Below, piece after piece: positions 1-64,000 of a DNA stretch of 64,000 nucleotides. Both the position numbers and the translations under genes were made by a program. Below the pieces are notes generated by a model, which saw only the letters and a program-made list of their open reading frames with translations, was not told the DNA's origin and searched no databases. Every line of letters starts with the position of its first letter. The first letter of the stretch is position 1. Origin of the DNA: Halobellus inordinatus (GTDB lineage Archaea > Halobacteriota > Halobacteria > Halobacteriales > Haloferacaceae); the NCBI RefSeq assembly GCF_024464655.1, contig NZ_JANHAV010000002.1:434001-498000 (forward strand), in the 5' to 3' direction.

Positions 1-74
1 GCCTCCTCGACGGCGAGCGGGGTAACCGAATCTGCGTCCGGAGTCGACTCGGGAAGGGCGTCTACGTCGGTCAT
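1..74 (-). CDS. 5' end of an unidentified gene (runs off the window)
   Basis: A minus-strand reading frame starts with ATG at position 74 and stays open to the window edge, giving about 24 residues (begins MTDVDALPESTPDADSV). The segment is acidic and proline-rich, like the disordered N-termini of many haloarchaeal proteins. It lies 127 bases downstream of the carbamate kinase gene on the same strand. Too little is present to name a family; the start is inferred only from the ATG and the open frame. Confidence 0.5.
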   Translation of the reverse strand, partial: MTDVDALPESTPDADSVTPLAVEE

Positions 75-178
75 TGTGTGGGGGGCAGAGAGCGCTGAAC
101 GAGCGCGTCCCGACCGTCACGCGCCCTGTTCACGCTATCACCGGTCCATTGCTTCCCGGTCCACGTAACTTTGCTGGC

Positions 179-205
179 ATAGAGTGATGCTAACTATCAC
201 ACTAT
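179..205 (-). terminator. Hairpin at the 3' end of arcC
   Basis: Ten-base arms (ATAGAGTGAT and ATCACACTAT, one mismatch) flank a 7-base loop and overlap the TAG stop codon of the carbamate kinase gene. A hairpin here could end or protect the transcript. No long T-run follows, so the terminator role is an inference. Confidence 0.35.
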
Positions 206-1167
206 AGTTCGTCCTCTGCGGGGGCGTCCGCGTACACCTGTGTCCCGGCGTCGCCCGCCAGCGCGTCCGTCAACTGCTCCGGCGTCGTGATGATGGCTCG
301 CTCGCCGCCGCCTTCCACGAACTGGAGACAGGCTTCGACTTTCGGCTGCATACTCCCCGCGCCGAACTCGCCCGAGTCGAGATGCGAGCGAAGTTCGTCG
401 GCTCCGACTCGCCGAATCGGCCGCTGGTCGTCCTCGCCGTAGTTCACGTAGGCGTGCGCGACGTCGGTCAGGATGACGAGCGTCTCGGAGCCCAGTTTCT
501 CCGCGAGCAACCGCGACGTGCTGTCTTTATCGACGACGGCCTCGACGCCGCGCAGGCCGGACTCGCCGCGGACGACCGGGACGCCGCCGCCGCCCGCACA
601 CACCACGGAGTTCCCACGCTCGACGAGTTGTCCGATCTCGTCGGCTTCGACGATTTCGACGGGGTCGGGCGACGGGACGACCCGCCGGAAGGGGCGCTCG
701 CCGTCGGACACGCGCCGCGTCTCGAAGGGCTTCTCCGCCGCCTCTGCCTCCGTGTAAAACGGACCGACGGGCTTCGCCGGCTCTGCGAACGCGGGGTCGT
801 CGCGATCGACGACCACCTGCGTCACGATCGTCATCGAGTCCGTCTGTGCATCGCGCTCGTTGTCGAGCGCCTGCTGCAGGAGGTAGCCGATCTGCGCCTG
901 CGTCTCGGCAACGAGTACGTCCAGCGGGAGCTGTGGCGTCTCGCTCGCGTGTTCCTGCTGGAGGAGCAGATTGCCGACCTGCGGGCCGTTGCCGTGCGTG
1001 AGCACGACTTCGTAGCCGGCGTCGACGGCCGCCGCGATTCGCGCGGCCGTCTGCTCTACGACCGCCAACTGCTGGTCGAGCGTCCACGGGCCGTGCTCGC
1101 CGAGCAGGGTGTTCCCGCCCAGTGCGACGACGACGGGGGCGTCGCTCGCGGAAGATTCGGCTGCCAT
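202..1167 (-). CDS. arcC: Carbamate kinase
   Basis: A 321-residue member of the amino acid kinase family. Carbamate kinase interconverts carbamoyl phosphate + ADP with carbamate + ATP in the cytoplasm, usually in fermentative arginine or agmatine use. Visible family signatures are the N-terminal ALGGNTLL phosphate loop (about residues 15-22) and LTHGNGPQVGNLLLQQE (about 57-73), which is the hallmark of carbamate kinase rather than other kinases of the fold; a GGGGVPVV segment lies further in. Length matches the family (about 310). Start is the ATG at 1167. It is divergent from the diphosphoglycerate-synthetase-like gene, sharing an 89-base intergenic region. No arginine deiminase or ornithine transcarbamylase gene is seen beside it. 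Confidence 0.92.
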   Translation of the reverse strand: MAAESSASDAPVVVALGGNTLLGEHGPWTLDQQLAVVEQTAARIAAAVDAGYEVVLTHGNGPQVGNLLLQQEHASETPQLPLDVLVAETQAQIGYLLQQALDNERDAQTDSMTIVTQVVVDRDDPAFAEPAKPVGPFYTEAEAAEKPFETRRVSDGERPFRRVVPSPDPVEIVEADEIGQLVERGNSVVCAGGGGVPVVRGESGLRGVEAVVDKDSTSRLLAEKLGSETLVILTDVAHAYVNYGEDDQRPIRRVGADELRSHLDSGEFGAGSMQPKVEACLQFVEGGGERAIITTPEQLTDALAGDAGTQVYADAPAEDEL

Positions 1168-1256
1168 ACGACATCCTCTACCGGCCGCGACCGAAAGCGT
1201 TCGCCCGGTCGATAACTGGCCGGGATTCTATGTACGATCCCGGCGAAGTGTACCGT

Positions 1257-2597
1257 ATGGCCCCCACGCGAGTCCTCATTATGGGTGCGGCCGGACGCGA
1301 CTTCCACGACTTCAACACCGTCTTCCGCGACGACCCGGCGCACGAAGTCGTCGCGTTCACCCAGACGAGCACCCAGAACGTCGGCGAACTCGACGAACTC
1401 CCCGAGCGACGCTATCCACCGGAACTGGCTGGCGACCGCTATCCCGACGGAATCCCGATCTATCCCGAATCGAACTTAGAGCGCCTCGTCGACGAAGCGG
1501 ACGTCGACACGGTCGTCTTCTCGTACTCGGACGTCTCTCACGAGCACGTGATGCACCAGGCGTCGCGAGCGCTCGCGGCCGGTGCGGACTTCCGACTGAT
1601 CGGCCCCGATCGGATGATGCTCGAAGCCGCTGTCCCGGTCGTCGCCGTCGACGCGGTGCGAACCGGCTGTGGCAAGTCACAGACAGCCCGGAAGTTCGCC
1701 GACCTGCTGACCGCGCGGGGGAGAGACGCCGTCGTCGTCCGAGAGCCGATGCCGTACGGCGACCTCGCGGCCCAGCGCGTCCAGCGCTTCGAGACGCTCG
1801 CGGACTTAGACGAGAGCGACGTCACGATCGAAGAGCGCGAGGAGTACGAGAGCCACATCGAACGCGGCCACGTCGTCTACGCCGGCGTCGACTACGCGGC
1901 GATCCTCGAACGGGCCGAAGCCGAGGCCGACGTGATCGTCTGGGACGGCGGCAACAACGAACTCCCGTTCTACGTCCCGGACGTCCACGTCGTCGTGGCC
2001 GACCCACACCGTCCCGGCGCAGAACTGCGATACCACCCGGGCGAGACCAACCTCCGCCTCGCGGACTACGTCCTCATCAACAAGGAGAACACCGCCGACG
2101 TCGCGGGCATCCAGGAAGTCGAAGCCAACGTTCGCGAGACGAATCCCGACGCCGAGATCGTCCACGCGAACTCGACGATCACCGCCGACGGGGACGCCAT
2201 CGCGGGCAAGCGCGCACTCGTCGTCGAGGACGGGCCGACGCTTACCCACGGCGACGCCTCCCACGGGGCCGGACTGATCGCCGCCCGCAAGTACGGCGCG
2301 GCGGAGATCATCGACCCAAAACCGGCGGCGGTCGGATCGCTCGAACGTGTCTTCGCCGCCTACGACCACCTCGACGCCGTCCTCCCGGCGATGGGGTACA
2401 ACGACGCACAGATCCGAGATCTGGAGGCGACGATCAGAAACGCCGACCCGGAGGTCGTCGTCTCGGGAACACCCCACGACCTCGGACGGGTTCTCGACGT
2501 CGACGTGCCGATCGTGCGCGTTCGCTACGAACTCGAAGAGAAGAACGTCACGCTGGCGTCGATTCTCGATCGACACGCCGAGAGGCTCGGGCTCTAA
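1257..2597 (+). CDS. cpgS: Cyclic 2,3-diphosphoglycerate synthetase-like P-loop protein
   Basis: A 446-residue protein resembling the cyclic 2,3-diphosphoglycerate synthetase family, which in thermophilic methanogens makes the compatible solute cDPG from 2,3-diphosphoglycerate with ATP. An N-terminal Rossmann-like segment (VLIMGAAGRDFHDFN, about residues 5-19) precedes a P-loop (VRTGCGKSQTARK, about 135-147) and a nucleotide-base segment with LINKEN near residue 280. I prefer the start MAPTRVLIMG at 1257 because the family begins right at the Rossmann strand; an in-frame ATG lies 27 bases upstream. cDPG is not an established haloarchaeal solute, so the true substrate is uncertain. Pairing with carbamate kinase suggests the two act together. 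Confidence 0.72.
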   Translation: MAPTRVLIMGAAGRDFHDFNTVFRDDPAHEVVAFTQTSTQNVGELDELPERRYPPELAGDRYPDGIPIYPESNLERLVDEADVDTVVFSYSDVSHEHVMHQASRALAAGADFRLIGPDRMMLEAAVPVVAVDAVRTGCGKSQTARKFADLLTARGRDAVVVREPMPYGDLAAQRVQRFETLADLDESDVTIEEREEYESHIERGHVVYAGVDYAAILERAEAEADVIVWDGGNNELPFYVPDVHVVVADPHRPGAELRYHPGETNLRLADYVLINKENTADVAGIQEVEANVRETNPDAEIVHANSTITADGDAIAGKRALVVEDGPTLTHGDASHGAGLIAARKYGAAEIIDPKPAAVGSLERVFAAYDHLDAVLPAMGYNDAQIRDLEATIRNADPEVVVSGTPHDLGRVLDVDVPIVRVRYELEEKNVTLASILDRHAERLGL

Positions 2598-2627
2598 GTA
2601 TCGAGGCGTCCTCACCACGACTAACGC

Positions 2628-3359
2628 GTGAGTGACACATTCATAGACCGGATGCGAACACGGCTCGAAGGGGTGCAGATCTTCGCCTCGGAACGAACCC
2701 GACGGCGCTTTCTGCTCCACCTCGCCGTCGCCATCGTCGTGCTCGTCGCGCTCGCTCTCCTCGCCCGTCCCCATCTCGCGCTTCTGACCGACGCGCCCGC
2801 CCTCCGCGCGTTCATCTCCCAGTACGGCATCTGGGCCCCGCTCGTGCTCGTCGTGCTGCAAGCCGTGCAAGTCGTCGCCGCTCCGGTCCCGGGGCAGATC
2901 CTCGCAGTCGTCGCCGGCTACCTCTTCGGCGCGTGGTGGGGGACGCTCTACAATATGATTGGCATCACGATTGGGAGTACGATCGCGTTCTGGCTCTCCC
3001 GGCGGTTCGGCCGAGCCTACGTCGAACGTATGGTCCACGAAGACGCGCTCGCGTCCTTCGATTCGATCAGCGACGACTACGCCCGCCTCGGGTTGTTCGT
3101 CCTCTTTTTCATCCCCGGACTCCCCGACGACGTCATCTGCTTCGCTGGCGGCCTGACCAGACTACCCCTGTGGCAGCTCGTCGCGCTCGCGATCGTCGGC
3201 CGGACGCCAGCGTTCTTCCTCGCGAACGTCGTCGGCGATTTCCTCGGGGGCGATCAGTTCGTGGCCGCCGCCGCGCTCACTGCCGTCATCCTCGCTCTGT
3301 CGGCGCTCGGCTACGCGAACCGCGATCGGATCGTCGGCCTCTTCGACGACCGCTCCTGA
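2628..3359 (+). CDS. TVP38/TMEM64 (DedA-like) membrane protein
   Basis: A 243-residue integral membrane protein with about five or six hydrophobic segments. The core has the VTT/SNARE-associated pattern: [17 protein letters not shown] (about residues 85-101), then [24 protein letters not shown], and [21 protein letters not shown] (about 163-183). The family is linked to lipid handling or small-molecule transport in membranes; its substrate is not known here. The start is GTG at 2628, 30 bases after the upstream stop, and no better ATG lies before the first hydrophobic helix. It probably follows cpgS in one transcript. Confidence 0.8.
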
Positions 3360-3444
3360 CGGTGCCGTCCGCGAGGCCACCGGACGCGTCGCGGGAGCGC
3401 CGTCTTCCCGTCCGCTTTTGGTCTTCGACCGCCGTCCGGTAGGT

Positions 3445-6405
3445 ATGGAAGGCGCGGAGTCCGACGCGAGCGACGGGGCCGGAGAGCACGCCGAGGAGAC
3501 GGCTGCGGCCGGCACGCCGTCGCGGTCCGACGACGAGTCCGAGCGGCGCCCGGAGGGGCCACCACAGAAGATGCTCGACCGTCGAGAGGAACTCACGCCG
3601 ATGCTCTCGCAGTATCTCGAACTCTGCGAGGCGCACCCCGACGCGCTCGTGCTCTTTCAGGTCGGCGACTTCTACGAGGCGTTCTGCGAGGCGGCCGAGA
3701 CGGTCGCCCGCGTCTGCGAGGTGACGCTGACCAAGCGCGAGGACTCGACGGGGACCTATCCGATGGCGGGCATCCCGATGGACAACGCTGCGTCGTATCT
3801 CGAATCACTCCTCGACGCCGAGTACCGGGTCGCCATCGCCGATCAGGTCGAAGACGCCGAGGAGGCCTCGGGGCTGGTCGACCGCGCCGTGACGAACGTC
3901 GTCAGTCCGGGCACGGTCGTCGACGACGAACTGCTCGACCGCGCGAGCGCGACGTATCTCGGCGCGGTCGTCGGTCTCGGGCGAGATGGGGGGCGCGACG
4001 GGGGACGCGCGGGCGAGTCGACCGACGCGACCGACGCCGAGGCCGCACTCGCGACGCTCGACGTCTCGACGGGCGAGTGTCAGGTGACGAGCGCCCCCGC
4101 CGCGCGGATCGACGACGAACTCGAACGCCTCGCACCCGCTGAACTGCTCGTCGCCCCCGACGCGGGCGTCGAGCCGTCGATGCTCGGCTTCGAGACGATG
4201 CTCACCGAACACGACCCCGAGGCGTTCGCGCTCGATCGGGCCGACGAGACGCTCGCGGCGTACGTCGCGGAACCAACCGCCGTCCTCGACTCACCCACCG
4301 AACGGCGCGCTGTGGGGGCGCTCCTCGACTACGCCGAGTACACGCAGGGCGACGACGGTGCGCTCTCGTACGTCTCGCGCGTCCGCCGGTACGACCTCCG
4401 ACGCTCGCTCAGACTCGACGCGACGGCGATGCGGAGTCTCGAACTGTTCGACTCGCGGCACCCCGGGCGCGGGGACACGCTGCTCGACGCGCTCGACCGG
4501 ACCGCGTGCGCGCCCGGCCGCCGCAAACTGGAGTCGTGGCTGCGGCGCCCGCTGCTCGACCGGGAGCGAATCGAGCGCCGACACGACGCCGTCGCGGAAC
4601 TGCTCGACCGGCCGATGGCCAGAGAGACGGTCCGGGACCACCTCGAACAGGTGTACGACCTCGAACGTCTGGCCGCTCGCGTCTCCCGAGAGCGTGCGAA
4701 CGCCCGCGACCTGCGCTCGCTGCAGACGACCCTCGACGTCGTCCCGGACGTCAGAGCCGCCCTCGAAGACGCCGAATCGGACGCCCTCTGTGACCTTCGG
4801 GCGTCGCTCGACGAACTGGCCGACGTCCGCGACCTGATCGAACAGGCGATCGAACCCGACCCGCCGCAGGAGATCACGGAGGGGGGCGTCGTTCGCGAGG
4901 GATTCGACGACGAACTCGACGAGATCCGCGCGACCGAGCGGGAAGGCCGCGAGTGGGTCGCCTCGCTCGAAGCGCGCGAGCGCGGGCGGACCGGCATCGA
5001 CTCCCTGGAGGTCGGCTACAACCAGGTCCACGGCTACTACATCGAGGTGACGAACCCGAACCTCGACCGCGTCCCCGACGACTACACCCGGCGGCAGACG
5101 CTGAAGAACGCCGAGCGATTCTACACGCCGGAGTTGAAGCGTCGCGAGGACGAGATTCTCTCGGCCGCCGAGCGCGCCGATTCCTTAGAGTACGAGGTGT
5201 TCTGCGAGGTGCGCTCGCGCGTCGCCGACGAGACCGAGCGGATTCAGGCGCTCGCGGACGCGCTCGCCCGCCTCGACGTGTTGACGTCGTTCGCCGCCGT
5301 CGCCGCCGGCGAGAACTACGTCCGCCCCGAGATGGGTGCGGAGACGCTCCGTATCGAGGCCGGGCGGCATCCCGTCGTCGAGCGGACCCAAGCGGAGTTC
5401 GTCCCGAACGGCGTCAACTTCACGGACGGCCGCGTCGCCGTCATCACCGGCCCGAATATGAGCGGCAAGTCGACGTATATGCGGCAGACGGCACTCATCG
5501 CGCTGCTCGCGCAGGCGGGGAGTTTCGTTCCGGCGGACGCGGCGAGATTGCCCGTCCTCGATCGAATCTTCACCCGGGTCGGCGCCTCCGACGATATCGC
5601 TGGCGGGCAGTCGACGTTTATGCGCGAGATGGCCGAACTCACCGACATCCTCCACGATGCCACCGACGACTCGCTCGTGCTCCTCGACGAGGTCGGGCGC
5701 GGTACCTCTACCGCTGACGGCCTCGCGATCGCCCGCGCGACGACGGAGTTCATCCACGACGAGATCGGCGCGACGACGCTCTTTGCGACTCACTATCACG
5801 ATCTGACCGCGCTCGCCGACGACCTGCCGGACGCGTTCAACCTCCACTTCACAGTGAGCAAAAGCGAGGACGGCGACTCCCCGTCGGACGACGGGAGCGA
5901 GTCTCCCTCTGAGCCCGACGTGACGTTTCTCCACCGCGTCGCGCGCGGCGCGTCCTCGTCGTCGTACGGCGTCGAGGTGGCGAAACTGGCCGGCGTGCCG
6001 GACCGCGTCGTCGCCCGCGCCAGAGAGCACCTCCGGGCGTCGGCCGGCGACGACACGGATTCGGAGCCGGCGCACGCACGTCTCCCGCGCGAGGATGCGT
6101 CGCCCGCGGAGGATGCGTCACACCCGCCGACACGGGCGACGAACGGCGAATTCGACGCTCCTGCAGCCGACCGAAACGACACGCTCGCGGCGTACGTCGA
6201 CGGCCTCGACGCGACGGACGACCCCGATCGACCGGATGCCCCCGGCCGACCGGACGACTCGCACGACGCCGTGCCGACGGACGCCGCGCCGACAGACGCC
6301 GAGCGCGCCGTCCTCGACGAACTCCGGGATCTCGACGTCGCCCGAACCACCCCGCTCGAAGCGCTCAACACGCTGGAAGCCCTACGACGGCAACTAGATG
6401 AGTGA
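3445..6405 (+). CDS. mutS: DNA mismatch repair protein MutS
   Basis: A 986-residue MutS1-type protein that recognises mismatches and clamps DNA with ATP. Seen in order: an acidic N-terminal leader (about 50 residues), the mismatch-binding motif GDFYEAF, the core and lever domains, the Walker A motif GPNMSGKST and Walker [14 protein letters not shown], then ATHYHDL. It is longer than bacterial MutS (about 850) because of an acidic insertion after the ATPase motifs and an acidic C-terminal tail, a common halophile feature. Start MEGAES at 3445 lies about 27 bases after an AT-rich box (3414-3420). It overlaps mutL by 8 bases, so the pair is translationally coupled. Confidence 0.97.
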
Positions 6406-8104
6406 GGAGCGCCCGGAGCCGCGCGGCGACCCCGACTCGGTCCGTCGACTGGACGACGCGACGGTCGCGAGCGTCGCGGCCGGCGAGGTGATCACCCGCC
6501 CGGCGGACGTCGTCGTCGAACTGCTCGAAAACGCGCTCGACGCCGGAGCCTCGCGGATCGACGTCGCGGTCGACGGCGATGGGACAGCGCGGATCCGCGT
6601 CCGCGACGACGGCGGTGGAATGAGCCGCCGGGACGCCGAGCTCGCGGTCGAGCGGCACACGACGAGCAAACTCGCCTCCGGGGAGTCGCTCTCGGCGGTC
6701 GAGACGCTCGGCTTCCGCGGCGAAGCGCTCGCCAGTATCGCCACGGTCGCCGAACTCGAAGTCGTGACGAACGACGGCGGGCCGCGCGGAACGCGCGTCG
6801 TCGCGTCGGGCGGTCCCGGCCCGGACCGCGTCGAACCCGCCGGGCGCGGCCGGGGAACGACAGTCACCGTCCGCGAACTGTTCGCGGAGACGCCCGCGCG
6901 CCGCGAGTCGCTCGCGGCCTCTCAGACGGAGTTCGCCCGCATCAGCGACGCGGTCTCCCGGTACGCGCTCGTCCGTCCGGACGTCGCGATCACGCTCGGA
7001 CACGACGGCTCGGAGGTGTTCTCGACGCCCGGGACCGGCGAGTTCGCCGACGCGCTACTGGGCGTGTACGACCGCCAGGTCGCCTCGCGAGCGACGGCGT
7101 TCGATGCCGTGCGGCGCGTCGGTTCCGGCCCAGAAGACGAAGGCGTGGGACTCACGATCGACGGTGCGCTCGTCCAGCCGTCGATCAGCCGCGCGCGCCG
7201 CGATCACGTGTACGTCGCTGTCGACGGCCGCCCCGTCCGCAACGCGCAGTTGCAGCGCGCCGTCGTCGATGGCTACGGGGATCTGCTCGCCGACGGCCGC
7301 GCACCCATCGCGGTCGTGTCGCTGTCGCTACCGACGTCGTGGGCGGACCACAACGTCCACCCGCGCAAGCGGCGGGTCCGTCTCCGGTCGTCCGACGAGG
7401 TCGCGGACGCAGTCGCGGGCGCCGTCCGTGACGCGCTCTCGACCGCCGATCAGCGGCGCGCGGCAGACCTCTCGATGGCTCTCGACGACACGCTGGAACC
7501 GCTGTCGGACACTGAATCGGCCTTCGAGGACGTGCGCGTGCTCGGACAGTTCCGCGATCTCTATCTCCTCTGTGCGTTCGAGGACGAACTGCTCGTCGTC
7601 GACCAGCACGCGGCCCACGAGCGGGTGAACTACGAGCGTCTCCGGGCCGCGGTCTCGGGTGAGACCCCGACCGCCCCGGTCGAACCGCCCGAGAGCGTCT
7701 CACTGACGCCGGGACAGTACGCGGCCGTCGAGTCACACCGTGATGAGTTGTCCAAACTCGGATACGACCTCGACTGCTTCGGCGAGACGACGGTTCGCGT
7801 CCGTTCGGTACCGGCACCGATGGGCCGAGCGGCCGCCCCCGAGAGCGTCCGCGACGCAGTCGACGCGCTTCGGCACGGCGAGACACCTGAAGACGGCCGC
7901 GACGCGCTGCTGAAAGACCTCGCGTGCCACCCCTCGCTGAAGGCCGGCGACGAACTGAGCGACGCGGAGGCGACGGCGCTCGTCGATCGGCTCGGTTCCT
8001 GTGAGAACCCCTACGCCTGCCCGCACGGCCGCCCGACGGTGCTCACGATCGGGGAGGACGCGCTCGTTCGGGGATTCGGACGACGCGGCACCCGGATGGA
8101 TTGA
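6398..8104 (+). CDS. mutL: DNA mismatch repair protein MutL
   Basis: A 568-residue GHKL ATPase that works with MutS. The N-terminus shows [20 protein letters not shown] and DAGAS, the ATP-binding motifs. The C-terminal domain carries the metal-dependent nicking signature DQHA(X)2E(X)4E near residue 400, followed by [11 protein letters not shown] and CPHGRP, so it should be an endonuclease-type MutL rather than the E. coli type. No MutH is expected. The ATG overlaps the last codons of mutS. Haloarchaea often carry several mutS/mutL copies; this pair looks complete. Confidence 0.97.
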
Positions 8105-8169
8105 GATACCGCGACCGTCGCCGGGGCAGCCGCATCGCCGGATTAGTCGCGTCGTTGGTTCGGCGGCGC

Positions 8170-8334
8170 TATAGTAGCGTTTGCAGCTGATAGGGACTAT
8201 CGTAAGTCCGCATAGGTTTCTCGCCGGACGGTACGGCGAGAATCTCCGAACAGTTACGATAACCCCTATGATTACACAGACAATCGCACGACTGCGTGCG
8301 ATTAGGCGCGTGAAGACTTGCAAACGCTACTATA
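8170..8334. repeat. 84-bp hairpin element (family B), interrupted by a family A insertion
   Basis: The outer ends are inverted repeats TATAGTAGCGTTTGCA and TGCAAACGCTACTATA. The centre has a perfect hairpin (AATCGCACG, ACTG loop, CGTGCGATT). The stretch is 165 bases long; removing the 78-base insertion and one 3-base duplication leaves 84 bases, the same length as the uninterrupted copy at 43485-43568. It fills much of the 334-base gap between mutL and the MFS gene. No coding capacity or transposase is present. Confidence 0.88.
8191..8268 (+). mobile_element. 78-bp MITE-like hairpin element, family A, copy 1 (nested in family B)
   Basis: Starts TAGGGACTATCG and ends CGATAACCCCTA, with an inner hairpin TCTCGCCG/CGGCGAGA around a 7-base loop. 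It is flanked on both sides by TGA (8188-8190 and 8269-8271). It interrupts a family B element. It has no open frame, so it must be moved by a transposase encoded elsewhere. Confidence 0.85.
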
Positions 8335-8438
8335 GTGCGGAATGTCGAAATTCTTTACAACCGCCATCACGAGGCTTCGGCAGTGCACGTCCGTCCCACC
8401 GATCACCCTGAACAGCCTCGTCGGGAGCCGATACGTCG

Positions 8439-9641
8439 ATGACGATTCTCGGCTCGATCGGTCGGGAAGCCAGGGCGCTCTGGGGCGACGGCGAGGGCCG
8501 TTCGCTGGCCGTCATCGCCGGCGGTTGGGGCCTCCTCTTGGGCACGCGGATGATCTACCCGGTTCTTCTCCCGTACTTCCGCGAGACCTTCGGCCTCAGT
8601 CTCTCGGTCGCGGGGTTGCTCGTGACGATCCTCTGGCTCGGGTCGGCGATCGGACAGCTTCCGGGTGGAATCTTGGCCGACCGATACAGCGAACGCCTCG
8701 TGATGACGGCCGGTGCCGCTGTCGTCGCCGTCGCCGTCGCGGCGGTCGTCGCCGCACCCACGGCGCTGGCGCTGTTCGCGGCGACCGCGTTCGTCGGCCT
8801 GGGCCAGTCGCTGTACCCGATCGCGCGGATCACGATCCTCGCGACCATCTACCCCGATCGAATCGGGAGCGCGCTCGGCGTGACGATGGCGACAGGAGAC
8901 CTCGGACAGACCGTCCTCCCGCCGGTCGCGGGGGCGCTGGCCGTCGCCGTCGTCTGGCAGGCGGGGCTCGCGTTTATGATCCCACTGCTCGCCGCCGCGG
9001 CGATCGCACTCTGGGTGTTGCTGCCGCGACAGACTGACTCCGAGAGCGGTATCGACGAACTCTCCGCCGACACGGCGCGGCACGTACTCGCCGAGATCCG
9101 CGCGAGCAACGTGGTCTTTCTCGCGTTCATCCTCTTTCTCTACATCCTCGTCTGGCAGGCGTTCACGGGGCTGTATCCGACGTATCTCGTCGAGGAGAAG
9201 GGGTTACCCTCGTCGACGGCAGCGCTTCTTTTCAGCCTCTTTTTCGCCATCGGCGTCCTCGTCAAGCCCGTCGCCGGAGCGGCCTACGACCGGATCGGGC
9301 TCCGTCGATCTCTCGTGATCGTGCTCTCGGGCCCCGTCGTCGGCTTTGCGCTGCTTCCGGTCGTCGACAGCCTCGTCGGACTCGTCGGGATCACGGCGCT
9401 CGTGAGCACGATGCTCGGCTCCGGCGCGATCACGCAGTCGTACTTCTCGGATGCGTTCTCAGAAGAGATCCGCGGGACCGGCCTGGGTGTGGTCCGTACC
9501 ACGACCGCGACGCTCGGGGCTGCCGGTCCGGTCCTGTTCGGCGCAATCGCCGACCGCGGCTACTTCGACGAGGGGTACTGGATCGTCGCCGTCGTTCTCG
9601 CGGTCGTGATCCTCCTCACTCTCCGCGTCTCAGAATCGTAG
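8439..9641 (+). CDS. MFS transporter
   Basis: A 400-residue major facilitator with about twelve membrane helices. The loop between helices 2 and 3 reads GGILADRYSERLVM (about residues 73-86), the conserved MFS motif A, and the second half repeats the pattern with GAAYDRIGLRRSLV. A short polar linker (about residues 197-212, acidic) joins the two halves. The substrate cannot be told from sequence. It stands alone, about 100 bases after the repeat cluster, with the repeat element probably separating it from mutL transcription. Confidence 0.88.
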   Translation: MTILGSIGREARALWGDGEGRSLAVIAGGWGLLLGTRMIYPVLLPYFRETFGLSLSVAGLLVTILWLGSAIGQLPGGILADRYSERLVMTAGAAVVAVAVAAVVAAPTALALFAATAFVGLGQSLYPIARITILATIYPDRIGSALGVTMATGDLGQTVLPPVAGALAVAVVWQAGLAFMIPLLAAAAIALWVLLPRQTDSESGIDELSADTARHVLAEIRASNVVFLAFILFLYILVWQAFTGLYPTYLVEEKGLPSSTAALLFSLFFAIGVLVKPVAGAAYDRIGLRRSLVIVLSGPVVGFALLPVVDSLVGLVGITALVSTMLGSGAITQSYFSDAFSEEIRGTGLGVVRTTTATLGAAGPVLFGAIADRGYFDEGYWIVAVVLAVVILLTLRVSES

Positions 9642-9688
9642 GCAGTGACCGGCCGGGAGCGATGCAGGATCAGCCTGCGGCTGTCGGC

Positions 9689-10000
9689 TCACCAGTCTTT
9701 GCAGTCCACACAGACGTGTCGGCCGTCCTGCGACCAGAGCCGGTCGGCGACGTTGCCACAGGCAGGGCACTCGACGCCGTCTGGGTCCCAGCGGTACGTG
9801 GCCGTCGCCGCCTCGACGTCGTCAATGGGGGCTTTGCCGTCGTCGGCGTCGCCGCTGCGAGTTCCGGTGTCGACCTCGCCCTCGCCGTCGCCTGATTCCG
9901 TCTCGGCGCCGCCGTTTTCTGACTCCGTCTCGGGCTCGCCCGCTCCCGATTCCTCTGCGGCGTCGCCGACGAATTCCTCGAGGGACCGGTCCCGCTCCAT
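9689..10000 (-). CDS. Small acidic zinc-ribbon protein (haloarchaeal)
   Basis: A 103-residue protein. The first 70 residues are acidic and low in complexity; the C-terminus has the zinc-binding pairs CPACG and CVDC followed by KDW at the very end. The N-terminus (MERDRSLEEFV) resembles a small haloarchaeal family of unknown function. ATG at 10000 is chosen because the conserved N-terminal motif starts there; the frame remains open upstream, but upstream translation would run into the promoter of the divergent gene. Function unknown; nucleic-acid or protein binding by the ribbon is only a guess. Confidence 0.7.
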   Translation of the reverse strand: MERDRSLEEFVGDAAEESGAGEPETESENGGAETESGDGEGEVDTGTRSGDADDGKAPIDDVEAATATYRWDPDGVECPACGNVADRLWSQDGRHVCVDCKDW

Positions 10001-10091
10001 ACGAGTCTCCAGTGGCGGCGTCGGCTTAGCGGTGGCGACTCGCCACGCGGAGTTCCGCACACACATATACGATGAGGACGAACCCCCGGCT

Positions 10092-10337
10092 ATGGTCTCG
10101 GTCATCGACTTCATCGTGCAGTTGGTCACGAGCATCGTCACTCTCGTCAGGACGTTCCTCTTCGAGGTGTTCCTCGGCGTCGATCCGCTCACCGCGGTGC
10201 TGTTCCTGTTCGGCGGCGGGCTGACGACCGCAGCGGTGCTGTACTTCACCTACCTCACGCTCGGTGCGCTCGTGAACCAGCTCACCGGCCTGGGATCGAG
10301 CGCCCGCGAATCGTCGCCCAACCGGCCGGTCCAATAA
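10092..10337 (+). CDS. Small two-helix membrane protein, function unknown
   Basis: An 81-residue protein with two hydrophobic stretches (about residues 5-28 and 33-58) and a short polar tail. ATG at 10092 begins MVSVIDFIVQLV directly before the first helix. It is divergent from the small zinc-ribbon gene with about 90 bases between them. I recognise no family beyond uncharacterised haloarchaeal membrane proteins. Confidence 0.65.
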   Translation: MVSVIDFIVQLVTSIVTLVRTFLFEVFLGVDPLTAVLFLFGGGLTTAAVLYFTYLTLGALVNQLTGLGSSARESSPNRPVQ

Positions 10338-10381
10338 GCCGCACCGCGCTTTTCTTCCGCTGTACGAAGACCGCCGCCGAG

Positions 10382-11428
10382 CTACTGCGCCTGCTCGAAC
10401 GCGTCGGCTGCGAGTTCGATCGCCGTCTCGGGATCGGGCCCGAGCGGCGATCCCACGACGATACCGTCCGCGTGATCGAGGAGTGCGCTCATTCGCTGGA
10501 CGGCGTCCGCGGGTGTGCCGGCGATCGAGAACGCGTCGATCATCGCCGGCGTGACGCGCTCGAAGGCCTCGCCGAACGCGCCCGCACTGATCTGCTCGCC
10601 GATCTCTTCGGCCAGCGACGCGTCGATGCCGTGTCTGTCGAGCACCGGTGGAGCCGCTCCGGCGACGATGAACGCGACCGGTGGCCGGGCCGCCTCGCGT
10701 GCCGCCTCGGCGTCGTCGTCGACGCTGACGCTGGCGTACGCCAGCAACTCGAAGTCGCCGCGGTGGTCGGGGCGGTCTTCGCTGCCCTCTTCGACCCGGT
10801 CGCGCGCCCACGCGAGATCGTCCGGGTGTGAGCCGTTGTACAGCAGTCCGTCGGCGTGTTTGCCCGCCATCCGGCACATATGCGGTCCCTCGCCGCCGAC
10901 GTAGACGGGGATCTCGCCGGGCACCTCGAAGTTGAGGCCGGCGTCGTGCGCCTCGAACGTGCCGTCGTGGGTGACGCGCTCGCCCGCCCAGAGGTCCTGT
11001 GCGACTTTGAACGCCTCCAGCACCGACCGCAGGCCGCGCTCGTCCTCGAGGCCGAGGTTCCGGAGCGTCGAGGGGTCGCCCGGGCCGATCCCGAACGCCG
11101 CCCGGCCGTCCGACAGTTCCGCGACGGTGGCAGTCTTCGAGGCGAGCGTCACGGGATGCAGTTCGTAGGGGTTCGCGATGCCCGGACCGATCCGCATCGT
11201 CTCGGTCTCGCTCGCGAGTCGCGTCAGGGTCGCGAAGGGGTCGCGATTGTTGTAGTGACACGTCACGAACGCGACGTCGTAGCCGACGGATTCGGCGGTG
11301 ACGCCCTCGTCGACGACCGCCGAAATCCGGTCGTCGGGCACCAGTTCGATGCCGAGCGTGGGTCCGTCGTCTGCTCCGCTCTCGTCGTGAGGCTCGCTTC
11401 CGGCACCGGTCGCGTCGTCACTGTGCAT
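10382..11428 (-). CDS. mer: F420-dependent 5,10-methylenetetrahydromethanopterin reductase-like (LLM class)
   Basis: A 348-residue luciferase-like monooxygenase-fold protein. Methanogen Mer reduces methylene-H4MPT with F420H2; in haloarchaea the homologue probably acts on methylene-tetrahydrofolate. Visible family segments are GIELVPD near residue 27, IGPGIANPYELHPV (about 98-111), and GIGPGDPSTLRNLG, plus PVYVGGEGPHMCRMAG. The first 25 residues are an acidic leader. Its ATG lies inside the end of cofE (11-base overlap), so coenzyme F420 synthesis and an F420-using enzyme are translationally coupled. The F420 assignment rests on family and context. Confidence 0.82.
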   Translation of the reverse strand: MHSDDATGAGSEPHDESGADDGPTLGIELVPDDRISAVVDEGVTAESVGYDVAFVTCHYNNRDPFATLTRLASETETMRIGPGIANPYELHPVTLASKTATVAELSDGRAAFGIGPGDPSTLRNLGLEDERGLRSVLEAFKVAQDLWAGERVTHDGTFEAHDAGLNFEVPGEIPVYVGGEGPHMCRMAGKHADGLLYNGSHPDDLAWARDRVEEGSEDRPDHRGDFELLAYASVSVDDDAEAAREAARPPVAFIVAGAAPPVLDRHGIDASLAEEIGEQISAGAFGEAFERVTPAMIDAFSIAGTPADAVQRMSALLDHADGIVVGSPLGPDPETAIELAADAFEQAQ

Positions 11429-12173
11429 ACGACCACCCCCGGACCGCCTGGCGAACGAAGTCGGTCTCGATCTCCCGGAAGTGCGCGTCGCTGCCGCCGT
11501 GGTCGCCCCACTCGAAGTCGCGGACGACGACCGCGGGGGTGCCGTCGTCGCCCTCGCCGGCCACGAGGTTCGCGGCGGCGGCGAGTTCGTCGACGACGTT
11601 TTCGACGGTGACGCCGAGTTCGCGCCCGTCGCGGTCGGTCTCGCCGCGCCAGTCACGGGACGCCGAGAGTCCGGCCCAGCCGATGGCGACGCCGCGCTGG
11701 CCGTGCCGGAACGGTCTCCCGCAGGTGTCGGTGACCACCACGCGATCGGCGGGAAGGCCCTCCCGGATCCGTTTTGCACTCTCTGTGGGGCGCTCCGGGA
11801 GCAACAGCAGGTCGCCGTCGGGGACGTTCGAGCGGTCGATACCGGCGTTGACGCCGACGTGGCCGAACCGCGTCTCCGTCAGGAGGAACGGCGCGTCCAT
11901 CAGAATCTCGACGCTCTCTTCGAGGACGGCCTGTGCGAAGCGCGGGTCCTTCTCCTCGCCCGTGTGCTCGGCGAGCGAGTCTGCGATCTCGCGGGCCCGC
12001 GGTCCGGCCGGGAAGTCAGACAGATCGGCGCTACGCCCCTCCGCCTTCGAGACGATAGTCGAGGCGACGCAGACGACGTCGTCGGGGCGGAGATCGACGC
12101 GCTCGCGGATCAGCGCTGCGACGTCGTCGCCTGCCCGTACCTCTGGCAGATCGGGGACAGCGAACAGTTCCAT
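11418..12173 (-). CDS. cofE: Coenzyme F420-0:L-glutamate ligase
   Basis: A 251-residue CofE that adds glutamates to F420-0 with GTP. Recognisable family segments are VVCVASTIVSKAEGR (about residues 34-48), ARFGHVGVNAGID-type TRFGHVGVNAGIDRSN (about 103-118), and VVTDTCGRPFRHGQ with GVAIGWAG. The length equals archaeal CofE (about 250). A GC-poor stretch (TTTTTA around 12194-12203) lies 25 bases upstream of the ATG and may be the TATA box. It leads a two-gene operon with mer. Confidence 0.93.
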   Translation of the reverse strand: MELFAVPDLPEVRAGDDVAALIRERVDLRPDDVVCVASTIVSKAEGRSADLSDFPAGPRAREIADSLAEHTGEEKDPRFAQAVLEESVEILMDAPFLLTETRFGHVGVNAGIDRSNVPDGDLLLLPERPTESAKRIREGLPADRVVVTDTCGRPFRHGQRGVAIGWAGLSASRDWRGETDRDGRELGVTVENVVDELAAAANLVAGEGDDGTPAVVVRDFEWGDHGGSDAHFREIETDFVRQAVRGWSYAQ

Positions 12174-12335
12174 ACAGAGTGAGCGTGCGCGGCGGTAAAA
12201 AGCGAACAGGTGATGGCTAGCGTCTCCGGTATACGGCCGAATACCACAGTTTTGCGACGCGTGTGAGTTGGACGACCGACGGTATCTCGGTGACCCACCG
12301 AAAAGACGTTTCGCCCGGCGTGCGAACTACTGGCA

Positions 12336-13661
12336 ATGGCACACGTAGTCACTAGCTTCCTCAGAAACCGCGGGCAGATCCTGCTCACTCGCCGCAGCGA
12401 CGCTGTCGGGACCTACCGGGGCCGCTGGGCCGGCGTCTCGGGGTACGTCGAGGGCGACCCGGCCGACGCCGAGCGCGACGCGTATCGGGAACTCCGCGAG
12501 GAGGTCGGCCTGACGGACACCGACCTCGCATTCGTCCGCGCCGGCGACGCACTCGCGGTCGACGACGAGCAGGGCTCGTTCACCGTCCACCCGTTCCTGT
12601 TCGAGACCGGGACGCGCGAACTCACGACCAACGAGGAACTCGCCGCCGTCGAGTGGGTCGACCCGACCGCGATCAGAGACAGAGCGACGGTCCCGCGCCT
12701 CTGGGAGACCTGGCTGCGAGTCGCCCCCACGGTCGCGGACGTGCGAGACGATCGGACTCACGGCTCGGCGTGGATCGCCGCACGCGCGCTCGAAGTGCTC
12801 CGCGATGCGGCCATCGAGGCCGACGACTGGGCGACGGTCGCGGAGGTCGCGCGCAGTCTCGGCGACGCGCGACCGGAGATGGCTGCCGTCCCGAACCGCG
12901 TGAATCGCGTCGTCGCCGAGGTGTGGCAGGCCACAGACGACGGCACGGCGCCCGACCCCCACGCGGTCGCAGAGCGCGCGATCGACGCGATCCACGACGC
13001 GTTCGAGGCTGACTCCGGCGCGGCGACGACGGCCGCGACCCGCCTTCGCGACGCCGATGCGACGGCGGTGGCGACGCTCTCGCGCTCCGGGACCGTCCGC
13101 GAGGCACTCGCGGCCCTGAACCCCTCGACGGTCGTCGTGGCGGAATCGCGCCCCGAATGCGAGGGCGTCGGCGTCGCGGAGTGGACCGCCGCCGAGACGG
13201 ACGCCTGGGTGACGCTGACGACGGAGGCCGCGCTCCCGACGGCGCTCGACGACCGCGAGGTCGACGCCGTCCTCGTCGGCGCCGACGCGGTGTTCCCGAA
13301 CGGGGACGTGGTGAACAAGACGGGGACCCGCGTGCTCGCGCTCGCCGCGCGCGACGTGGGCGTTCCCGTCTACGTCGTGGCCGCGCGGGATAAGACCCAG
13401 CCGGCCGCGATCGATGAGTCGGCCGCGACCGGTGGTGAGCACGGCGATGCCGAGCGCGCCCCCGCAGCGACCTCGCCCGCAAGCGCCGTCTACGACGGCG
13501 ACGCCGACGTCGACGTCCACGCGCCGACGTTCGAGATTGTCCCCGGAACGCTCGTCGACGGCGTCGCCACCGAGGCGGGGCTGCTCGGCGGGCGCGACGT
13601 ACAGGCGGTGGCCGAAGCCCACGCGGCGAACGCGGCGTGGGACGCGGAGCGCACGGACTGA
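12336..13661 (+). CDS. Nudix domain fused to an eIF2B-like (ribose-1,5-bisphosphate isomerase family) domain
   Basis: A 441-residue two-domain protein. The first part (residues 1-130) is a Nudix hydrolase with ILLTRRS and a Nudix box around GYVEGDPADAERDAYRELREEVGL. The second part (from about residue 140) is like the archaeal eIF2B alpha/beta/delta family, with VLVGADAVFPNGDVVNKTGT (about 309-328) as its best-kept signature. That family includes ribose-1,5-bisphosphate isomerase of archaeal AMP recycling. An acidic insert (about 365-390) interrupts the second domain. The fusion suggests nucleotide cleavage linked to a sugar-phosphate step. A TGA stop abuts a hairpin element. Confidence 0.88.
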   Translation: MAHVVTSFLRNRGQILLTRRSDAVGTYRGRWAGVSGYVEGDPADAERDAYRELREEVGLTDTDLAFVRAGDALAVDDEQGSFTVHPFLFETGTRELTTNEELAAVEWVDPTAIRDRATVPRLWETWLRVAPTVADVRDDRTHGSAWIAARALEVLRDAAIEADDWATVAEVARSLGDARPEMAAVPNRVNRVVAEVWQATDDGTAPDPHAVAERAIDAIHDAFEADSGAATTAATRLRDADATAVATLSRSGTVREALAALNPSTVVVAESRPECEGVGVAEWTAAETDAWVTLTTEAALPTALDDREVDAVLVGADAVFPNGDVVNKTGTRVLALAARDVGVPVYVVAARDKTQPAAIDESAATGGEHGDAERAPAATSPASAVYDGDADVDVHAPTFEIVPGTLVDGVATEAGLLGGRDVQAVAEAHAANAAWDAERTD

Positions 13662-13741
13662 TAATGATTACTCTCGTCTCTTACCGCCGACCATCGCCAC
13701 CGGGAGTGGCGCTCGGCGGTACACAGTGAGAGTAATCACTA
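13662..13741 (+). mobile_element. 80-bp hairpin element (family D) directly after a stop codon
   Basis: Inverted ends TAATGATTACTCTC and GAGAGTAATCACTA pair at 13 of 14 positions, and an inner hairpin ACCGCCGA/TCGGCGGT with CCAC/GTGG closes the centre. The left flank is TGA, the stop codon of the Nudix/eIF2B gene; the right flank is TGG. Its organisation matches family A although only the TA ends and GATTA are shared. The remaining 190 bases up to engB show no convincing gene. Confidence 0.7.
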
Positions 13742-13935
13742 TGGGGGGCGCAGCGAGCGCGGCGAGGAACAAGCGCGACGGTCGGACAGAAGTACGAGAA
13801 GCGAGAGGTTCTTCACTCGCGCGCGCCGATCGTCTACTGGTGGCGATGACGAGGGTTACCCCCACTCAGCCCCTTGTGATGACGCCTCTTTACTGAGCCA
13901 CCGTTTCCGAGACACGCACCCGAGTAGCAACGCCG

Positions 13936-14556
13936 CTAGCTGACGAACTTCAGCAGATCGTCGCGCTTCTGCTCGTGGAACTGCGTCCGGAGCGCCTCGT
14001 TCAGCGCGTCGACGTCCCCACGCTTCGCGCTGATCGGGGCGATCGTCTCGCGCCACTGTTTCCACGGCGGGTGCAGGCCGAGTCGGTCACAGAGCGCGTC
14101 CAGCCGCTCGTCGCGGTCGCCGACCTTGTCCATCTTGTTGACGGCGACGACCGTCGGTACGTCGAGTTCCCACAGGAAGTGGAACAGTTCGACGTCGTGG
14201 GGAATCTCGTCGGGACCGGAGTGCCGATCGATGATGTCGATGACGCTCTTGCCGTCGACGACGAGCACGGCCGCGAGAATGTCGTCGGCGTTGGACTCGA
14301 TGTACTGGACGACGTCGGTTTTGATCTGCTCGCGCCGCTCCTCGTCGACGCCGGACATAAAGCCGAATCCGGGCAGGTCGGTGAACATAAAGTTCTCCGA
14401 GACCCAATCGAAGTGATTCGGCGACCGCGTCACGCCGGGCTTCTGTCCGGTCGTGATCTTCGAGTGCCCGGTCAACTCCCGCATCAGCGTCGACTTCCCG
14501 ACGTTCGACCGGCCGACGAGCACGACCTCCTCGCGGTCCGGGCGATCTTCGAACAT
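13936..14556 (-). CDS. engB: GTP-binding protein EngB (YihA family)
   Basis: A 206-residue TrmE-Era-EngA-EngB-like GTPase, probably acting in ribosome assembly. G motifs in order: GRSNVGKST (G1, about residues 14-22), DLPGFGF (G3), NKMDK (G4) and SAKRGD (G5). ATG at 14556 ([15 protein letters not shown]) fits the family start; an upstream in-frame extension to 14619 is less likely. It is followed in the opposite transcriptional sense by no overlapping gene; the Nudix gene lies 75 bases upstream on the same strand. Confidence 0.93.
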
Positions 14557-14631
14557 ACGCGAGCGGAGGCCGTCGCCGCGGTTAACGCTGACGCTCACAC
14601 CCCGAACCGGATTCGCCACCTGGACGCGGCG

Positions 14632-15195
14632 CTACAGCAGTCCTTCCTCGCGAGCCAGCAGCACGCCTTCCAGCGTCGCGTCGTTCGTCGGTTCGGCACG
14701 GGCGACGTCGATGGCTTCCTCGACCGGCACCGAGTGAACCGAGAGGAACTCGTTGTCGTCCAGGTCGCGCTCGACCGGCGTGAGATCGGTCGCGAAGACG
14801 AAGCCGCGGCGGTGCCGCAACACACCCGTCGAACACCAGAAGTCCTGCAGGAGCGCCGTGCTTCCGGCCTCGAAGCCCGTCTCCTCGCGGAGTTCGCGTG
14901 CCGCGGCGGTCGTGAACGACTCGCCCGCCTCGACGATCCCCGCGGGCAGTTCCAACTGCGTCTCTCGGATCGTCGGCCGGTACTGTTCGACGAACACCAC
15001 CGAGTCGTCCTCGACGGCGACGACGACGACGGCCGTGGCGAGTTCGGCCCAGTAGTACTGCTTCGTCGTCCCGTTCGGCTGTTCGACGAGGTCGTAGCCG
15101 CCGGTGTACCAGCCCGTCTCGTACTCGGTTTCGGACTCGCGGACGGGCCACTCGGGATCCGGTAACGGTTCGTGTCTGCGTCCGTCGTCAGTCAT
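14632..15195 (-). CDS. Nudix hydrolase, ADP-ribose pyrophosphatase-like
   Basis: A 187-residue Nudix protein. The Nudix box is seen around GIVEAGESFTTAAARELREETGF (about residues 88-110), preceded by VVFVEQYRP and ELPAG, which are typical of ADP-sugar pyrophosphatases. The likely substrate is ADP-ribose or a related nucleoside diphosphate sugar. ATG at 15195 is used; a GTG just before would add one residue. It is 36 bases downstream of the next minus-strand gene and 75 bases before engB, so the three may be cotranscribed. Confidence 0.87.
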   Translation of the reverse strand: MTDDGRRHEPLPDPEWPVRESETEYETGWYTGGYDLVEQPNGTTKQYYWAELATAVVVVAVEDDSVVFVEQYRPTIRETQLELPAGIVEAGESFTTAAARELREETGFEAGSTALLQDFWCSTGVLRHRRGFVFATDLTPVERDLDDNEFLSVHSVPVEEAIDVARAEPTNDATLEGVLLAREEGLL

Positions 15196-15231
15196 CACCC
15201 GACAGTCCGGCGGGACGCGGCTTAATCGTGG

Positions 15232-15765
15232 TTACTCGGGGCCGTTCGTCTCGGTACTGCTATCTGCTTCGTTGCCACTGTCTCTCGTCTCGCTGTCCGT
15301 GTCGCTGGTCTGACTATCGTCGTCTGCCGATGCGCCGTCGCTGTCGACCTCGAACTCCGGCCGGTACAGCCGACTGAACGCCTGTTTGCGGAGCGTCCCG
15401 ACCGCAGCCTCGCGCTCGTTCTGGAACGTCGCCGCGACGGCCGTCTCGGCGAACGGCGCGGCGTGCCAGGCGACGCGGTCGACGTCGTCGCTGCCGAGCG
15501 TGATCACTTCGTAGTCGGGATGCTCGTCGACCCACGCGTCGAACTCCGCGCGTGACCCGACGGTGACAGCTAGCTGATCGGCGAATAGGACGTTTCGCGC
15601 CCGTTCGACGACCTCGCCCGTCACGCGCTCGCGGTACTCCTCGCGATCGAACGCCATCGCCTTGGCCGCCTCCCGAACGACCTGCTTCGCGGTCGGGCCG
15701 GCCGACTCGAACGCCGCACGCGCCGTCGCCAGCGACTCCGGCGAGAGGGTTCCCTCGGTCTCCAT
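15232..15765 (-). CDS. Haloarchaeal protein of unknown function (DUF5809-like)
   Basis: A 177-residue acidic soluble protein. The folded part spans about residues 1-130; the last 45 residues are a low-complexity acidic, serine- and threonine-rich tail. From memory it resembles the haloarchaeal DUF5809 family, not verified. The neighbouring minus-strand gene upstream resembles DUF5810, and the two may have formed one unit before a 78-bp element entered the space between them. No enzyme motif is visible. Confidence 0.65.
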   Translation of the reverse strand: METEGTLSPESLATARAAFESAGPTAKQVVREAAKAMAFDREEYRERVTGEVVERARNVLFADQLAVTVGSRAEFDAWVDEHPDYEVITLGSDDVDRVAWHAAPFAETAVAATFQNEREAAVGTLRKQAFSRLYRPEFEVDSDGASADDDSQTSDTDSETRDSGNEADSSTETNGPE

Positions 15766-15810
15766 ACGCGTCCGTCGGCCACTCGCGAACAAACGTTTTC
15801 GGTCTCGTCA

Positions 15811-15888
15811 TAGAGATTATCGTAACTGTTCGGAGATTCTCGCCGTCCCGTCCGGCGAGAAATCTATGCGGACTTACGATAGTCCCTA
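15811..15888 (-). mobile_element. 78-bp MITE-like hairpin element, family A, copy 2
   Basis: In inverted orientation to copy 1. It begins TAGAGATTATCGTAAC and ends TTACGATAGTCCCTA, is exactly 78 bases long, and is flanked by TCA on both sides (15808-15810, 15889-15891), the complement of the TGA seen at the other copies. It lies between two small haloarchaeal genes, just upstream of the DUF5809-like start, so it may have replaced or moved that promoter. Confidence 0.87.
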
Positions 15889-15902
15889 TCAGTTCTCCGG
15901 CG

Positions 15903-16409
15903 CTACTCGTCTGTGTCTTCGCCCGCCGCACCCGTGTTCGGACCAGGTTCGGGTTCTGACTCCTCATCTGCCTCTCCGTCGGTCTCCGCGTCGGTCTCCG
16001 CGTCCGAGTCGATCATCTCGGCGGTCATCTCCCGCGCCTCCGCGAGAATCGAGCGGGCCTCCTCGTCGAGCGACCCTTGCCCGGCCGCGGCGGCCGCTTC
16101 GGGATCGACCGCGCCCGGACCGGACTGGTCGTGCTGGTGCCCGTGCTGATGGCCGTGCTGGTGGGTGTGCCCGTCGTGTCCGTGCGCGTGGGCGGTGTCT
16201 TCGAATACCTGTTCGTAGTCAGCCTCCGATGCAAGTTCGGCCACTTTCGGAGCGAGTTCCGCCTCGCCGTGCTCGGACCACTCGGGGACGTGCTCGTCGA
16301 GCCACGTCTCGTGGTCGTCGTTGTTGACCATCGCGGTGAACGCGAGATGGTTCGCGAGGTGGGTCGCATCTTGCTGCGGAACCTCACAGACCGGACAGGA
16401 AAAGCCCAT
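15903..16409 (-). CDS. Haloarchaeal zinc-finger and His-rich protein (DUF5810-like)
   Basis: A 168-residue protein. The N-terminus MGFSCPVCEVPQQDATHLANHLAF has the pattern of a zinc finger (C-x2-C ... H-x3-H). A middle stretch is a run of histidine and glycine pairs (HGHDGHTHQHGHQHGHQHD, about residues 92-110), which could bind metal. An acidic linker and tail follow. It resembles a haloarchaeal family I recall as DUF5810. Metal binding is an inference from composition. Confidence 0.68.
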   Translation of the reverse strand: MGFSCPVCEVPQQDATHLANHLAFTAMVNNDDHETWLDEHVPEWSEHGEAELAPKVAELASEADYEQVFEDTAHAHGHDGHTHQHGHQHGHQHDQSGPGAVDPEAAAAAGQGSLDEEARSILAEAREMTAEMIDSDAETDAETDGEADEESEPEPGPNTGAAGEDTDE

Positions 16410-16477
16410 ACCCGCGGGTACGGCGTCGGAGTACAAGGGCGTGTGGTTCCCGAGCGGCCGTATGTTGCAGCCGTGGG

Positions 16478-17038
16478 CTATCCGTCGCTGTCCCGGCTCT
16501 GGAGGTCGACGACGAGCAAAAGGGCGTCCTCGCCATCGGAGTAGTACTGCGGAATCCGCCGGGTCGGTTCGAAGCCCTCGTCGCGGTACAGCGACCGGGC
16601 GACGTCGTTGCTCTCACGAACTTCGAGCTTCACGATCGCCGCGCCCGCGAGCGAGAGCCCGAACAGTGCTTCGCGGAGCAGCCGGCGACCGACGCCCTCC
16701 CCGCGCGCGTCGGGACGGACGGCGAGGTCTTTGATGTGGCCGATGTCGTGGCCGTGATTCGGCATCACGTCGCCGACGACGTAGCCGAGAATCTCCTCGT
16801 TGCTTCCGACGGTCTCTGTGGTCCGAACCGCCACCAGAAACGCCGGCGCGTCGAGTACCGACTCGAACGCCGCGTAGGGCCACGGCTCCGAGAAGGACGC
16901 GCGCTCGATGCCGAGAACGTCGAGCAGGTCGGCGCGGTCGACCGGACGGACCCGGACGTCGGGTGCGATGTTCGATCCGTCCGCACCGGATTCCGTCTCG
17001 TCCGTCCGGTTTCCGCGGTCACTCTCGGAGTCGCTCAC
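16478..17038 (-). CDS. rimI: GNAT N-acetyltransferase, RimI-like
   Basis: A 186-residue GNAT protein, most like the archaeal enzyme that acetylates N-terminal residues of proteins such as ribosomal protein S18. After a 30-residue acidic leader come ERASFSEPWP, DLAVRPDARGEGVGRRLL (acetyl-CoA loop, about residues 118-135) and SLYRDEGFEPTRRIPQYYSDGEDALLL, all typical of RimI. I chose GTG at 17038 because a TTTTTG box lies about 25 bases upstream, fitting a leaderless start; the frame stays open further. Confidence 0.82.
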   Translation of the reverse strand: MSDSESDRGNRTDETESGADGSNIAPDVRVRPVDRADLLDVLGIERASFSEPWPYAAFESVLDAPAFLVAVRTTETVGSNEEILGYVVGDVMPNHGHDIGHIKDLAVRPDARGEGVGRRLLREALFGLSLAGAAIVKLEVRESNDVARSLYRDEGFEPTRRIPQYYSDGEDALLLVVDLQSRDSDG

Positions 17039-17224
17039 GCCAGTGGGTTCGACAGTGAGAGGCAAAAATCCGCTGGCTCGGGGCAGTTCGACTGGCGATG
17101 AGACAGGGGTGTCGCGATCGTAGCCCCGCACCCCAGCGACGCGACGCTGCGGCTGCTGTGGCTCCGAGTCGATCGCAACGAAAGAAAAATCGCGCTGTCG
17201 TGAGTGCCGACGGAGCTGCTCCGA

Positions 17225-19201
17225 TCAGTCGTCGGCGGGGGCTGCGCCGCTGCCGTCCTCTTTGTACTGCTCCTTCGTGAGTCGGAGCTTGCCGCCGGCT
17301 TCGAGGATGCCGCGCTCGCGCTCGGAAGCGTTGAGCTCCGCGGTGGCCTCCCAGTCGTCGTTCACGCGGATGGTGAACTCGGTTTCGCCGGACGCGACGG
17401 CTTCGGCGACGTCGGTGACGATCTCGACGTCGTCGCCCTGCTCGATGTCCGCGTAGGTCTCCTCGTCGATCGAGAGCGGGACGATTCCGAAGTTGAACAG
17501 GTTCGCCTTGTGGATGCGAGCGAACGACTCGGCGAGAACGGCCTCGATGCCGAGGTACTGCGGACACATCGCCGCGTGCTCGCGCGAGGAGCCCTGGCCG
17601 TAGTTCTCGCCCGCGACGAGGACGCCGCCGTCCGCGTCGAGTGCGCGCTGTGCGAACGTGTCGTCGACGCGCGAGAGCGTGAACTCCGAGAGCTTCTCGA
17701 TGTTCGAGCGGTACTTGAGGATGTCGGACGTGGCCGGGATGATGTGGTCCGTCGTGATGTTGTCCTCCATCTTCAGGAGCACCTCACCCTCGATGTCGGC
17801 CTCGAGCGGCTCGCCGATCGGCGCGGAGCCGATGTTGGGGCCCTTGACGAGTTCGTCGTCGACGGCCTCCTCGGGCTCGATGATGTCGGTCTTCGAGCCG
17901 TCGTACGCGTCGGGGAGTTCGACGCCGGGCGCTTCGAGGTCGCCGAGTTCGTCGGCGAGGTCACGCGGGTCGACGAGTTCGCCTTTGATCGCCGCGGCGG
18001 CGGCGACCTCCGGCGAGGCGAGGAAGACGGAGTCGTCTTCGATGCCCGAGCGGCCCTCGAAGTTGCGGTTGAACGTCCGCACGGAGACGGAGTCCGAGGC
18101 GGGGACGTGGCCGATGCCGATACAGGCACCACACGTCGCCTCCGAGAAGTTGACGCCGGCCGCCATCATCTCGGCGGTCCAGCCTTCGCGGGCGAGGATC
18201 TCCGACGCCTGCTTGGAACCGGGCGCGACGATCATCTCGGTCTTCATGTCGACCTCGCGGCCTTCGAGCATCTTCGCGGCCGGGAGGATGTCCTCGTAGC
18301 CACCGTTCGTACAGGAGCCGACGATGACCTGCTCGACGGACTCGCCTTCGACTTCGCGGACGGGAACGACCTTGTCCGGCATCGACGGCTTCGCGACGAG
18401 CGGCTCGATCTCCGAGAGGTCGATGACGACCTCGTCGGCGTACTCGGCGTCCTCGTCGGGCGAGAGCTCGACGTACTCGTCTTCACGACCCTGTCGCGCG
18501 AGGTAGTCTTCGGTCTTCTCGTCGGTCGGGAAGATCGAGGAGGTCGCGCCGAGTTCGGTACCCATATTCGTGATCGTCGTCCGCTCCGGAACCGAGAGCG
18601 TCTCGACGCCGGGACCGGTGTACTCGAAGACCTTGCCGACGCCGCCCTTCACGGAGAGCCGACGGAGCATCTCGAGGATGACGTCCTTCGCGCTCGCCCA
18701 CTCGGGGAGCTCGCCTTCGAGGCGGACGTTGACGACTTCCGGCATCTCGACGTAGTACGCGCCGCCGCCCATCGCGACGGAGATGTCGAGGCCACCCGCG
18801 CCGATCGCGAGCTGACCGAGGCCGCCGGGCGTCGGGGTGTGCGAGTCCGAGCCGAGCAGCGTCTTACCGGGTGCGGCGAAGTTCTCTTTGTGGACGTTGT
18901 GGCAGATGCCGTTGCCCGGGCGAGAGAAGTACGCGCCGTAGGTGCCGGCCGCAGAGCGGAGGAAGCGGTGGTCGTCGGTGTTCTTAAAGTCGAACTGGTA
19001 GGTCTGGTGGTCACAGTACTGCGCTGCGAGCTCGGTCTGGACTTCGTCGAGCTCGAGCGCCTCGAACTGCAGCCATACCATCGTACCTGTCGTGTCCTGT
19101 GCGAGGACCTGATCGATCTCGATCCCGATCTCCTCTCCGGGTTCGAGTTCGCCCTCGACGAGGTGGTCGTCGAGAATCTTTTCTGTGAGCGTCTGTCCCA
19201 T
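17225..19201 (-). CDS. acn: Aconitate hydratase
   Basis: A 658-residue aconitase that interconverts citrate and isocitrate in the citric acid cycle. Iron-sulfur ligands lie in VGSCTNGG and ATCGACIGIGH; active-site segments include GSDSHTPTPGGLG and the swivel-domain motif YGQGSSREHAA. The size and order match the mitochondrial-type/archaeal aconitases (about 650 residues) rather than the 900-residue bacterial AcnA. The ATG at 19201 has a TATA-like box about 28 bases upstream. A long antisense frame is only a codon-bias shadow. Confidence 0.95.
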   Translation of the reverse strand: MGQTLTEKILDDHLVEGELEPGEEIGIEIDQVLAQDTTGTMVWLQFEALELDEVQTELAAQYCDHQTYQFDFKNTDDHRFLRSAAGTYGAYFSRPGNGICHNVHKENFAAPGKTLLGSDSHTPTPGGLGQLAIGAGGLDISVAMGGGAYYVEMPEVVNVRLEGELPEWASAKDVILEMLRRLSVKGGVGKVFEYTGPGVETLSVPERTTITNMGTELGATSSIFPTDEKTEDYLARQGREDEYVELSPDEDAEYADEVVIDLSEIEPLVAKPSMPDKVVPVREVEGESVEQVIVGSCTNGGYEDILPAAKMLEGREVDMKTEMIVAPGSKQASEILAREGWTAEMMAAGVNFSEATCGACIGIGHVPASDSVSVRTFNRNFEGRSGIEDDSVFLASPEVAAAAAIKGELVDPRDLADELGDLEAPGVELPDAYDGSKTDIIEPEEAVDDELVKGPNIGSAPIGEPLEADIEGEVLLKMEDNITTDHIIPATSDILKYRSNIEKLSEFTLSRVDDTFAQRALDADGGVLVAGENYGQGSSREHAAMCPQYLGIEAVLAESFARIHKANLFNFGIVPLSIDEETYADIEQGDDVEIVTDVAEAVASGETEFTIRVNDDWEATAELNASERERGILEAGGKLRLTKEQYKEDGSGAAPADD

Positions 19202-19227
19202 AACATCCGTGGGTCGACCGTCTACGA

Positions 19228-19234
19228 CTATAAA
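19228..19234 (-). promoter_or_regulatory. TATA-like box of the aconitase gene
   Basis: On the minus strand the sequence reads TTTATAG, 27-33 bases upstream of the aconitase ATG, the spacing of a haloarchaeal leaderless promoter. Confidence 0.65.
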
Positions 19235-19281
19235 TCCCGCATGTTTGAGGCCGGAAGTATGTCCATAATACACATAGTTTG

Positions 19282-19297
19282 TCCTAATTCAATAGGA
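19282..19297. promoter_or_regulatory. Short palindrome upstream of aconitase and dut
   Basis: TCCTA and TAGGA arms around ATTCAA lie in an AT-rich stretch of the 223-base divergent region between aconitase and the dUTPase gene, about 80 bases from the aconitase start. It looks like a regulator site, but no regulator is identified. Confidence 0.3.
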
Positions 19298-19424
19298 ACA
19301 GGCTCTCTCGCTGCCGATTAGTTTACCCCCAGTATAATAAATATCTCGCGCGCGGCTGGTCCGGTCACCCTCCCTCGACCCCGAAGAACGACACGGTTTT
19401 GCGCCCGGCCCGCAGCCTCCCGAT

Positions 19425-19895
19425 ATGTTCCGTTCCGGATCGTTCGTCGCCTCGCACATCGACGCTATCGACGACGAGCAAGTGCAGCCGAACGGCGTCG
19501 ACCTGACCCTCGGCGACGTTCTCGAACAGACCGACCCCGGATTCGTCGGCACGGACGGGAAAACCGTCGGCGAGCGCGAGTCCGTCGGCACCGACGCGGA
19601 CGACATCTTCCAGCTCGACACCGGCGGCTACATTCTCCAGTACGCAGAGACGATCGCGATCCCCGAGGGCCACGTCGGCTTCCTCTACCCGCGGTCGACG
19701 CTGATGCGTAACTCCTGTATGCTCAACACGGCCGTTTGGGACGCCGGGTACGAAGGGAAAGGGGAAGGGCTGCTTCAGGTGCACCATCCCGTCCGGCTCG
19801 AACGCGGCGCGCGCGTCGCCCAGCTCGTCCTCGCCGAGGCGTCGCACGAGGACGTCTACGACGGCTCCTACCAGCGCGAGCGCCTCGACGGGTGA
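19425..19895 (+). CDS. dut: dUTP diphosphatase / dCTP deaminase family protein
   Basis: A 156-residue protein of the archaeal dUTPase/dCTP deaminase group, which keeps dUTP low. Signatures are QPNGVDLTLGDV (about residues 21-32), LYPRSTLMRNS (about 87-97) and NTAVWDAGYEGKGEG with VHHPVRLERGARVAQLVL. The shorter length and the missing deaminase glutamate context favour dUTPase over dCTP deaminase, but both remain possible. It is transcribed divergently from aconitase and precedes the PAN gene by 88 bases. Confidence 0.85.
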   Translation: MFRSGSFVASHIDAIDDEQVQPNGVDLTLGDVLEQTDPGFVGTDGKTVGERESVGTDADDIFQLDTGGYILQYAETIAIPEGHVGFLYPRSTLMRNSCMLNTAVWDAGYEGKGEGLLQVHHPVRLERGARVAQLVLAEASHEDVYDGSYQRERLDG

Positions 19896-19952
19896 GAAAG
19901 CCCGCGTCCCGCCGCCGGATACCCACAGGGGATCGGGACTACCCAAAAGCAC

Positions 19953-19959
19953 ATTTACG
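19953..19959 (+). promoter_or_regulatory. TATA-like box of the PAN gene
   Basis: ATTTACG about 25-31 bases before the PAN start codon, in the gap after dut, fits a leaderless promoter. Confidence 0.5.
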
Positions 19960-19983
19960 CCCACCTCCAAGTGCGGCTAACTG

Positions 19984-21213
19984 ATGTCCCGGAGTCCGTC
20001 TCTACCAGACCGGCCGCGTCTGGACCTCGACCCAGAGATGTCGGATGCGGAGCGCTTAGCGGCGATCCGCCAACACTACGAACGACTCGTCTCCGTCAAC
20101 GACGAACTCGACGAACGCCTCTCGGAGGCGACCGACCGCCAGGAGGAACTACACGAGGAGGTCGAACAGCTCAAGCGTCGCAACGAGACGCTGAAGACCT
20201 CCTCGCTGTACCTCGCAACGGTCGAGGAACTCACCGACGACGGCGTCGTGATCAAACAGCACGGGAACAACCAGGAGGTCCTCACCGAAGCGTCGCCACA
20301 CCTCGATAGCGAACTCGAAGCTGGCGACCGCGTCGCGATCAACGACTCCTTCGCCATTCAGCAGTTGCTCGACGACGAGACCGACTCGCGGGCGCAGGCG
20401 ATGGAGATCGACGCCTCCCCGACGGTCTCCTACGAGGACATCGGCGGTATCGACGACCAGATCCGCGAGGTCCGCGAGGCCGTCGAAGACCCGCTCACGA
20501 GCCCCGAGATGTTCGAGGAAGTCGGCGTCGACCCGCCCTCGGGCGTCCTGCTGTACGGCCCGCCGGGCACCGGCAAGACGATGCTCGCGAAGGCCGTCGC
20601 CAACGAGACCGACGCGACGTTCATCAAGATGGCCGGCTCCGAACTCGTCCGGAAGTTCATCGGCGAGGGCTCGCGGCTCGTCCGGGACCTCTTCGACCTC
20701 GCCGCCGAGCGCGAACCCGCCGTCATCTTCATCGACGAGATCGACGCCGTCGCCTCCAAGCGGACGGACTCGAAGACCTCCGGCGACGCCGAGGTCCAGC
20801 GGACGATGATGCAACTGCTCTCTGAGATGGACGGCTTCGACGACCGCGGCGACGTCCGGATTATGGCGGCGACGAACCGCTTCGATATGCTCGACGAGGC
20901 GATCCTCCGCCCCGGCCGCTTCGACCGCCTCATCGAAGTCCCCAAGCCCGGCCAGGAAGGCCGCGAACACATCCTCGAGATTCACACGCGCGATATGAAC
21001 GTCGCTGACGACGTCGACTTCGGCGACCTCGCCAAGTTGCTTGAGGACTACTCCGGCGCCGAGATCGCCGCTCTCTCGACCGAAGCCGGGATGTTCGCCA
21101 TCCGCGACGGTCGCACCGAAGTCCGCCGCCGGGACTTCGACGACGCCTACGCGAAGATCGAAGACGCCGACGAGCAGACGACGATTCCGGGTCCGACGAC
21201 CTATCAGTACTGA
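19984..21213 (+). CDS. pan: Proteasome-activating nucleotidase (PAN)
   Basis: A 409-residue AAA+ ATPase that unfolds proteins for the 20S proteasome. It has an N-terminal coiled coil (about residues 20-70), an OB-like domain (about 70-130), Walker A GPPGTGKT (about 196-203), Walker B IFIDEIDA, and the arginine-finger region AILRPGRFDR. The C-terminus ends TTYQY; the strict HbYX docking motif would need tyrosine as next-to-last residue, which is glutamine here. A second in-frame ATG (at 20038) could serve as start. Haloarchaea usually have two PAN paralogues; only one is here. Confidence 0.95.
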   Translation: MSRSPSLPDRPRLDLDPEMSDAERLAAIRQHYERLVSVNDELDERLSEATDRQEELHEEVEQLKRRNETLKTSSLYLATVEELTDDGVVIKQHGNNQEVLTEASPHLDSELEAGDRVAINDSFAIQQLLDDETDSRAQAMEIDASPTVSYEDIGGIDDQIREVREAVEDPLTSPEMFEEVGVDPPSGVLLYGPPGTGKTMLAKAVANETDATFIKMAGSELVRKFIGEGSRLVRDLFDLAAEREPAVIFIDEIDAVASKRTDSKTSGDAEVQRTMMQLLSEMDGFDDRGDVRIMAATNRFDMLDEAILRPGRFDRLIEVPKPGQEGREHILEIHTRDMNVADDVDFGDLAKLLEDYSGAEIAALSTEAGMFAIRDGRTEVRRRDFDDAYAKIEDADEQTTIPGPTTYQY

Positions 21214-21308
21214 GGCGGCACCTGAGCTCCTTTCTGCGGACTCCGCGTCCGACTGTCGTTTCGCGGTCGATTCGTAACCGCTTATTCTCCGCGCCGTCGT
21301 TGTCCGGT

Positions 21309-21782
21309 ATGAGCACCATCCGGATCGTTCACGGCGTGGGCGACGCCCCCACGAAGATGGCGTCGTACGACGCCGCCCTCGCCGACGCGAACGTCCACAA
21401 CTACAATCTGGTCGCCGTCTCCTCGGTGATCCCCGCCGACGCGACTGTCGAGGAAGTCGGCACTGCATCCGACCTGGGGCCGGCGGGTAACCGACTCACG
21501 GTCGTCGAAGCGCGGGCCACGACCGGTGGGGTCGGGAGCGTCTCCGCAGGGCTCGGCTGGGCGACGGGCCCCGGCCCGGGACTGTTCTACGAAGCGTCCG
21601 GCGAGGATCCGACCGCGGTTCGCCGGAGCGTCGTGGTCGGACTCGACGCCGGCCGCGACCTCCGCGACGAATGGGAGTTCACCGACGAGCAGGTCACGGT
21701 CACGACCGCCGAGGCCGACGGCGAAGGCTACACGACGGCGGTCACGCTCGCGGTCTACGGCGATAGCGAGTCGATTTTCTAG
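21309..21782 (+). CDS. pdaD: Pyruvoyl-dependent arginine decarboxylase
   Basis: A 157-residue PdaD proenzyme that turns arginine into agmatine. Self-cleavage is expected between the two serines of VAVSSVIPADA (about residues 37-47), giving the pyruvoyl group; GVGDAPTK near the start and ARATTGG further on are family segments. A TATA-like box (CTTATTC, 21281-21287) lies 22-28 bases before the ATG at 21309. Agmatine is needed by the TiaS tRNA enzyme encoded at 42115-43392. Haloarchaea make few polyamines, so agmatine for tRNA is the likely purpose. Confidence 0.92.
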   Translation: MSTIRIVHGVGDAPTKMASYDAALADANVHNYNLVAVSSVIPADATVEEVGTASDLGPAGNRLTVVEARATTGGVGSVSAGLGWATGPGPGLFYEASGEDPTAVRRSVVVGLDAGRDLRDEWEFTDEQVTVTTAEADGEGYTTAVTLAVYGDSESIF

Positions 21783-21884
21783 GGTTTGGGCTCTGTGGAC
21801 GCTCGGCGGCGCTGTGAGGCCGAACGTTTTGATGCTGCCGACGGCTTTATACGACACGTAACCCTATTCACGGTGACCCACTGT

Positions 21885-22265
21885 ATGAACGGAAACAACC
21901 CTTACGCAGGCGCTCCTGGTGTCGTCGACGCGGGCCGTCCCGAGGACGTCGAGCTTTCGGTGGCGCAGGTACGGCAGCTTCGGACCGCTGTCGCCGGCAT
22001 CGTTTCCCGGACGCAGGCGTATCTTCCCGACGGCTACGCCGTCGGCTCGGAACTCTCCTACGGCGCGAACGGGCCGCAGGCGACGGTGGCGGTCCGTCCG
22101 CCCGCCGGTCGCCCGGTCAGCGCGGGCTTCACGCCCGACGAGGAGGACCTCGAATCGGGCCTCACCGACGAGGACCGCGACGAGGTCGCCCGCGGCCTCG
22201 CCGCCTCCGCCGCGCTCCAGGTGATGAACACCGTCGGCGACGGCCTCACGCCGACGGCGCGATAG
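21885..22265 (+). CDS. Haloarchaeal protein of unknown function (DUF5811-like)
   Basis: A 126-residue acidic protein starting MNGNNPYAGAPG. The middle (about residues 20-110) is conserved-looking with no transmembrane or enzyme motif; SELSYGANGPQATVAVRPP is the clearest segment. From memory it resembles DUF5811 of haloarchaea. It starts about 100 bases after pdaD with a TTTATAC box near 21846. No role can be given. Confidence 0.65.
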   Translation: MNGNNPYAGAPGVVDAGRPEDVELSVAQVRQLRTAVAGIVSRTQAYLPDGYAVGSELSYGANGPQATVAVRPPAGRPVSAGFTPDEEDLESGLTDEDRDEVARGLAASAALQVMNTVGDGLTPTAR

Positions 22266-22323
22266 TCGCGACTCGTTTCGCTCGGACTGCGTACTGGAAA
22301 AGAACTCGTCGACGCCAGCGTCG

Positions 22324-24138
22324 CTATTTCCCCCAGAAGGGGTCGCGCTTGCGGTGCTTGTCGAGGTAGCTCGTCAGTGCCTCCAGTTCGTCGGCCGGGA
22401 TGTCGTCGGAGAGCTCCTGTTCGAGGATCTTCGCGTGCTTTTCGGGCAGTTCGATCCACAGTTCGTCACCCTCGTCGATCTGCCGACCCACGGTCGGTCC
22501 GTCGATGGCGACGGAGACGCGCGTGCCCGAACGGGCCTCCGAGACGTCTTCGCCCTGCTCTTGGATCCCCGAGAGCTGACCGACGCGGGTGGGTTCGTTA
22601 CCCTCCCACTTCACGACGTTCTGGTTGTTCTTCAGCGTCCCCGAGAGGACCTCGACGCCGACGACGGCCGGATCCGACTGCCGGAAGACGTGGTCTTCGA
22701 GGATGCGGAAGCGACACGGCCGGACGATCTTGTCCAGGACGGTCTCCTGCTGGGCGCGTTCGAGGTCTTCGACGAAGCCCTCGTAGTCTTCGATGAGCTG
22801 ATAGATGACGTCGTCGTCGAACAGTTTGACCTCGCTCTCGTCGAGCTCGGTCTCGGCGTTCGAGAGCACGTCGACGTTGAATCCGAGGATGACGCGGTGT
22901 TTCTCCTCGTTCGCGGTCGACGCGACGGCGACGTCCCGCGGCGCGATGTCGCCGACCTCGGCACGGAGGATCGGCACTTCGGCCTCTCGCAGGGCGTTCG
23001 CCATCGCTTCGAGGCTGCCGAGCGTGTCCGCTTTGACGACGACGCCCTCCTCCTCGGTGGAGACCTGAATCTCGGCGAGTTCGGCCTCGACTTCGTCGAT
23101 GACGTCGTCGAGGTCGCGGTCGCGGACGACGCGGATCGGCGCGCCAGCCATCGCGTCGTCGAGTTCCGGGGCGGCGACTTTGATCCCCGCTGCGGCCCGT
23201 ACTTCCTCGACCTTGTCGAAGCGCTTCTCGACCCGGATCTCCGCGTTCGGGCGTGGCTGGAGGAGCGCACGGACGTCGGTCACGATCGGCCCGTCGATGC
23301 CGCCGACGACGATCTGATCGTCCGCGCGGATGCTTCCGTCGTAGAGGACGACGTCGACGGTGGCCCCGAAGCCGCGCTCGTCTTTGACTTCCAGGACCGT
23401 CCCCGCGCCGGGGCCGGTGACGTCGACGGCCATCTGCTCTTTCATATAGCGCTGGGAGAGGCCCATCAGGACGGCCAGGAGGTCCGGGATCCCCTCGCTG
23501 GTGATCGCAGAGATCGGGACGACGCCGACGTTCTTCGTAAAGTTCTGGACGCGCCAGTAGAGGTCGGCCGAGAAGCCCTCATCGGAGAGGTCGCCGATGA
23601 TCTCGTAGAGATTCTCGTCGAGGCGGCTTCGCGCGTTGCCCGACTGCTGTTCGTAGGTCGCCTGGATCGGCATCCCCTCGTTGGGGTTCCAGCCGGGCGT
23701 CGTGTCGATCTTGTTGGCGGCGACGACGAACGGCGTGCCCGTCCGCTGGAGGATTTCGAGCGCCTCGATCGTCTGTGGCTGGAAGCCGTCGTTGACGTCG
23801 ACGACGACGACCGCGATGTCGGCCAGTGCCCCGCCGCGCGAGCGGAGCGTCGTGAACGAGTGGTGTCCCGGGGTGTCGATGAAGAGGAGACCGGGGAGGT
23901 CGAAGTCCGTTGGGTCGACGAGGTCGCCCGCCATCTCCGAGACGGTGTCGAGCGGGACGGCGGTCGCGCCGATGTGCTGGGTGATCGCACCGGCTTCGCC
24001 TTCGCTCACCGCGGAGCCGCGGATCTTATCGAGCAGCGTCGTCTTGCCGTGGTCGACGTGGCCGAGAACGGCGACGATCGGTGTGCGTAGCGCGTTCGAT
24101 TCGGCTGTCGAGGCGGCGTCGGCGTCGGTGTCAGACAT
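22324..24138 (-). CDS. infB: Translation initiation factor IF-2 / aIF5B
   Basis: A 604-residue GTPase that promotes ribosomal subunit joining. After a short acidic leader come GHVDHGKTT (G1, about residues 26-34), [10 protein letters not shown] (G3), and VVAANKIDT (G4); then two beta-barrel domains and the long archaeal C-terminal part. The length equals archaeal aIF5B (about 600) and no intein interrupts the G domain. Upstream of the ATG the message has GGGGTGAT about 8 bases before the start, a Shine-Dalgarno-like site, so this gene may have a real leader. Confidence 0.96.
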
Positions 24139-24237
24139 AGAGAATCACCCCGGAGAAGTTCCTTGTGTGTAGATCACTGCTGGACTGTAGTTAAGTCCAT
24201 CGTCATCCGCGGATGGCGTCGTTTCTGCGATATCGAA

Positions 24238-24283
24238 CGTCTGTGTGCGCCTTGGTACGTCGTCTGTGTGCGCCTTGGTACGT
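24238..24283 (+). repeat. Tandem 23-bp repeat, two copies
   Basis: The 23-base unit beginning CGTCTGTGTGCGCCTTGG occurs twice head to tail without a mismatch, with the start of a third unit after it. It lies between infB and the PRC-barrel gene, about 60 bases ahead of the latter's TATA box. Confidence 0.85.
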
Positions 24284-24340
24284 CGTCTGCGCGCGCCATC
24301 TGACCTCCGCTGTGCGGTCGCTGGCCGCGTGGCCCGTGGC

Positions 24341-24349
24341 GTTTATGTA
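24341..24349 (+). promoter_or_regulatory. TATA-like box of the PRC-barrel/nob1 unit
   Basis: GTTTATGTA about 23-31 bases before the ATG at 24372 fits a leaderless haloarchaeal promoter. Confidence 0.6.
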
Positions 24350-24371
24350 ACAGTACGCAGTATTGCGGGGT

Positions 24372-24626
24372 ATGCCGGACGAACTCGCCGAGGACCTCTC
24401 CGGGAAAGGCGTGATGGGGTCAGACGGCGCGCAACTCGGAGTGCTGTACAACGTCGAGATGAACGTAAAGACCGGAACGGTCAACGATCTCCTCGTCTCA
24501 CCGTACGAAGACGTCAATCCGGATCAACTCCGGTTCGAGACGATCCAGGACGACCACGAGCAGGTCATCCGGGTCCCCGTCTCTCACGTACAGGACGTCA
24601 AAGACTACATCGTCGTGCAACCATAA
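24372..24626 (+). CDS. PRC-barrel domain protein
   Basis: An 84-residue single PRC-barrel protein. The fold pattern is GKGVMGSDGAQLGVLYNVEMNVKTG (about residues 11-35) followed by alternating strands. Such small PRC proteins are associated with RNA metabolism or photosynthetic reaction centres in other groups; in haloarchaea some act in cell division. It precedes nob1 by 16 bases, so an RNA-related role is plausible but not shown. Confidence 0.82.
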   Translation: MPDELAEDLSGKGVMGSDGAQLGVLYNVEMNVKTGTVNDLLVSPYEDVNPDQLRFETIQDDHEQVIRVPVSHVQDVKDYIVVQP

Positions 24627-24642
24627 CTCAGGGCGACGTCCG

Positions 24643-25101
24643 ATGCAGGTTCTCGATTCTTCGGCGTTCATCCACGAGTATCACACCACAGACGACATCG
24701 CGTCGGTCCCGATGGTCCGCGAGGAACTGGAGGGCGAGGCGTCGTATCGCTACGACGCCGACGAGGGGTCTGGAATGCACATCCACATCCCCGCTGGCGG
24801 GACGGTCGAGAAGATCCAGCGCGCGGCCCGCGAGACCGGCGACTCCGAGACGCTCTCGGAAACTGACGTCAGGCTTCTCGCCGCGGCTTTCGAACTCGAT
24901 GCCACGCTCGTCACTGACGACTACGCGATGCAGAACGTCGCAGACCACGTCGACATCGACGTGAAGATCATCGCCCGCGAGGGCATCTCGGAGAAGCGCG
25001 ACTGGAAGTTCCAGTGTCAGGGCTGTGGCCGCGAGTTCGACGAACACCGCGACCGCTGTCCGATCTGCGGGATGGAGCTGGCGCGCAAGAACCCAGCGTA
25101 A
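24643..25101 (+). CDS. nob1: Endoribonuclease Nob1 (PIN domain with zinc ribbon)
   Basis: A 152-residue protein that trims the 3' end of 16S rRNA. The PIN domain begins VLDSSAFIHEY with the first catalytic Asp at residue 5, and has ETDVRLLAAAFEL and VTDDYAMQNVA (about 93-110), which hold the other acidic residues. The C-terminal zinc ribbon shows CQGCGREF and CPICGMEL. The size and domain order match archaeal Nob1. Cotranscription with the PRC-barrel gene is likely. Confidence 0.93.
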   Translation: MQVLDSSAFIHEYHTTDDIASVPMVREELEGEASYRYDADEGSGMHIHIPAGGTVEKIQRAARETGDSETLSETDVRLLAAAFELDATLVTDDYAMQNVADHVDIDVKIIAREGISEKRDWKFQCQGCGREFDEHRDRCPICGMELARKNPA

Positions 25102-25193
25102 GCGTCGGTCCGAACGCCGATCGCGCTCTCGCTTCTCGGGTCCAGATTACCTACTGAGCGACGCGTCCCTGTCTCGAACGCGCCTATGCGTAC

Positions 25194-25940
25194 TTATAGG
25201 CTGACGAGCCCGGTCGTCGTCGCGTAGACGGCGACGAACTGCACGGTGTTGAACAGGCCGTGAATCACGGCGGGAACCACGAGGTTCTCGCTCTTCTCGT
25301 AGACGACGCCGAGGACACCCCCGAGGACGAGCACGGTTGCGAGCGTCGCGAGCAGGCCATCGCCGCTGTAGGACGTGACGTGCACGGCGGCGAAGACCGC
25401 GCTGGCGGCGGCGATAGCGAACCCGGAGCCGTACGCACGGCGGAACAGTCCCTGCACGACTCCCCGGAAGATCAGTTCCTCAGTCGGTCCGACGAGCAGG
25501 ATCGTCACCGGAATCAGATACAGGAAGTAGATCGGCTGATCGCTCCCCTGGGCGACGATCGCGCTGTCGGCTCCCTGGATCCCGAGCACGCTGAGCAGCC
25601 CCGAGACCGCGACGAACAGTCCCAGTAGGCCGAAGAAACCGCCGACGAGCCACGTCAGATCCTGCCGCGTCGGCCTGCGAACCGGGACGAGATCGCTCTG
25701 GTCCGTCACGAGGAGGAAGCCGGCGCCCGCGATGCCGAAGCCGACGAACTGGAACGCGCTCCGGAGTGCGAGACCGAGCGCGCTCTCTCGATCGACGCCG
25801 GCGGCGTCCAGCAGCGGATACCCGAGCGAGACGGTCACTGACGCGAGTAGCACTACGAGCGCGACGACGACGAAGGTGCCACCGAACGCGCGGAGGTGCG
25901 TCCGCGGGTCGTCGAGCGAGGAGTGGGCGTCCGAGGCCAT
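25194..25940 (-). CDS. CPBP family intramembrane metalloprotease
   Basis: A 248-residue protein with about seven or eight helices. The CPBP (Abi) motifs are present: GPTEELIFRGVVQGLF (EExxxR, about residues 151-166), VFAAVHVTSY with the first histidine, and VIHGLFNTVQF with His and Asn near the C-terminus. Bacterial relatives process prenylated or other membrane proteins; the substrate here is unknown. It is transcribed toward nob1 with about 90 bases between the stops. Confidence 0.88.
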   Translation of the reverse strand: MASDAHSSLDDPRTHLRAFGGTFVVVALVVLLASVTVSLGYPLLDAAGVDRESALGLALRSAFQFVGFGIAGAGFLLVTDQSDLVPVRRPTRQDLTWLVGGFFGLLGLFVAVSGLLSVLGIQGADSAIVAQGSDQPIYFLYLIPVTILLVGPTEELIFRGVVQGLFRRAYGSGFAIAAASAVFAAVHVTSYSGDGLLATLATVLVLGGVLGVVYEKSENLVVPAVIHGLFNTVQFVAVYATTTGLVSL

Positions 25941-26053
25941 TGATTGCCTCGCGCTAGGGCGTCGGCGTGAATAGGGATACCGGTCCCGTGCCGCTCGTCG
26001 GCCGGGGAGCCACAGCGACAGCGTCTTTCAAGGCTGCCCGCGTAGGTTCACGT

Positions 26054-26470
26054 ATGTCAGCAACGTGCTCGCACTGCGAGCGCCCCCTCGTTCGCGTCGC
26101 GGTCCCGTCAGAGATACGCGAGTTCGCCCCCGAATCGGCCGCCGTCGCCGGGTACTGTCCGCGCTGTCTTCGCACGTATCCGCTCGAAGACGACGAAGAA
26201 TCCGAGACAGAAGCGGCTCTGGACGCTGGATCGGCGGAAGTCCCGTCGGCCATCCCAACCGGGGAGGGCGGAGTCGCGCTGGTGCTCGCGGTCGGCCTGC
26301 TCGATTCGCTGGCGACGAACCGCCCGGCGATCCAGTCGCTCGTCGAGTACGCCGAGCGAGCGGGTGCGGACGTCTTTCTGACGTTAGATCGACTCGCGGC
26401 CGACGAGACGGTCGAGCCATACGTGGATTTAGCGCGTCGACGGCGACAGCTCGAATCGATTCTCGAATAA
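26054..26470 (+). CDS. Small zinc-finger haloarchaeal protein (DUF6276-like)
   Basis: A 138-residue protein whose N-terminus has two cysteine pairs (CSHCERP and CPRCLRTYP) about 30 residues apart. After an acidic linker comes a helical C-terminal domain (about residues 70-138, rich in Leu, Ala and acidic residues). From memory it resembles DUF6276. ATG at 26054 is preferred because the first cysteine pair follows at once. Function unknown. Confidence 0.65.
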   Translation: MSATCSHCERPLVRVAVPSEIREFAPESAAVAGYCPRCLRTYPLEDDEESETEAALDAGSAEVPSAIPTGEGGVALVLAVGLLDSLATNRPAIQSLVEYAERAGADVFLTLDRLAADETVEPYVDLARRRRQLESILE

Positions 26471-26480
26471 CAGCGTCCGC

Positions 26481-27731
26481 TTAGACGCCGGTGGAGTACC
26501 GCAGAATACCGGCGATGCCGCCGAAGGCGTCGTAGAGTTGTTCGCCCTTCTCGAAGTCCGTCGAGATGAACTTCGTCTCGGTGCCGCGCTGTTCGGCGAT
26601 CTCCATCAGATGTTCGATCACGTCCTCGCGGTCGACTTTCTCGGCTTCCTCGCCGCACTCGCTGCAGACGTGGCCGGGGTCGCTGTGGCGGCGGTCGACG
26701 ACCTCGTACTCCTCGTGGCCGTTCGGACACTCGTAGATCACGACGTCCGAGCGGAGATCCTCCGAGAGCAAGAGTCGGTCTACGGACCCCATCATCAGGT
26801 TCTTGCGGGTCGGTCCGAAGCCGTAGGTCGCCTCCTCGCCCGTATGAAGGTTCTCGAAGAACTCCTCCATCTGGGCTTTGTCCTTCATTACCTCCTGGTC
26901 GGCGAGGACGTCCTGTGCGGCGTCGACGAGGTCGTAGAGTCCCGACTCGTCGGTGTAGGAGACGTCGAACTTCCCTTTCACGTGGTCCTGGAGTTCGTGG
27001 TGCAGGTAGTCGCCGTCGAGGAACTCGTCTTTCGTCGGCGAGGGGCCGCCGACGAGGATCCCGTCCATCTCGTGGCGCTTGGGGACCATCAGATCGTTCG
27101 CCATCTCCGCGACCTCCTGATAGAAGTTGTCGATGGCTTCGAGACGGAGGCGAGCGAACCGCTGCGCTGACTGGCCACCTTTCCGCTGCTTGCCGGGGAC
27201 GAGCGAGGAGGCGGACTTGACCGGCTCGACGCGCTTGCCCTTCAGCCAGCCGACGTTCGCCTCGCGCCGGTCGAGGACGATCAGGCCGAAGAGGCCCTTG
27301 TCGGTCAGCATCTCCTCTAACGGCTCGGTGAGGAAGTTCGAGTCGCAGTGATAGCGGAACGACTGGATCGGTTCGGGCGGACTTTCGAGCGCCCGCGTCA
27401 CCATATCCGTCTGGCCGCCGCCGGAGTTGACTGCACCCGAGAACAGGACGATGCCGTTGTCCGGCGGGTACGTGTCGTAGTAGCGGAGCCGGTCTTTGAT
27501 CGACGTGAGCGCGTCCTGCACGTTCGTCCGCGTCTGCTTGGACTTGATGTTGGACGCCTCCGAGTGCTCCTGGGTAACGTGGGCGACGACGTCGGAGATC
27601 TGCTTGTCCGGGGGGATGTAGATCGTGACGAGCTGCGTGCCGGAACCCTCGTAGTCTTTGAGTTCCTCGATGACCTTCCGGAACTCGTACTTCCGACGGT
27701 CCTCGTTCACCTCGTCGGCGTCGGTACTCAT
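26481..27731 (-). CDS. prf1: Peptide chain release factor aRF1
   Basis: A 416-residue archaeal/eukaryotic-type release factor that reads all three stop codons. The stop-recognition motif NIKS lies at about residues 62-65 (SNIKSKQTRT), and the catalytic GGQ at about 183-185 (RKGGQSAQRF). The C-terminal domain has a zinc-like cluster CSECGEE. The size matches aRF1. Its stop lies about 10 bases from the stop of the convergent zinc-finger gene. Being the only class I release factor, it would also act at the TGA codons discussed for bop. Confidence 0.97.
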   Translation of the reverse strand: MSTDADEVNEDRRKYEFRKVIEELKDYEGSGTQLVTIYIPPDKQISDVVAHVTQEHSEASNIKSKQTRTNVQDALTSIKDRLRYYDTYPPDNGIVLFSGAVNSGGGQTDMVTRALESPPEPIQSFRYHCDSNFLTEPLEEMLTDKGLFGLIVLDRREANVGWLKGKRVEPVKSASSLVPGKQRKGGQSAQRFARLRLEAIDNFYQEVAEMANDLMVPKRHEMDGILVGGPSPTKDEFLDGDYLHHELQDHVKGKFDVSYTDESGLYDLVDAAQDVLADQEVMKDKAQMEEFFENLHTGEEATYGFGPTRKNLMMGSVDRLLLSEDLRSDVVIYECPNGHEEYEVVDRRHSDPGHVCSECGEEAEKVDREDVIEHLMEIAEQRGTETKFISTDFEKGEQLYDAFGGIAGILRYSTGV

Positions 27732-27818
27732 TACCCGTACTAGCCCCTCCAGTGGGTAAGTAACCTGCGACTATGTCGTCACAGCGTGCTCGCGCGTCAC
27801 CTCGACGCCCCGGACAGA

Positions 27819-27826
27819 TTTATATT
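27819..27826 (+). promoter_or_regulatory. TATA-like box of the MinD-like gene
   Basis: TTTATATT lies about 29-36 bases before the ATG of the MinD-like gene, in the 123-base divergent region shared with prf1. Confidence 0.65.
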
Positions 27827-27854
27827 CTCCACGCGGGACTCACGGAACGAAACA

Positions 27855-29537
27855 ATGGGCCGTGTGTACGCAGTCGTCAGCGCGAAAGGGGGGGTCGGCA
27901 AGACGACGACGGCGGCGAATCTCGCTGCCACGCTCGCCGCCGCGGGATCGAGCGTCGCCATCGTCGACGGCGATCTCGGGATGGCGAATCTCGCCGGTGC
28001 GGTCGGCGTCACCGTCGGCGACGTAACGCTTCACGACGTTCTCGCCGGCGACGCCGACGTCGACGACGCCATCCACGAAGGACCGCACGGGATGGCGGTC
28101 GTCCCCGGATCGGCGGATCTCGACGCGTTCTCGCGCGCCGATCCCGAGGAGATGCAATCCGTCCTCGAAGTGCTCGCCGACCGCTACGAGTACGTCGTCC
28201 TCGACACGGGCGCGGGACTCAGCAACGACACCGTGGTACCGCTTACCCACGTCGACGAGGCACTTCTCGTCTCGACCCCGACGCGGGACGCGCTCGGCGA
28301 CACCGACAAGACCCGGCAGGTCGCAGACCGACTCGGCATCCCCGTCGCGGGCACCGCACTCACGCGCGCCGATCCCGTCGAGGTCGACGCCGAACTTGTC
28401 GCCGAACTGCTCGATGCGGACGTCATCGAGACGATTCCGGACGCCGCCGCGGTCCGGCAGGCGTCCGACGCCGGTGAACCGCTGACCACGTTCGCCCCCG
28501 GGAGCACGGCGGCTGCGGCGTATCGATCGCTCGCGAGCAGTCTCACCGGCGAGGACGTCGCAGCAGACGAACCTCCCGAAACAGCATCCAACGACGTCTC
28601 AGGAGCGTCTGCAGACGATACACCCGACGCGTCTGCCGTCGACGACACGTCCGAAGCCTCCCTCGACGACGACGCGCCCGAAGCCTCCGCCGCCGCCGAC
28701 ACCGACGTTCCGGGTGCGAATGCCGCCGCCGAACTCGGCGCCGACGACGCGCTCGGTCCCGACGACCCCCTCGGCAACGCACTCCCAGAGGACGATCCAC
28801 TTCCGGACGAGGAATCGCTGTCGGGAGGCGATCTCCCGTCGAGCGATGAGTCCGCTACGGCCTCAGAAGACGAATCGGAGCCGGGCGTCGACGACGATGC
28901 GGAGATCCTCGAGACGACCTCGGATGCGGACGAGACGGCTTCCGACGACGAGGCGGATGCGACTCCGGAAACGCCGTCCGACGACAGCGAATCGACGAGA
29001 GAAGACGACGAAGACGTACGCTTCTCCGAGGAAGACATCGTCGTCGCCGGGAGGCACGAAGGTGACCTCGACCCAGAGACAGTCGAGGTGATCGAAGCAC
29101 ACGAGGAAGCGTCGTCGGTCGATCCCGACGCCGAGGTCGATCCGACGCCGGCCGACGTTCGAGACGCCGAATCGGACAGGGACGTCGAGCCGAACGCGGA
29201 TGCGGAGTCGGACTCGGATGCCGAATCGGACGCCGACGCTGCTACCGAGGACGAGCGGCCGCTCGTCGAGTCCGCGAGCGCCGCCGAAGTAACGCCGTCC
29301 GGGTCGGACGCGACTGCCGAGGAGGACTCGGAAGGCGGCGTCTATACGACGTCGCTGGCGGAGGAGGCCGATCTCGGAGAGGGTAGCGGCACCGACCGTT
29401 CCGGGCGAGACGACGCCGACGACCGTTCCAGCGCCGACGCCGACGACGAAGACGCCGCCGACGATGCCCCCGAAGACGGCGACTCCGAAGACGGCGACGA
29501 CACCAAAAAGGGGTTCTTCGGACGCATCTTCCGCTAG
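27855..29537 (+). CDS. MinD/ParA-family ATPase with long acidic C-terminal tail
   Basis: A 560-residue protein. Residues 1-235 form a deviant-Walker ATPase: KGGVGKTTTAAN (about 11-22), IVDGDLGMANLA (about 37-48) and VVLDTGAGLS. The remaining 300 or so residues are a disordered tail made mostly of Asp, Glu, Ser, Thr and Ala, ending in a basic/aromatic patch KKGFFGRIFR that could bind membrane or a partner. The layout resembles MinD4 of Haloferax, which places archaella and chemosensory arrays at poles and also has a long tail. Orthology to MinD4 is an inference. It is divergent from prf1. Confidence 0.85.
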   Translation: MGRVYAVVSAKGGVGKTTTAANLAATLAAAGSSVAIVDGDLGMANLAGAVGVTVGDVTLHDVLAGDADVDDAIHEGPHGMAVVPGSADLDAFSRADPEEMQSVLEVLADRYEYVVLDTGAGLSNDTVVPLTHVDEALLVSTPTRDALGDTDKTRQVADRLGIPVAGTALTRADPVEVDAELVAELLDADVIETIPDAAAVRQASDAGEPLTTFAPGSTAAAAYRSLASSLTGEDVAADEPPETASNDVSGASADDTPDASAVDDTSEASLDDDAPEASAAADTDVPGANAAAELGADDALGPDDPLGNALPEDDPLPDEESLSGGDLPSSDESATASEDESEPGVDDDAEILETTSDADETASDDEADATPETPSDDSESTREDDEDVRFSEEDIVVAGRHEGDLDPETVEVIEAHEEASSVDPDAEVDPTPADVRDAESDRDVEPNADAESDSDAESDADAATEDERPLVESASAAEVTPSGSDATAEEDSEGGVYTTSLAEEADLGEGSGTDRSGRDDADDRSSADADDEDAADDAPEDGDSEDGDDTKKGFFGRIFR

Positions 29538-29592
29538 CTGTCAGCGCGCCGAAGCGGGAGCTTCTTTTATGCGGGTGCGGTGAATCGAGGAT

Positions 29593-29739
29593 ATGGCAGA
29601 GAAAGATTCCAGCGTTCCCTTCTGGTGGCTCGTCCTGTTCCTACTGTTAGCGCTCGGAGCCGGGGTCGCAACGGTGCTTGCCGTCGGCGGATCGCTCGTC
29701 GCCGGGGCCATCGTTCCGGTCACACCGTTCGGACTGTAA
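29593..29739 (+). CDS. Small membrane protein downstream of the MinD-like gene
   Basis: A 48-residue protein (starts MAEKDSSVPFWW) with one long hydrophobic helix from about residue 9 to 43 and a short C-terminus. It begins 55 bases after the MinD-like gene on the same strand, so it may be cotranscribed. No family recognised. ATG is followed by codons typical of neighbours and a clean TAA stop, which supports a real gene. Confidence 0.6.
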   Translation: MAEKDSSVPFWWLVLFLLLALGAGVATVLAVGGSLVAGAIVPVTPFGL

Positions 29740-29783
29740 TCTAGGGAACTCGAGACTCTCGACGGGGTGTGCCCCTACGGGAG

Positions 29784-31538
29784 CTACATCGAATCCGGCG
29801 CCTCGATCCCGAGGACGTCGAGCGCGTTCGCGACCGTGTGCCGCGACGCCTCCACGAGACCGAGCCGTGCCGCTGCGACCGCCTCGTCGTCGGCGTTGAG
29901 GACCGAACACTCGCGGTAGAACGTGTTGAACGTCTCTGCGAACTCGCGAGCGAACGTCGCGACGACGTGGGGTTCGAGGTCGTCGGCCGCCTGTTCGATC
30001 ACGGCCGGGAAGCGCGCGACGTCTCGCAGGAGCGCGCGCTCGGCGTCGGTGTCGAGCACCGAAACGTCGGCCGACGCCTCGATGCCCGCATCGGCGGCTT
30101 CGCTCTCGATGCCGCAACAGCGCGCGTGGACGTACTGGACGTACGGAGCCGACTGCGCCTCGAAGTCGAGCGCGCGTTCCCACTCGAAGGTGATGCCCTT
30201 CGTCGGCTGTTTCGAGACGATGTCGTAGCGGACGGCGCCGATGCCGACCTGGCGGGCGATGCGGTCGATGTCGTCGTCGGTGAGTTCGTCGCTCCGGATC
30301 CGCGAGTCCAGACGCTCTTCGACTTCTTCGCGAGCGCGCCGGACGGACTCGTCGAGTAAGTCGTCGAGGTCGACGCCGGTACCCTCGCGGGTCGACATCC
30401 CGCCCTCCGGGAGGTTTACCCACGAGTAGAACGTCTGCCGGAGCTGGTCGGTGTCGTTACCCAGAATGTCGAGCGCGGCTTCCAGCTGCTCGGCCTGGAG
30501 CTTGTGGTCTTCTCCGAGGATCGTCACCGCCTCGTCGTAGTTGTCGAACTTCCACTCGTGGTGTGCGAGGTCGCGGGTTGTGTACAGCGTGGTGTCGTCA
30601 GAGCGGAGGAAGACGAGGTTCTTCTCTAACCCGAACGCCGAGAGGTCCAACTGCCAGGCGTCCTCCTCGTAGACGGCGTGTTCGGAGTCTTTCAGCCGTC
30701 TGACGACGTCGTCGGCGTCGCCGTTGCGAATGAACTTCGTCTCCTTGACGAACCGGTCGAACTCCGCCGGGAGGCGTTCGAGGGACTCCCGCATCCCGCC
30801 GAGCACCTGATCGACGACGACCGCGACGCGTTCGTAAGTTTCCTCGTCGCCCGCTTCGAGACCCTGCATAATCTCGGCGATCGCCTCTTCGGCGGCCGCG
30901 AGTTCCTCGTCGTCGGCAGATTCGAGATACTCGTTGCCCTTCCGGTAGTAGCGGACGAGGTCGTAGTCCGCGCGGTCGCGTTCCGGCTCGGGGAGCTCTG
31001 ACTCCTCGAACGTCTCGTAGGCCCAGGTGAAGACGGCGACCTGGCGGCCGGCATCGTTGACGTAGTAGTGCGTTTCGACGTCGTTGCCGGCGTACTCGAG
31101 CAGGCGGGCGACGGCGTCACCGAAGATCGGATTTCGAGCGCGACCGACGTGGACCGGACCGGTCGGGTTCGCGCTCGTGTGCTCGACGACGACCGATTGG
31201 CCCGTATCGGGGAGCGCCCCGTACTCGGCGTCGCGGCCGGCCGAGAGCGTGTCCGCGTAGTAGGCGTCGGCGACGTAGAAGTTCACGTACGGGCCCTGCG
31301 TGTCGACGCTCGCGATGTATTCCGCGTCGTCGAGGTCGATCGCCTCGGCGACGTCTTCGGCGACTGCCGGCGGCGGTGCACCGACCTCGCCGGCGAGACG
31401 GAAGGCGACGCTGGATGCGAGCGTCGCCGGGACGTCCTCCGGCGGCTCTTCGACCCCGAGGTCGTCGGTCGGGAGGTCGAGCGCGGCCAGCGCCGCCTCG
31501 ACCGCGTCCTCGACCTCCGAACGGAAGGTTCTGAACAT
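29784..31538 (-). CDS. argS: Arginine--tRNA ligase
   Basis: A 584-residue class I aminoacyl-tRNA synthetase. The N-terminal additional domain (about residues 1-110) recognises tRNA; HVGRAR (about 125) is the HIGH-type motif in the segment [14 protein letters not shown]. The KMSKS loop is replaced by GGMSTREG, as in many ArgRS. The C-terminal anticodon-binding helices include [14 protein letters not shown] chose [17 protein letters not shown] at 31538 as start; earlier in-frame codons are not supported by family length. Confidence 0.95.
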
Positions 31539-31716
31539 ACTCGCCGTTCTCGAACCGCGGCTAAATGCCTTTCCGAACGCTCTCGCGCTCGGGGAGCACT
31601 CCTCGGGGGCGACGAACACAGTGCGATTGCTGGCCGGAACGGAGGTGATGCAACCGACCCGCCGCACTGCGATCGACGCCTTTAGAAGCGGGAAGGAACA
31701 ATACTGAGATAAGTCT

Positions 31717-31738
31717 CGTCTCCGTGATTCCGGAGACG
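31717..31738. promoter_or_regulatory. Hairpin between argS and the riboflavin operon
   Basis: Arms CGTCTCCG and CGGAGACG enclose a 6-base loop. It lies in the 272-base divergent region, about 70 bases upstream of the ribK start. Its use as an operator is only a possibility. Confidence 0.35.
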
Positions 31739-31756
31739 GTCCACCGTAACACTTCT

Positions 31757-31788
31757 GTTATACATCTCATAGCCGTTATACTTAACAG
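31757..31788 (+). promoter_or_regulatory. Candidate promoter/operator of ribK-ribB
   Basis: Two direct copies of GTTATAC (18-base period) and the outer pair CTGTTA/TAACAG surround a TATA-like TTATACTTA about 30 bases before the ribK ATG. RbkR-type proteins repress their own riboflavin operon in other archaea, so this is a candidate autoregulatory site. The exact binding sequence is not known to me. Confidence 0.45.
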
Positions 31789-31810
31789 GGCAGCCTCCCA
31801 ACTCCGGATA

Positions 31811-32521
31811 ATGTCTGAATCGGCAGTCTCCGCCGTGGGAAACGACGAGTTGGCGGCGCTGAAATTCGTCGCCCTCGAAGGCGCGCTCTCCGGCCCGGTC
31901 AAGATCTCCTGTTCGAGCCTCGCCGAACGCCTCGACGCGTCGAGCCAGACCGCCTCGCGTCGGCTCCAGCGGCTCGAAACCGCCGGCCACGTCGAGCGCG
32001 ACGTCGTCGCCGACGGTCAGTGGGTGTCGCTGACCGACTCCGGTGAGGCGGCGCTGCACCGAGAATACGCCCACTACCGGCGGATCTTCGAGGGCACTGA
32101 CCCCTCGGCCGTCGAACTTGAAGGCACCGTCACGAGTGGAATGGGCGAAGGACGACACTACATCTCTCTGTCGGGCTATATGGAACAGTTCGAGGAGCGA
32201 CTCGGCTACGAGCCGTTCCCCGGCACGCTCAACGTCGACCTCGACGAGGAGAGCATCCGTGCTCGCTCGGCGATGACGTCGCTTTCGGGCGTCCCCATCG
32301 ACGGCTGGGAGGACGACGAACGGACGTTCGGGCCGGCGACGTGCTACGACGCGACCGTCGAGTACGACGGCGAAGTCGCCGAGACGACGCACATCATCGT
32401 CCCCGAGCGCACGCACCACGACGAGACGCAACTGGAGATCATCGCGCCCGTCCGGCTTCGGGATGCGCTCGATCTCGACGACGGCGACGCGGTTTCCGTT
32501 CGCGTGGAGGCGGTTCGATGA
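31811..32521 (+). CDS. ribK: CTP-dependent riboflavin kinase with N-terminal winged helix (RbkR-type)
   Basis: A 236-residue protein. Residues 1-90 are a winged helix-turn-helix ([29 protein letters not shown] region); residues 100-236 are the archaeal CTP-dependent riboflavin kinase ([32 protein letters not shown]). It makes FMN from riboflavin and, in this arrangement, probably represses riboflavin genes when FMN or riboflavin is ample, as described for archaeal RbkR. It overlaps ribB by 4 bases (ATGA). ATG at 31811 follows the candidate operator. Confidence 0.92.
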
Positions 32522-33243
32522 CGCGCACGCGTTCGGACGTCGCTGTCGACACGACCGGTGAGAGCGCCGTCGACCGCGCCATCGAGGCGTTCCGCGAGGG
32601 CCAGCCAGTGCTCGTCCACGACGCCGCCGACCGCGAGGGCGAGACGGACATCATCTACCCCGCAGGCGCGGTCGACGCCGACGACGTCGTCCGTCTTCGG
32701 AGCGACGCCGGGGGATTGATCTGCACTGCCGTCTCACACCCCGTCGCAGAGACCCTCGAACTGCCCTTCCTCGAAGACGAGTTCGACCACCCCGCGGCCG
32801 CGGACCACGACCTCGGCTACGACGACCGCTCGTCGTTCTCACTGCCCGTAAACCACCGCGAGACGTTCACGGGCATCACCGACGACGACCGCGCACTCAC
32901 GATCCGCGAACTCTCCTCGGCCGCCGAACAGGCAGCGGAGCCCGACAGCGACTACGACGCCTCGGAGTTCGCCGCCGAGTTCCGCACGCCGGGCCACGTG
33001 CATATCCTCCGCGGCGCACCGGGACTCCTCGACGACCGTCGCGGGCACACGGAACTCGGTCTCGCGCTCGCTGAGGCGGCTGACCGCCCGCCTGCGGTCG
33101 TCGTCTGCGAGATGCTCGACGCCGAGTCCGGCGGCGCTCGAACGCCGACTGCCGCGCTCGAATACGCCCGTCAGAACGATCTCGTCTACGTCGAAGGCGC
33201 GGACATCATCGAGCGATTGGCCGACGGGATAGACCACGTCTGA
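32518..33243 (+). CDS. ribB: 3,4-dihydroxy-2-butanone 4-phosphate synthase
   Basis: A 241-residue RibB that converts ribulose 5-phosphate into the four-carbon riboflavin precursor. Motifs are [12 protein letters not shown] (about residues 38-49), the segment [27 protein letters not shown], and [13 protein letters not shown]. Second gene of the ribK-ribB operon; the start codon is within the ribK stop. The length is slightly longer than bacterial RibB because of an acidic insert near residue 140. Confidence 0.95.
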
Positions 33244-33366
33244 GCCGACAGTTCCGCGTTCCCGCTTGAGGGCTGCTGCTCTGATTGAGGGCTGCCGACT
33301 CCGTTTTCCTGCCCCCGCAGATCCACCGCACCGACGGCGCAATTCGCCGCAAACACTCCTGTAGGG

Positions 33367-33374
33367 TTTTATAT
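33367..33374 (+). promoter_or_regulatory. TATA-like box of ilvE
   Basis: TTTTATAT lies 23-30 bases before the ilvE ATG, a textbook spacing for a leaderless haloarchaeal transcript. The region just before (33268-33296) carries an 11-base direct repeat TTGAGGGCTGC. Confidence 0.7.
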
Positions 33375-33396
33375 CCCGGGGAGTAAATCACGGCAT

Positions 33397-34326
33397 ATGG
33401 GATTCGACGAGATGGACGTCGAGACGATTTGGCAGGACGGTTCGTTCGTCGACTGGGACGACGCGACGGTCCACGTTCTGACGCACGGTCTACACTACGG
33501 ATCCGGCGTGTTCGAGGGCGTCCGCTGTTACGACACCGAAAACGGCCCGGCGATCTTCCGCTGGGAAGAGCACCTCGATCGGTTCTACGAGTCGACGAAG
33601 CCCTACGAGATGGACATTCCGTTCTCGCGGGGAGAACTCACGGAGGCGACGCTGGAACTGATTCGCCGTGAGGAACTGCGCTCCTGTTACATCCGTCCGG
33701 TCGCGTTCTACGGTTACGGCTCGCTCGGCGTCAGCCCGAAAGACAACCCGGTGAACGTCGCGATCGCGGCGTGGCCGTGGGGCGCCTACCTCGGCGAGGA
33801 AGCGCTCGAACAGGGCGTCGACGTGATGATCTCCTCGTGGCGCAAACACGCCTCCAGTCAGATTCCGACGAACGCGAAGACGACCGGCCTGTACGTGAAC
33901 TCGCTTCTCGCGGGCGAGGAAGCCCGCCGCAACGGCTACACCGAGGCGATCGTCCTGAACAAGGAGGGCAACGTCGCGGAAGGCCCCGGCGAGAACATCT
34001 TCCTCGTCCGCGACGGCGAGATCTACACCCCCGGTCTCTCCGAGAGCATTCTCGACGGCATCACCCGAAACACGGTGATCGAACTCGCCCGCGAGCGCGG
34101 CTACACCGTCCACGACCAGGCGACCATCTCCCGCGGCGAACTCAACACCGCTGACGAACTGTTCTTCAGCGGCACCGCCGCCGAGGTGACGCCCATCCGG
34201 AAGGTCGACAACGTCGTCATCGGCGACGGTTCGCGCGGCCCTGTGACCGAGGAACTCCAGCAGGCGTTCTTCGACCTCGTCGAGCGTCGCGACGACGCCC
34301 ACGACGAGTGGTTCACGTACGTCTAA
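33397..34326 (+). CDS. ilvE: Branched-chain amino acid aminotransferase
   Basis: A 309-residue class IV PLP aminotransferase for the last step of leucine, isoleucine and valine synthesis. Seen are HGLHYGSGVFEGVRCY (about residues 30-45), the PLP-lysine region SQIPTNAKTTGLYVNS (Lys near 163), NVAEGPGENIF and ELFFSGTAAEVTPI. Length matches IlvE (about 305). The TAA stop is joined directly to a 114-bp repeat. Confidence 0.95.
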   Translation: MGFDEMDVETIWQDGSFVDWDDATVHVLTHGLHYGSGVFEGVRCYDTENGPAIFRWEEHLDRFYESTKPYEMDIPFSRGELTEATLELIRREELRSCYIRPVAFYGYGSLGVSPKDNPVNVAIAAWPWGAYLGEEALEQGVDVMISSWRKHASSQIPTNAKTTGLYVNSLLAGEEARRNGYTEAIVLNKEGNVAEGPGENIFLVRDGEIYTPGLSESILDGITRNTVIELARERGYTVHDQATISRGELNTADELFFSGTAAEVTPIRKVDNVVIGDGSRGPVTEELQQAFFDLVERRDDAHDEWFTYV

Positions 34327-34439
34327 ACCCACCTTTTTCGACCGGGGCCTCGCGCCGCCGAAGGCGGCGCTCGACCCCGGTCCAAAAACCTGGAGGGAAA
34401 AATGCCGCGAGGCTCGCGTTCGCTCGCCTCGCGGTACGA
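34326..34439 (+). repeat. 114-bp intergenic repeat, copy 1
   Basis: Starts at the last base of the ilvE stop codon with ACCCACC and a T5 run, followed by a nested hairpin (GACCGGGG/CCCCGGTC outside, GCGCCGCC/GGCGGCGC inside) and a second hairpin (CCGCGAGGC/GCCTCGCGG). It matches copy 2 at 35793-35906 in 112 of 114 positions. The T-run right after the stop could act as an archaeal terminator. Confidence 0.9.
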
Positions 34440-34529
34440 CTTCTCGACTACCGCACAGCACCGTACCGCCCGACACTGCCCGGGACCGCGCCGCCTCAGC
34501 ACCGCGCCGCTTCCGCACCAGACCGACGG

Positions 34530-35117
34530 TCAGTCTTCTGACCGGGCGTCGATCTTGATCGGCGCGTCCCGCTCTTCTTCGCCGAATCCCGCGGACAACA
34601 CCCGAGTCAGCGCCTCTTCGACGCTCTCGTCGGTTTCGGTGATATCCTCGGGATCGACCTCCATCACGAAGCCAGTCGTGATGTTCGGAGCGGTCGGCAT
34701 AAACAGCACCACGCGGCCGTCGTCGGTCACCTTTCCAGTCTTGAATGCTGTCATCCGCATCCCCTGCCAGGGCTCGACTTTCACCGGCTTTTGGAGGTCC
34801 TCGGTCCCAGTCACGGCCGTTTCGACGGCTAACTTGGAGGCGTTGTAGAGCACGCGTATGAGCGGCACGCGATTCATCGCCGCATCCAGATACGTCTCGA
34901 ACAGGCGGCCGACCGTCGTCCGCATCAGGTACCCCACCGACAGGACGAGCATAATGAAGACCACGACTGCGACGAGGAACCCGATGGGGTCGTCCAATCG
35001 TCGGATGACCGGGAGGTCGACGATCTTCGAGTAGAGGTAGTTGAGAACGAACAGAATGACGAGGATTGGCGTGAGAACGATCAAGCCGCTTGCGAAGTCG
35101 CGCCTCCAGGAGGACAT
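34530..35117 (-). CDS. DUF502 family membrane protein
   Basis: A 195-residue protein with two N-terminal membrane helices (about residues 10-30 and 43-65) and a soluble C-terminal part. Family-like segments are SGLIVLTPILVILFV, NRVPLIRVLYNASK and FMPTAPNITTGFVMEV (about 145-160). DUF502 members are of unknown function; plant relatives sit in the secretory pathway. It is transcribed opposite to its neighbours and lies between the two copies of the 114-bp repeat. Confidence 0.88.
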   Translation of the reverse strand: MSSWRRDFASGLIVLTPILVILFVLNYLYSKIVDLPVIRRLDDPIGFLVAVVVFIMLVLSVGYLMRTTVGRLFETYLDAAMNRVPLIRVLYNASKLAVETAVTGTEDLQKPVKVEPWQGMRMTAFKTGKVTDDGRVVLFMPTAPNITTGFVMEVDPEDITETDESVEEALTRVLSAGFGEEERDAPIKIDARSED

Positions 35118-35251
35118 CTATCTGCCAGTACGTCTCGCCGGAGAGTTAAAGGAACTGCTGTCGCTTCGGTCACAGAACCGCTGTTCTGCGGCGGCGCGTC
35201 GCGGTGGCCGAATTGGGGAGACTTTTGTCGTCGCCGTCGGACGCGACACGT

Positions 35252-35794
35252 ATGCTCGTTGATCTCGTCGTCGTCGCTTTCTGGGCGATGCTCCCCGCCT
35301 ACGTCCCGAACAACGCTGCCGTCCTCGCCGGCGGCGGCGCACCGATCGACGGCGGCCGAACGATGGGTGGCCGCCGCCTCCTCGGCGACGGCAAGACGTG
35401 GCGTGGAACGGCTATCGGCACGCTCGCGGGCGTCCTCCTCGCGCTCGGACTGAACGTCCTCGCGCCCGTCGTCGTCCGCGTGACCGGATTCGAGGTCCCG
35501 GTCTTCCCGCTCGCCGCCGCGTTCGGTCTCGCGTTCGGCGCGATGCTCGGCGACATCGCCGCCTCGTTTCTCAAGCGCCGGACGGGCCGCGAGCGGGGCG
35601 CGCCGTTCCCCGGTGTCGACCAACTGGACTTCGTCGCCGGCGCGCTCGCCTGTGCCGCCGTCCTCGACTTCGGCTGGTTCCAGACCACATTTACGCTCCC
35701 CGTGCTCGGAGTCGTGATCGTTCTCACGCCGGTCCTGCACGTCCTCACGAATGTCATCGCGTACGTGCTGGGGTTGAAAGACGAGCCGTACTAA
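35252..35794 (+). CDS. carS: CDP-archaeol synthase
   Basis: A 180-residue membrane enzyme that activates digeranylgeranylglycerol phosphate with CTP on the way to archaeal polar lipids. It has about five helices; the conserved polar motifs are [15 protein letters not shown] (about residues 44-58), [29 protein letters not shown] (catalytic cytoplasmic region, about 95-123). Size and motifs match CarS. The TAA stop is joined directly to the second copy of the 114-bp repeat. Confidence 0.94.
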
Positions 35795-35906
35795 CCCACC
35801 TTTTTCGACCGGGGCCTCGCGCCGCCGAAGGCGGCGCTCAACCCCGGTCCAAAAACCTGGAGGGAAAAATGCCGCGAGGCTCGCATTCGCTCGCCTCGCG
35901 GTACGA
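35793..35906 (+). repeat. 114-bp intergenic repeat, copy 2
   Basis: Begins inside the carS stop codon. It has the same T5 run and two hairpins as copy 1 and differs at two positions only. Both copies follow a stop codon in the same orientation, which fits a mobile or recombining 3'-end module. Confidence 0.9.
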
Positions 35907-35912
35907 ACGCTT

Positions 35913-35969
35913 CGACTCCGCACCGCCTCCGCACTGCACCGCCCGACTCCGCACCGCCTCCGCACTGCA
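35913..35969 (+). repeat. 26-bp direct repeat with a 31-bp period
   Basis: A 26-base unit starting CGACTCCGCACCGCC is present twice without mismatch, 5 bases apart, just after repeat copy 2 and upstream of pyrE. The corresponding place after copy 1 (34440-34520) has only looser versions of the same motif. Confidence 0.8.
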
Positions 35970-36034
35970 TACCTTTGCACCGCATCGCATCCGAATCGCC
36001 CCGTTTAAGCGCCTCGCCCGCCCTCTCACACCCA

Positions 36035-36565
36035 ATGGCGAACGACGAACTCATCGCGGCGCTCCGCGACGCCGACGCCGTCCAGTTCGGAGAGTTCGAA
36101 CTCTCCCACGGCGGCACCTCCGAGTACTACGTCGACAAGTATCTCTTCGAGACAGACCCCCGCTGCCTCCAGCTGATCGCCGAGGCGTTCGCGGACGAAC
36201 TGTCCGGCGAAAAGCTCGCGGGTGTTGCGCTCGGCGCCGTCCCGCTCGTCTCCGTCACGAGCGTCGAGACCGACACGCCGTACGTCATCGTCCGCAAAAA
36301 GACCAAAGAGTACGGCACGGCCAACCGTATCGAGGGGCGCTTCTCCGAGGGCGAGGAAGTCGTCGTCCTCGAAGACATCGCGACCACCGGCAAGAGCGCA
36401 CTCGACGCCGTCGAAGCACTCCGCGACGCCGGCGCGGTCGTCAACCGCGTCCTCGTCGTCGTCGACCGTCAGGAAGGTGCACGCGAACGACTCGCCGAGG
36501 CCGACGTCGAACTCGACGCCCTCGTGACTGCGGCGGACCTCCTCGACGACGAGGACCGTTCGTAG
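36035..36565 (+). CDS. pyrE: Orotate phosphoribosyltransferase
   Basis: A 176-residue PyrE making orotidine monophosphate from orotate and PRPP. The PRPP loop is [21 protein letters not shown] (about residues 106-126); [16 protein letters not shown] and [14 protein letters not shown] are the other family segments. Size matches archaeal PyrE. It stands 240 bases after carS with the repeats in between and is followed by a PRTase paralogue, gfcR. Confidence 0.95.
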
Positions 36566-36709
36566 CGCTTCTCGCGAACCTCGCGATTTCGGGCCGTTTT
36601 CAGCCCCGAGACCGGACGTTCTCTCTCGCCGTCTAATCCACGTTCGTGGTTTTTTCACGCTGTATCTGTATCGACATATTCATACTTACGCAACATCGCA
36701 GATCGAAGT

Positions 36710-37429
36710 ATGAACAGAGCGGAGAAAGCGGCCCTCCAGTTGCAGGCGGTCGCCGTCCTTCGGATGCTGAAGGAGACCCGGACGTACGACGAACTCGCCG
36801 AACTCAGCGGACTCCCCGCCGGCGATCTCAATCGGTACGTCAACGGCCACGTCCTGCCGGGCGTCGAGCGCGCCCGCGAAGTCGTCGACGGGGTCGGCCG
36901 CGACGCCCTCGCGGCGGAACTCCGCGCGCGCGTCGAGTTCGACGACGAGGGCTACGTCGACAACTCCGGTATCGTCTTCGACCAGTCGTTTCTCGATCTC
37001 GTTGCTCCGGTCGCCGCCAACGCGCTCGGCTTCGAGCGCCCGGACGTCGTCCTGACGGCGGCGACCGACGGCATCACGCTCGGCGCGGCGATGGCAGGGT
37101 ACTTCGACGCCCGCGTCGCCTACGCGAAGAAGTCCAAAGAGACGGCCGTCGAGGACTTCATCGAGTCCCGTCAGCGCCTCGCTTCGGGCATCGAACTGAC
37201 CTACTACCTCCCCGGCCGCGCGATCTCCCGCGGCGAGAACGTCCTCATCGTCGACGACCTCATCCGCTCGGGCGAAACCCAGGAACTTCTCCTCGACATC
37301 GCGAAACAGGCGAATGCAGACGTTACGGGCGTTTTCGCGCTCATTTCCGTCGGTGAGGAAGGCATCGACCGCGCCCGGGAACTCACCGACGCACCCGTCG
37401 GTGCGCTCTCGACGTTCGACGCCGAGTGA
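36710..37429 (+). CDS. gfcR: GfcR-type regulator: HTH plus phosphoribosyltransferase-like domain
   Basis: A 239-residue protein. The N-terminal 60 residues form an HTH (RTYDELAELSGLPAGDLNRYVNGHVLPG); the rest is a PRTase fold with the PRPP loop VLIVDDLIRSGETQELL (about residues 178-194). In Haloferax volcanii the homologue GfcR activates glucose and fructose degradation genes, so a sugar-responsive regulator role is likely here. A TATA-like stretch (TTCATACTTAC, 36679-36689) is 20-30 bases before the ATG. What ligand binds the PRTase domain is unknown. Confidence 0.9.
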   Translation: MNRAEKAALQLQAVAVLRMLKETRTYDELAELSGLPAGDLNRYVNGHVLPGVERAREVVDGVGRDALAAELRARVEFDDEGYVDNSGIVFDQSFLDLVAPVAANALGFERPDVVLTAATDGITLGAAMAGYFDARVAYAKKSKETAVEDFIESRQRLASGIELTYYLPGRAISRGENVLIVDDLIRSGETQELLLDIAKQANADVTGVFALISVGEEGIDRARELTDAPVGALSTFDAE

Positions 37430-37510
37430 TCGGCCGCTACGGGCCTCACTGTGCCCGGCGTCGATGAAAACCCTTATCGACCGTATCGGGGTTATGCTCA
37501 CACGTGCATT

Positions 37511-38923
37511 ATGGGGCTCGCTGAAACACTCGGAAACTACTTCGATGTGCAAGAACACGGATCATCGGTCCGGACCGAACTCCTCGCCGGGCTGACGACG
37601 TTCCTGACGATGTCCTACATCGTCGTTGTCAACCCCTCGATCCTGACCGACCAGCCGAACATTCCCGGTGCCGACGGGATCTCGATCGCCGGCATCCCGC
37701 CGGGCGAGATCCAGTCGATGCTCGCCGTCGTCACGATCCTCGCGGCGGCGACGGCGACGTTCGTGATGGCCTTCTACGCCAACCGACCGTTCGCGCAGGC
37801 GCCGGGCCTCGGCCTGAACGCGTTCTTCGCGTTCACCGTCGTCAGCGCGCTCGGAATTCCGTGGCAGACCGCACTCGCGGCCGTCGTCGTCGAAGGGATC
37901 ATCTTCATCATCCTGACGGCGATCGGCGCGCGCGAGTACGTGATCAAACTCTTCCCCGAACCCGTGAAGTTCGCCGTCGGGACGGGTATCGGGCTCTTCC
38001 TCGCGATCATCGGCCTGCAGGCGATGGGGATCGTCGTCGACGACACGGCGACGCTCGTCTCGATGGGATCGATCGCGTCGAACCCCGTCGCGATCGTCTC
38101 CGTGTTCGGCCTCTTTCTGACGTTCGCGCTCTACGCCCGCAACGTTCCCGGATCGATCATCATCGGAATCGCCCTCACGTCCGTCCTCGGGTGGCTGCTC
38201 ACCGCGTTCGGCCCCATCGCGGCTGACGCTGGCCTCGTCGCCGGCTCTACGTCCGTCTCCTACGACATCACTCCGCTGGCCGGCGCGTTCATCTCCGGCC
38301 TCAGCGACGTCGAGGCGTTCACCTTCGCGCTGGTCGTCTTCACCTTCTTCTTCGTCGACTTCTTCGACACCGCCGGCACGCTCGTCGGCGTCGGACAGGC
38401 CGGTAACTTCCTCGACGAGGACGGTAATCTCCCCGACATCGACAAGCCGCTGATGGCCGACGCGATCGGCACCACGGTCGGCGGAATGCTCGGGACCTCG
38501 ACCGTGACGACCTACATCGAGTCCGCCTCGGGCGTCGAGGAGGGTGGCCGCACCGGCCTGACGGCGCTCACTGTCGCTGTACTGTTCCTCATCTCGCTCG
38601 CGCTCGTCCCGCTGGCGGCCGCGATTCCCCTGTATGCCTCCCACATCGCGCTCGTCGTGATCGGCGTCGTGATGCTCCGCAACGTCGTCGACATCGACTG
38701 GGACGACCTCACGCAGGCGATCCCCGCCGGGATGACGATCCTCGTGATGCCGTTCGCGTACTCGATCGCCTACGGTATCGCCGCCGGTATCGTCTCGTAC
38801 CCGGTGATCAAGTTCGCAGCTGGCGAAGGCGACGACGTCCGTCTAGGCCACTGGGCGCTCGCGGGCGCGTTCGTCGTCTACTTCGTCGTCCGCACCGGCG
38901 GCATTCTCACCGCGCAGGTGTAA
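37511..38923 (+). CDS. NCS2/AzgA-type nucleobase permease
   Basis: A 470-residue carrier with about twelve to fourteen helices. AzgA-like signatures are AGLTTFLTMSYIVVVNPSIL (about residues 26-45), ANRPFAQAPGLGLNAFFAFT (about 90-109), FFFVDFFDTAGTLVGVG and GTSTVTTYIESASGVEEGGRTGLTA. The likely substrates are adenine, guanine or hypoxanthine taken up with a cation. It starts about 80 bases after gfcR. The context near pyrE and a PRTase-type regulator fits nucleobase use, but gfcR need not control it. Confidence 0.92.
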   Translation: MGLAETLGNYFDVQEHGSSVRTELLAGLTTFLTMSYIVVVNPSILTDQPNIPGADGISIAGIPPGEIQSMLAVVTILAAATATFVMAFYANRPFAQAPGLGLNAFFAFTVVSALGIPWQTALAAVVVEGIIFIILTAIGAREYVIKLFPEPVKFAVGTGIGLFLAIIGLQAMGIVVDDTATLVSMGSIASNPVAIVSVFGLFLTFALYARNVPGSIIIGIALTSVLGWLLTAFGPIAADAGLVAGSTSVSYDITPLAGAFISGLSDVEAFTFALVVFTFFFVDFFDTAGTLVGVGQAGNFLDEDGNLPDIDKPLMADAIGTTVGGMLGTSTVTTYIESASGVEEGGRTGLTALTVAVLFLISLALVPLAAAIPLYASHIALVVIGVVMLRNVVDIDWDDLTQAIPAGMTILVMPFAYSIAYGIAAGIVSYPVIKFAAGEGDDVRLGHWALAGAFVVYFVVRTGGILTAQV

Positions 38924-39070
38924 CCGACTGCTCGCTCGCGCTTTTCGCCTTCCGACTCACCCTCTATTTTCGCCTTCCGACTCACCCCCAGCTCCTCGCC
39001 GTCTGACTCTCACCCCCGCGACTGCCGTCGGACCGCAAGAGATTCATTATTCACTGTCGCAATCGAGTAC

Positions 39071-40465
39071 GTGACGCTCCCTCCGCGCTCCCGAGCGAAC
39101 GCAGTGCGGCTCATCGCGCTGCTGCTCGTCGTCTCTCTCCTCGCACCGGCCGGTGTGTCGGCGCTGACGTACGACCCCTCGACAGACACGAGCCTCGAAC
39201 CGGGCACGATCACGAGTCCCGCGAACGGATCGACCGTCATCAGCGTCCAGGGCTACACCTTCCAGGGCAATACGAATCCCAAAAAGCCCGCGCGACTCCT
39301 CTCGGTCGGCCCGCGCGGTGACCTCCAGTGGACCCACAACGACTCTGTCGGCGGGAGCGCGTGGTTCTTCGACGTCGACCCGCTGCCGAACGGGAACCTC
39401 CTGGTCTCCTCGCCGCGGGCCGGCGATACGGTCGTCTTCGAGTTGGACCCCGAGACGCAAGAACGTGTCTGGCAGGAGCGGTTCAATATGACCGACACCC
39501 ACGACGTCGCGTATCTCGGCGACGACCGCATCGCGATCGCGAATATGCGCGAGTGGAACGCGTCCGCCAAGGTCAGCGACGACCGCATCGTCATCTACAA
39601 CCGGTCGACCGACGAGTTCACCTGGGAGTGGTACTTCAAGAACCACTTCCCCGAGAGCACCGACGGCGGTTACAACGACGACTGGTCGCACGTCAACGAT
39701 GTCGACCCCGTCGGTGAGGACCGCCTGCTGCTCTCGCCGCGGAACTTCGATCAGGCCATCGTCGTCGACATCGAATCTAAAGAGATCGTCGAGCGACTCG
39801 GCTCCGACGACGACTACGACGTGATGCGCGAGCAGCACAACCCTGACTGGCTCCTGAGCGAGAACGGCACGCCGACGATCCTCGTCGCCGACAGCGGTAA
39901 CAACCGGGTCGTCGAGTACGCGAAGGAAGACGGCGAGTGGGTCCGGACCTGGGAGGTCGGCACGGGATCGCTCACCTGGCCGCGCGATGCGGACCGACTC
40001 CCCAACGGAAACACGCTCGTCACGGACACGCTCAACCACCGCGTGATGGAACTCACGCCCACGGGCGAAGTCGTCTGGGAGTACTACGCCACGTGGGGCC
40101 CCTACGACGCCGAGCGCATCGGAACCGGCCCCGAGTCGTCGGGGCCGACGATCCGTGATCTGAACGCCAGCGGTTCCTACGACATCACCGGCAGTGCGAA
40201 CCTCACCGCCGGCGGAAACGAGAGCGTCGGCTTCGCCGGGCGGATTCGCGCGACGTTCGCCGGCACGGCCCTCGAAGGGCCGATGAACGAGTTCGCGACG
40301 CGCTGGGCACACGTGACGCCGTGGCTCCGCCCGGTCTGGATGTCCGGCTGGGACTTCGTCTGGGCGATCAGCGCGCTTCTCGTCGGCCTCGTGTGGGCCG
40401 GCGGGGAGTTGATCGCCGGCCGCCAACAGATCGTCGCCGGCATCCGGCGCCTCGCGGACCGATAG
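39071..40465 (+). CDS. Secreted arylsulfotransferase-like (ASST family) beta-propeller protein
   Basis: A 464-residue protein with an N-terminal signal or anchor helix (about residues 11-31) and one C-terminal membrane helix (about 425-445). Between them lie propeller-like repeats with family segments DPLPNGNLLVSS, VNDVDPVGEDRLLLSPRN, NPDWLLSENG and PRDADRLPNGNTLVTDTLNHRVMEL. The ASST name comes from bacterial arylsulfate sulfotransferases; the catalytic role of this archaeal version is not shown. Starts at GTG 39071. Several NxS/T sequons suggest glycosylation outside the cell. Confidence 0.8.
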   Translation: MTLPPRSRANAVRLIALLLVVSLLAPAGVSALTYDPSTDTSLEPGTITSPANGSTVISVQGYTFQGNTNPKKPARLLSVGPRGDLQWTHNDSVGGSAWFFDVDPLPNGNLLVSSPRAGDTVVFELDPETQERVWQERFNMTDTHDVAYLGDDRIAIANMREWNASAKVSDDRIVIYNRSTDEFTWEWYFKNHFPESTDGGYNDDWSHVNDVDPVGEDRLLLSPRNFDQAIVVDIESKEIVERLGSDDDYDVMREQHNPDWLLSENGTPTILVADSGNNRVVEYAKEDGEWVRTWEVGTGSLTWPRDADRLPNGNTLVTDTLNHRVMELTPTGEVVWEYYATWGPYDAERIGTGPESSGPTIRDLNASGSYDITGSANLTAGGNESVGFAGRIRATFAGTALEGPMNEFATRWAHVTPWLRPVWMSGWDFVWAISALLVGLVWAGGELIAGRQQIVAGIRRLADR

Positions 40466-40548
40466 CGACGCGATAACACGGTACGGGAGTGCGCCCGCCG
40501 CGCAGTCCACCACGTGACTCTTTAGGTCGGATCGCGTACCGATCGTCG

Positions 40549-40806
40549 ATGTCTGATCTCGTCCTGTACGAAGTCGGGGGCTGTCCCTTCTGTATCAGAG
40601 TCAGGAACAAACTGGAGGAACTCGATCTGGAGTACGAATCGGTGATGGTGCCGCGATCGCACGCCAACCGGACGGAAGTGAAAGAGATCAGCGGGCAGAC
40701 GGGCGTTCCCGTGCTCGTCGACGAGGAACACGACGTCCACGGGATGCCGGAAAGCACCGATATTATCGCCTACCTGGAAGAGACGTACGGCGACGGCGCG
40801 AACTGA
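40549..40806 (+). CDS. Glutaredoxin-like protein
   Basis: An 85-residue thioredoxin-fold protein. The redox pair is CPFC (about residues 12-15), followed by the cis-proline segment TGVPVLVDEE (about 51-60) and GMPESTDIIAYLEE. Haloarchaea use gamma-glutamylcysteine instead of glutathione, so the partner thiol is probably that or a protein. The TGA stop codon is at the same time the left flank of a 78-bp mobile repeat. Confidence 0.92.
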   Translation: MSDLVLYEVGGCPFCIRVRNKLEELDLEYESVMVPRSHANRTEVKEISGQTGVPVLVDEEHDVHGMPESTDIIAYLEETYGDGAN

Positions 40807-40884
40807 TAGGGATTATCGTCACTGTTCGGAGAGTCTCGCCGTATCGTCCGGCGAGAAATCTATGCGGACTTACGATAACCCCTA
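40807..40884 (-). mobile_element. 78-bp MITE-like hairpin element, family A, copy 3
   Basis: Begins TAGGGATTATCGTCAC and ends CGATAACCCCTA, exactly 78 bases, flanked by TGA on both sides. The left TGA is the glutaredoxin stop codon. The inner hairpin is TCTCGCCG/CGGCGAGA. Its internal order is that of copy 2 (inverted to copies 1 and 4). The next 108 bases up to the convergent HTH gene hold no convincing gene. Confidence 0.88.
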
Positions 40885-40992
40885 TGAGCGTCGGGACCCG
40901 TCGGCGGCGACGGCTCGTCGTATTCGTCCTCGGTTACGGTCGCGCACTGATACGACTCAGAACACAGTCGGAAACAGCGCCCGCCCCCGTCG

Positions 40993-41970
40993 CTACGCTT
41001 CGGTCGGCTCTTGTGACCGCTCTCGGATGAGATCCCGGATGCGGTCGGGGTCGTCGATGTCCGCTAACTCCTCACAGCTGACGAGCGCCGTGCCTTCGAC
41101 GGCGTCGCGCTTCGAGCGATCTTCGGTGAAGTAGACCGAACGGGTCTGTGTGACCTCGCCGAGCGAAGACATAATCCGGGCTCGCTTCTCTGCGCTCCGT
41201 GTGAAGGCTGAGTGCCCGGTAAGCATCGGCATAAAGTCCCGTCGGCGTTCGTCGTCCTCGCTGACTGCCTTGAACGGTGCGCGGGCGGTCGGGTGAACGG
41301 TGAAGCCGGCGCGCGTCAGAACGTGTACCACGTGCTCGTCGTCGGATTCTGGGTCGGGATCGTCGGGTGTCGGCTCGGCGTCGCGAACGTCTTCCGCACC
41401 CTCCATCACCTCGACGGGGCTGGAAAACGGCTGATCGAACATCTCCTCTAACCGGATCGCAACCTCGATGCTCGCGTTCATCCCGTCTTCGTACTTCGAG
41501 ACGGTGCGGCGCGAGACGCCGAGTTCCGTCGCCAACTGCCCGAGACTCCACCCGCGATCGCGGCGCTCGTCTGCCAGGAGGTCGCCGTCGATGTTGACGT
41601 AGAGGCCGCCCGGCGCGGCGTAGATGAGCGGCGGGACGCCCTCGATGAACAGTTCCATCGCCGTGTCGGGATTCAGGACCGGAACGCCGTGCCGGAAGTA
41701 CACGACACCGGGCTTCAGATCCTCGTCGCGCGTTCGCAGTCCCACGACCATCGGGGTCGCGTTGAGATAGGTACCCAGCCGTCGCATCTCCTCACCGGTC
41801 GTTCCGTCGAACGCGTCGATGTTGCCTAGAATCTTCAGCAGCACCAGGTCCTCGCCTCGCCTCGCGGCGACGTCGAAGCTCTTCGGCCGGATCGCACAGC
41901 GCTCGCTGACGAGGAATCCGGCGTCCTCGAGCATCGCTGTGACGTTTCCGACTAGCGCGGACCGAGACAT
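40993..41970 (-). CDS. Archaeal HTH-type transcriptional regulator
   Basis: A 325-residue protein of a conserved archaeal regulator family (often listed as putative HTH-type transcriptional regulatory protein). Residues 1-115 form a nuclease-like or sensing domain ([27 protein letters not shown]); a Cro/C1-type helix-turn-helix follows ([28 protein letters not shown], about residues 135-162). An acidic linker and a C-terminal domain (about 220-325) resembling the first complete it. Targets are unknown. It converges with the repeat after glutaredoxin and is divergent from tiaS. Confidence 0.85.
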
Positions 41971-42114
41971 ACCCGGTTGTACGCGATTCAGCGCATATAT
42001 GCGTTGTGCCGTCGAGGCCGCCTGCGTCCACCGGTTCTCCGGTTGTCGCTGCGACTGGGTCTCTCGAAGCCGTTAGCGAAAGCCGTTAGACGCCGCGCCG
42101 ACTACGCCCCTCCG

Positions 42115-43392
42115 ATGACTATCGTCGGCCTCGACGACACCGACTCCCGCGAGCGCGGGATGTGCACGACGTACCTCGCCGCGCGACTCGCCGAGGCCGT
42201 CGTCGACGCCGGGGGCCGCGTCGACCGCAAACTGTTGATCCGGCTCAATCCGGCGGTCGAGCACAAGACCCGCGGAAACGCCGCGCTCGCGCTCCACGTC
42301 GATCTCGACCCCGAACACGCGCTCGATCTCGCTACCGCCGAACTCGAACCGCTTGCGGAGACTGCGGATCCGCGGACGAGCCCGGGCGTGGTCGTCGCCG
42401 ACGACGATCCGAGCGACGTTCCCGAGGCGGTGTCGACGTTCACGCGACGCGCAATCCGTGACTTTCTGGAGCCCGCCGACGCGCTTCGGGTCGCGGATGA
42501 CGCCGGATACGTCCACCGCGGCTGGGCGGGGGGCCGCGGCCGCATCGGCGCGCTCGCGGCCGTCGGAGCGTGGGCCGCACTCGAGGAGTGGACCTACGAG
42601 CACATCTCCTACCGCGCGTTCGACCGGTGTGGCACTCCCCGAGAAGTCAACACGGAGTCCGTCTTCGATGCTGCAGCGGAATTCTACCCGCAGGCGTGGG
42701 ACACGGTCGACCGCGAGGAGGACGAACCGGTCTGCGTTCCGAACGCGCCCGGACCGATCCTCTATGGGATTCGCGGCGACGATCCCGACGCCGTCTGCGA
42801 TCTCGCAGCCCGCATCGACAGTGAGTCCATCGAACGGTCGGCGACGTTTCTGACGAACCAAGGCACCGATGTCCATCTCCGCGAGGGGACGCTCGGTGAA
42901 CTGCGCGACGGGCGCGCGTATCGCGTCGACGGGACCGTCGCCTCCGACCCGGAGACGCGTCGTGGGGGCCACGTGTTCTTCGACCTCGAAGCACGCGGCG
43001 ACGCCGACGATTCGGTCGACTGCGTCGCGTTCGAACCCACGAAGCGGTTTCGGGACCGCGTGCGGGCGCTTCGCTCCGGTGACGAGGTCACCGTCTGCGG
43101 CGAGGTGAGCGACGGGACGATCAAACTGGAGAAGTTCGCCGTCCGATCACTCCGGCGCACCGTGGAGACGACGCCGACGTGCGGCGAGTGCGGACGGTCG
43201 ATGGAGAGCGCCGGCCGGAACCAGGGGTACCGGTGTCGCGACTGCGGTACCTCGCGGTCTGGTCCGGAAACCGTCTCGGTCGACCGCGACCTCGATGTCG
43301 GGTGGTACGAGGTCCCACCCTGTGCCCGTCGACACATCGCTAAGCCGCTCGTTCGTGGCGGCTTCGACGCGCCGACGCACCCCGAGCGGTGA
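42115..43392 (+). CDS. tiaS: tRNA(Ile2) 2-agmatinylcytidine synthetase
   Basis: A 425-residue TiaS that attaches agmatine to C34 of tRNA-Ile(CAU) so that it reads AUA. The kinase-like first domain begins MTIVGLDDTDSRERGMCTTYLAA; GWAGGRGRIGALAAVGAW (about residues 138-155) and PILYGIRGDDPDAV are family segments. An OB fold (about 310-360) and a C-terminal zinc ribbon (CGECGRSMES and CRDCG) follow. Agmatine is supplied by PdaD, also in this window. The TGA stop borders a 79-bp hairpin element. Confidence 0.95.
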   Translation: MTIVGLDDTDSRERGMCTTYLAARLAEAVVDAGGRVDRKLLIRLNPAVEHKTRGNAALALHVDLDPEHALDLATAELEPLAETADPRTSPGVVVADDDPSDVPEAVSTFTRRAIRDFLEPADALRVADDAGYVHRGWAGGRGRIGALAAVGAWAALEEWTYEHISYRAFDRCGTPREVNTESVFDAAAEFYPQAWDTVDREEDEPVCVPNAPGPILYGIRGDDPDAVCDLAARIDSESIERSATFLTNQGTDVHLREGTLGELRDGRAYRVDGTVASDPETRRGGHVFFDLEARGDADDSVDCVAFEPTKRFRDRVRALRSGDEVTVCGEVSDGTIKLEKFAVRSLRRTVETTPTCGECGRSMESAGRNQGYRCRDCGTSRSGPETVSVDRDLDVGWYEVPPCARRHIAKPLVRGGFDAPTHPER

Positions 43393-43471
43393 TACTGTCG
43401 GACAGCAGTTCGTGAACTGTGTTGACACCCACGGGGTGCCGATAATTTTCACATCGTTGTGTCCGACAGTA
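43393..43471 (+). mobile_element. 79-bp hairpin element (family E) between two TGA
   Basis: Perfect 12-base inverted ends TACTGTCGGACA and TGTCCGACAGTA. It is flanked by TGA on both sides (43390-43392 and 43472-43474); the left one is the tiaS stop codon. An inner ACCC/GGGT hairpin and GTGAA/TTCAC arms are visible. Sequence is unlike family A, but length, TA ends and target are the same. Confidence 0.82.
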
Positions 43472-43484
43472 TGAACGGCTGGCG

Positions 43485-43568
43485 TATAGTAGCGTTTGCA
43501 AGTCTTCACGCACCGAATTGCACGCAGTCGTGCGATTGGCTGTGTAATCAGTTGCAAACGCTACTATA
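43485..43568 (-). mobile_element. 84-bp hairpin element (family B), intact copy
   Basis: Seventeen-base inverted ends (TATAGTAGCGTTTGCAA outward), with an inner imperfect hairpin TTGCACG/CGTGCGA. It is in reverse orientation to the copy at 8170-8334 and lies only 13 bases after the family E element. No clear target duplication is visible beyond TA. Confidence 0.85.
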
Positions 43569-43590
43569 GCCAACGCCAACGTCACCTGCG

Positions 43591-44043
43591 CTACTCCTCG
43601 ACGACGAGAATCTCCGTGTTCGCGCGGCGGTCCACGAACTGGCTCCCCGACGGCGGTTTCACGTCGACGACGAGCGTTCCCGTCTCCTGATTCGCCCGGG
43701 TGTCTGCTTCGAAGGTGACGGTCGCGACGCCGTCGGCATCTGAGCTGGCAGTCACCACGCTATCGATCTCGGCGCTGCCGTCTTTCACGATCACCGTCGC
43801 ACCTTCGACCCCGTCGCCGTCGTCGTCGACGACGGTCAGCGAGAGTTCTTGCTCGCCCGGCTGGACGACGTCGGGTGAGGGTTTGACGTCGAGTTCGGAG
43901 ACGGCGAGTCCCTGCACGCCGGACAACATATTCAGCATCACGCTCATCGTCGCGACCCCCACGACGAGCGCGATGACGAGTCTGATCGGCAGTCCTTCGA
44001 TCGCACGGTCGTCGTCGGCGAAGCGGCGGAGTTCGTCGAACAT
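43591..44043 (-). CDS. Membrane-anchored protein with an Ig-like (CARDB/Big-type) domain, unknown function
   Basis: A 150-residue protein. The N-terminal region is basic and acidic mixed (residues 1-20), followed by one membrane helix (about 21-47, LVIALVVGVATMSVMLNML). The rest is a single beta-sandwich-like domain (LSLTVVDDDGDGVEGATVIVKDG ... GVATVTFEAD), as in bacterial Ig-like or carboxypeptidase regulatory domains. Probably extracellular. It shares a divergent promoter with the HerA-like ATPase gene, whose relation is unknown. Confidence 0.75.
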   Translation of the reverse strand: MFDELRRFADDDRAIEGLPIRLVIALVVGVATMSVMLNMLSGVQGLAVSELDVKPSPDVVQPGEQELSLTVVDDDGDGVEGATVIVKDGSAEIDSVVTASSDADGVATVTFEADTRANQETGTLVVDVKPPSGSQFVDRRANTEILVVEE

Positions 44044-44065
44044 ACCGGCCGTGGTCCCGTCTCAG

Positions 44066-44073
44066 TATATAAA
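44066..44073 (-). promoter_or_regulatory. TATA-like box of the Ig-like membrane protein gene
   Basis: On the minus strand TTTATATA lies 23-30 bases before the ATG at 44043, fitting a leaderless start. Confidence 0.7.
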
Positions 44074-44086
44074 CAGTCGGCCGTGC

Positions 44087-44094
44087 GTTTATAT
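44087..44094 (+). promoter_or_regulatory. TATA-like box of the HerA-like gene
   Basis: GTTTATAT lies 25-32 bases before the ATG at 44119. It supports that ATG over in-frame codons closer to the box. Confidence 0.7.
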
Positions 44095-44118
44095 CGCATC
44101 CCGAGGGCACTCTCGCTG

Positions 44119-45336
44119 ATGCACACCGAAGTTCTCGGTCGTAGAGACGAGTGCGGCCGAACGGCTCCCGACGGTCCCGCCGGCCGCCTCGGGTCCCACC
44201 GCGCCCGCGACGGTAGCCGCGGCGCACCCGTCGGGATCGATCTCGACCGGCCGCACGCCGCGCTCGTCGTCGGCAAGCGGGGTTACGGTAAGTCCTACAC
44301 GCTCGGCGTCCTGGCGGAAGAAGCAGCCAGGGCGCGTGGTGTCGCCCCCGTCGTCGTCGACCCGATGGGCGTCTTTCGCGGCTTGGCCGACGACGCGACC
44401 GGGACGCCCGTCCCCGCTCGGATCGTCGACGAGCCGACGATCCGCGCAGACGCGATTCCGCCGGCGCGGTGGCCGGAACTCGTCGGGAGCGACCCCGACC
44501 AGCCGGTCGGCGCGCTCGTCTGGCACGCCGCGTCGACGGCCGCGACGCTCTCTGAGATGCGTGCTGTCGTCGACGCGGCCGACGCAACGGCAGACGTTCG
44601 CCGCGCGGCCGGCAACCGTCTCCGGCGTGCCGATTCGTGGGGTGTCTTCGATCCCGCGGGACTCGACGCACACGCACTCGCCGGCGGCGAGGCGACGATT
44701 CTGGACTGTTCCGACCTCGACGACGCGCCTTCGAACGCGGTCGTCGCCGGCGTCGCAGCGGCGCTCTACGACGCCCGTCTCGGGCGTGGTGCTGCGGGTG
44801 TGGCGGGTGCCGAGCCGCCGACGGTCGAACGTCTCCCCTGGCTCTTCGTCGACGAAGCACACGTCTTCTTCGAGGGCGTCGCCGGTGCATCGCTCCGGGC
44901 GATCCTCACTCGCGGCCGCGCACCGGGCGTCTCGCTCGTCGCCGCGACACAGCGCCCGAGCGCGCTCCCGGCCGTCGCCGTCTCCCAGTCGGACCTCCGT
45001 ATCGTCCATCGGTTGACGGCCGGGCCGGACGTCCGCGCGCTCGCGGCCGCAGATCCTGCCTACGTCGACACGGACGTCACAGACGCGATGCCGACGGCTC
45101 CCGGGGAAGCGCTCGTCGTCGACGACACCGCGGAAGCGACTCGCACGGTCGCGGTCCGCGAACGCGACACGCCGCACGGCGGGGCGAGTCCGCGCGCGTC
45201 GGCGGTTGCAGCGGCGTCGCCCACATCGGCTGCCGCATCTCACGCCGACAGTGCGGAGGCGACCGACGTAGAACTGATTGACACGGAGACGGTCGACACA
45301 GACGCGACCGAAACCGACGAGTACACGCGCGTGTGA
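44119..45336 (+). CDS. HerA/DUF87-like ATPase
   Basis: A 405-residue P-loop ATPase. Walker A is VVGKRGYGKSYTLG (about residues 52-65) and Walker B is LPWLFVDEAHVFF (about 246-258), followed by the sensor region SLVAATQRPSALPA. These are typical of the HerA/VirB4-like group of DNA or polymer pumping ATPases. The last 60 residues are an acidic Ala/Thr-rich tail. A partner nuclease (NurA) is not seen nearby, so a DNA-end resection role cannot be claimed. Confidence 0.82.
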   Translation: MHTEVLGRRDECGRTAPDGPAGRLGSHRARDGSRGAPVGIDLDRPHAALVVGKRGYGKSYTLGVLAEEAARARGVAPVVVDPMGVFRGLADDATGTPVPARIVDEPTIRADAIPPARWPELVGSDPDQPVGALVWHAASTAATLSEMRAVVDAADATADVRRAAGNRLRRADSWGVFDPAGLDAHALAGGEATILDCSDLDDAPSNAVVAGVAAALYDARLGRGAAGVAGAEPPTVERLPWLFVDEAHVFFEGVAGASLRAILTRGRAPGVSLVAATQRPSALPAVAVSQSDLRIVHRLTAGPDVRALAAADPAYVDTDVTDAMPTAPGEALVVDDTAEATRTVAVRERDTPHGGASPRASAVAAASPTSAAASHADSAEATDVELIDTETVDTDATETDEYTRV

Positions 45337-45346
45337 TCCACGCTCG

Positions 45347-45688
45347 ATGGCCGACAGGCTCGTCCCCGTGCTCGTCGCACTCGGCGGATTCCTCGGAGCG
45401 ACGTCACGCTATCTCGTCGGCACGGCCGTGCCGGGGCCACGCGGGACATTCGTCGTGAACGTCCTCGGAAGTTTCGTCCTCGCGCTCTCGATCGGCGTCG
45501 TCCGTTCGAGTCGCCTCCGCTTCTTCCTCGCGACGGGATTGCTCTCCTCGTTCACGACGTACAGCACCTTCGCCGTCGAGACGACGTCGCTCGGCCCGAC
45601 CTGGGGTCTCGCGAACGTCGGGGCCAACTACGCGTTCGGCTTTCTCGCCGCACTCCTCGGACTCGCCGCAGGGAGGCGGTTCGCGTGA
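45347..45688 (+). CDS. crcB: Fluoride channel subunit CrcB/Fluc (first copy)
   Basis: A 113-residue membrane protein with four helices. Fluc signatures are GGFLGATSRYLVG (about residues 12-24), FVVNVLGSFVLAL (conserved Asn, about 34-46) and LLSSFTTYSTFAVE with the phenylalanine-box residues. It exports toxic fluoride by diffusion. It follows the HerA-like gene by 11 bases and overlaps the second copy by 4 bases, so the pair may form a heterodimer. Confidence 0.93.
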   Translation: MADRLVPVLVALGGFLGATSRYLVGTAVPGPRGTFVVNVLGSFVLALSIGVVRSSRLRFFLATGLLSSFTTYSTFAVETTSLGPTWGLANVGANYAFGFLAALLGLAAGRRFA

Positions 45689-46077
45689 GCGTCGCCCTCG
45701 GTGTCGCTCTCGCGGCACTCACTGACCTCGACGGCGTTCCCCTGCCGGTCCTCGTCGGATTCGGGGGAGCGGTCGGCGCACTCGGCCGGTACGCAGTCGA
45801 CGTCGCACTCGGCGGCGGCCGTCGGAGTACCTTCGCCGTCAACGTCCTCGGGAGCGCCGCGCTCGGGGCGCTCGTCACCTCGTCACCGCACGCGACGACT
45901 CTCGCTGTCGCTGGGACGGGATTCTGCGGCGCGTTCACGACGTTCTCCTCGTTCGCCGTCAACGTGGTTGAGGCCGCCTCGAAGGAAAATTGGCGGCTCG
46001 CGGCTGTCGACGCCGCTGGCACACTCGCGTCGGCGCTCCTCGGCGTGGCTCTCGGAACCGTTCTCGTGGGAGTATAG
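45685..46077 (+). CDS. crcB: Fluoride channel subunit CrcB/Fluc (second copy)
   Basis: A 130-residue homologue of the preceding gene, starting with GTG inside its stop codon. It shows GFGGAVGALGRYAV (about residues 25-38), FAVNVLGSAALGAL and GFCGAFTTFSSFAVN. Paired crcB genes in Gram-positives and archaea usually encode two complementary halves of one channel. No fluoride riboswitch is seen upstream of the pair. Confidence 0.93.
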   Translation: MSVALGVALAALTDLDGVPLPVLVGFGGAVGALGRYAVDVALGGGRRSTFAVNVLGSAALGALVTSSPHATTLAVAGTGFCGAFTTFSSFAVNVVEAASKENWRLAAVDAAGTLASALLGVALGTVLVGV

Positions 46078-46145
46078 ATAGATCGTCTCGCGGCCATCGG
46101 TCCACGAGAAAAAGCATCTGCTACGACGTTGTGAAATCGAGAAAG

Positions 46146-46218
46146 CGCCCGAGGCGGGATTTGAACCCGCGTCACGACCGTGACAGGGTCGTATGATGGG
46201 CCACTACACCACCCGGGC
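46146..46218 (-). tRNA. tRNA-Asp(GTC)
   Basis: On the minus strand a 73-base tRNA starts GCCCGGG and pairs with CTCGGGC at the 3' end (discriminator G, no encoded CCA). The anticodon arm CGACC-CTGTCAC-GGTCG gives anticodon GTC. The T-arm is CGCGGGTTCAAATCCCGC with an intact GTTCAAAT loop. No intron. Confidence 0.97.
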
Positions 46219-46240
46219 ACACATCGGAGCAAAGCACAAG

Positions 46241-46313
46241 CGCCCGAGGCGGGATTTGAACCCGCGTCACGACCGTGACAGGGTCGTATGATGGGCCACT
46301 ACACCACCCGGGC
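46241..46313 (-). tRNA. tRNA-Asp(GTC), tandem copy
   Basis: Identical over all 73 bases to the other tRNA-Asp, 22 bases upstream in the direction of transcription. Both copies are probably made from one precursor started at the TATA-like box near 46341. Confidence 0.97.
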
Positions 46314-46340
46314 TTGCTCCACTTCTTCGTTGCCCGGTAG

Positions 46341-46350
46341 TCTAATTAAG
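46341..46350 (-). promoter_or_regulatory. TATA-like box of the tRNA-Asp pair
   Basis: On the minus strand CTTAATTAGA lies about 28-37 bases before the first tRNA-Asp. The rest of the 210-base gap up to atpD shows no clear gene. Confidence 0.5.
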
Positions 46351-46523
46351 ACTTATCATCTGATGGCGGCGTGGGAGAGGTCACCGCGCGGCCGACGATG
46401 CGGGGAAATCCCTGGACAGAGCCCAGGCTCCGGCGAGAGTAGCGACCGGACGAAAGACAGCAAAGAGAGCGAAGAGCGATAACCGAAGACGCGCGGTTCC
46501 GTCGTTCGATTGGCGAGGTTGGT

Positions 46524-47207
46524 TCAGTCGTCGGCCGGGGCCGCTGCGGCCGCTTCCTCGGCCTCTTCTTCGGCTTTCTCTTCTTTTTCTTTCTTGTTCT
46601 TGATCTTCTTCAGACGGAAGATCTCCTCGCGCTCTTGCTCTTCGAGCTTCTGCTCGATGTACTCTTTGTTCTCGTTGAGTTCGGGGAGCAGCTTGAACTC
46701 CAAGGCGTTGACGCGGCGTTTCGTCGTCTCGATCTCTTTGAGCATCTTCTTCATCGCCGTCTCGACCTCCGCGGCGAGGATGATCGTCTCGAGCAGTTCC
46801 TCGTAGGCGTCTGCGGCCTCGTCGATCCGCGCCGAGGAGCCGAGGAGCCCGTAGCCGCGCTGGTCGAGGCTCTTTTTCACGCGCGAGGACTCGATCTGCG
46901 GGACGACGACGCCCATGATGTTCTTCGACTGCGTGGTGATCTCCGGATGCTCTTTGAGCGCCGCGGCGGCACCGCGCACGGCGACGTCGCCTTCCATCGC
47001 TCGCGCCATATTGATCTTCTCTTGGGCCGTCTCGTAGTTCTGGTTCAGCTCGGAGCGGACGTCCTGTGCTTGGTCCAGAATGTCCATAAACTCCATAATG
47101 AGGCCGTCTCGCTTCTGTTCGAGCGTGTCGTGGCCCCGCTCGGACAGTTGGATCCGATCCTCGATCGCCATCAAGTTCTTGCGTGTCGGTTTGACGTCTT
47201 CGGCCAT
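46524..47207 (-). CDS. atpD: A-type ATP synthase subunit D (central stalk)
   Basis: A 227-residue coiled-coil protein of the rotor stalk linking the AB head to the membrane ring. The N-terminal [35 protein letters not shown] and the C-terminal long helix ([34 protein letters not shown]) are typical. It ends in an acidic/Ala tail. It is separated from atpB by four bacteriorhodopsin-related genes, although D usually follows B. A weak TATA-like AAAGGTTAAC (near 47233) may give it its own promoter. Confidence 0.95.
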
Positions 47208-47241
47208 TGCCTGCCAGTTGTGAACCGAGCCTGTTAACCTT

Positions 47242-48345
47242 TTACTGTTCGCGGACGAGGCCGGCCAGGCCGGCGTTCTCGGTGCGGTCCATCCACGTCA
47301 CGATCACTACGTGGGGAAGCGTCAACACGGCGATGAAGACGAGGTACAGCGCGGCCAACGTCCGCAGGTCGGTCTGGACGCGTCCAACGAGTGCGACGCC
47401 GACGAGCAGTCCGACGGAGACCACCGTCAGCGGCAGCGCGTCGCGGCCCGTCCGCAAGAGCGCAGGGACGGCTCCGCGATCGGCGAACGCCCGCCTGGCG
47501 CTCGGGTCGACGCCGACGAGTCGGGCGATGTGTCGCAGCGAGTGCCACACACAGAAGTACACGCCGATCGCGAGGATCGGCGGAACGACGAGGAAGTACA
47601 CCCACAGCAGCCCCGTCTCGGCGGCGTCGAGCCGCCATCCGTCACCGGGACTGCGCCGGTACCCAGCGAGGAGCGTCCCGACCGTCAGCGCCGCGAACGC
47701 CGCACCGACGCTGAGGCGCACGTCGGGCGCGACCAGCCACGACGCGTCGAGGCTGCCGCCGAACAGCGCCACCCAGGCGTCGACGACGTCTCGGTATCGC
47801 TCCGGGAATCGGAGTAGCGGCACGAGCATCGGCAGTCCCCCGCGCACGAGAAGCGTGCCGGTGCGTACCGTTCGACTGTCGAGATGTGACCCGCCGAGCG
47901 CCTCGAGCGCGTAGAGATCGCCTTGGCCCCAGTGGACCCAGGTCATCCCGATGAAAAACGCGGCTGATGCTATCGGTGAGAGGAGCCACAGCACCGCGTA
48001 CGCCCCGCCGAGGAGTAGATACACGAGTCCGACGATCAGGAGCAAGCGAACCGACGGTTGCTCCCCGGCCGCCCGGGCGGGTGCCAGGTGGTCGACTGCG
48101 CCGTGCGGCAACCCGAACACGAGGAGGCTCACCGCCAGTGGGGCGTACCGCGCCCACGGCGGCAGCGTCGTCGCCGGCCCTACGAGCACCGCACCGGCCC
48201 CGAGAATCGCGACCCCGGCAGTGAGCAACCACGCCGGACGGCCACCAATCGTGCGCATCAGCGATTGTGTCACGTCGTCCTCGCTCTCGACGGCGCTCTC
48301 GTCGACCCGCCGTGTCTCTCCGTCGTGAGCTGTCGAGCCAGCCAT
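47242..48345 (-). CDS. blh: Brp/Blh-family beta-carotene 15,15'-dioxygenase
   Basis: A 367-residue membrane enzyme cleaving beta-carotene into two retinals. It has about eight helices with the metal-binding histidines in [11 protein letters not shown] (about residues 77-87), [22 protein letters not shown] (about 266-278) and [13 protein letters not shown] near the C-terminus. The order and histidine pattern match Brp/Blh. It starts 2 bases after crtY stops and runs up to 34 bases before atpD, in a bop-linked operon. Confidence 0.93.
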
Positions 48346-48347
48346 CG

Positions 48348-49169
48348 TTAGCGGGCCGTTTCCGCGCCGGCGCGGAGGCGATCGTACCAGTGCCGCGCCG
48401 TCGCGGCCGTGCCGTCCGCCCACCGCTGCATCACGAGCCGATACAGGACGAGTCCCTGCACGACGAAGAGGTTCGTCACGAGGAAGAACATCGCTTCCTC
48501 GATGGGCAGCCCCGCGATGGAGAGCCCAGTCGTGTACTGCTTCGAGAGGATCCAGATGCCGTACTCGATGGCGATCCTGTCGGCAACGCAGAGATACAGT
48601 GTCGGGAGCACCGTTCCGAGAGCGACGGTGCGCCGGCGCGCCCACAACTGCGGTGCGCCGACGACCCATTGCAACGCCAACACCGGGGCCGCCCACGCGA
48701 GCGTCGCACCGAGGTAGAACGTCGCGTCGGTGCCGAGCAACTGCCAGCCTCCGAGACAGATGGCGACCGCGAGTCCGAACGCGACGAGGCGGCTCCTGAT
48801 CGGATGCGACGCCGACGGCCACGCCGTCGAAAACGATAGGTGTGACAGCCACAGCGCAGTCAGCCAGGGTTGGACGACGATGAAGAGATACTCCTCAAGC
48901 GGCGCGTAACCGATCGTCAGGACGGTCGTCTCGGCGCCGTACCACCAGACTCCACGCGCGATGAGGTAGTTGTCCCACGGCGTCGTGTACACGAGCGCAA
49001 CGACGGTGATGGTGGCTACCCCCGCCCAGTAGTTGCGCCAACTACTGCTGTCCCACGAGGCGATACCGCCGATCCGTGATCGGCTCACGAAGCCGGTCGC
49101 AGACAGCAGCATTACTGCTGGCAGTAAAAACGCGAAGTGGAATTGGAGGTACGTGAACTGAAACGTCAT
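48348..49169 (-). CDS. crtY: Lycopene beta-cyclase (CrtYcd-type)
   Basis: A 273-residue membrane protein closing both ends of lycopene to beta-carotene, the precursor of retinal. It is the fused archaeal form of the two-subunit bacterial cyclase: the first repeat has TTPWDNYLIARGVWWY and YAPLEEYLFIVVQ (about residues 61-103), the second has SIAGLPIEEAMFFLVTNLFVVQG (about 217-239). Each half has a PxEE motif thought to act in catalysis. It lies about 140 bases after bop on the same strand. Confidence 0.94.
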   Translation of the reverse strand: MTFQFTYLQFHFAFLLPAVMLLSATGFVSRSRIGGIASWDSSSWRNYWAGVATITVVALVYTTPWDNYLIARGVWWYGAETTVLTIGYAPLEEYLFIVVQPWLTALWLSHLSFSTAWPSASHPIRSRLVAFGLAVAICLGGWQLLGTDATFYLGATLAWAAPVLALQWVVGAPQLWARRRTVALGTVLPTLYLCVADRIAIEYGIWILSKQYTTGLSIAGLPIEEAMFFLVTNLFVVQGLVLYRLVMQRWADGTAATARHWYDRLRAGAETAR

Positions 49170-49289
49170 CTGTAATCTCGTCTCGTTGGCGGCCGTCTGC
49201 GTCGTCTCGGCGCCGTCGACTCACGCGTCGGCGTACGGTCCAGACTGCGAACGCGGGGTGGGCGGGGTACGCGTTCGGTGCTGCGTTCG

Positions 49290-49310
49290 AATCGACGGTG
49301 CTCGTCGATT
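49290..49310 (-). terminator. Hairpin at the 3' end of bop
   Basis: Perfect 8-base arms AATCGACG and CGTCGATT around a 5-base loop overlap the bop TAA stop. It could end or stabilise the bop message, separating it from crtY. No T-run follows. Confidence 0.5.
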
Positions 49311-50055
49311 AGTCTGCCGGTTCGGCGCTCGACGCTCGCGCCCCGGCAGCGTCGAGCACCTCACGGCTCGACAGCAGGATGATCCCGAATCCGACCTTTG
49401 CGACCAGGTCCAGGACCATAAATCCGGCCGTCTCGATGTTGAGCGACACGAGCTGTAGGCCTTCCGTGCCGACGATCCACCAGACGGGGTAGACCAGCCA
49501 GACGACGACGATCAGCGTACGGAGCGTGCTGAACGTCGACGCGGCGTCGCCGGTGAGTTTGCTCGCTTTCTCGTCGAGGGAGCCGTACAGCATGTACAGC
49601 AGCACCAGCAGGAAGCCGGTGGAGATCCCCCACCAGATCAGTCGGCGTGCGCCCTCGCTGAGGAAGCCGGGACCGGCGGACAGCGTCGCGACGACGCCCG
49701 TTCCGATCATCAGCATATCCAGCCCGACCAGCGAGGAGAGCTCGTTCCGGTTCGCCCCGACGAGCAGCCCGAGGTCGATGAGCAAAAGCGGTGTCGTGAA
49801 GAACCAGTCAGTGTACCGGGCCCAGTAGATCGGCAGTTCCTCGCCGCCGACCTCCACTATCGTCAACCCGAATCCCAACGCCATCGCAAGATAGTTTACA
49901 AATGCGATGGCGGTGATGAATATCGTGACGATGTAGAACTCCTGTCGCCGTCTGTCTGTTTCTCACCAGCCCCTGGCGATGAAGTACAGCATTCCCAGGA
50001 ACATCCCGAGCGTTCCGAGCCAGAGCCATATCGATTCACTACCTGGTTGTGGCAT
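49309..50055 (-). pseudogene. bop: Bacteriorhodopsin gene with an in-frame TGA at codon 31
   Basis: From ATG at 50055 the frame encodes [14 protein letters not shown] and the whole of helix A, then a TGA at 49963-49965 replaces codon 31 in the loop before helix B (ARGW, stop, [10 protein letters not shown]). Beyond it the frame is unbroken to the TAA at 49309. With codon 31 read as an amino acid the protein would have 248 residues, the usual size. All pump residues are there: Asp83 (bR Asp85) in YTDWFFTTP, Asp94 (Asp96), Asp216 and the retinal Lys220 in [10 protein letters not shown], and the proton-release glutamates GTEG and NIET. Restarting at M58 would lose helix A and part of B. Nonsense mutation, readthrough or sequence error are the options. 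The promoter palindrome and partner genes are intact. Confidence 0.88.
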
Positions 50056-50065
50056 ATTGCGTCCC

Positions 50066-50073
50066 AAAATTTG
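50066..50073 (-). promoter_or_regulatory. AT-rich element upstream of bop
   Basis: On the minus strand AAATTTT lies about 11-18 bases before the bop ATG. It is the only AT-rich block between the UAS palindrome and the start, so it may be the TATA-like element of the promoter. Confidence 0.4.
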
Positions 50074-50097
50074 CAGGTAAGAGTTGTAAGCAGTGTT

Positions 50098-50111
50098 CCC
50101 AACTAGTTGGG
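50098..50111. promoter_or_regulatory. bop-type upstream activating sequence
   Basis: The perfect palindrome CCCAACTAGTTGGG lies 43-56 bases upstream of the bop start. It fits the UAS known for Bat-controlled genes in Halobacterium (ACC-CTAGTT-GG type core). This links the adjacent bat gene with bop here. Only one copy was found in the cluster. Confidence 0.8.
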
Positions 50112-50268
50112 CTTCGATTAGACGGCACGGACCCCCGTACACAACTGTTGACCGTTGTCGGGGAGATCACGCGGCTGCAACGCTGTTGTGTTTCTCGGAA
50201 ACTGGGCGTATAGAAGTTGCCGACTCCGTCGTGTCTCGATGCGTTTCGGCACGTCTCGCGGCGGTACG

Positions 50269-51990
50269 TCAATCGAACAGCGCGGCCGCGACCTTTCGCT
50301 GCGCCGCTCGCAGATGCTGGTGGAACGTCGATCGGCAGACGCCCATCGACTCGGCGAGTTCCTCGCCGCTGGTGTCGTGGGGCCACTCGAAGTAGCCGGC
50401 CGCGTAGGCCCGAAGGAACGCGGCGTGCTGTCGATCTGTCAATTCCGATTCCAGCTCGGCGACGAACCCCTGGCCCGTGTCGTCACGCGTCTCGCGACGA
50501 CAGTAGCTGATCACCTCTGCGCTTTCGAAGCGCTCCATCGCGGCTGCAGCCAACGACTGGGCGAGCGCTTCCCGGCCCACTTCGACCGTCACACGAGCGA
50601 TCCCGGGCTCGATCACGGCTGCACGGAGTTCGCCACTGTGCGCTGTGAGCAGTTCCTGCAGCGTCGGATCGGTCACCGCGAGTTCGATCACGGGTCCACA
50701 GGTGGTCTCGGCGAGCACCGTATCGACCTCGATGTCGTCGCGTTTTGCGGCCGCGCCGTGTACTGCCTCCCCGTCGAGTTGTGCCGTCGGCTCGGCCACC
50801 TCGAACAGCATCGTCGACCGGTCTTTGTCGCCGACGCTGCCGGCGTACTGCAGTTGACTCTGCAGATCGGTGGCGAACCCGGCCAACGGGTGGTCACCGA
50901 GTGCGAGCCGCAGTTCGACGGTCTCCTGCGTCTGGAGCGTCCGCTGGGTCTCGTGTGCGTTGATCCCGGTTGCGAGGGTTCGCCCCAGTGCCGCCAGAAT
51001 GGCCCGCTCGTGGTCGTCGAATCCGTCGTTTCGAACGTACACGCAAACGACGCCGTACGTCGCCTCCCCGTAGTGCAACGGCACGGCGGCGACCGACGTC
51101 AACGCCGCTTCGGTGTCCCCGCCGAGAGATTCGATGCGGACGTGGCGTTCGGCGAGCGCGCCGGCCACGGCCCGTTCGACCGGGTTGCGCGATTCGTCCC
51201 CGTTGCCGACGTCGCCGTCACCCCCGCCCATCGAAGTCACGTCGCCGACGACGAACCGACTGCCCTGGGGGACGTCCGTTTCTCCGACTACCTCGTCGGG
51301 CTCGACCGCTTCGATCGAGGGATCGTACGCTCCGAACCACGCGCCGGCGTAGACTTCTCCGATCGCCTGGACGGCTTCACGCTGCAGGTCACTCCGTGAC
51401 TGTGACTGGGTTACTGCGTCCGTGACCTCTGCGACGATGCCATCGAGCCGTTCGAGGAGATGCTTTTGTGCGGTGCGTTCCCGTTCGATCCGTTCGGCCC
51501 GATCCGCAGCAGCCTGCTCGGCGCGTTTTCGGCGCGTGACGTCCTGTTGGAATCCGACGTAGTAGGCGATCTCGCCCGTCTCATCGTACAGTGGCGCGAT
51601 CGTCACCTCGTTCCAGAACAGCTCGCCGTTTTTCCGATAGTTCCGAAGCACGACGGTGGTGGCCTGCCCGTCTTCGATGGCAGCTCGCATCTGTGCGACG
51701 GGTTTCGCACGCGTCGCCTCTCCCTGCAGAAACCGGCAGTTTCGCCCGACCGCGTACTCCGGTGCGTAGCCGGTGATCCGCTCGAACGCGGCGTTCGCGT
51801 ACACGAGCGGCATATCCGGCTTCGTCGCGTCGGCGATGGTGATTCCCACCGGGGCTTCGTCCATCGTGCGCGTCTTCAGCGACTCGTCGACGGCGTCGGT
51901 ACTCGCAGACATCGTCCGCGAGTCGGTTTCGGGCCGCTCCCGTGCCACACCCGACCGCACCCGCACGTCCGCCTCCGACCGCTGTGTCAT
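50269..51990 (-). CDS. bat: Bacterio-opsin activator Bat (LOV/PAS, GAF, HTH-10)
   Basis: A 573-residue regulator. Residues about 43-150 are a PAS domain of LOV type: VGRNCRFLQG has the flavin-adduct cysteine (Cys85), and NYRKNGELFWNEVTIAPLYDE and VGFQQDVT follow. A GAF-like domain (about 195-350), a central bacterioopsin-activator region, and a C-terminal HTH-10 domain (LTDRQHAAFLRAYAAGYFEWPHDTSGEELAESMGV, about 517-551) complete it. In Halobacterium Bat turns on bop and carotenoid genes under low oxygen and light. Next to bop with its UAS. The blue-light role of the LOV motif is an inference. Confidence 0.93.
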   Translation of the reverse strand: MTQRSEADVRVRSGVARERPETDSRTMSASTDAVDESLKTRTMDEAPVGITIADATKPDMPLVYANAAFERITGYAPEYAVGRNCRFLQGEATRAKPVAQMRAAIEDGQATTVVLRNYRKNGELFWNEVTIAPLYDETGEIAYYVGFQQDVTRRKRAEQAAADRAERIERERTAQKHLLERLDGIVAEVTDAVTQSQSRSDLQREAVQAIGEVYAGAWFGAYDPSIEAVEPDEVVGETDVPQGSRFVVGDVTSMGGGDGDVGNGDESRNPVERAVAGALAERHVRIESLGGDTEAALTSVAAVPLHYGEATYGVVCVYVRNDGFDDHERAILAALGRTLATGINAHETQRTLQTQETVELRLALGDHPLAGFATDLQSQLQYAGSVGDKDRSTMLFEVAEPTAQLDGEAVHGAAAKRDDIEVDTVLAETTCGPVIELAVTDPTLQELLTAHSGELRAAVIEPGIARVTVEVGREALAQSLAAAAMERFESAEVISYCRRETRDDTGQGFVAELESELTDRQHAAFLRAYAAGYFEWPHDTSGEELAESMGVCRSTFHQHLRAAQRKVAAALFD

Positions 51991-52130
51991 AGGCTAGATA
52001 GCGAGGGATGCAGTAAAACGTGTGTGGCCGATTCGGGGACGCGAGCGAGCCCACCCGAGCAACCCGCATAGAGGTTCTCGCGGGGGCCGAGAGCAGTCAC
52101 TCGCGGGAGTGTGAGTGCTCGCTGAGCCGC

Positions 52131-52146
52131 AAAGAAAGTCGAAAAA
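52131..52146 (-). terminator. T-rich terminator after atpB
   Basis: On the minus strand TTTTT and CTTTCTTT follow about 14-30 bases after the atpB stop. Archaeal transcription often stops at such T-runs, so atpHIKECFAB would end here and the bat cluster and atpD would need their own promoters. Confidence 0.6.
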
Positions 52147-52159
52147 TCGCCGCCCGCGA

Positions 52160-53581
52160 TCAGTCGGCGGTCGCTTCCGCTTCGGTCTCGCCACCGGCGT
52201 CTTCGCGGTAGTACTCCTCGATGAAGTCCTCGTCGACCCGGTTGAGTTCCTCTTTCGGCAGCATCGAGAGGAGGTCCCACCCGATCTCGAGGGTCTCTTC
52301 GAGTTCGCGGTTGGTCTCGAAGCCCTGGTCGATGAACTCCTCCTCGAAGCGGTCGGCGAAGTCGAGGTACTTGTTGTCACGCTCTGAGAGCGCCTCGCGA
52401 CCGACAATGTTCACGAGGTCGCGCAGGTCCTCACCCTCGGCGTACGCGGCGTACATCTGGTCGGAGACGTCGCCGTGGTCCGCGCGGGTGAGGCCCTCGC
52501 CGATACCGTCGTCCATCAGCCGCGAGAGGCTGGGCAGGACGTTCACCGGAGGCTGGAGCCCCTGACTGTTGAGGTCGGGGTCGACGTAGATCTGTCCCTC
52601 GGTGATGTACCCGGTCAGGTCCGGAATCGGGTGCGTGTCGTCGTCGCCGGGCATCGTGAGGATCGGAATCTGGGTGACAGACCCCTCACGACCCTCGATC
52701 CGGCCGGCGCGCTCGTAGAGCTGCGCCAGGTCGGTGTACATGTATCCGGGGTAGCCACGGCGGCCCGGGACCTCTTCACGAGCCGCGCCGATCTCACGGA
52801 GCGCCTCGCAGTAGTTGGTCATGTCGGTGAGGATGACGAGGACGTGGTAGTCCTTCTCGAAGGCGAGGTACTCGGCGGTGGTGAGGACCATCCGCGGGGT
52901 GACCGTCCGCTCGACGGCGGGGTCGTCCGCGAGGTTCATGAAGACGACAGAGCGTTCGAGTGCGCCCGTACGCTCGAAGTCCTCCATGAACTCGTTGGCC
53001 TCTTCCTGGGTGATACCCATCGCGCCGAAGATGACGGCGAACTCGGAGCCTTCTCCTTCGCCTTCCTCTTCTTCGGGCACGCTCGCCTGACGAGCGATCT
53101 GCATCGCCAGTTCGCTGTGGGGCTGGCCCGAACTGGAGAAGATCGGGAGCTTCTGCCCGCGGACGAGCGTGTTCATCCCGTCGATTGCGGAGACGCCCGT
53201 CTCGATGAACTCCTCGGGGTACTCCCGGGAGTAGGGGTTGATCGCCGCGCCGACGATGTCCTGTCGCTCGTCGGGGACGATGTCGGGGCCGCCGTCGATC
53301 GGGCGGCCGGATCCGTCGAGAACCCGTCCGAGCAGATCCTCGGTGACGGGCATCTTCATCGTCTCGCCGAGGAAGCGAACCGATGCGTGCTGGTCGATAC
53401 CACTGGTGCCCTCGAAGACCTGGATGGCGACGACGCCGTCCGAGGATTCGAGCACCTGACCGCGCAGCGTCTCGCCCTGGGCCGTTTCGATCTCGACGAT
53501 CTCGTCGTAACCGATGGCTTCGTCGACCTCGGCGTACACCAGCGGACCGCTGATCTCGGTGATGGTTTGGTACTCTTTCAT
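52160..53581 (-). CDS. atpB: A-type ATP synthase subunit B
   Basis: A 473-residue regulatory subunit of the A3B3 head. It starts [20 protein letters not shown] and keeps the A/B fold with [18 protein letters not shown] in place of a P-loop, and [21 protein letters not shown]. The C-terminus is acidic. It begins 1 base after atpA. The family is unmistakable; size is as expected (about 470). Confidence 0.97.
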
Positions 53582-53582
53582 A

Positions 53583-55340
53583 TCAGTAGAGGCTCCGGAG
53601 CTGTTCGGTGATCTCCGATTTGAGCTCGTCGACGTACTCTTCGTAGTCTTCCTGGACGCCGATCCGGTTGATGTTCGGGGCGGCGTCGATGTCGATGATC
53701 TCGTCGACCGGGACGCCGGCTTCCAGCGCGTCGAACGCCTCGTCGTTGAACGTCTGGATCGTCGTCAGCATCAGGTACGTCTTCTCCGGCGGACAGTAGG
53801 TGTCGACCGGGTGGAAGGCGTTCTGCTGGAGGTACGCCTCACGCAGGTAGCGAGCGACCTCGAGGGTCAGCTGCTGGTCCTCCGGCAGCGCGTCCTTCCC
53901 GACGAGCTGTACGATCTCTTGCAGTTCGGTCTCCTCGTCGAGGACGTCGACCGCCCACTGGCGCTTCTCTGGCCAGTCGTCGGCGACTTCGTCCTGGAAC
54001 CAGGGGTCGAGCTGATCTTTGTACAGCGAGTACGACTCGTTCCAGTTGATCGAGGGGAAGTGTCGACGCTCGGCGAGGTCTGCGTCCAGCGCCCAGAACG
54101 TCTTCACGATACGCAGGGTGTTCTGCGTGACCGGCTCGGAGAAGTCGCCGCCGGGCGGCGAGACCGCACCGATCGCAGAGACCGATCCCTCGGTCCCGTT
54201 GACGTTCTCGAAGTAGCCGGCGCGCTCGTAGAACTGCGAGAGGCGCGCGGCCAGGTACGCGGGGTACCCTTCCTCGCCGGGCATCTCCTCGAGACGCGAG
54301 GAGATCTCACGCATCGCCTCGGCCCACCGCGAGGTGGAGTCGGCCATCAGCGCGACGTCGTAGCCCATGTCGCGGTAGAACTCCGCGATGGTGATCCCCG
54401 TGTACACGCAGGATTCACGCGCGGCGACGGGCATGTTCGAGGTGTTCGCGATGAGCGACGTCCGGGCCATAAGCGGGTTCCCGGTCGAGGGGTCTTCCAG
54501 CTCGGGGAAGTCGTCGATGACTTCGGTCATCTCGTTCCCGCGCTCGCCACAGCCGACGTAGATGATGATGTCGGCGTCGGCGTACTTCGCGAGCTGGTGC
54601 TGGGTGACCGTCTTCCCGGAGCCGAACGGCCCCGGAATCGCGGCCGTTCCGCCCTTCGCGATCGGGAACAGGCCGTCGAGGATGCGCTGTCCAGAGACGA
54701 GTGGCGTTCGCGGGGTCTTCTTCTCGACGGTGGGGCGGGCCTCACGGACCGGCCACTCCTGTCGCATCTGGACCTCTTCGCCGTTGTCGAGTTCGACGAC
54801 CGTCTCGTCGACAGTGAACGAGCCGGACTCGACGGCGACGACTTCGCCACCCTCGTAGTCCGGCGGGACCATCACCTTGTGATCGATGGTGACTGTCTCC
54901 TCGACGATGCCGACGACGTCACCGGTCTCGACGACGTCGCCTTCCTCGACTTCGGGCTCGAACTCCCACTCTTTGTCGAGTTCGATCCCCGGCGCGTCGA
55001 CGCCGCGGTCGAGGTAGGGACTTCCCATCTTGTCTTCGAGGACGTCCAGCGGACGCTGGACGCCGTCGTAGATGGTGTCGAGAAGTCCCGGACCGAGGTC
55101 GACACTCAGGGGTTCGCCCGTGCTCTCGACTGGCTCGCCCGGACTGATGCCCGAGGTCTCTTCGTACACTTGAATCGTCGTCGTGTCGCCCTCGATCTCG
55201 ATAACCTCGCCCATCAGACCCTCGTCGCCCACATAGACGACGTCGTTCATCCGGGCGTCGAGATCGCGGGCGGTCACGACGGGACCACTCACGCTCGAGA
55301 TAATACCGTCTTCGCGGACGGTTTGTGCTGTCTGGCTCAT
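53583..55340 (-). CDS. atpA: A-type ATP synthase catalytic subunit A
   Basis: A 585-residue catalytic subunit. The P-loop is GPFGSGKTV, followed by [21 protein letters not shown] and [44 protein letters not shown]. The archaeal non-homologous region and the full length are present, and no intein interrupts the P-loop as happens in some archaea. Third to last gene of the HIKECFAB block. Confidence 0.97.
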
Positions 55341-55342
55341 AG

Positions 55343-55666
55343 TTAGTCTTCCTCCATCAGATCGATACCGATGGCTCGTTTGATCTGGTCGCGGAGGCCG
55401 CCTGCGCCCGCGCCGCCGCCGAGGGTGACCAGCGTCGGTTCGATGCTGGTCTCGACGGCGTTGCGGACCGATCGGGAGAGGTACTCGAGGTCGTCGTCGT
55501 GCATCACCACGATGCCGACGTCTTCGTCTTCGAGTACGTCCGTCACGGCCTCGTCGAGCTGTTCGTCTTTCTCTTCGTCGGAAACCGTCTCGAACTTCCG
55601 GACGCCCGCGAGGCGGAACCCGGTCGTGAAGTCCGGACTTCCGACGACGGCGATCTCCTGGCTCAT
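55343..55666 (-). CDS. atpF: A-type ATP synthase subunit F
   Basis: A 107-residue CheY-like stalk subunit. It begins [21 protein letters not shown] and holds a [19 protein letters not shown] segment, typical of subunit F. Its start overlaps the end of atpC by 4 bases and its stop is 2 bases before atpA. Confidence 0.95.
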
Positions 55667-56709
55667 AGGATCACCAATTCCTGTTCGATCTGCTCCTCGG
55701 AGAGCCCCGCCTCGCGTCCGCGTGCGATCGCCCGAATGTTGTCGACCTCGCGTTCCTTCGCGAGGATGTAGGAGGCGATCGGCGTGATCGAGAGCGGGAA
55801 CACGTGCCCGAGTGCGTCCGTGTACTTCAACAGGACGGCGTCGAGCGCGCGCTCGAAGCCGATGAGACTGTCGATGGCTTCGAGTTCGTCGAGCGCCTCC
55901 GAGAGTTCGTCTCCGTACTTCGACTCACGGATCGCCGACACGAGCTCGTCGCGGTTCTGCGCCAGCGTCGCGAGTTCGCTCGCCGAGAACAGCGAGCCGC
56001 CGTCGATGTAGTAGTCGGCGGGGTCGATGTCCGCGCCGCTCTGTGCGAGGCGCAGCGCGTTCCGGGCGTTCCGGAAGTCGATCTCGGCTTCGAGGAACTC
56101 GCGGTACTGCTGGGTCGCTTCGTCGACGACGAGCCCTTCGAGGAGGTGGTCGTAGTACGTTCGATCGACCGCGTTCTCGAGGGGCACGAGGACACCGGTG
56201 TCCTCGTAGTCCTCGTAGGCCTCCGCGAGCCCGGGACCGAAGATCGTTCCCGAGAGGCGGTCGACGACGTCCTCGATGCTCGGCGCATCGAGCAACTGAT
56301 CGAGCAGTTGATCGTCGAACTCGCCAGCACGGATGAGATCGTCGGCAATCGCGTCCCGGTCGGCCTCCGAGTAGAGGCCGCGGATGACGGTCTTGACGTT
56401 CCACGCGTCGAACTTGCGTAGGTACCGCGCGATGAGGTCGTAGAGACGCCCGTCGGCCCACCGAAGCAGATCGTCGAACTGCTTCGCGAGGTTCCGGTTG
56501 AGCGCGTACTCGATGAGATCGACGCCCGAGTGTCGCGATCCGAGCGCGTTGATCTCGGACTCGTAGTCGGACTCCTCCATAAACCGGGCGATCTCGGCCG
56601 GCCCCATCCGAATCAGCTTGCGGTACTCTTCGTCCCCGTACAGCGCGCTTCGACGCGCCCTGACGCGGGCCGTCACGTACTCCGGGTTGGAACCGCCGGC
56701 GGTACTCAT
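55663..56709 (-). CDS. atpC: A-type ATP synthase subunit C
   Basis: A 348-residue helical subunit joining the ring to the central stalk. It starts [22 protein letters not shown], with [20 protein letters not shown] and [23 protein letters not shown] near its end, a family signature. It overlaps atpE by 4 bases and atpF by 4 bases, which couples their translation. Confidence 0.96.
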
Positions 56710-57287
56710 TGTTCGAACAGGATCTCGCTCACGTTCTTGAGGTTATCCTCCCAGACGCCTGCAAGAACCGAGTCGAAGGTGTTGTTCACGCGAACGCGGG
56801 AGTCGGCTCCCTCGACGACGACGCCGCCGAGACAGTCGTACTCGCCGGCGTACTCGAAGCCGTCGTACTCGTCGGCGAGCTCTTCGAGCAGTTCCGCGTC
56901 GTCGGCGCGGCCGTAGACCGACACCGACTCGCCCTCAGCAAACTCCGTGGTCGCGTCCTCGAGGAGCGTCCGGGTAAGCGTTTCGCGCTTCTCACTGGGG
57001 AGCTCGACGAGTTCGTCCTTGACCCGCTGGCGTACGTCTTCGAGGACGTCGCGGCGGGCTTCGAGCCGCTCCTGTTTCGCTTCGAGCTTCGCGCTCGAGA
57101 GCGCCTGTTCGCGTTCCTGTTCGATCTGGCGCTCGACGTCGGCCTTTCGCGCCTCGAGGAGTTCGTCGGCGTCCGTCTCGGCCGTCTCGACGATGTCCTC
57201 GGCGCGGCGCTCACCCTGCTCGCGTATTTCCTCCGCACGCGCGCGGGCTTCGTCTCGGATGTCTTCGACGACGTTGTCCAAACTCAT
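56706..57287 (-). CDS. atpE: A-type ATP synthase subunit E (peripheral stalk)
   Basis: A 193-residue protein with a long N-terminal helix (about residues 1-100, many Glu and Arg heptads) and a globular C-terminus with VYGRADDAELL and VVVEGADSRVRVNNTFDSVL. It pairs with subunit H to form the stator. It starts 23 bases after atpK. Confidence 0.95.
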   Translation of the reverse strand: MSLDNVVEDIRDEARARAEEIREQGERRAEDIVETAETDADELLEARKADVERQIEQEREQALSSAKLEAKQERLEARRDVLEDVRQRVKDELVELPSEKRETLTRTLLEDATTEFAEGESVSVYGRADDAELLEELADEYDGFEYAGEYDCLGGVVVEGADSRVRVNNTFDSVLAGVWEDNLKNVSEILFEQ

Positions 57288-57309
57288 TGATGGAAAGAGG
57301 CGGGGGCGG

Positions 57310-57546
57310 TTAGACCAGGAATACGACGACGAGCGCGAGGATGACGAGTGTCTCCGGCAGGACGGTCAGGATGAGACCGTTGACGAAGAGATCGTTGTCT
57401 TCAGCGATGGCGCCCATCGCTGCGGCGCCGATACCACGCTCGGCGTAACCCGCACCGAAGGCGGCGAGGCCGACCGCGATCGCGGCGGCGGCGGTTGGTT
57501 CGAGAGCCGGTGCAGCTGCCTGAGCTTCCTGTAGGAGTGCGTACAT
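57310..57546 (-). CDS. atpK: A-type ATP synthase membrane ring subunit K (c-type)
   Basis: A 78-residue proteolipid with two helices. The ion-binding glutamate sits in LPETLVILALVVVFL (second helix) and the first helix has AIAVGLAAFGAGYAERGIGAAAMGA. The N-terminus MYALLQEAQAAAP is a short leader, often removed in archaea. It has its own 274-base upstream space with a TATA-like box, so extra transcription could satisfy its ring stoichiometry. Confidence 0.95.
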   Translation of the reverse strand: MYALLQEAQAAAPALEPTAAAAIAVGLAAFGAGYAERGIGAAAMGAIAEDNDLFVNGLILTVLPETLVILALVVVFLV

Positions 57547-57604
57547 TGTCTTAAATTTTCGACCGGATAGTCGTCTCCGAACGTGCGTAATTGAACAGAG
57601 GCAT

Positions 57605-57614
57605 CTCATAAAGC
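57605..57614 (-). promoter_or_regulatory. Candidate internal promoter before atpK
   Basis: On the minus strand GCTTTATGAG lies about 60 bases before the atpK start. The 274-base gap to atpI is much wider than the other gaps in the operon (0-23 bases). Confidence 0.45.
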
Positions 57615-57779
57615 TTCCCAAACTAACTCGCCGTATCGGGGACAGAAGCGGCCGCACTCGGCCGTATTCGTCGATTCGAGGAATTGGCTGCGCCGCTAGT
57701 CGCGCCGCAGCGACCGGGTCGCATAGAGCGAGTCCCGCCTGCGGTGCGGTCGGATGCGTCTGCCGTCAGATGAGTGGTC

Positions 57780-57800
57780 GCCGACGCACGCTGCGTCGGC
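57780..57800 (-). terminator. Perfect hairpin after atpI
   Basis: Arms GCCGACGCA and TGCGTCGGC around a 3-base loop lie 20 bases after the atpI stop. It could reduce readthrough or mark a processing point before the atpK promoter. Confidence 0.5.
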
Positions 57801-57820
57801 GAGGAGGTTCGTTGGTCTGC

Positions 57821-60097
57821 TCAGTCTTCGGTCGTGAAGCGCCGTTCGTAGCCGAAAGGCTCGTACTCGCGGCCGCCGCCGTCGAAGAACTTGTTGAAGA
57901 ACTCGACGTACTCGAGACGCACCGCCTGCAGGCCCGCGCTCGTGACACCGAGCGCGAGGACGAGCAGGTGGCCGAGGACGAGCACCAGGAGGCCGATCAG
58001 GATCGTCGCGGCGTCGCCGTGGACGAGCCCGCCGAACATAATTTCGGTCACCTCGTAGCCGTGGTAGCTCAGGGTTTCACCCGGCCCGAGCGCCGCGACG
58101 GCGGCGGCGTCCGGCATCCCGCCGAGGCCGAAGTGCCAGCCGCCGTGGCTGTCGACGTACACGCCGAAGAACAGCAGGTTGACCGTGAAGGCCATTCCTG
58201 CCTTCGCCAGCAGCACCGCGGCGATACGCGTGTACGAGAGGACGTTCACGAGCACGTTCAGGAACTCGACGGCCTCGATCGGCTCGCCGACTGCGAGGAG
58301 GACGAGGCCGATGAGGAACACCACGAGCGGGATAGTAATCGGTCCAACGCCCGGGATGGTGAAGATCTCCATCGCCGGGAAGCCGCTGAACCCGAGCGGC
58401 AGCACGCCGTCGCTCGCGAACGTGGTGTAGAGGAACTCCGGAGCGACGCTACGGAGCGCGTCGCTGAAGACCCACACCCACAAGCCGTTCATCATCAGGA
58501 GCCACGAGCCGTTCTCGTAGATGGCGTGTTCGAGGTCGTGCAGTTCGAGGTCTTCGAGGAACCCGAAGATCCACGCGACGTTGAGGTGGAAGATCCCGAT
58601 CAGCACGCTCACGACGAGCCAACCGCGGGCCCAGTCGATGCCCTCGGGCGAGAGTCCCTTCTCGATCGGCGGGTGTGCCATTCCGAGCGCACCCTCCCAG
58701 AAGTACGTCGAGATCAGGTGCAGGCCGAAGATCTCGCCGTAGAGGATCCCGAAAATCGCCGTGAACACACCGGCGGCGATCGTGACGCCGCCCATACTCC
58801 GGAAGGCCGGTCGGTCCGCGAAGGCGGTGTAGAGATAGTAGCCGATCCCAGTGTAAATGAGGCCGTAACCGAGGTCCCCGATCATGAAGCCGAAGAACGC
58901 CGGGAACGTGAGAAAGAGCACGATCGTCGGATCGAACTCGTAGTAGCTCGGCCGGTTGACCGCCTGAACCAGGATCTCGAACGGCTTGACGGCGCCGGGG
59001 TTGTCCTGCACCGTCGGCGGTTCGTCGTCGGCCATCACGACCGGGCTGCCGCCGTCGGCGCGTGCGTCGGCGTTCGAGCCGCCGTCGGCGGCCGCGGGCG
59101 ACCCCGCACCGCCGCTGCCGCCGGCAGACACGTCTTCGCGCACGTGATCGGTTCCGTCCTTCGAGAACGTCGCGCGTTCGATCTCCTCGATCTCGGCGCG
59201 CTCGCCGACGACGTCTTTGATCGCGCCCTTGAACTCGGTGTAGCGCTCGCTCGGGATCCAGCCTTCGGCGATGAAGGCGTTCTCGGTCGTCGCGAAGGAG
59301 AGCGGCGCTTCGGTCTTTTGGACGTCGATCGAGAGTTTCTCCTCGGCAGCGAGCAGGAAGCCCGCCGCATCCATCTTCTCGGCTTCCAGTTCGTTCTCGA
59401 CCGTCGAGAGCTTCGATTCGAGCTGCTGTTTCTCGTGTTCGAGCTCCTTTTTGTACTCGCTCGGCGTCCCCTCCCAGTCCGGGATCTCATAGGAGGAGAA
59501 GTCCGCGCTGACGAGCGCGTCGACGAGCGCGGAGTCGTCGGCGTCGGGCGTCGGCCGCGCGAAGACCCCGAGGACGCCGTCACCGGTGAATATTTCGTGC
59601 GAGCGGAGGTCGTCGGCGTCGATGATCGCCCGCTCGATCGTGTCGCGGTCGCCGTCGCCGACGGCGACCTGTAGCGTGTCGTACCCCGACAACAGGTCGA
59701 GGTCGATGCCGAGATCCACGAACGGATCGATCGCGTCGAGTTGATCCTCCACGTCGCGGATCTCCTGTCGGAGTTCCTGCCGTCGGTCGTCGAGTTCGTT
59801 GACCCGCGTCCGGATCTCCTCGAGTTCCTCGTCGAGCGCCTCCTCGGTGACGATGCGCGTCGGTCCCGCGTCCTCTTCGTCGACGTCGAGGATGCTCTCC
59901 AGCGAGCGGACGGTGACGAGGCGATCGGAGGACTCCTCGGCGCCTTCGACCGGATCGCCCGGCTCGAAGCCGTCCCAGGAGCCGTCGTACTCGGTGACGT
60001 GCAGGAGGTTCAGTCCGTGAGCGGTCTCGATGACCTCGTCCATCACGGCCTTTGATCCCGTCACCGAGACTTTGCTCATCTGCTCAGGTCTGAGCAT
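57821..60097 (-). CDS. atpI: A-type ATP synthase subunit I (a-type)
   Basis: A 758-residue stator subunit with a cytoplasmic N-terminal half and about eight helices from residue 390 on. The essential arginine lies in NVLSYTRIAAVLLAKAGMA. A low-complexity insertion rich in Gly, Ala and Ser (about residues 320-355) separates the halves. Starts with MLRPEQMSKVSVTG. Its start overlaps the end of atpH by 14 bases. Confidence 0.96.
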   Translation of the reverse strand: MLRPEQMSKVSVTGSKAVMDEVIETAHGLNLLHVTEYDGSWDGFEPGDPVEGAEESSDRLVTVRSLESILDVDEEDAGPTRIVTEEALDEELEEIRTRVNELDDRRQELRQEIRDVEDQLDAIDPFVDLGIDLDLLSGYDTLQVAVGDGDRDTIERAIIDADDLRSHEIFTGDGVLGVFARPTPDADDSALVDALVSADFSSYEIPDWEGTPSEYKKELEHEKQQLESKLSTVENELEAEKMDAAGFLLAAEEKLSIDVQKTEAPLSFATTENAFIAEGWIPSERYTEFKGAIKDVVGERAEIEEIERATFSKDGTDHVREDVSAGGSGGAGSPAAADGGSNADARADGGSPVVMADDEPPTVQDNPGAVKPFEILVQAVNRPSYYEFDPTIVLFLTFPAFFGFMIGDLGYGLIYTGIGYYLYTAFADRPAFRSMGGVTIAAGVFTAIFGILYGEIFGLHLISTYFWEGALGMAHPPIEKGLSPEGIDWARGWLVVSVLIGIFHLNVAWIFGFLEDLELHDLEHAIYENGSWLLMMNGLWVWVFSDALRSVAPEFLYTTFASDGVLPLGFSGFPAMEIFTIPGVGPITIPLVVFLIGLVLLAVGEPIEAVEFLNVLVNVLSYTRIAAVLLAKAGMAFTVNLLFFGVYVDSHGGWHFGLGGMPDAAAVAALGPGETLSYHGYEVTEIMFGGLVHGDAATILIGLLVLVLGHLLVLALGVTSAGLQAVRLEYVEFFNKFFDGGGREYEPFGYERRFTTED

Positions 60098-60416
60098 TTA
60101 CCGCCTCCTCGAACTGACTGATCGCGTATTCGACCGCCTCGTCGGCGTTCTCCTCGGCCGACGCGACCAGTTTCTTGCGCGCTTCCTGGCCCTCCTCGAG
60201 GAGCTCTTGACGCTCCGTTTCGATCTCCTCGCGGGCCTCTGTGAGCCGTTTCTCTTCGTACTCGTCGGCCTCTTGTTCTGCCTCGTTGCGGATCTCTTCG
60301 GCTTCGCGCCGAGCCGCCTCGATTCGCTCGTCGCGATCGTCCTCGGCCTCTGCAACGATGTCGTCAGCCTCGGATTCAGCCGTTTTGATCCGTTCGAGAA
60401 CCTCTGGTCTCGGCAT
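60084..60416 (-). CDS. atpH: A-type ATP synthase subunit H (peripheral stalk)
   Basis: A 110-residue coiled-coil protein, first gene of the ATP synthase operon, with charged heptads throughout (MPRPEVLERIKTAESEAD start; EEIETERQELLEEGQEARKK middle). It pairs with subunit E in the stator stalks. A TATA-like box precedes it by about 30 bases. Confidence 0.92.
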   Translation of the reverse strand: MPRPEVLERIKTAESEADDIVAEAEDDRDERIEAARREAEEIRNEAEQEADEYEEKRLTEAREEIETERQELLEEGQEARKKLVASAEENADEAVEYAISQFEEAVNAQT

Positions 60417-60446
60417 ACTCGTATCACCGAAACGTTGCGCAAGCGC

Positions 60447-60455
60447 TGTATAAGG
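60447..60455 (-). promoter_or_regulatory. TATA-like box of the atp operon
   Basis: On the minus strand CCTTATACA lies about 31-39 bases before the atpH ATG, the main candidate promoter of the operon. Confidence 0.6.
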
Positions 60456-60557
60456 TGTTTGCGGAACACACCCGGGAAGCCTCGGCGTTGCGTCGTCCGT
60501 GACGCCCCGCGACTCGGATCCGCACCGTTATGATTCTCCCGTTCTAACCGCCGTCCA

Positions 60558-61181
60558 ATGGGAGTCCTCGAAGACAAGGCCAACGCGCGCCTGTTCTACA
60601 AGTACCTCTCGAAGGTGTACGACCGGATCAACCCCTTCATCTGGAACGAGGAGATGCGCGACGAGGCGCTGGAGTGGCTCGCCATCCAGCCCGACGACCG
60701 CGTCCTCGACGTCGGGTGCGGCACCGGATTCGCCACCGAGGGGCTGCTTCGCTACACCGACGACGTCCACGGGCTCGATCAGAGCCGCCACCAGATGGAG
60801 AAGGCGTTCGAGAAGTTCGGCACGCGCGACCGCGTGCGATTCTACCGCGGCGACGCCGAGCGGCTCCCGTTCGCAGACGACTCCTTCGACGTGATCTGGT
60901 CGTCGGGGTCGATCGAGTACTGGCCGAATCCCGTGGCCGCGCTCGAGGAGTTCCGGCGGGTCGTCAAACCCGGACACCGGGTCTTGGTCGTCGGACCGGA
61001 CTACCCGAGCAACTCGCTCTTCCAGCACCTCGCGGACGCGATTATGCTGTTCTACGACGAGGAGGAAGCCCAGCGGATGTTCGAGGAAGCCGGCTTCGTC
61101 GACATCGAACACCACATCCAGCAGGCGTATCCGGGGAGCCCACGGGCGATCACGACCATCGCACGCGCGCCAGAGAAATAA
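60558..61181 (+). CDS. SAM-dependent methyltransferase, quinone (MPBQ/MSBQ) type
   Basis: A 207-residue class I methyltransferase. VLDVGCGTGFATEGLL (about residues 49-64) is the SAM site, GLDQSRHQMEKA the second motif, and PFADDSFDVIWSSGSIEYWPNP the third. The N-terminus LFYKYLSKVYDRINPFIWNEEMR resembles plant VTE3-type MPBQ/MSBQ methyltransferases, which are thought to be of archaeal origin. It may methylate menaquinone precursors. Divergent from atpH with about 140 bases between. Confidence 0.85.
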   Translation: MGVLEDKANARLFYKYLSKVYDRINPFIWNEEMRDEALEWLAIQPDDRVLDVGCGTGFATEGLLRYTDDVHGLDQSRHQMEKAFEKFGTRDRVRFYRGDAERLPFADDSFDVIWSSGSIEYWPNPVAALEEFRRVVKPGHRVLVVGPDYPSNSLFQHLADAIMLFYDEEEAQRMFEEAGFVDIEHHIQQAYPGSPRAITTIARAPEK

Positions 61182-61248
61182 ACCAGACCCCAAAAACCAG
61201 ACTACAATCGAGATACGCGGATCGAGCGACCGGAACGGGCCTCCGGCG

Positions 61249-61746
61249 TCAATCGACGGTCCCGCGGACGCGGCTCACCCGATTCTCACCGACGTAGACC
61301 GTGACCGACACGGTTCGCCCGGGCTCCAACTGCGGATCGTTCGTTCCGGCGATTCGAAATGACCCTGTCTCACCGACCGCCCAGACCCCGTCGCTCGCGA
61401 CGTTGAACGGGCCAGTCGGCCCGCCTCCGAACCCAGACGCGGCGAAGAAGGGGACAGGCGGCTGGTGCGCCAGCGGCTCTCCGTTTATTTCGACGACGAG
61501 ACGAACCCTCGCGAGTCGAAGCGGTGCGCCGGCCTCGTGGGTCAGTGCGACCGTGTCGCCGTCTACATAGAGCGACACTGCAACTGGGCCCGGACGCGCA
61601 GTATCGCGCGCATCGCTGCCGGCCGCCACGCCCCCCGTCGCCGTCGCGACGGCTTCGGCACCGGCCGCGACGACGCCGCCTAAGACGATACCGACGAGAA
61701 GCAGGACGACCACGCCGATCACCGGAGCCGAAGCACGGGTCCTCAC
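61249..61746 (-). CDS. Type IV pilin-like protein (archaeal pilin/flagellin N-terminal motif)
   Basis: A 165-residue protein. The N-terminus RASAPVIGVVVLLLVGIVLGGVVAAG (about residues 4-29) is the haloarchaeal prepilin pattern: short basic leader, cleavage before a hydrophobic helix. The remaining part is a beta-rich extracellular domain with PGPVAVSLYVDGDTVALTHEAGAPL. The gene is oriented toward the methyltransferase. Whether it forms a pilus is unknown. Confidence 0.8.
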   Translation of the reverse strand: MRTRASAPVIGVVVLLLVGIVLGGVVAAGAEAVATATGGVAAGSDARDTARPGPVAVSLYVDGDTVALTHEAGAPLRLARVRLVVEINGEPLAHQPPVPFFAASGFGGGPTGPFNVASDGVWAVGETGSFRIAGTNDPQLEPGRTVSVTVYVGENRVSRVRGTVD

Positions 61747-61854
61747 GGGGGGTGTGGCCGCCCGATCGGTGATGAACGTTCGGAGCCGGCCTCACCGCCG
61801 CCGGACGAGGTGACGTTGGGGTTCAGTCGGCTCGGCTTCCCGCTCGCTGGTCGC

Positions 61855-63243
61855 TCAGAAACCGGCTGTCGTCGCGGTTCCGCCACTCCCGGTGCTGTTG
61901 TTGACCGGTCCGTAGACGCTGGGCGTCGCCGTCGGCTCGACCGAGAGCAGGACGACCGAACTCCCGTCGATGGCTGTCACCTGGTACGTCCCGCTCGGCG
62001 CGAGCGTCCACAGCGATCCGTCTTCGCCCGTCCGTCCGACAACCGAACTCCGACCACCGGCCGGCCCGACCGTGATCTGGGCGTCGACGGGATCGCCGGT
62101 CGTCGTGCTGTTGAGTTGTAGCCGCACGGGGCCGCCGGGGTAGGTCCGGTGCGCCGTCAAGTTCAGCGCATCCTTGACGGCCGACGTCGAGGAGCCCGTC
62201 CGGACTTGGTCGAGCGGCCGGTACTGGTACTCCTCGAACACGCGCTGACTTCCGCTGTCGACGAAGGCGACGAGGCGGCCGCGCTGGTGCTCGATCGTGA
62301 CACGCGTGCTGTCGCTGTCGGGGTTCCCGAGCGTATCGTCGCGGAGACGGAGCGCCGCGATCGTCGGGTACGCTTGCTCGGTCGCGTTGACCGCCTCCGC
62401 GAGCGAGAACGGGCCGCTGCTGTCGCCCTGCCGGAGCGCCCCGCGGTACGTCTCGCGGACGTACGTGCCGTCGCGGATGACGCTGAGCGTGACGCTGTCG
62501 GCTCCGGTCTGCACGTAGAACCGCGCGGAAGCGGCCTCGCCGCGGAGAACGGATCCCGCGTAGCCACGGACGGGACCGCTCAGCGTGTTCAACTCGAGCC
62601 CGATGTTCCCGAACCGCGCCGAGGAGATGCTGAATCCGGGCGTCGACCGGGCGAGGGATTCGAGTCGGTCCCGCCGCTGTTCGAGCTCACGCGCCTCGGC
62701 GTCGATCAGTGCGAGTTCGTAGAGGAACCGCCGCGGCGGGAGTTCGTCGCGGCCGTATGCAGCGACGGCTTGTTGCTGACGTGCGCGCAGAGCGACGATC
62801 TGCTGTTCGATCCCGCTGACCTCCTGCAACAGGTAGCGCTGGCGTGCCTCGGTCGTCTCCGCGGACTCGATCCGTTCGACCGCCGTTGCCGTTGCCAGGT
62901 GAGCGTCGGTCGTGGCCGACGAGAACGCGAGGCCGCTCCCGAGCTCGACGTACTCGGTTTCGAGCGTGCTCCGGGTCGACTCCGCGGACGGGATTCCGAG
63001 GACGTTGATCTGCGCCTCGCTGGCGTTCGCATCGACCACTTGTGCCGGTGTGCCGCCTCCGGGGCCCAACCGCTCAGTCGGTTGTGCGGCCGACGGCACT
63101 GGAGCCGACACCGACGACGCAGACGGTGTCGACCCGTCGATCGACGGGGCAGACGCTCCGTCCGCGTCCGACAGCGCCGGCACTGCGCCGACGACTGCCG
63201 AGAGGACCAAGAGGAGGGCGAGCGAGAGGGAAACGGCACGCAT
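61855..63243 (-). CDS. Secreted haloarchaeal protein of unknown function
   Basis: A 462-residue protein with a signal peptide (about residues 1-22, cleaved after VPALS-type end). A Ser/Ala/Pro-rich linker follows to about 70, then a helical coiled-coil-like part (about 100-195, EQQIVALRARQQQAVAAY), and two beta-rich domains (about 200-430), the last Ig-like. The C-terminus is Gly/Thr-rich. I recognise it only as a conserved haloarchaeal secreted type. Its upstream gene on the other strand is also secreted. Confidence 0.75.
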   Translation of the reverse strand: MRAVSLSLALLLVLSAVVGAVPALSDADGASAPSIDGSTPSASSVSAPVPSAAQPTERLGPGGGTPAQVVDANASEAQINVLGIPSAESTRSTLETEYVELGSGLAFSSATTDAHLATATAVERIESAETTEARQRYLLQEVSGIEQQIVALRARQQQAVAAYGRDELPPRRFLYELALIDAEARELEQRRDRLESLARSTPGFSISSARFGNIGLELNTLSGPVRGYAGSVLRGEAASARFYVQTGADSVTLSVIRDGTYVRETYRGALRQGDSSGPFSLAEAVNATEQAYPTIAALRLRDDTLGNPDSDSTRVTIEHQRGRLVAFVDSGSQRVFEEYQYRPLDQVRTGSSTSAVKDALNLTAHRTYPGGPVRLQLNSTTTGDPVDAQITVGPAGGRSSVVGRTGEDGSLWTLAPSGTYQVTAIDGSSVVLLSVEPTATPSVYGPVNNSTGSGGTATTAGF

Positions 63244-63346
63244 ATCGCGAGATATGCCGTGACGTTACTAAAAACGACGCCTTTCGTCGCAGTTCACGCC
63301 GCTGCGGTTACGGGGCCACGACGGGGAAGGCCGCGAACGGGTCTGA

Positions 63347-63424
63347 TAGGGATTATCGTACGTCTCCATAGATTTCTCGCCGGACGGTACGGCGAGAATC
63401 TCCGAACAGTTACGATAATCCCTA
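63347..63424 (+). mobile_element. 78-bp MITE-like hairpin element, family A, copy 4
   Basis: Begins TAGGGATTATCGTACG and ends TACGATAATCCCTA, 78 bases, between TGA on both sides (63344-63346, 63425-63427). It lies in the 285-base divergent gap between two secreted-protein genes. The best-kept copy: outer 14-base arms and the inner hairpin TCTCGCCG/CGGCGAGA pair perfectly. The rest of the gap shows promoters but no further gene. Confidence 0.88.
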
Positions 63425-63528
63425 TGAGACGGACCGAGAGGTACGCTCCGGCGCCGAGACAGTGCGATCGGGGCGTGAGAGGCGGTTGATGGAAAGCGTT
63501 TTGAGCGTTCCACGTGCAGTTTCGTCAA

Positions 63529-64000
63529 ATGCGGACGCCCGCGCTGTGGTTGGCCCTCCTCGTCGTCGTCGCCGCGGTCGCCCCAGCATCAGCGCTCGCT
63601 CTGGACGCGTCACAGACGGCCGCGCTGGGTGACTCGGCCCCGGTTCCGCAAGTGGACGACGGATCGGACGCCACGCAACCGCGGACCACGGTCGACATCT
63701 CGCTCCGTTCGGACCGGAGCGCGTCCTGGCGCGTCGAGACGCACTACGCGCTCGATTCCGAAAACGAGACGCGCGCCTTCGAGACGCTCGCGAGGCAGTA
63801 CGAAGCGGGCGAAGCGAACGCCGGACCGGACATCGTGCTCTTTCGGTCGCTCGCGGACCGAGCGAGCGAGTCGACCGGTCGGCCGATGGCGATCGAGAAC
63901 GTCACGTATCACAGTTCGATCGACGAGGCGGACAGTCGCGGCACGCTCGCGCTCACTTTCCGGTGGACGAACTTCCTCCGCCGCGGCGATAACGAGACGC
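63529..64000 (+). CDS. Secreted protein, N-terminal part (runs off the window)
   Basis: The first 157 residues of a protein with a signal peptide (MRTPALWLALLVVVAAVAPASA), then a short linker and a beta-rich region (TTVDISLRSDRSASWRVETHYAL, GTLALTFRWTNFL). No stop is reached before the window edge. It has the look of haloarchaeal secreted or membrane-anchored families with an N-terminal sensor-like domain. Divergent from the other secreted-protein gene across the fourth family A element. Confidence 0.75.
   Translation, partial: MRTPALWLALLVVVAAVAPASALALDASQTAALGDSAPVPQVDDGSDATQPRTTVDISLRSDRSASWRVETHYALDSENETRAFETLARQYEAGEANAGPDIVLFRSLADRASESTGRPMAIENVTYHSSIDEADSRGTLALTFRWTNFLRRGDNET

Follow-up and report, generated by a model that had tools for sequence, protein, structure and literature searches.

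IS5-family insertion sequences (ISs) of the IS1031/ISL2 type, like their eukaryotic PIF/Harbinger-Tourist counterparts, produce 3-bp TNA-like duplications at palindromic targets, and the ends of the IS5-type elements begin with G rather than TA. Bacterial REP sequences, which are tiny extragenic hairpins present in many copies, are served by RAYT transposases, a helper that is encoded elsewhere than on a longer form of the repeat; REPs are not known to combine inverted TA...TA ends with a target duplication of 3 bp. In Haloquadratum walsbyi, small mobile repeats (SMR-A and SMR-B) have been described that are reported to leave no target duplication (PMC3119063). SMR-A was reported to insert into the palindromes of PATEs and IS605-type transposons, while the mobiliser of the SMRs was called enigmatic and a transposon with the same ends was not known for them (PMC3119063).

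The window analysed here is a 64-kb stretch of the Halobellus inordinatus genome (3.41 Mb in 23 contigs), in which three families of very small elements (designated B, C and D) were located, along with a fourth (E) which lies outside this group (Table 1). Like MITEs, the B, C and D elements are multi-copy and mobile, non-coding and too short for a transposase gene, and they carry terminal inverted repeats and a target duplication (TNA, with a nested empty site); for B, C and D, the genomes searched yielded no autonomous element whose ends are related to theirs. The 3-bp TNA target duplication of IS5-type (IS1031/ISL2) elements is present in all three families, whose own ends begin with TA; an IS5-type transposase with these ends was not seen, and none of the 34 PF01609 loci of the genus combines TA ends with TNA. 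The elements resemble the SMRs in being haloarchaeal repeats of approximately 80-110 bp with prominent inverted ends and many copies, and in falling into several families that are unrelated but alike in their target habits, with no transposon found to have the same ends in the genomes searched; unlike the SMRs, which are reported to leave no target duplication (PMC3119063), B, C and D duplicate TNA and are often located on stop codons. The coincidence of the duplicated TGA with stop codons in B, C and D is a new observation; no description of these families or of their stop-codon insertion was found in the openly searchable literature, although a prior description is possible. The older puzzle of haloarchaeal mobile repeats without a matching transposase (Haloquadratum, 2011) is now directly testable.

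Table 1. Mini-elements, flanking triplets and adjoining gene in the 64-kb window (positions are those of the window).
Feature	Position	Strand	Remarks
Family D element, 78 bp	8191..8268	.	inside E element, at TGA
Family E element split by D element 8191-8268	8172..8332	.	
Left TGA of family C duplication	13659..13661	+	stop of ORF 12336-13661 (NUDIX + IF-2B domains)
Family C element, 80 bp	13662..13741	.	ends TAATGATTACTCTC/GAGAGTAATCACTA
TGG where right TGA is expected, family C element	13742..13744	+	intact in most other C copies
Family D element, 78 bp	15811..15888	.	TCA both sides
Left TGA of D element 40807-40884	40804..40806		stop of ORF 40489-40806 (glutaredoxin / GST_N domain)
Family D element, 78 bp	40807..40884	.	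TGA both sides
tiaS, tRNA(Ile2) 2-agmatinylcytidine synthetase gene	41977..43392	+	stop codon is the B insertion site
Left TGA of family B duplication	43390..43392	+	tiaS stop codon
Family B element, 79 bp	43393..43471	.	ends TACTGTCGGACA/TGTCCGACAGTA
Right TGA of family B duplication	43472..43474	+	read from window sequence
Family E element, 80 bp	43487..43566	.	TA duplication, IS630-type ends; outside TNA group
Family D element, 78 bp	63347..63424	.	TGA both sides

The original prediction had described a 79-bp element with TGA on both sides and an 80-bp element with TGA on the left and TGG on the right, and both were seen as described. The family B element reads TGA-TACTGTCGGACAG...TGTCCGACAGTA-TGA and its inverted ends are perfect over 12 bp (TACTGTCGGACA), a pattern which, at one mismatch or fewer, gave 79+83 matches in the H. 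inordinatus genome compared to 2+2 for a reversed control pattern. The family C element reads TGA-TAATGATTACTCTC...GAGAGTAATCACTA-TGG; since both flanking copies are present in most family C copies, the TGG is probably a decayed second copy of TGA. Family C has 27 copies in the same genome (26 at 95% identity or above and one at 82%), nine of the 26 close copies being 100% identical to the element in the window, and TNA flanks were found on nearly all of them. Family D (family A of the original prediction; 78 bp, end TAGGGATTATCGTA) is represented by 41+33 exact ends in this genome and by four copies within the window. Recent bursts were apparent for family B in genome G002 (10 copies, mean identity of 98%) and for family C in the H. 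inordinatus genome (25 copies, 95% identity), so that some of the families have moved recently.

The end sequences of B, C and D are unrelated, yet all three families have TA...TA inverted ends of 13-14 bp. Homology of C, D and E just inside the ends (ACTGTT / GTCTC) was suggestive by eye; as the C-D similarity was not significant by permutation and the E-D similarity was weak (permutation P =0.012), the families were kept as unrelated. Among copies with flanks scored, nearly all B and C copies were 77-82 bp in length, while D copies ranged from 77 to 100 bp. The proposal that the three families share one design thus holds for the unrelated ends, near-equal size, TA ends and GWCTNAGWC target, but a length of about 80 bp is not universal (97-101 bp in some D elements).

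The same 3-mer was found on both sides of 57/62 distinct copies of family B, 53/62 of family C and 34/39 of family D, and for the three families together an identical TNA flanked 141 of 163 copies. The duplicated triplets seen were TGA, TCA, TAA and TTA; a shared target type was correctly proposed, but the constant is the 3-bp TNA duplication and not TGA itself. The rebuilt target is a palindrome, GWC-TNA-GWC, in all three families and is strongest in C. In family C the downstream half of the target also appears at sites that have a stop codon as their upstream half, while the ordinary stop codons of the window are without this downstream half, which is not accounted for by the usual stop-codon context.

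Empty sites were obtained from D elements nested within E elements, at 8191-8268 in the window and also at loci L053 and L115. When the D element and one TCA were removed from L053, the remainder aligned with the uninterrupted E copy of the window over 87 bp (97.7% identity), with no gap at the junction. As nested copies yield exact empty sites, B, C and D are products of transposition (MITE-like). A diverged orthologue pair (L355 versus L067, 75%) provided a gene that ends in TGA with the element absent. Other arrangements included a three-level nest, D inside E inside B (L115, 1234-1474), an E copy inserted in a B copy (L020) and a 66-bp family C variant abutting an E element (L143, G007 C3). 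On the 248-kb plasmid NZ_CP134947 of Halobellus sp. DFY28, a stretch of 50 kb is duplicated with 99.9% identity (L134 versus L136+L416); both copies carry the same mini-elements and gave no empty site.

The gene at which the family B element was inserted, tiaS, encodes a protein with Pfam matches to TiaS_FLD, TiaS_TCKD and a zinc ribbon; its match to NCBIfam NF040849 (E =2.5e-105) is under the curated cut-off of that family. Elsewhere in the window, a pair of minus-strand tRNA genes with equal Rfam scores (46146-46218 and 46241-46313) is separated by 22 bases. When all copies with clean duplications and sufficient flank were considered, the duplicated triplet closed a coding-like frame in 40/50 family C, 21/48 family B and 9/32 family D insertions. 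With sites inside open frames excluded, these values became 40/48 for C (83% of non-coding sites), 21/42 for B (50%) and 9/24 for D (38%), compared to an expectation of 13-18% at non-coding TNA sites of the 64-kb window, whether or not these were weighted by the target profile. The excess corresponds to P values of at most about 1e-23 in C, 2e-6 in B and 0.016 in D, figures which are approximate, the observed values coming from an open-frame rule and the null from a simple gene caller in a single 64-kb window. The open-frame rule was passed by 5.7% of all TGA in the window. Copies within one genome share descent, while their insertion sites are separate events. In public annotation, a gene end adjoins an element at three independent places (L134, 24503; L346, 3097; L347, 3025).

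Insertion duplicates the TGA and the gene therefore keeps its stop codon; insertions at stop codons survive because the duplicated TGA leaves the gene whole. Family C shows a larger excess than B and D although the three have a target type in common, which speaks against survival as the full explanation; family C probably also favours the stop-codon context as a target. If this preference represents true targeting, it would offer mobile DNA a simple route through a compact genome without gene damage, by duplication of the stop codon that is hit.

Searches of 148 genomes (family D), 17 genomes (families B and C) and 1.2 Mb of IS-rich DNA did not reveal any longer element bounded by B, C or D ends. 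Matching to the ends of full insertion sequences had been suggested with the original prediction; an IS related to the B, C or D ends was not found in the genomes searched. All close family C ends in the H. inordinatus genome pair at about 80 bp; family B has several solo ends there, none of which faces another across a transposase. At the D-end loci that were read, paired ends delimit 75-101 bp and carry up to 6 mismatches in the most decayed cases. Of 43 family C end observations in the two-contig genome G006, 41 were paired at about 80 bp and the two solo ends lay approximately 300 kb apart (L306 and L313; contig C1, ~2.356 and ~2.660 Mb), beside CTCA and CTGA and free of a partner nearby; these are truncated copies or one-ended events. 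The 10 near-identical B copies of G002 were likewise found without a longer partner. In the 1.2 Mb of stretches, many of which had been picked for transposases, we saw no element that has TA ends and duplicates TNA, and long-distance TNA-flanked inverted-repeat pairs in these stretches were separate mini-elements only, or gave no credible TA-ended IS. Among candidate parents, the 34 PF01609 transposase loci of the genus differ from B, C and D in their ends and duplications, and the PF13358 loci suit family E only. These searches scanned two transposase Pfam families and are blind to a parent sharing few end bases, so the missing partner is evidence and not proof. The transposase gene may be on an IS with partly matching ends, on an IS lost from the strains, or may be a fixed host gene.

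Family E is best read, from its sequence, as a putative IS630-type MITE. Both of its ends are similar to those that IS630-type elements carry in the genus (TAGTA...CTCA; permutation P =0.0002-0.012), although only ~14-17 of 28 end positions are common to E and the parent-like elements, which shows how little a mini-element may resemble its parent. In the same test the C and D ends were dissimilar and the B ends borderline (P ~0.04-0.1), and all three families duplicate TNA rather than TA. A pair of E elements in tandem with a single TA between them was observed at L136 (25831-25991).

B, C and D are probably three MITE-like families of very small DNA transposons which are non-autonomous and mobilised in trans by DDE-type transposase activity. 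We infer the DDE transposase as their mover: its activity would act in trans on all three families by recognising the 13-14-bp ends, and the palindromic GWC-TNA-GWC target would be cut with a 3-bp stagger, leaving TNA duplicated. The three end types could stand for as many transposase specificities directed at a single target type, and this combination suggests related transposases with different end recognition. Such a group had been one of two explanations originally offered; it is in keeping with the common target type, but the genomes searched yielded neither a transposase nor a longer element with these ends. The other, a non-transposase mechanism, is not needed, as exact 3-bp duplications at nested empty sites fit a DDE-type transposase. 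Against the DDE-transposase reading are the size of the elements, which is oddly uniform for deletion derivatives of different ISs, the G with which the ends of IS5-type TNA elements begin instead of TA, and the autonomous partner with these ends, which was not found in the genomes searched.

That the elements are chance hairpins adjoining common TGA triplets has a practically negligible probability: further inverted repeats with matching 3-bp flanks do exist in the window, but they are single and without TNA flanks, whereas the copy numbers of B (79+83 end matches) and C (27 copies), the identical TNA flanks on homologous copies and the empty sites rule out such an origin for the elements described here. 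Neither of the outcomes named as refuting the original prediction, chance hairpins in single copy or homologues lacking TGA flanks, was obtained. Selection for the hairpins behind stop codons, either as genes for structured RNAs or as RNA signals at 3' ends (terminators or stability elements), would account for their strength and for the excess right at gene ends. This reading is nevertheless highly improbable, as 0/9 pairs showed covariation in 28 D-type sequences (an alignment of D-type elements only), there was no Rfam match, the arm facing the gene showed no significant bias and the commonest type of C copy in the H. inordinatus genome has a disrupted inner stem.

The remaining alternatives concern the source of the transposase. 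It is reasonably probable that the families are ordinary MITEs, with a parent IS that has been lost from the strains, is on an unsampled plasmid or has few end bases in common with them. Family E follows this pattern in the same genome, and the same is reported for some Haloquadratum MITEs that lack an intact transposase (PMC3119063); the absence of TNA-duplicating TA-ended ISs from the 1.2 Mb of stretches and from the 34 PF01609 loci speaks against it. A fixed, host-encoded (domesticated) transposase serving the elements in a RAYT-like manner, which would make an autonomous element with the same ends unnecessary, is a less probable source. It would agree with the sight of mini-elements alone despite several recently moved families, and with the paired C ends of G006 and the partnerless B copies of G002, but no candidate gene was seen among the two transposase Pfam families scanned, IS copies can drop out of draft assemblies and the families are patchily present among congeners. 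The fuller proposal of a dedicated and long-lived system of the Halobacteria, in which a fixed transposase acts in trans on 78-101-bp families without an autonomous version and preferential insertion at TGA stops regenerates the stop and spares the gene, is tentative and considered rather unlikely.

B ends were found in 3/17 and C ends in 7/17 genomes of the genus, while D ends were found in 13/148 genomes of the family, representing six genera. Beyond the genus, D ends often enclose elements of 97-101 bp, and D-end elements are also present in Natrialbaceae, Haloarculaceae and others (class Halobacteria); across several families of Halobacteria the outer ~22 bp and the TNA flanks of D elements are kept, while the interior is variable. 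In the wider D-end search, 2/25 matches were in unrelated bacteria and were taken as chance, as were the single-end, partnerless matches in IMG/VR viral contigs. The families provide ready markers of recent haloarchaeal transposition. Family E is also common on plasmids of Haloferax, Halorubrum and Haloplanus.
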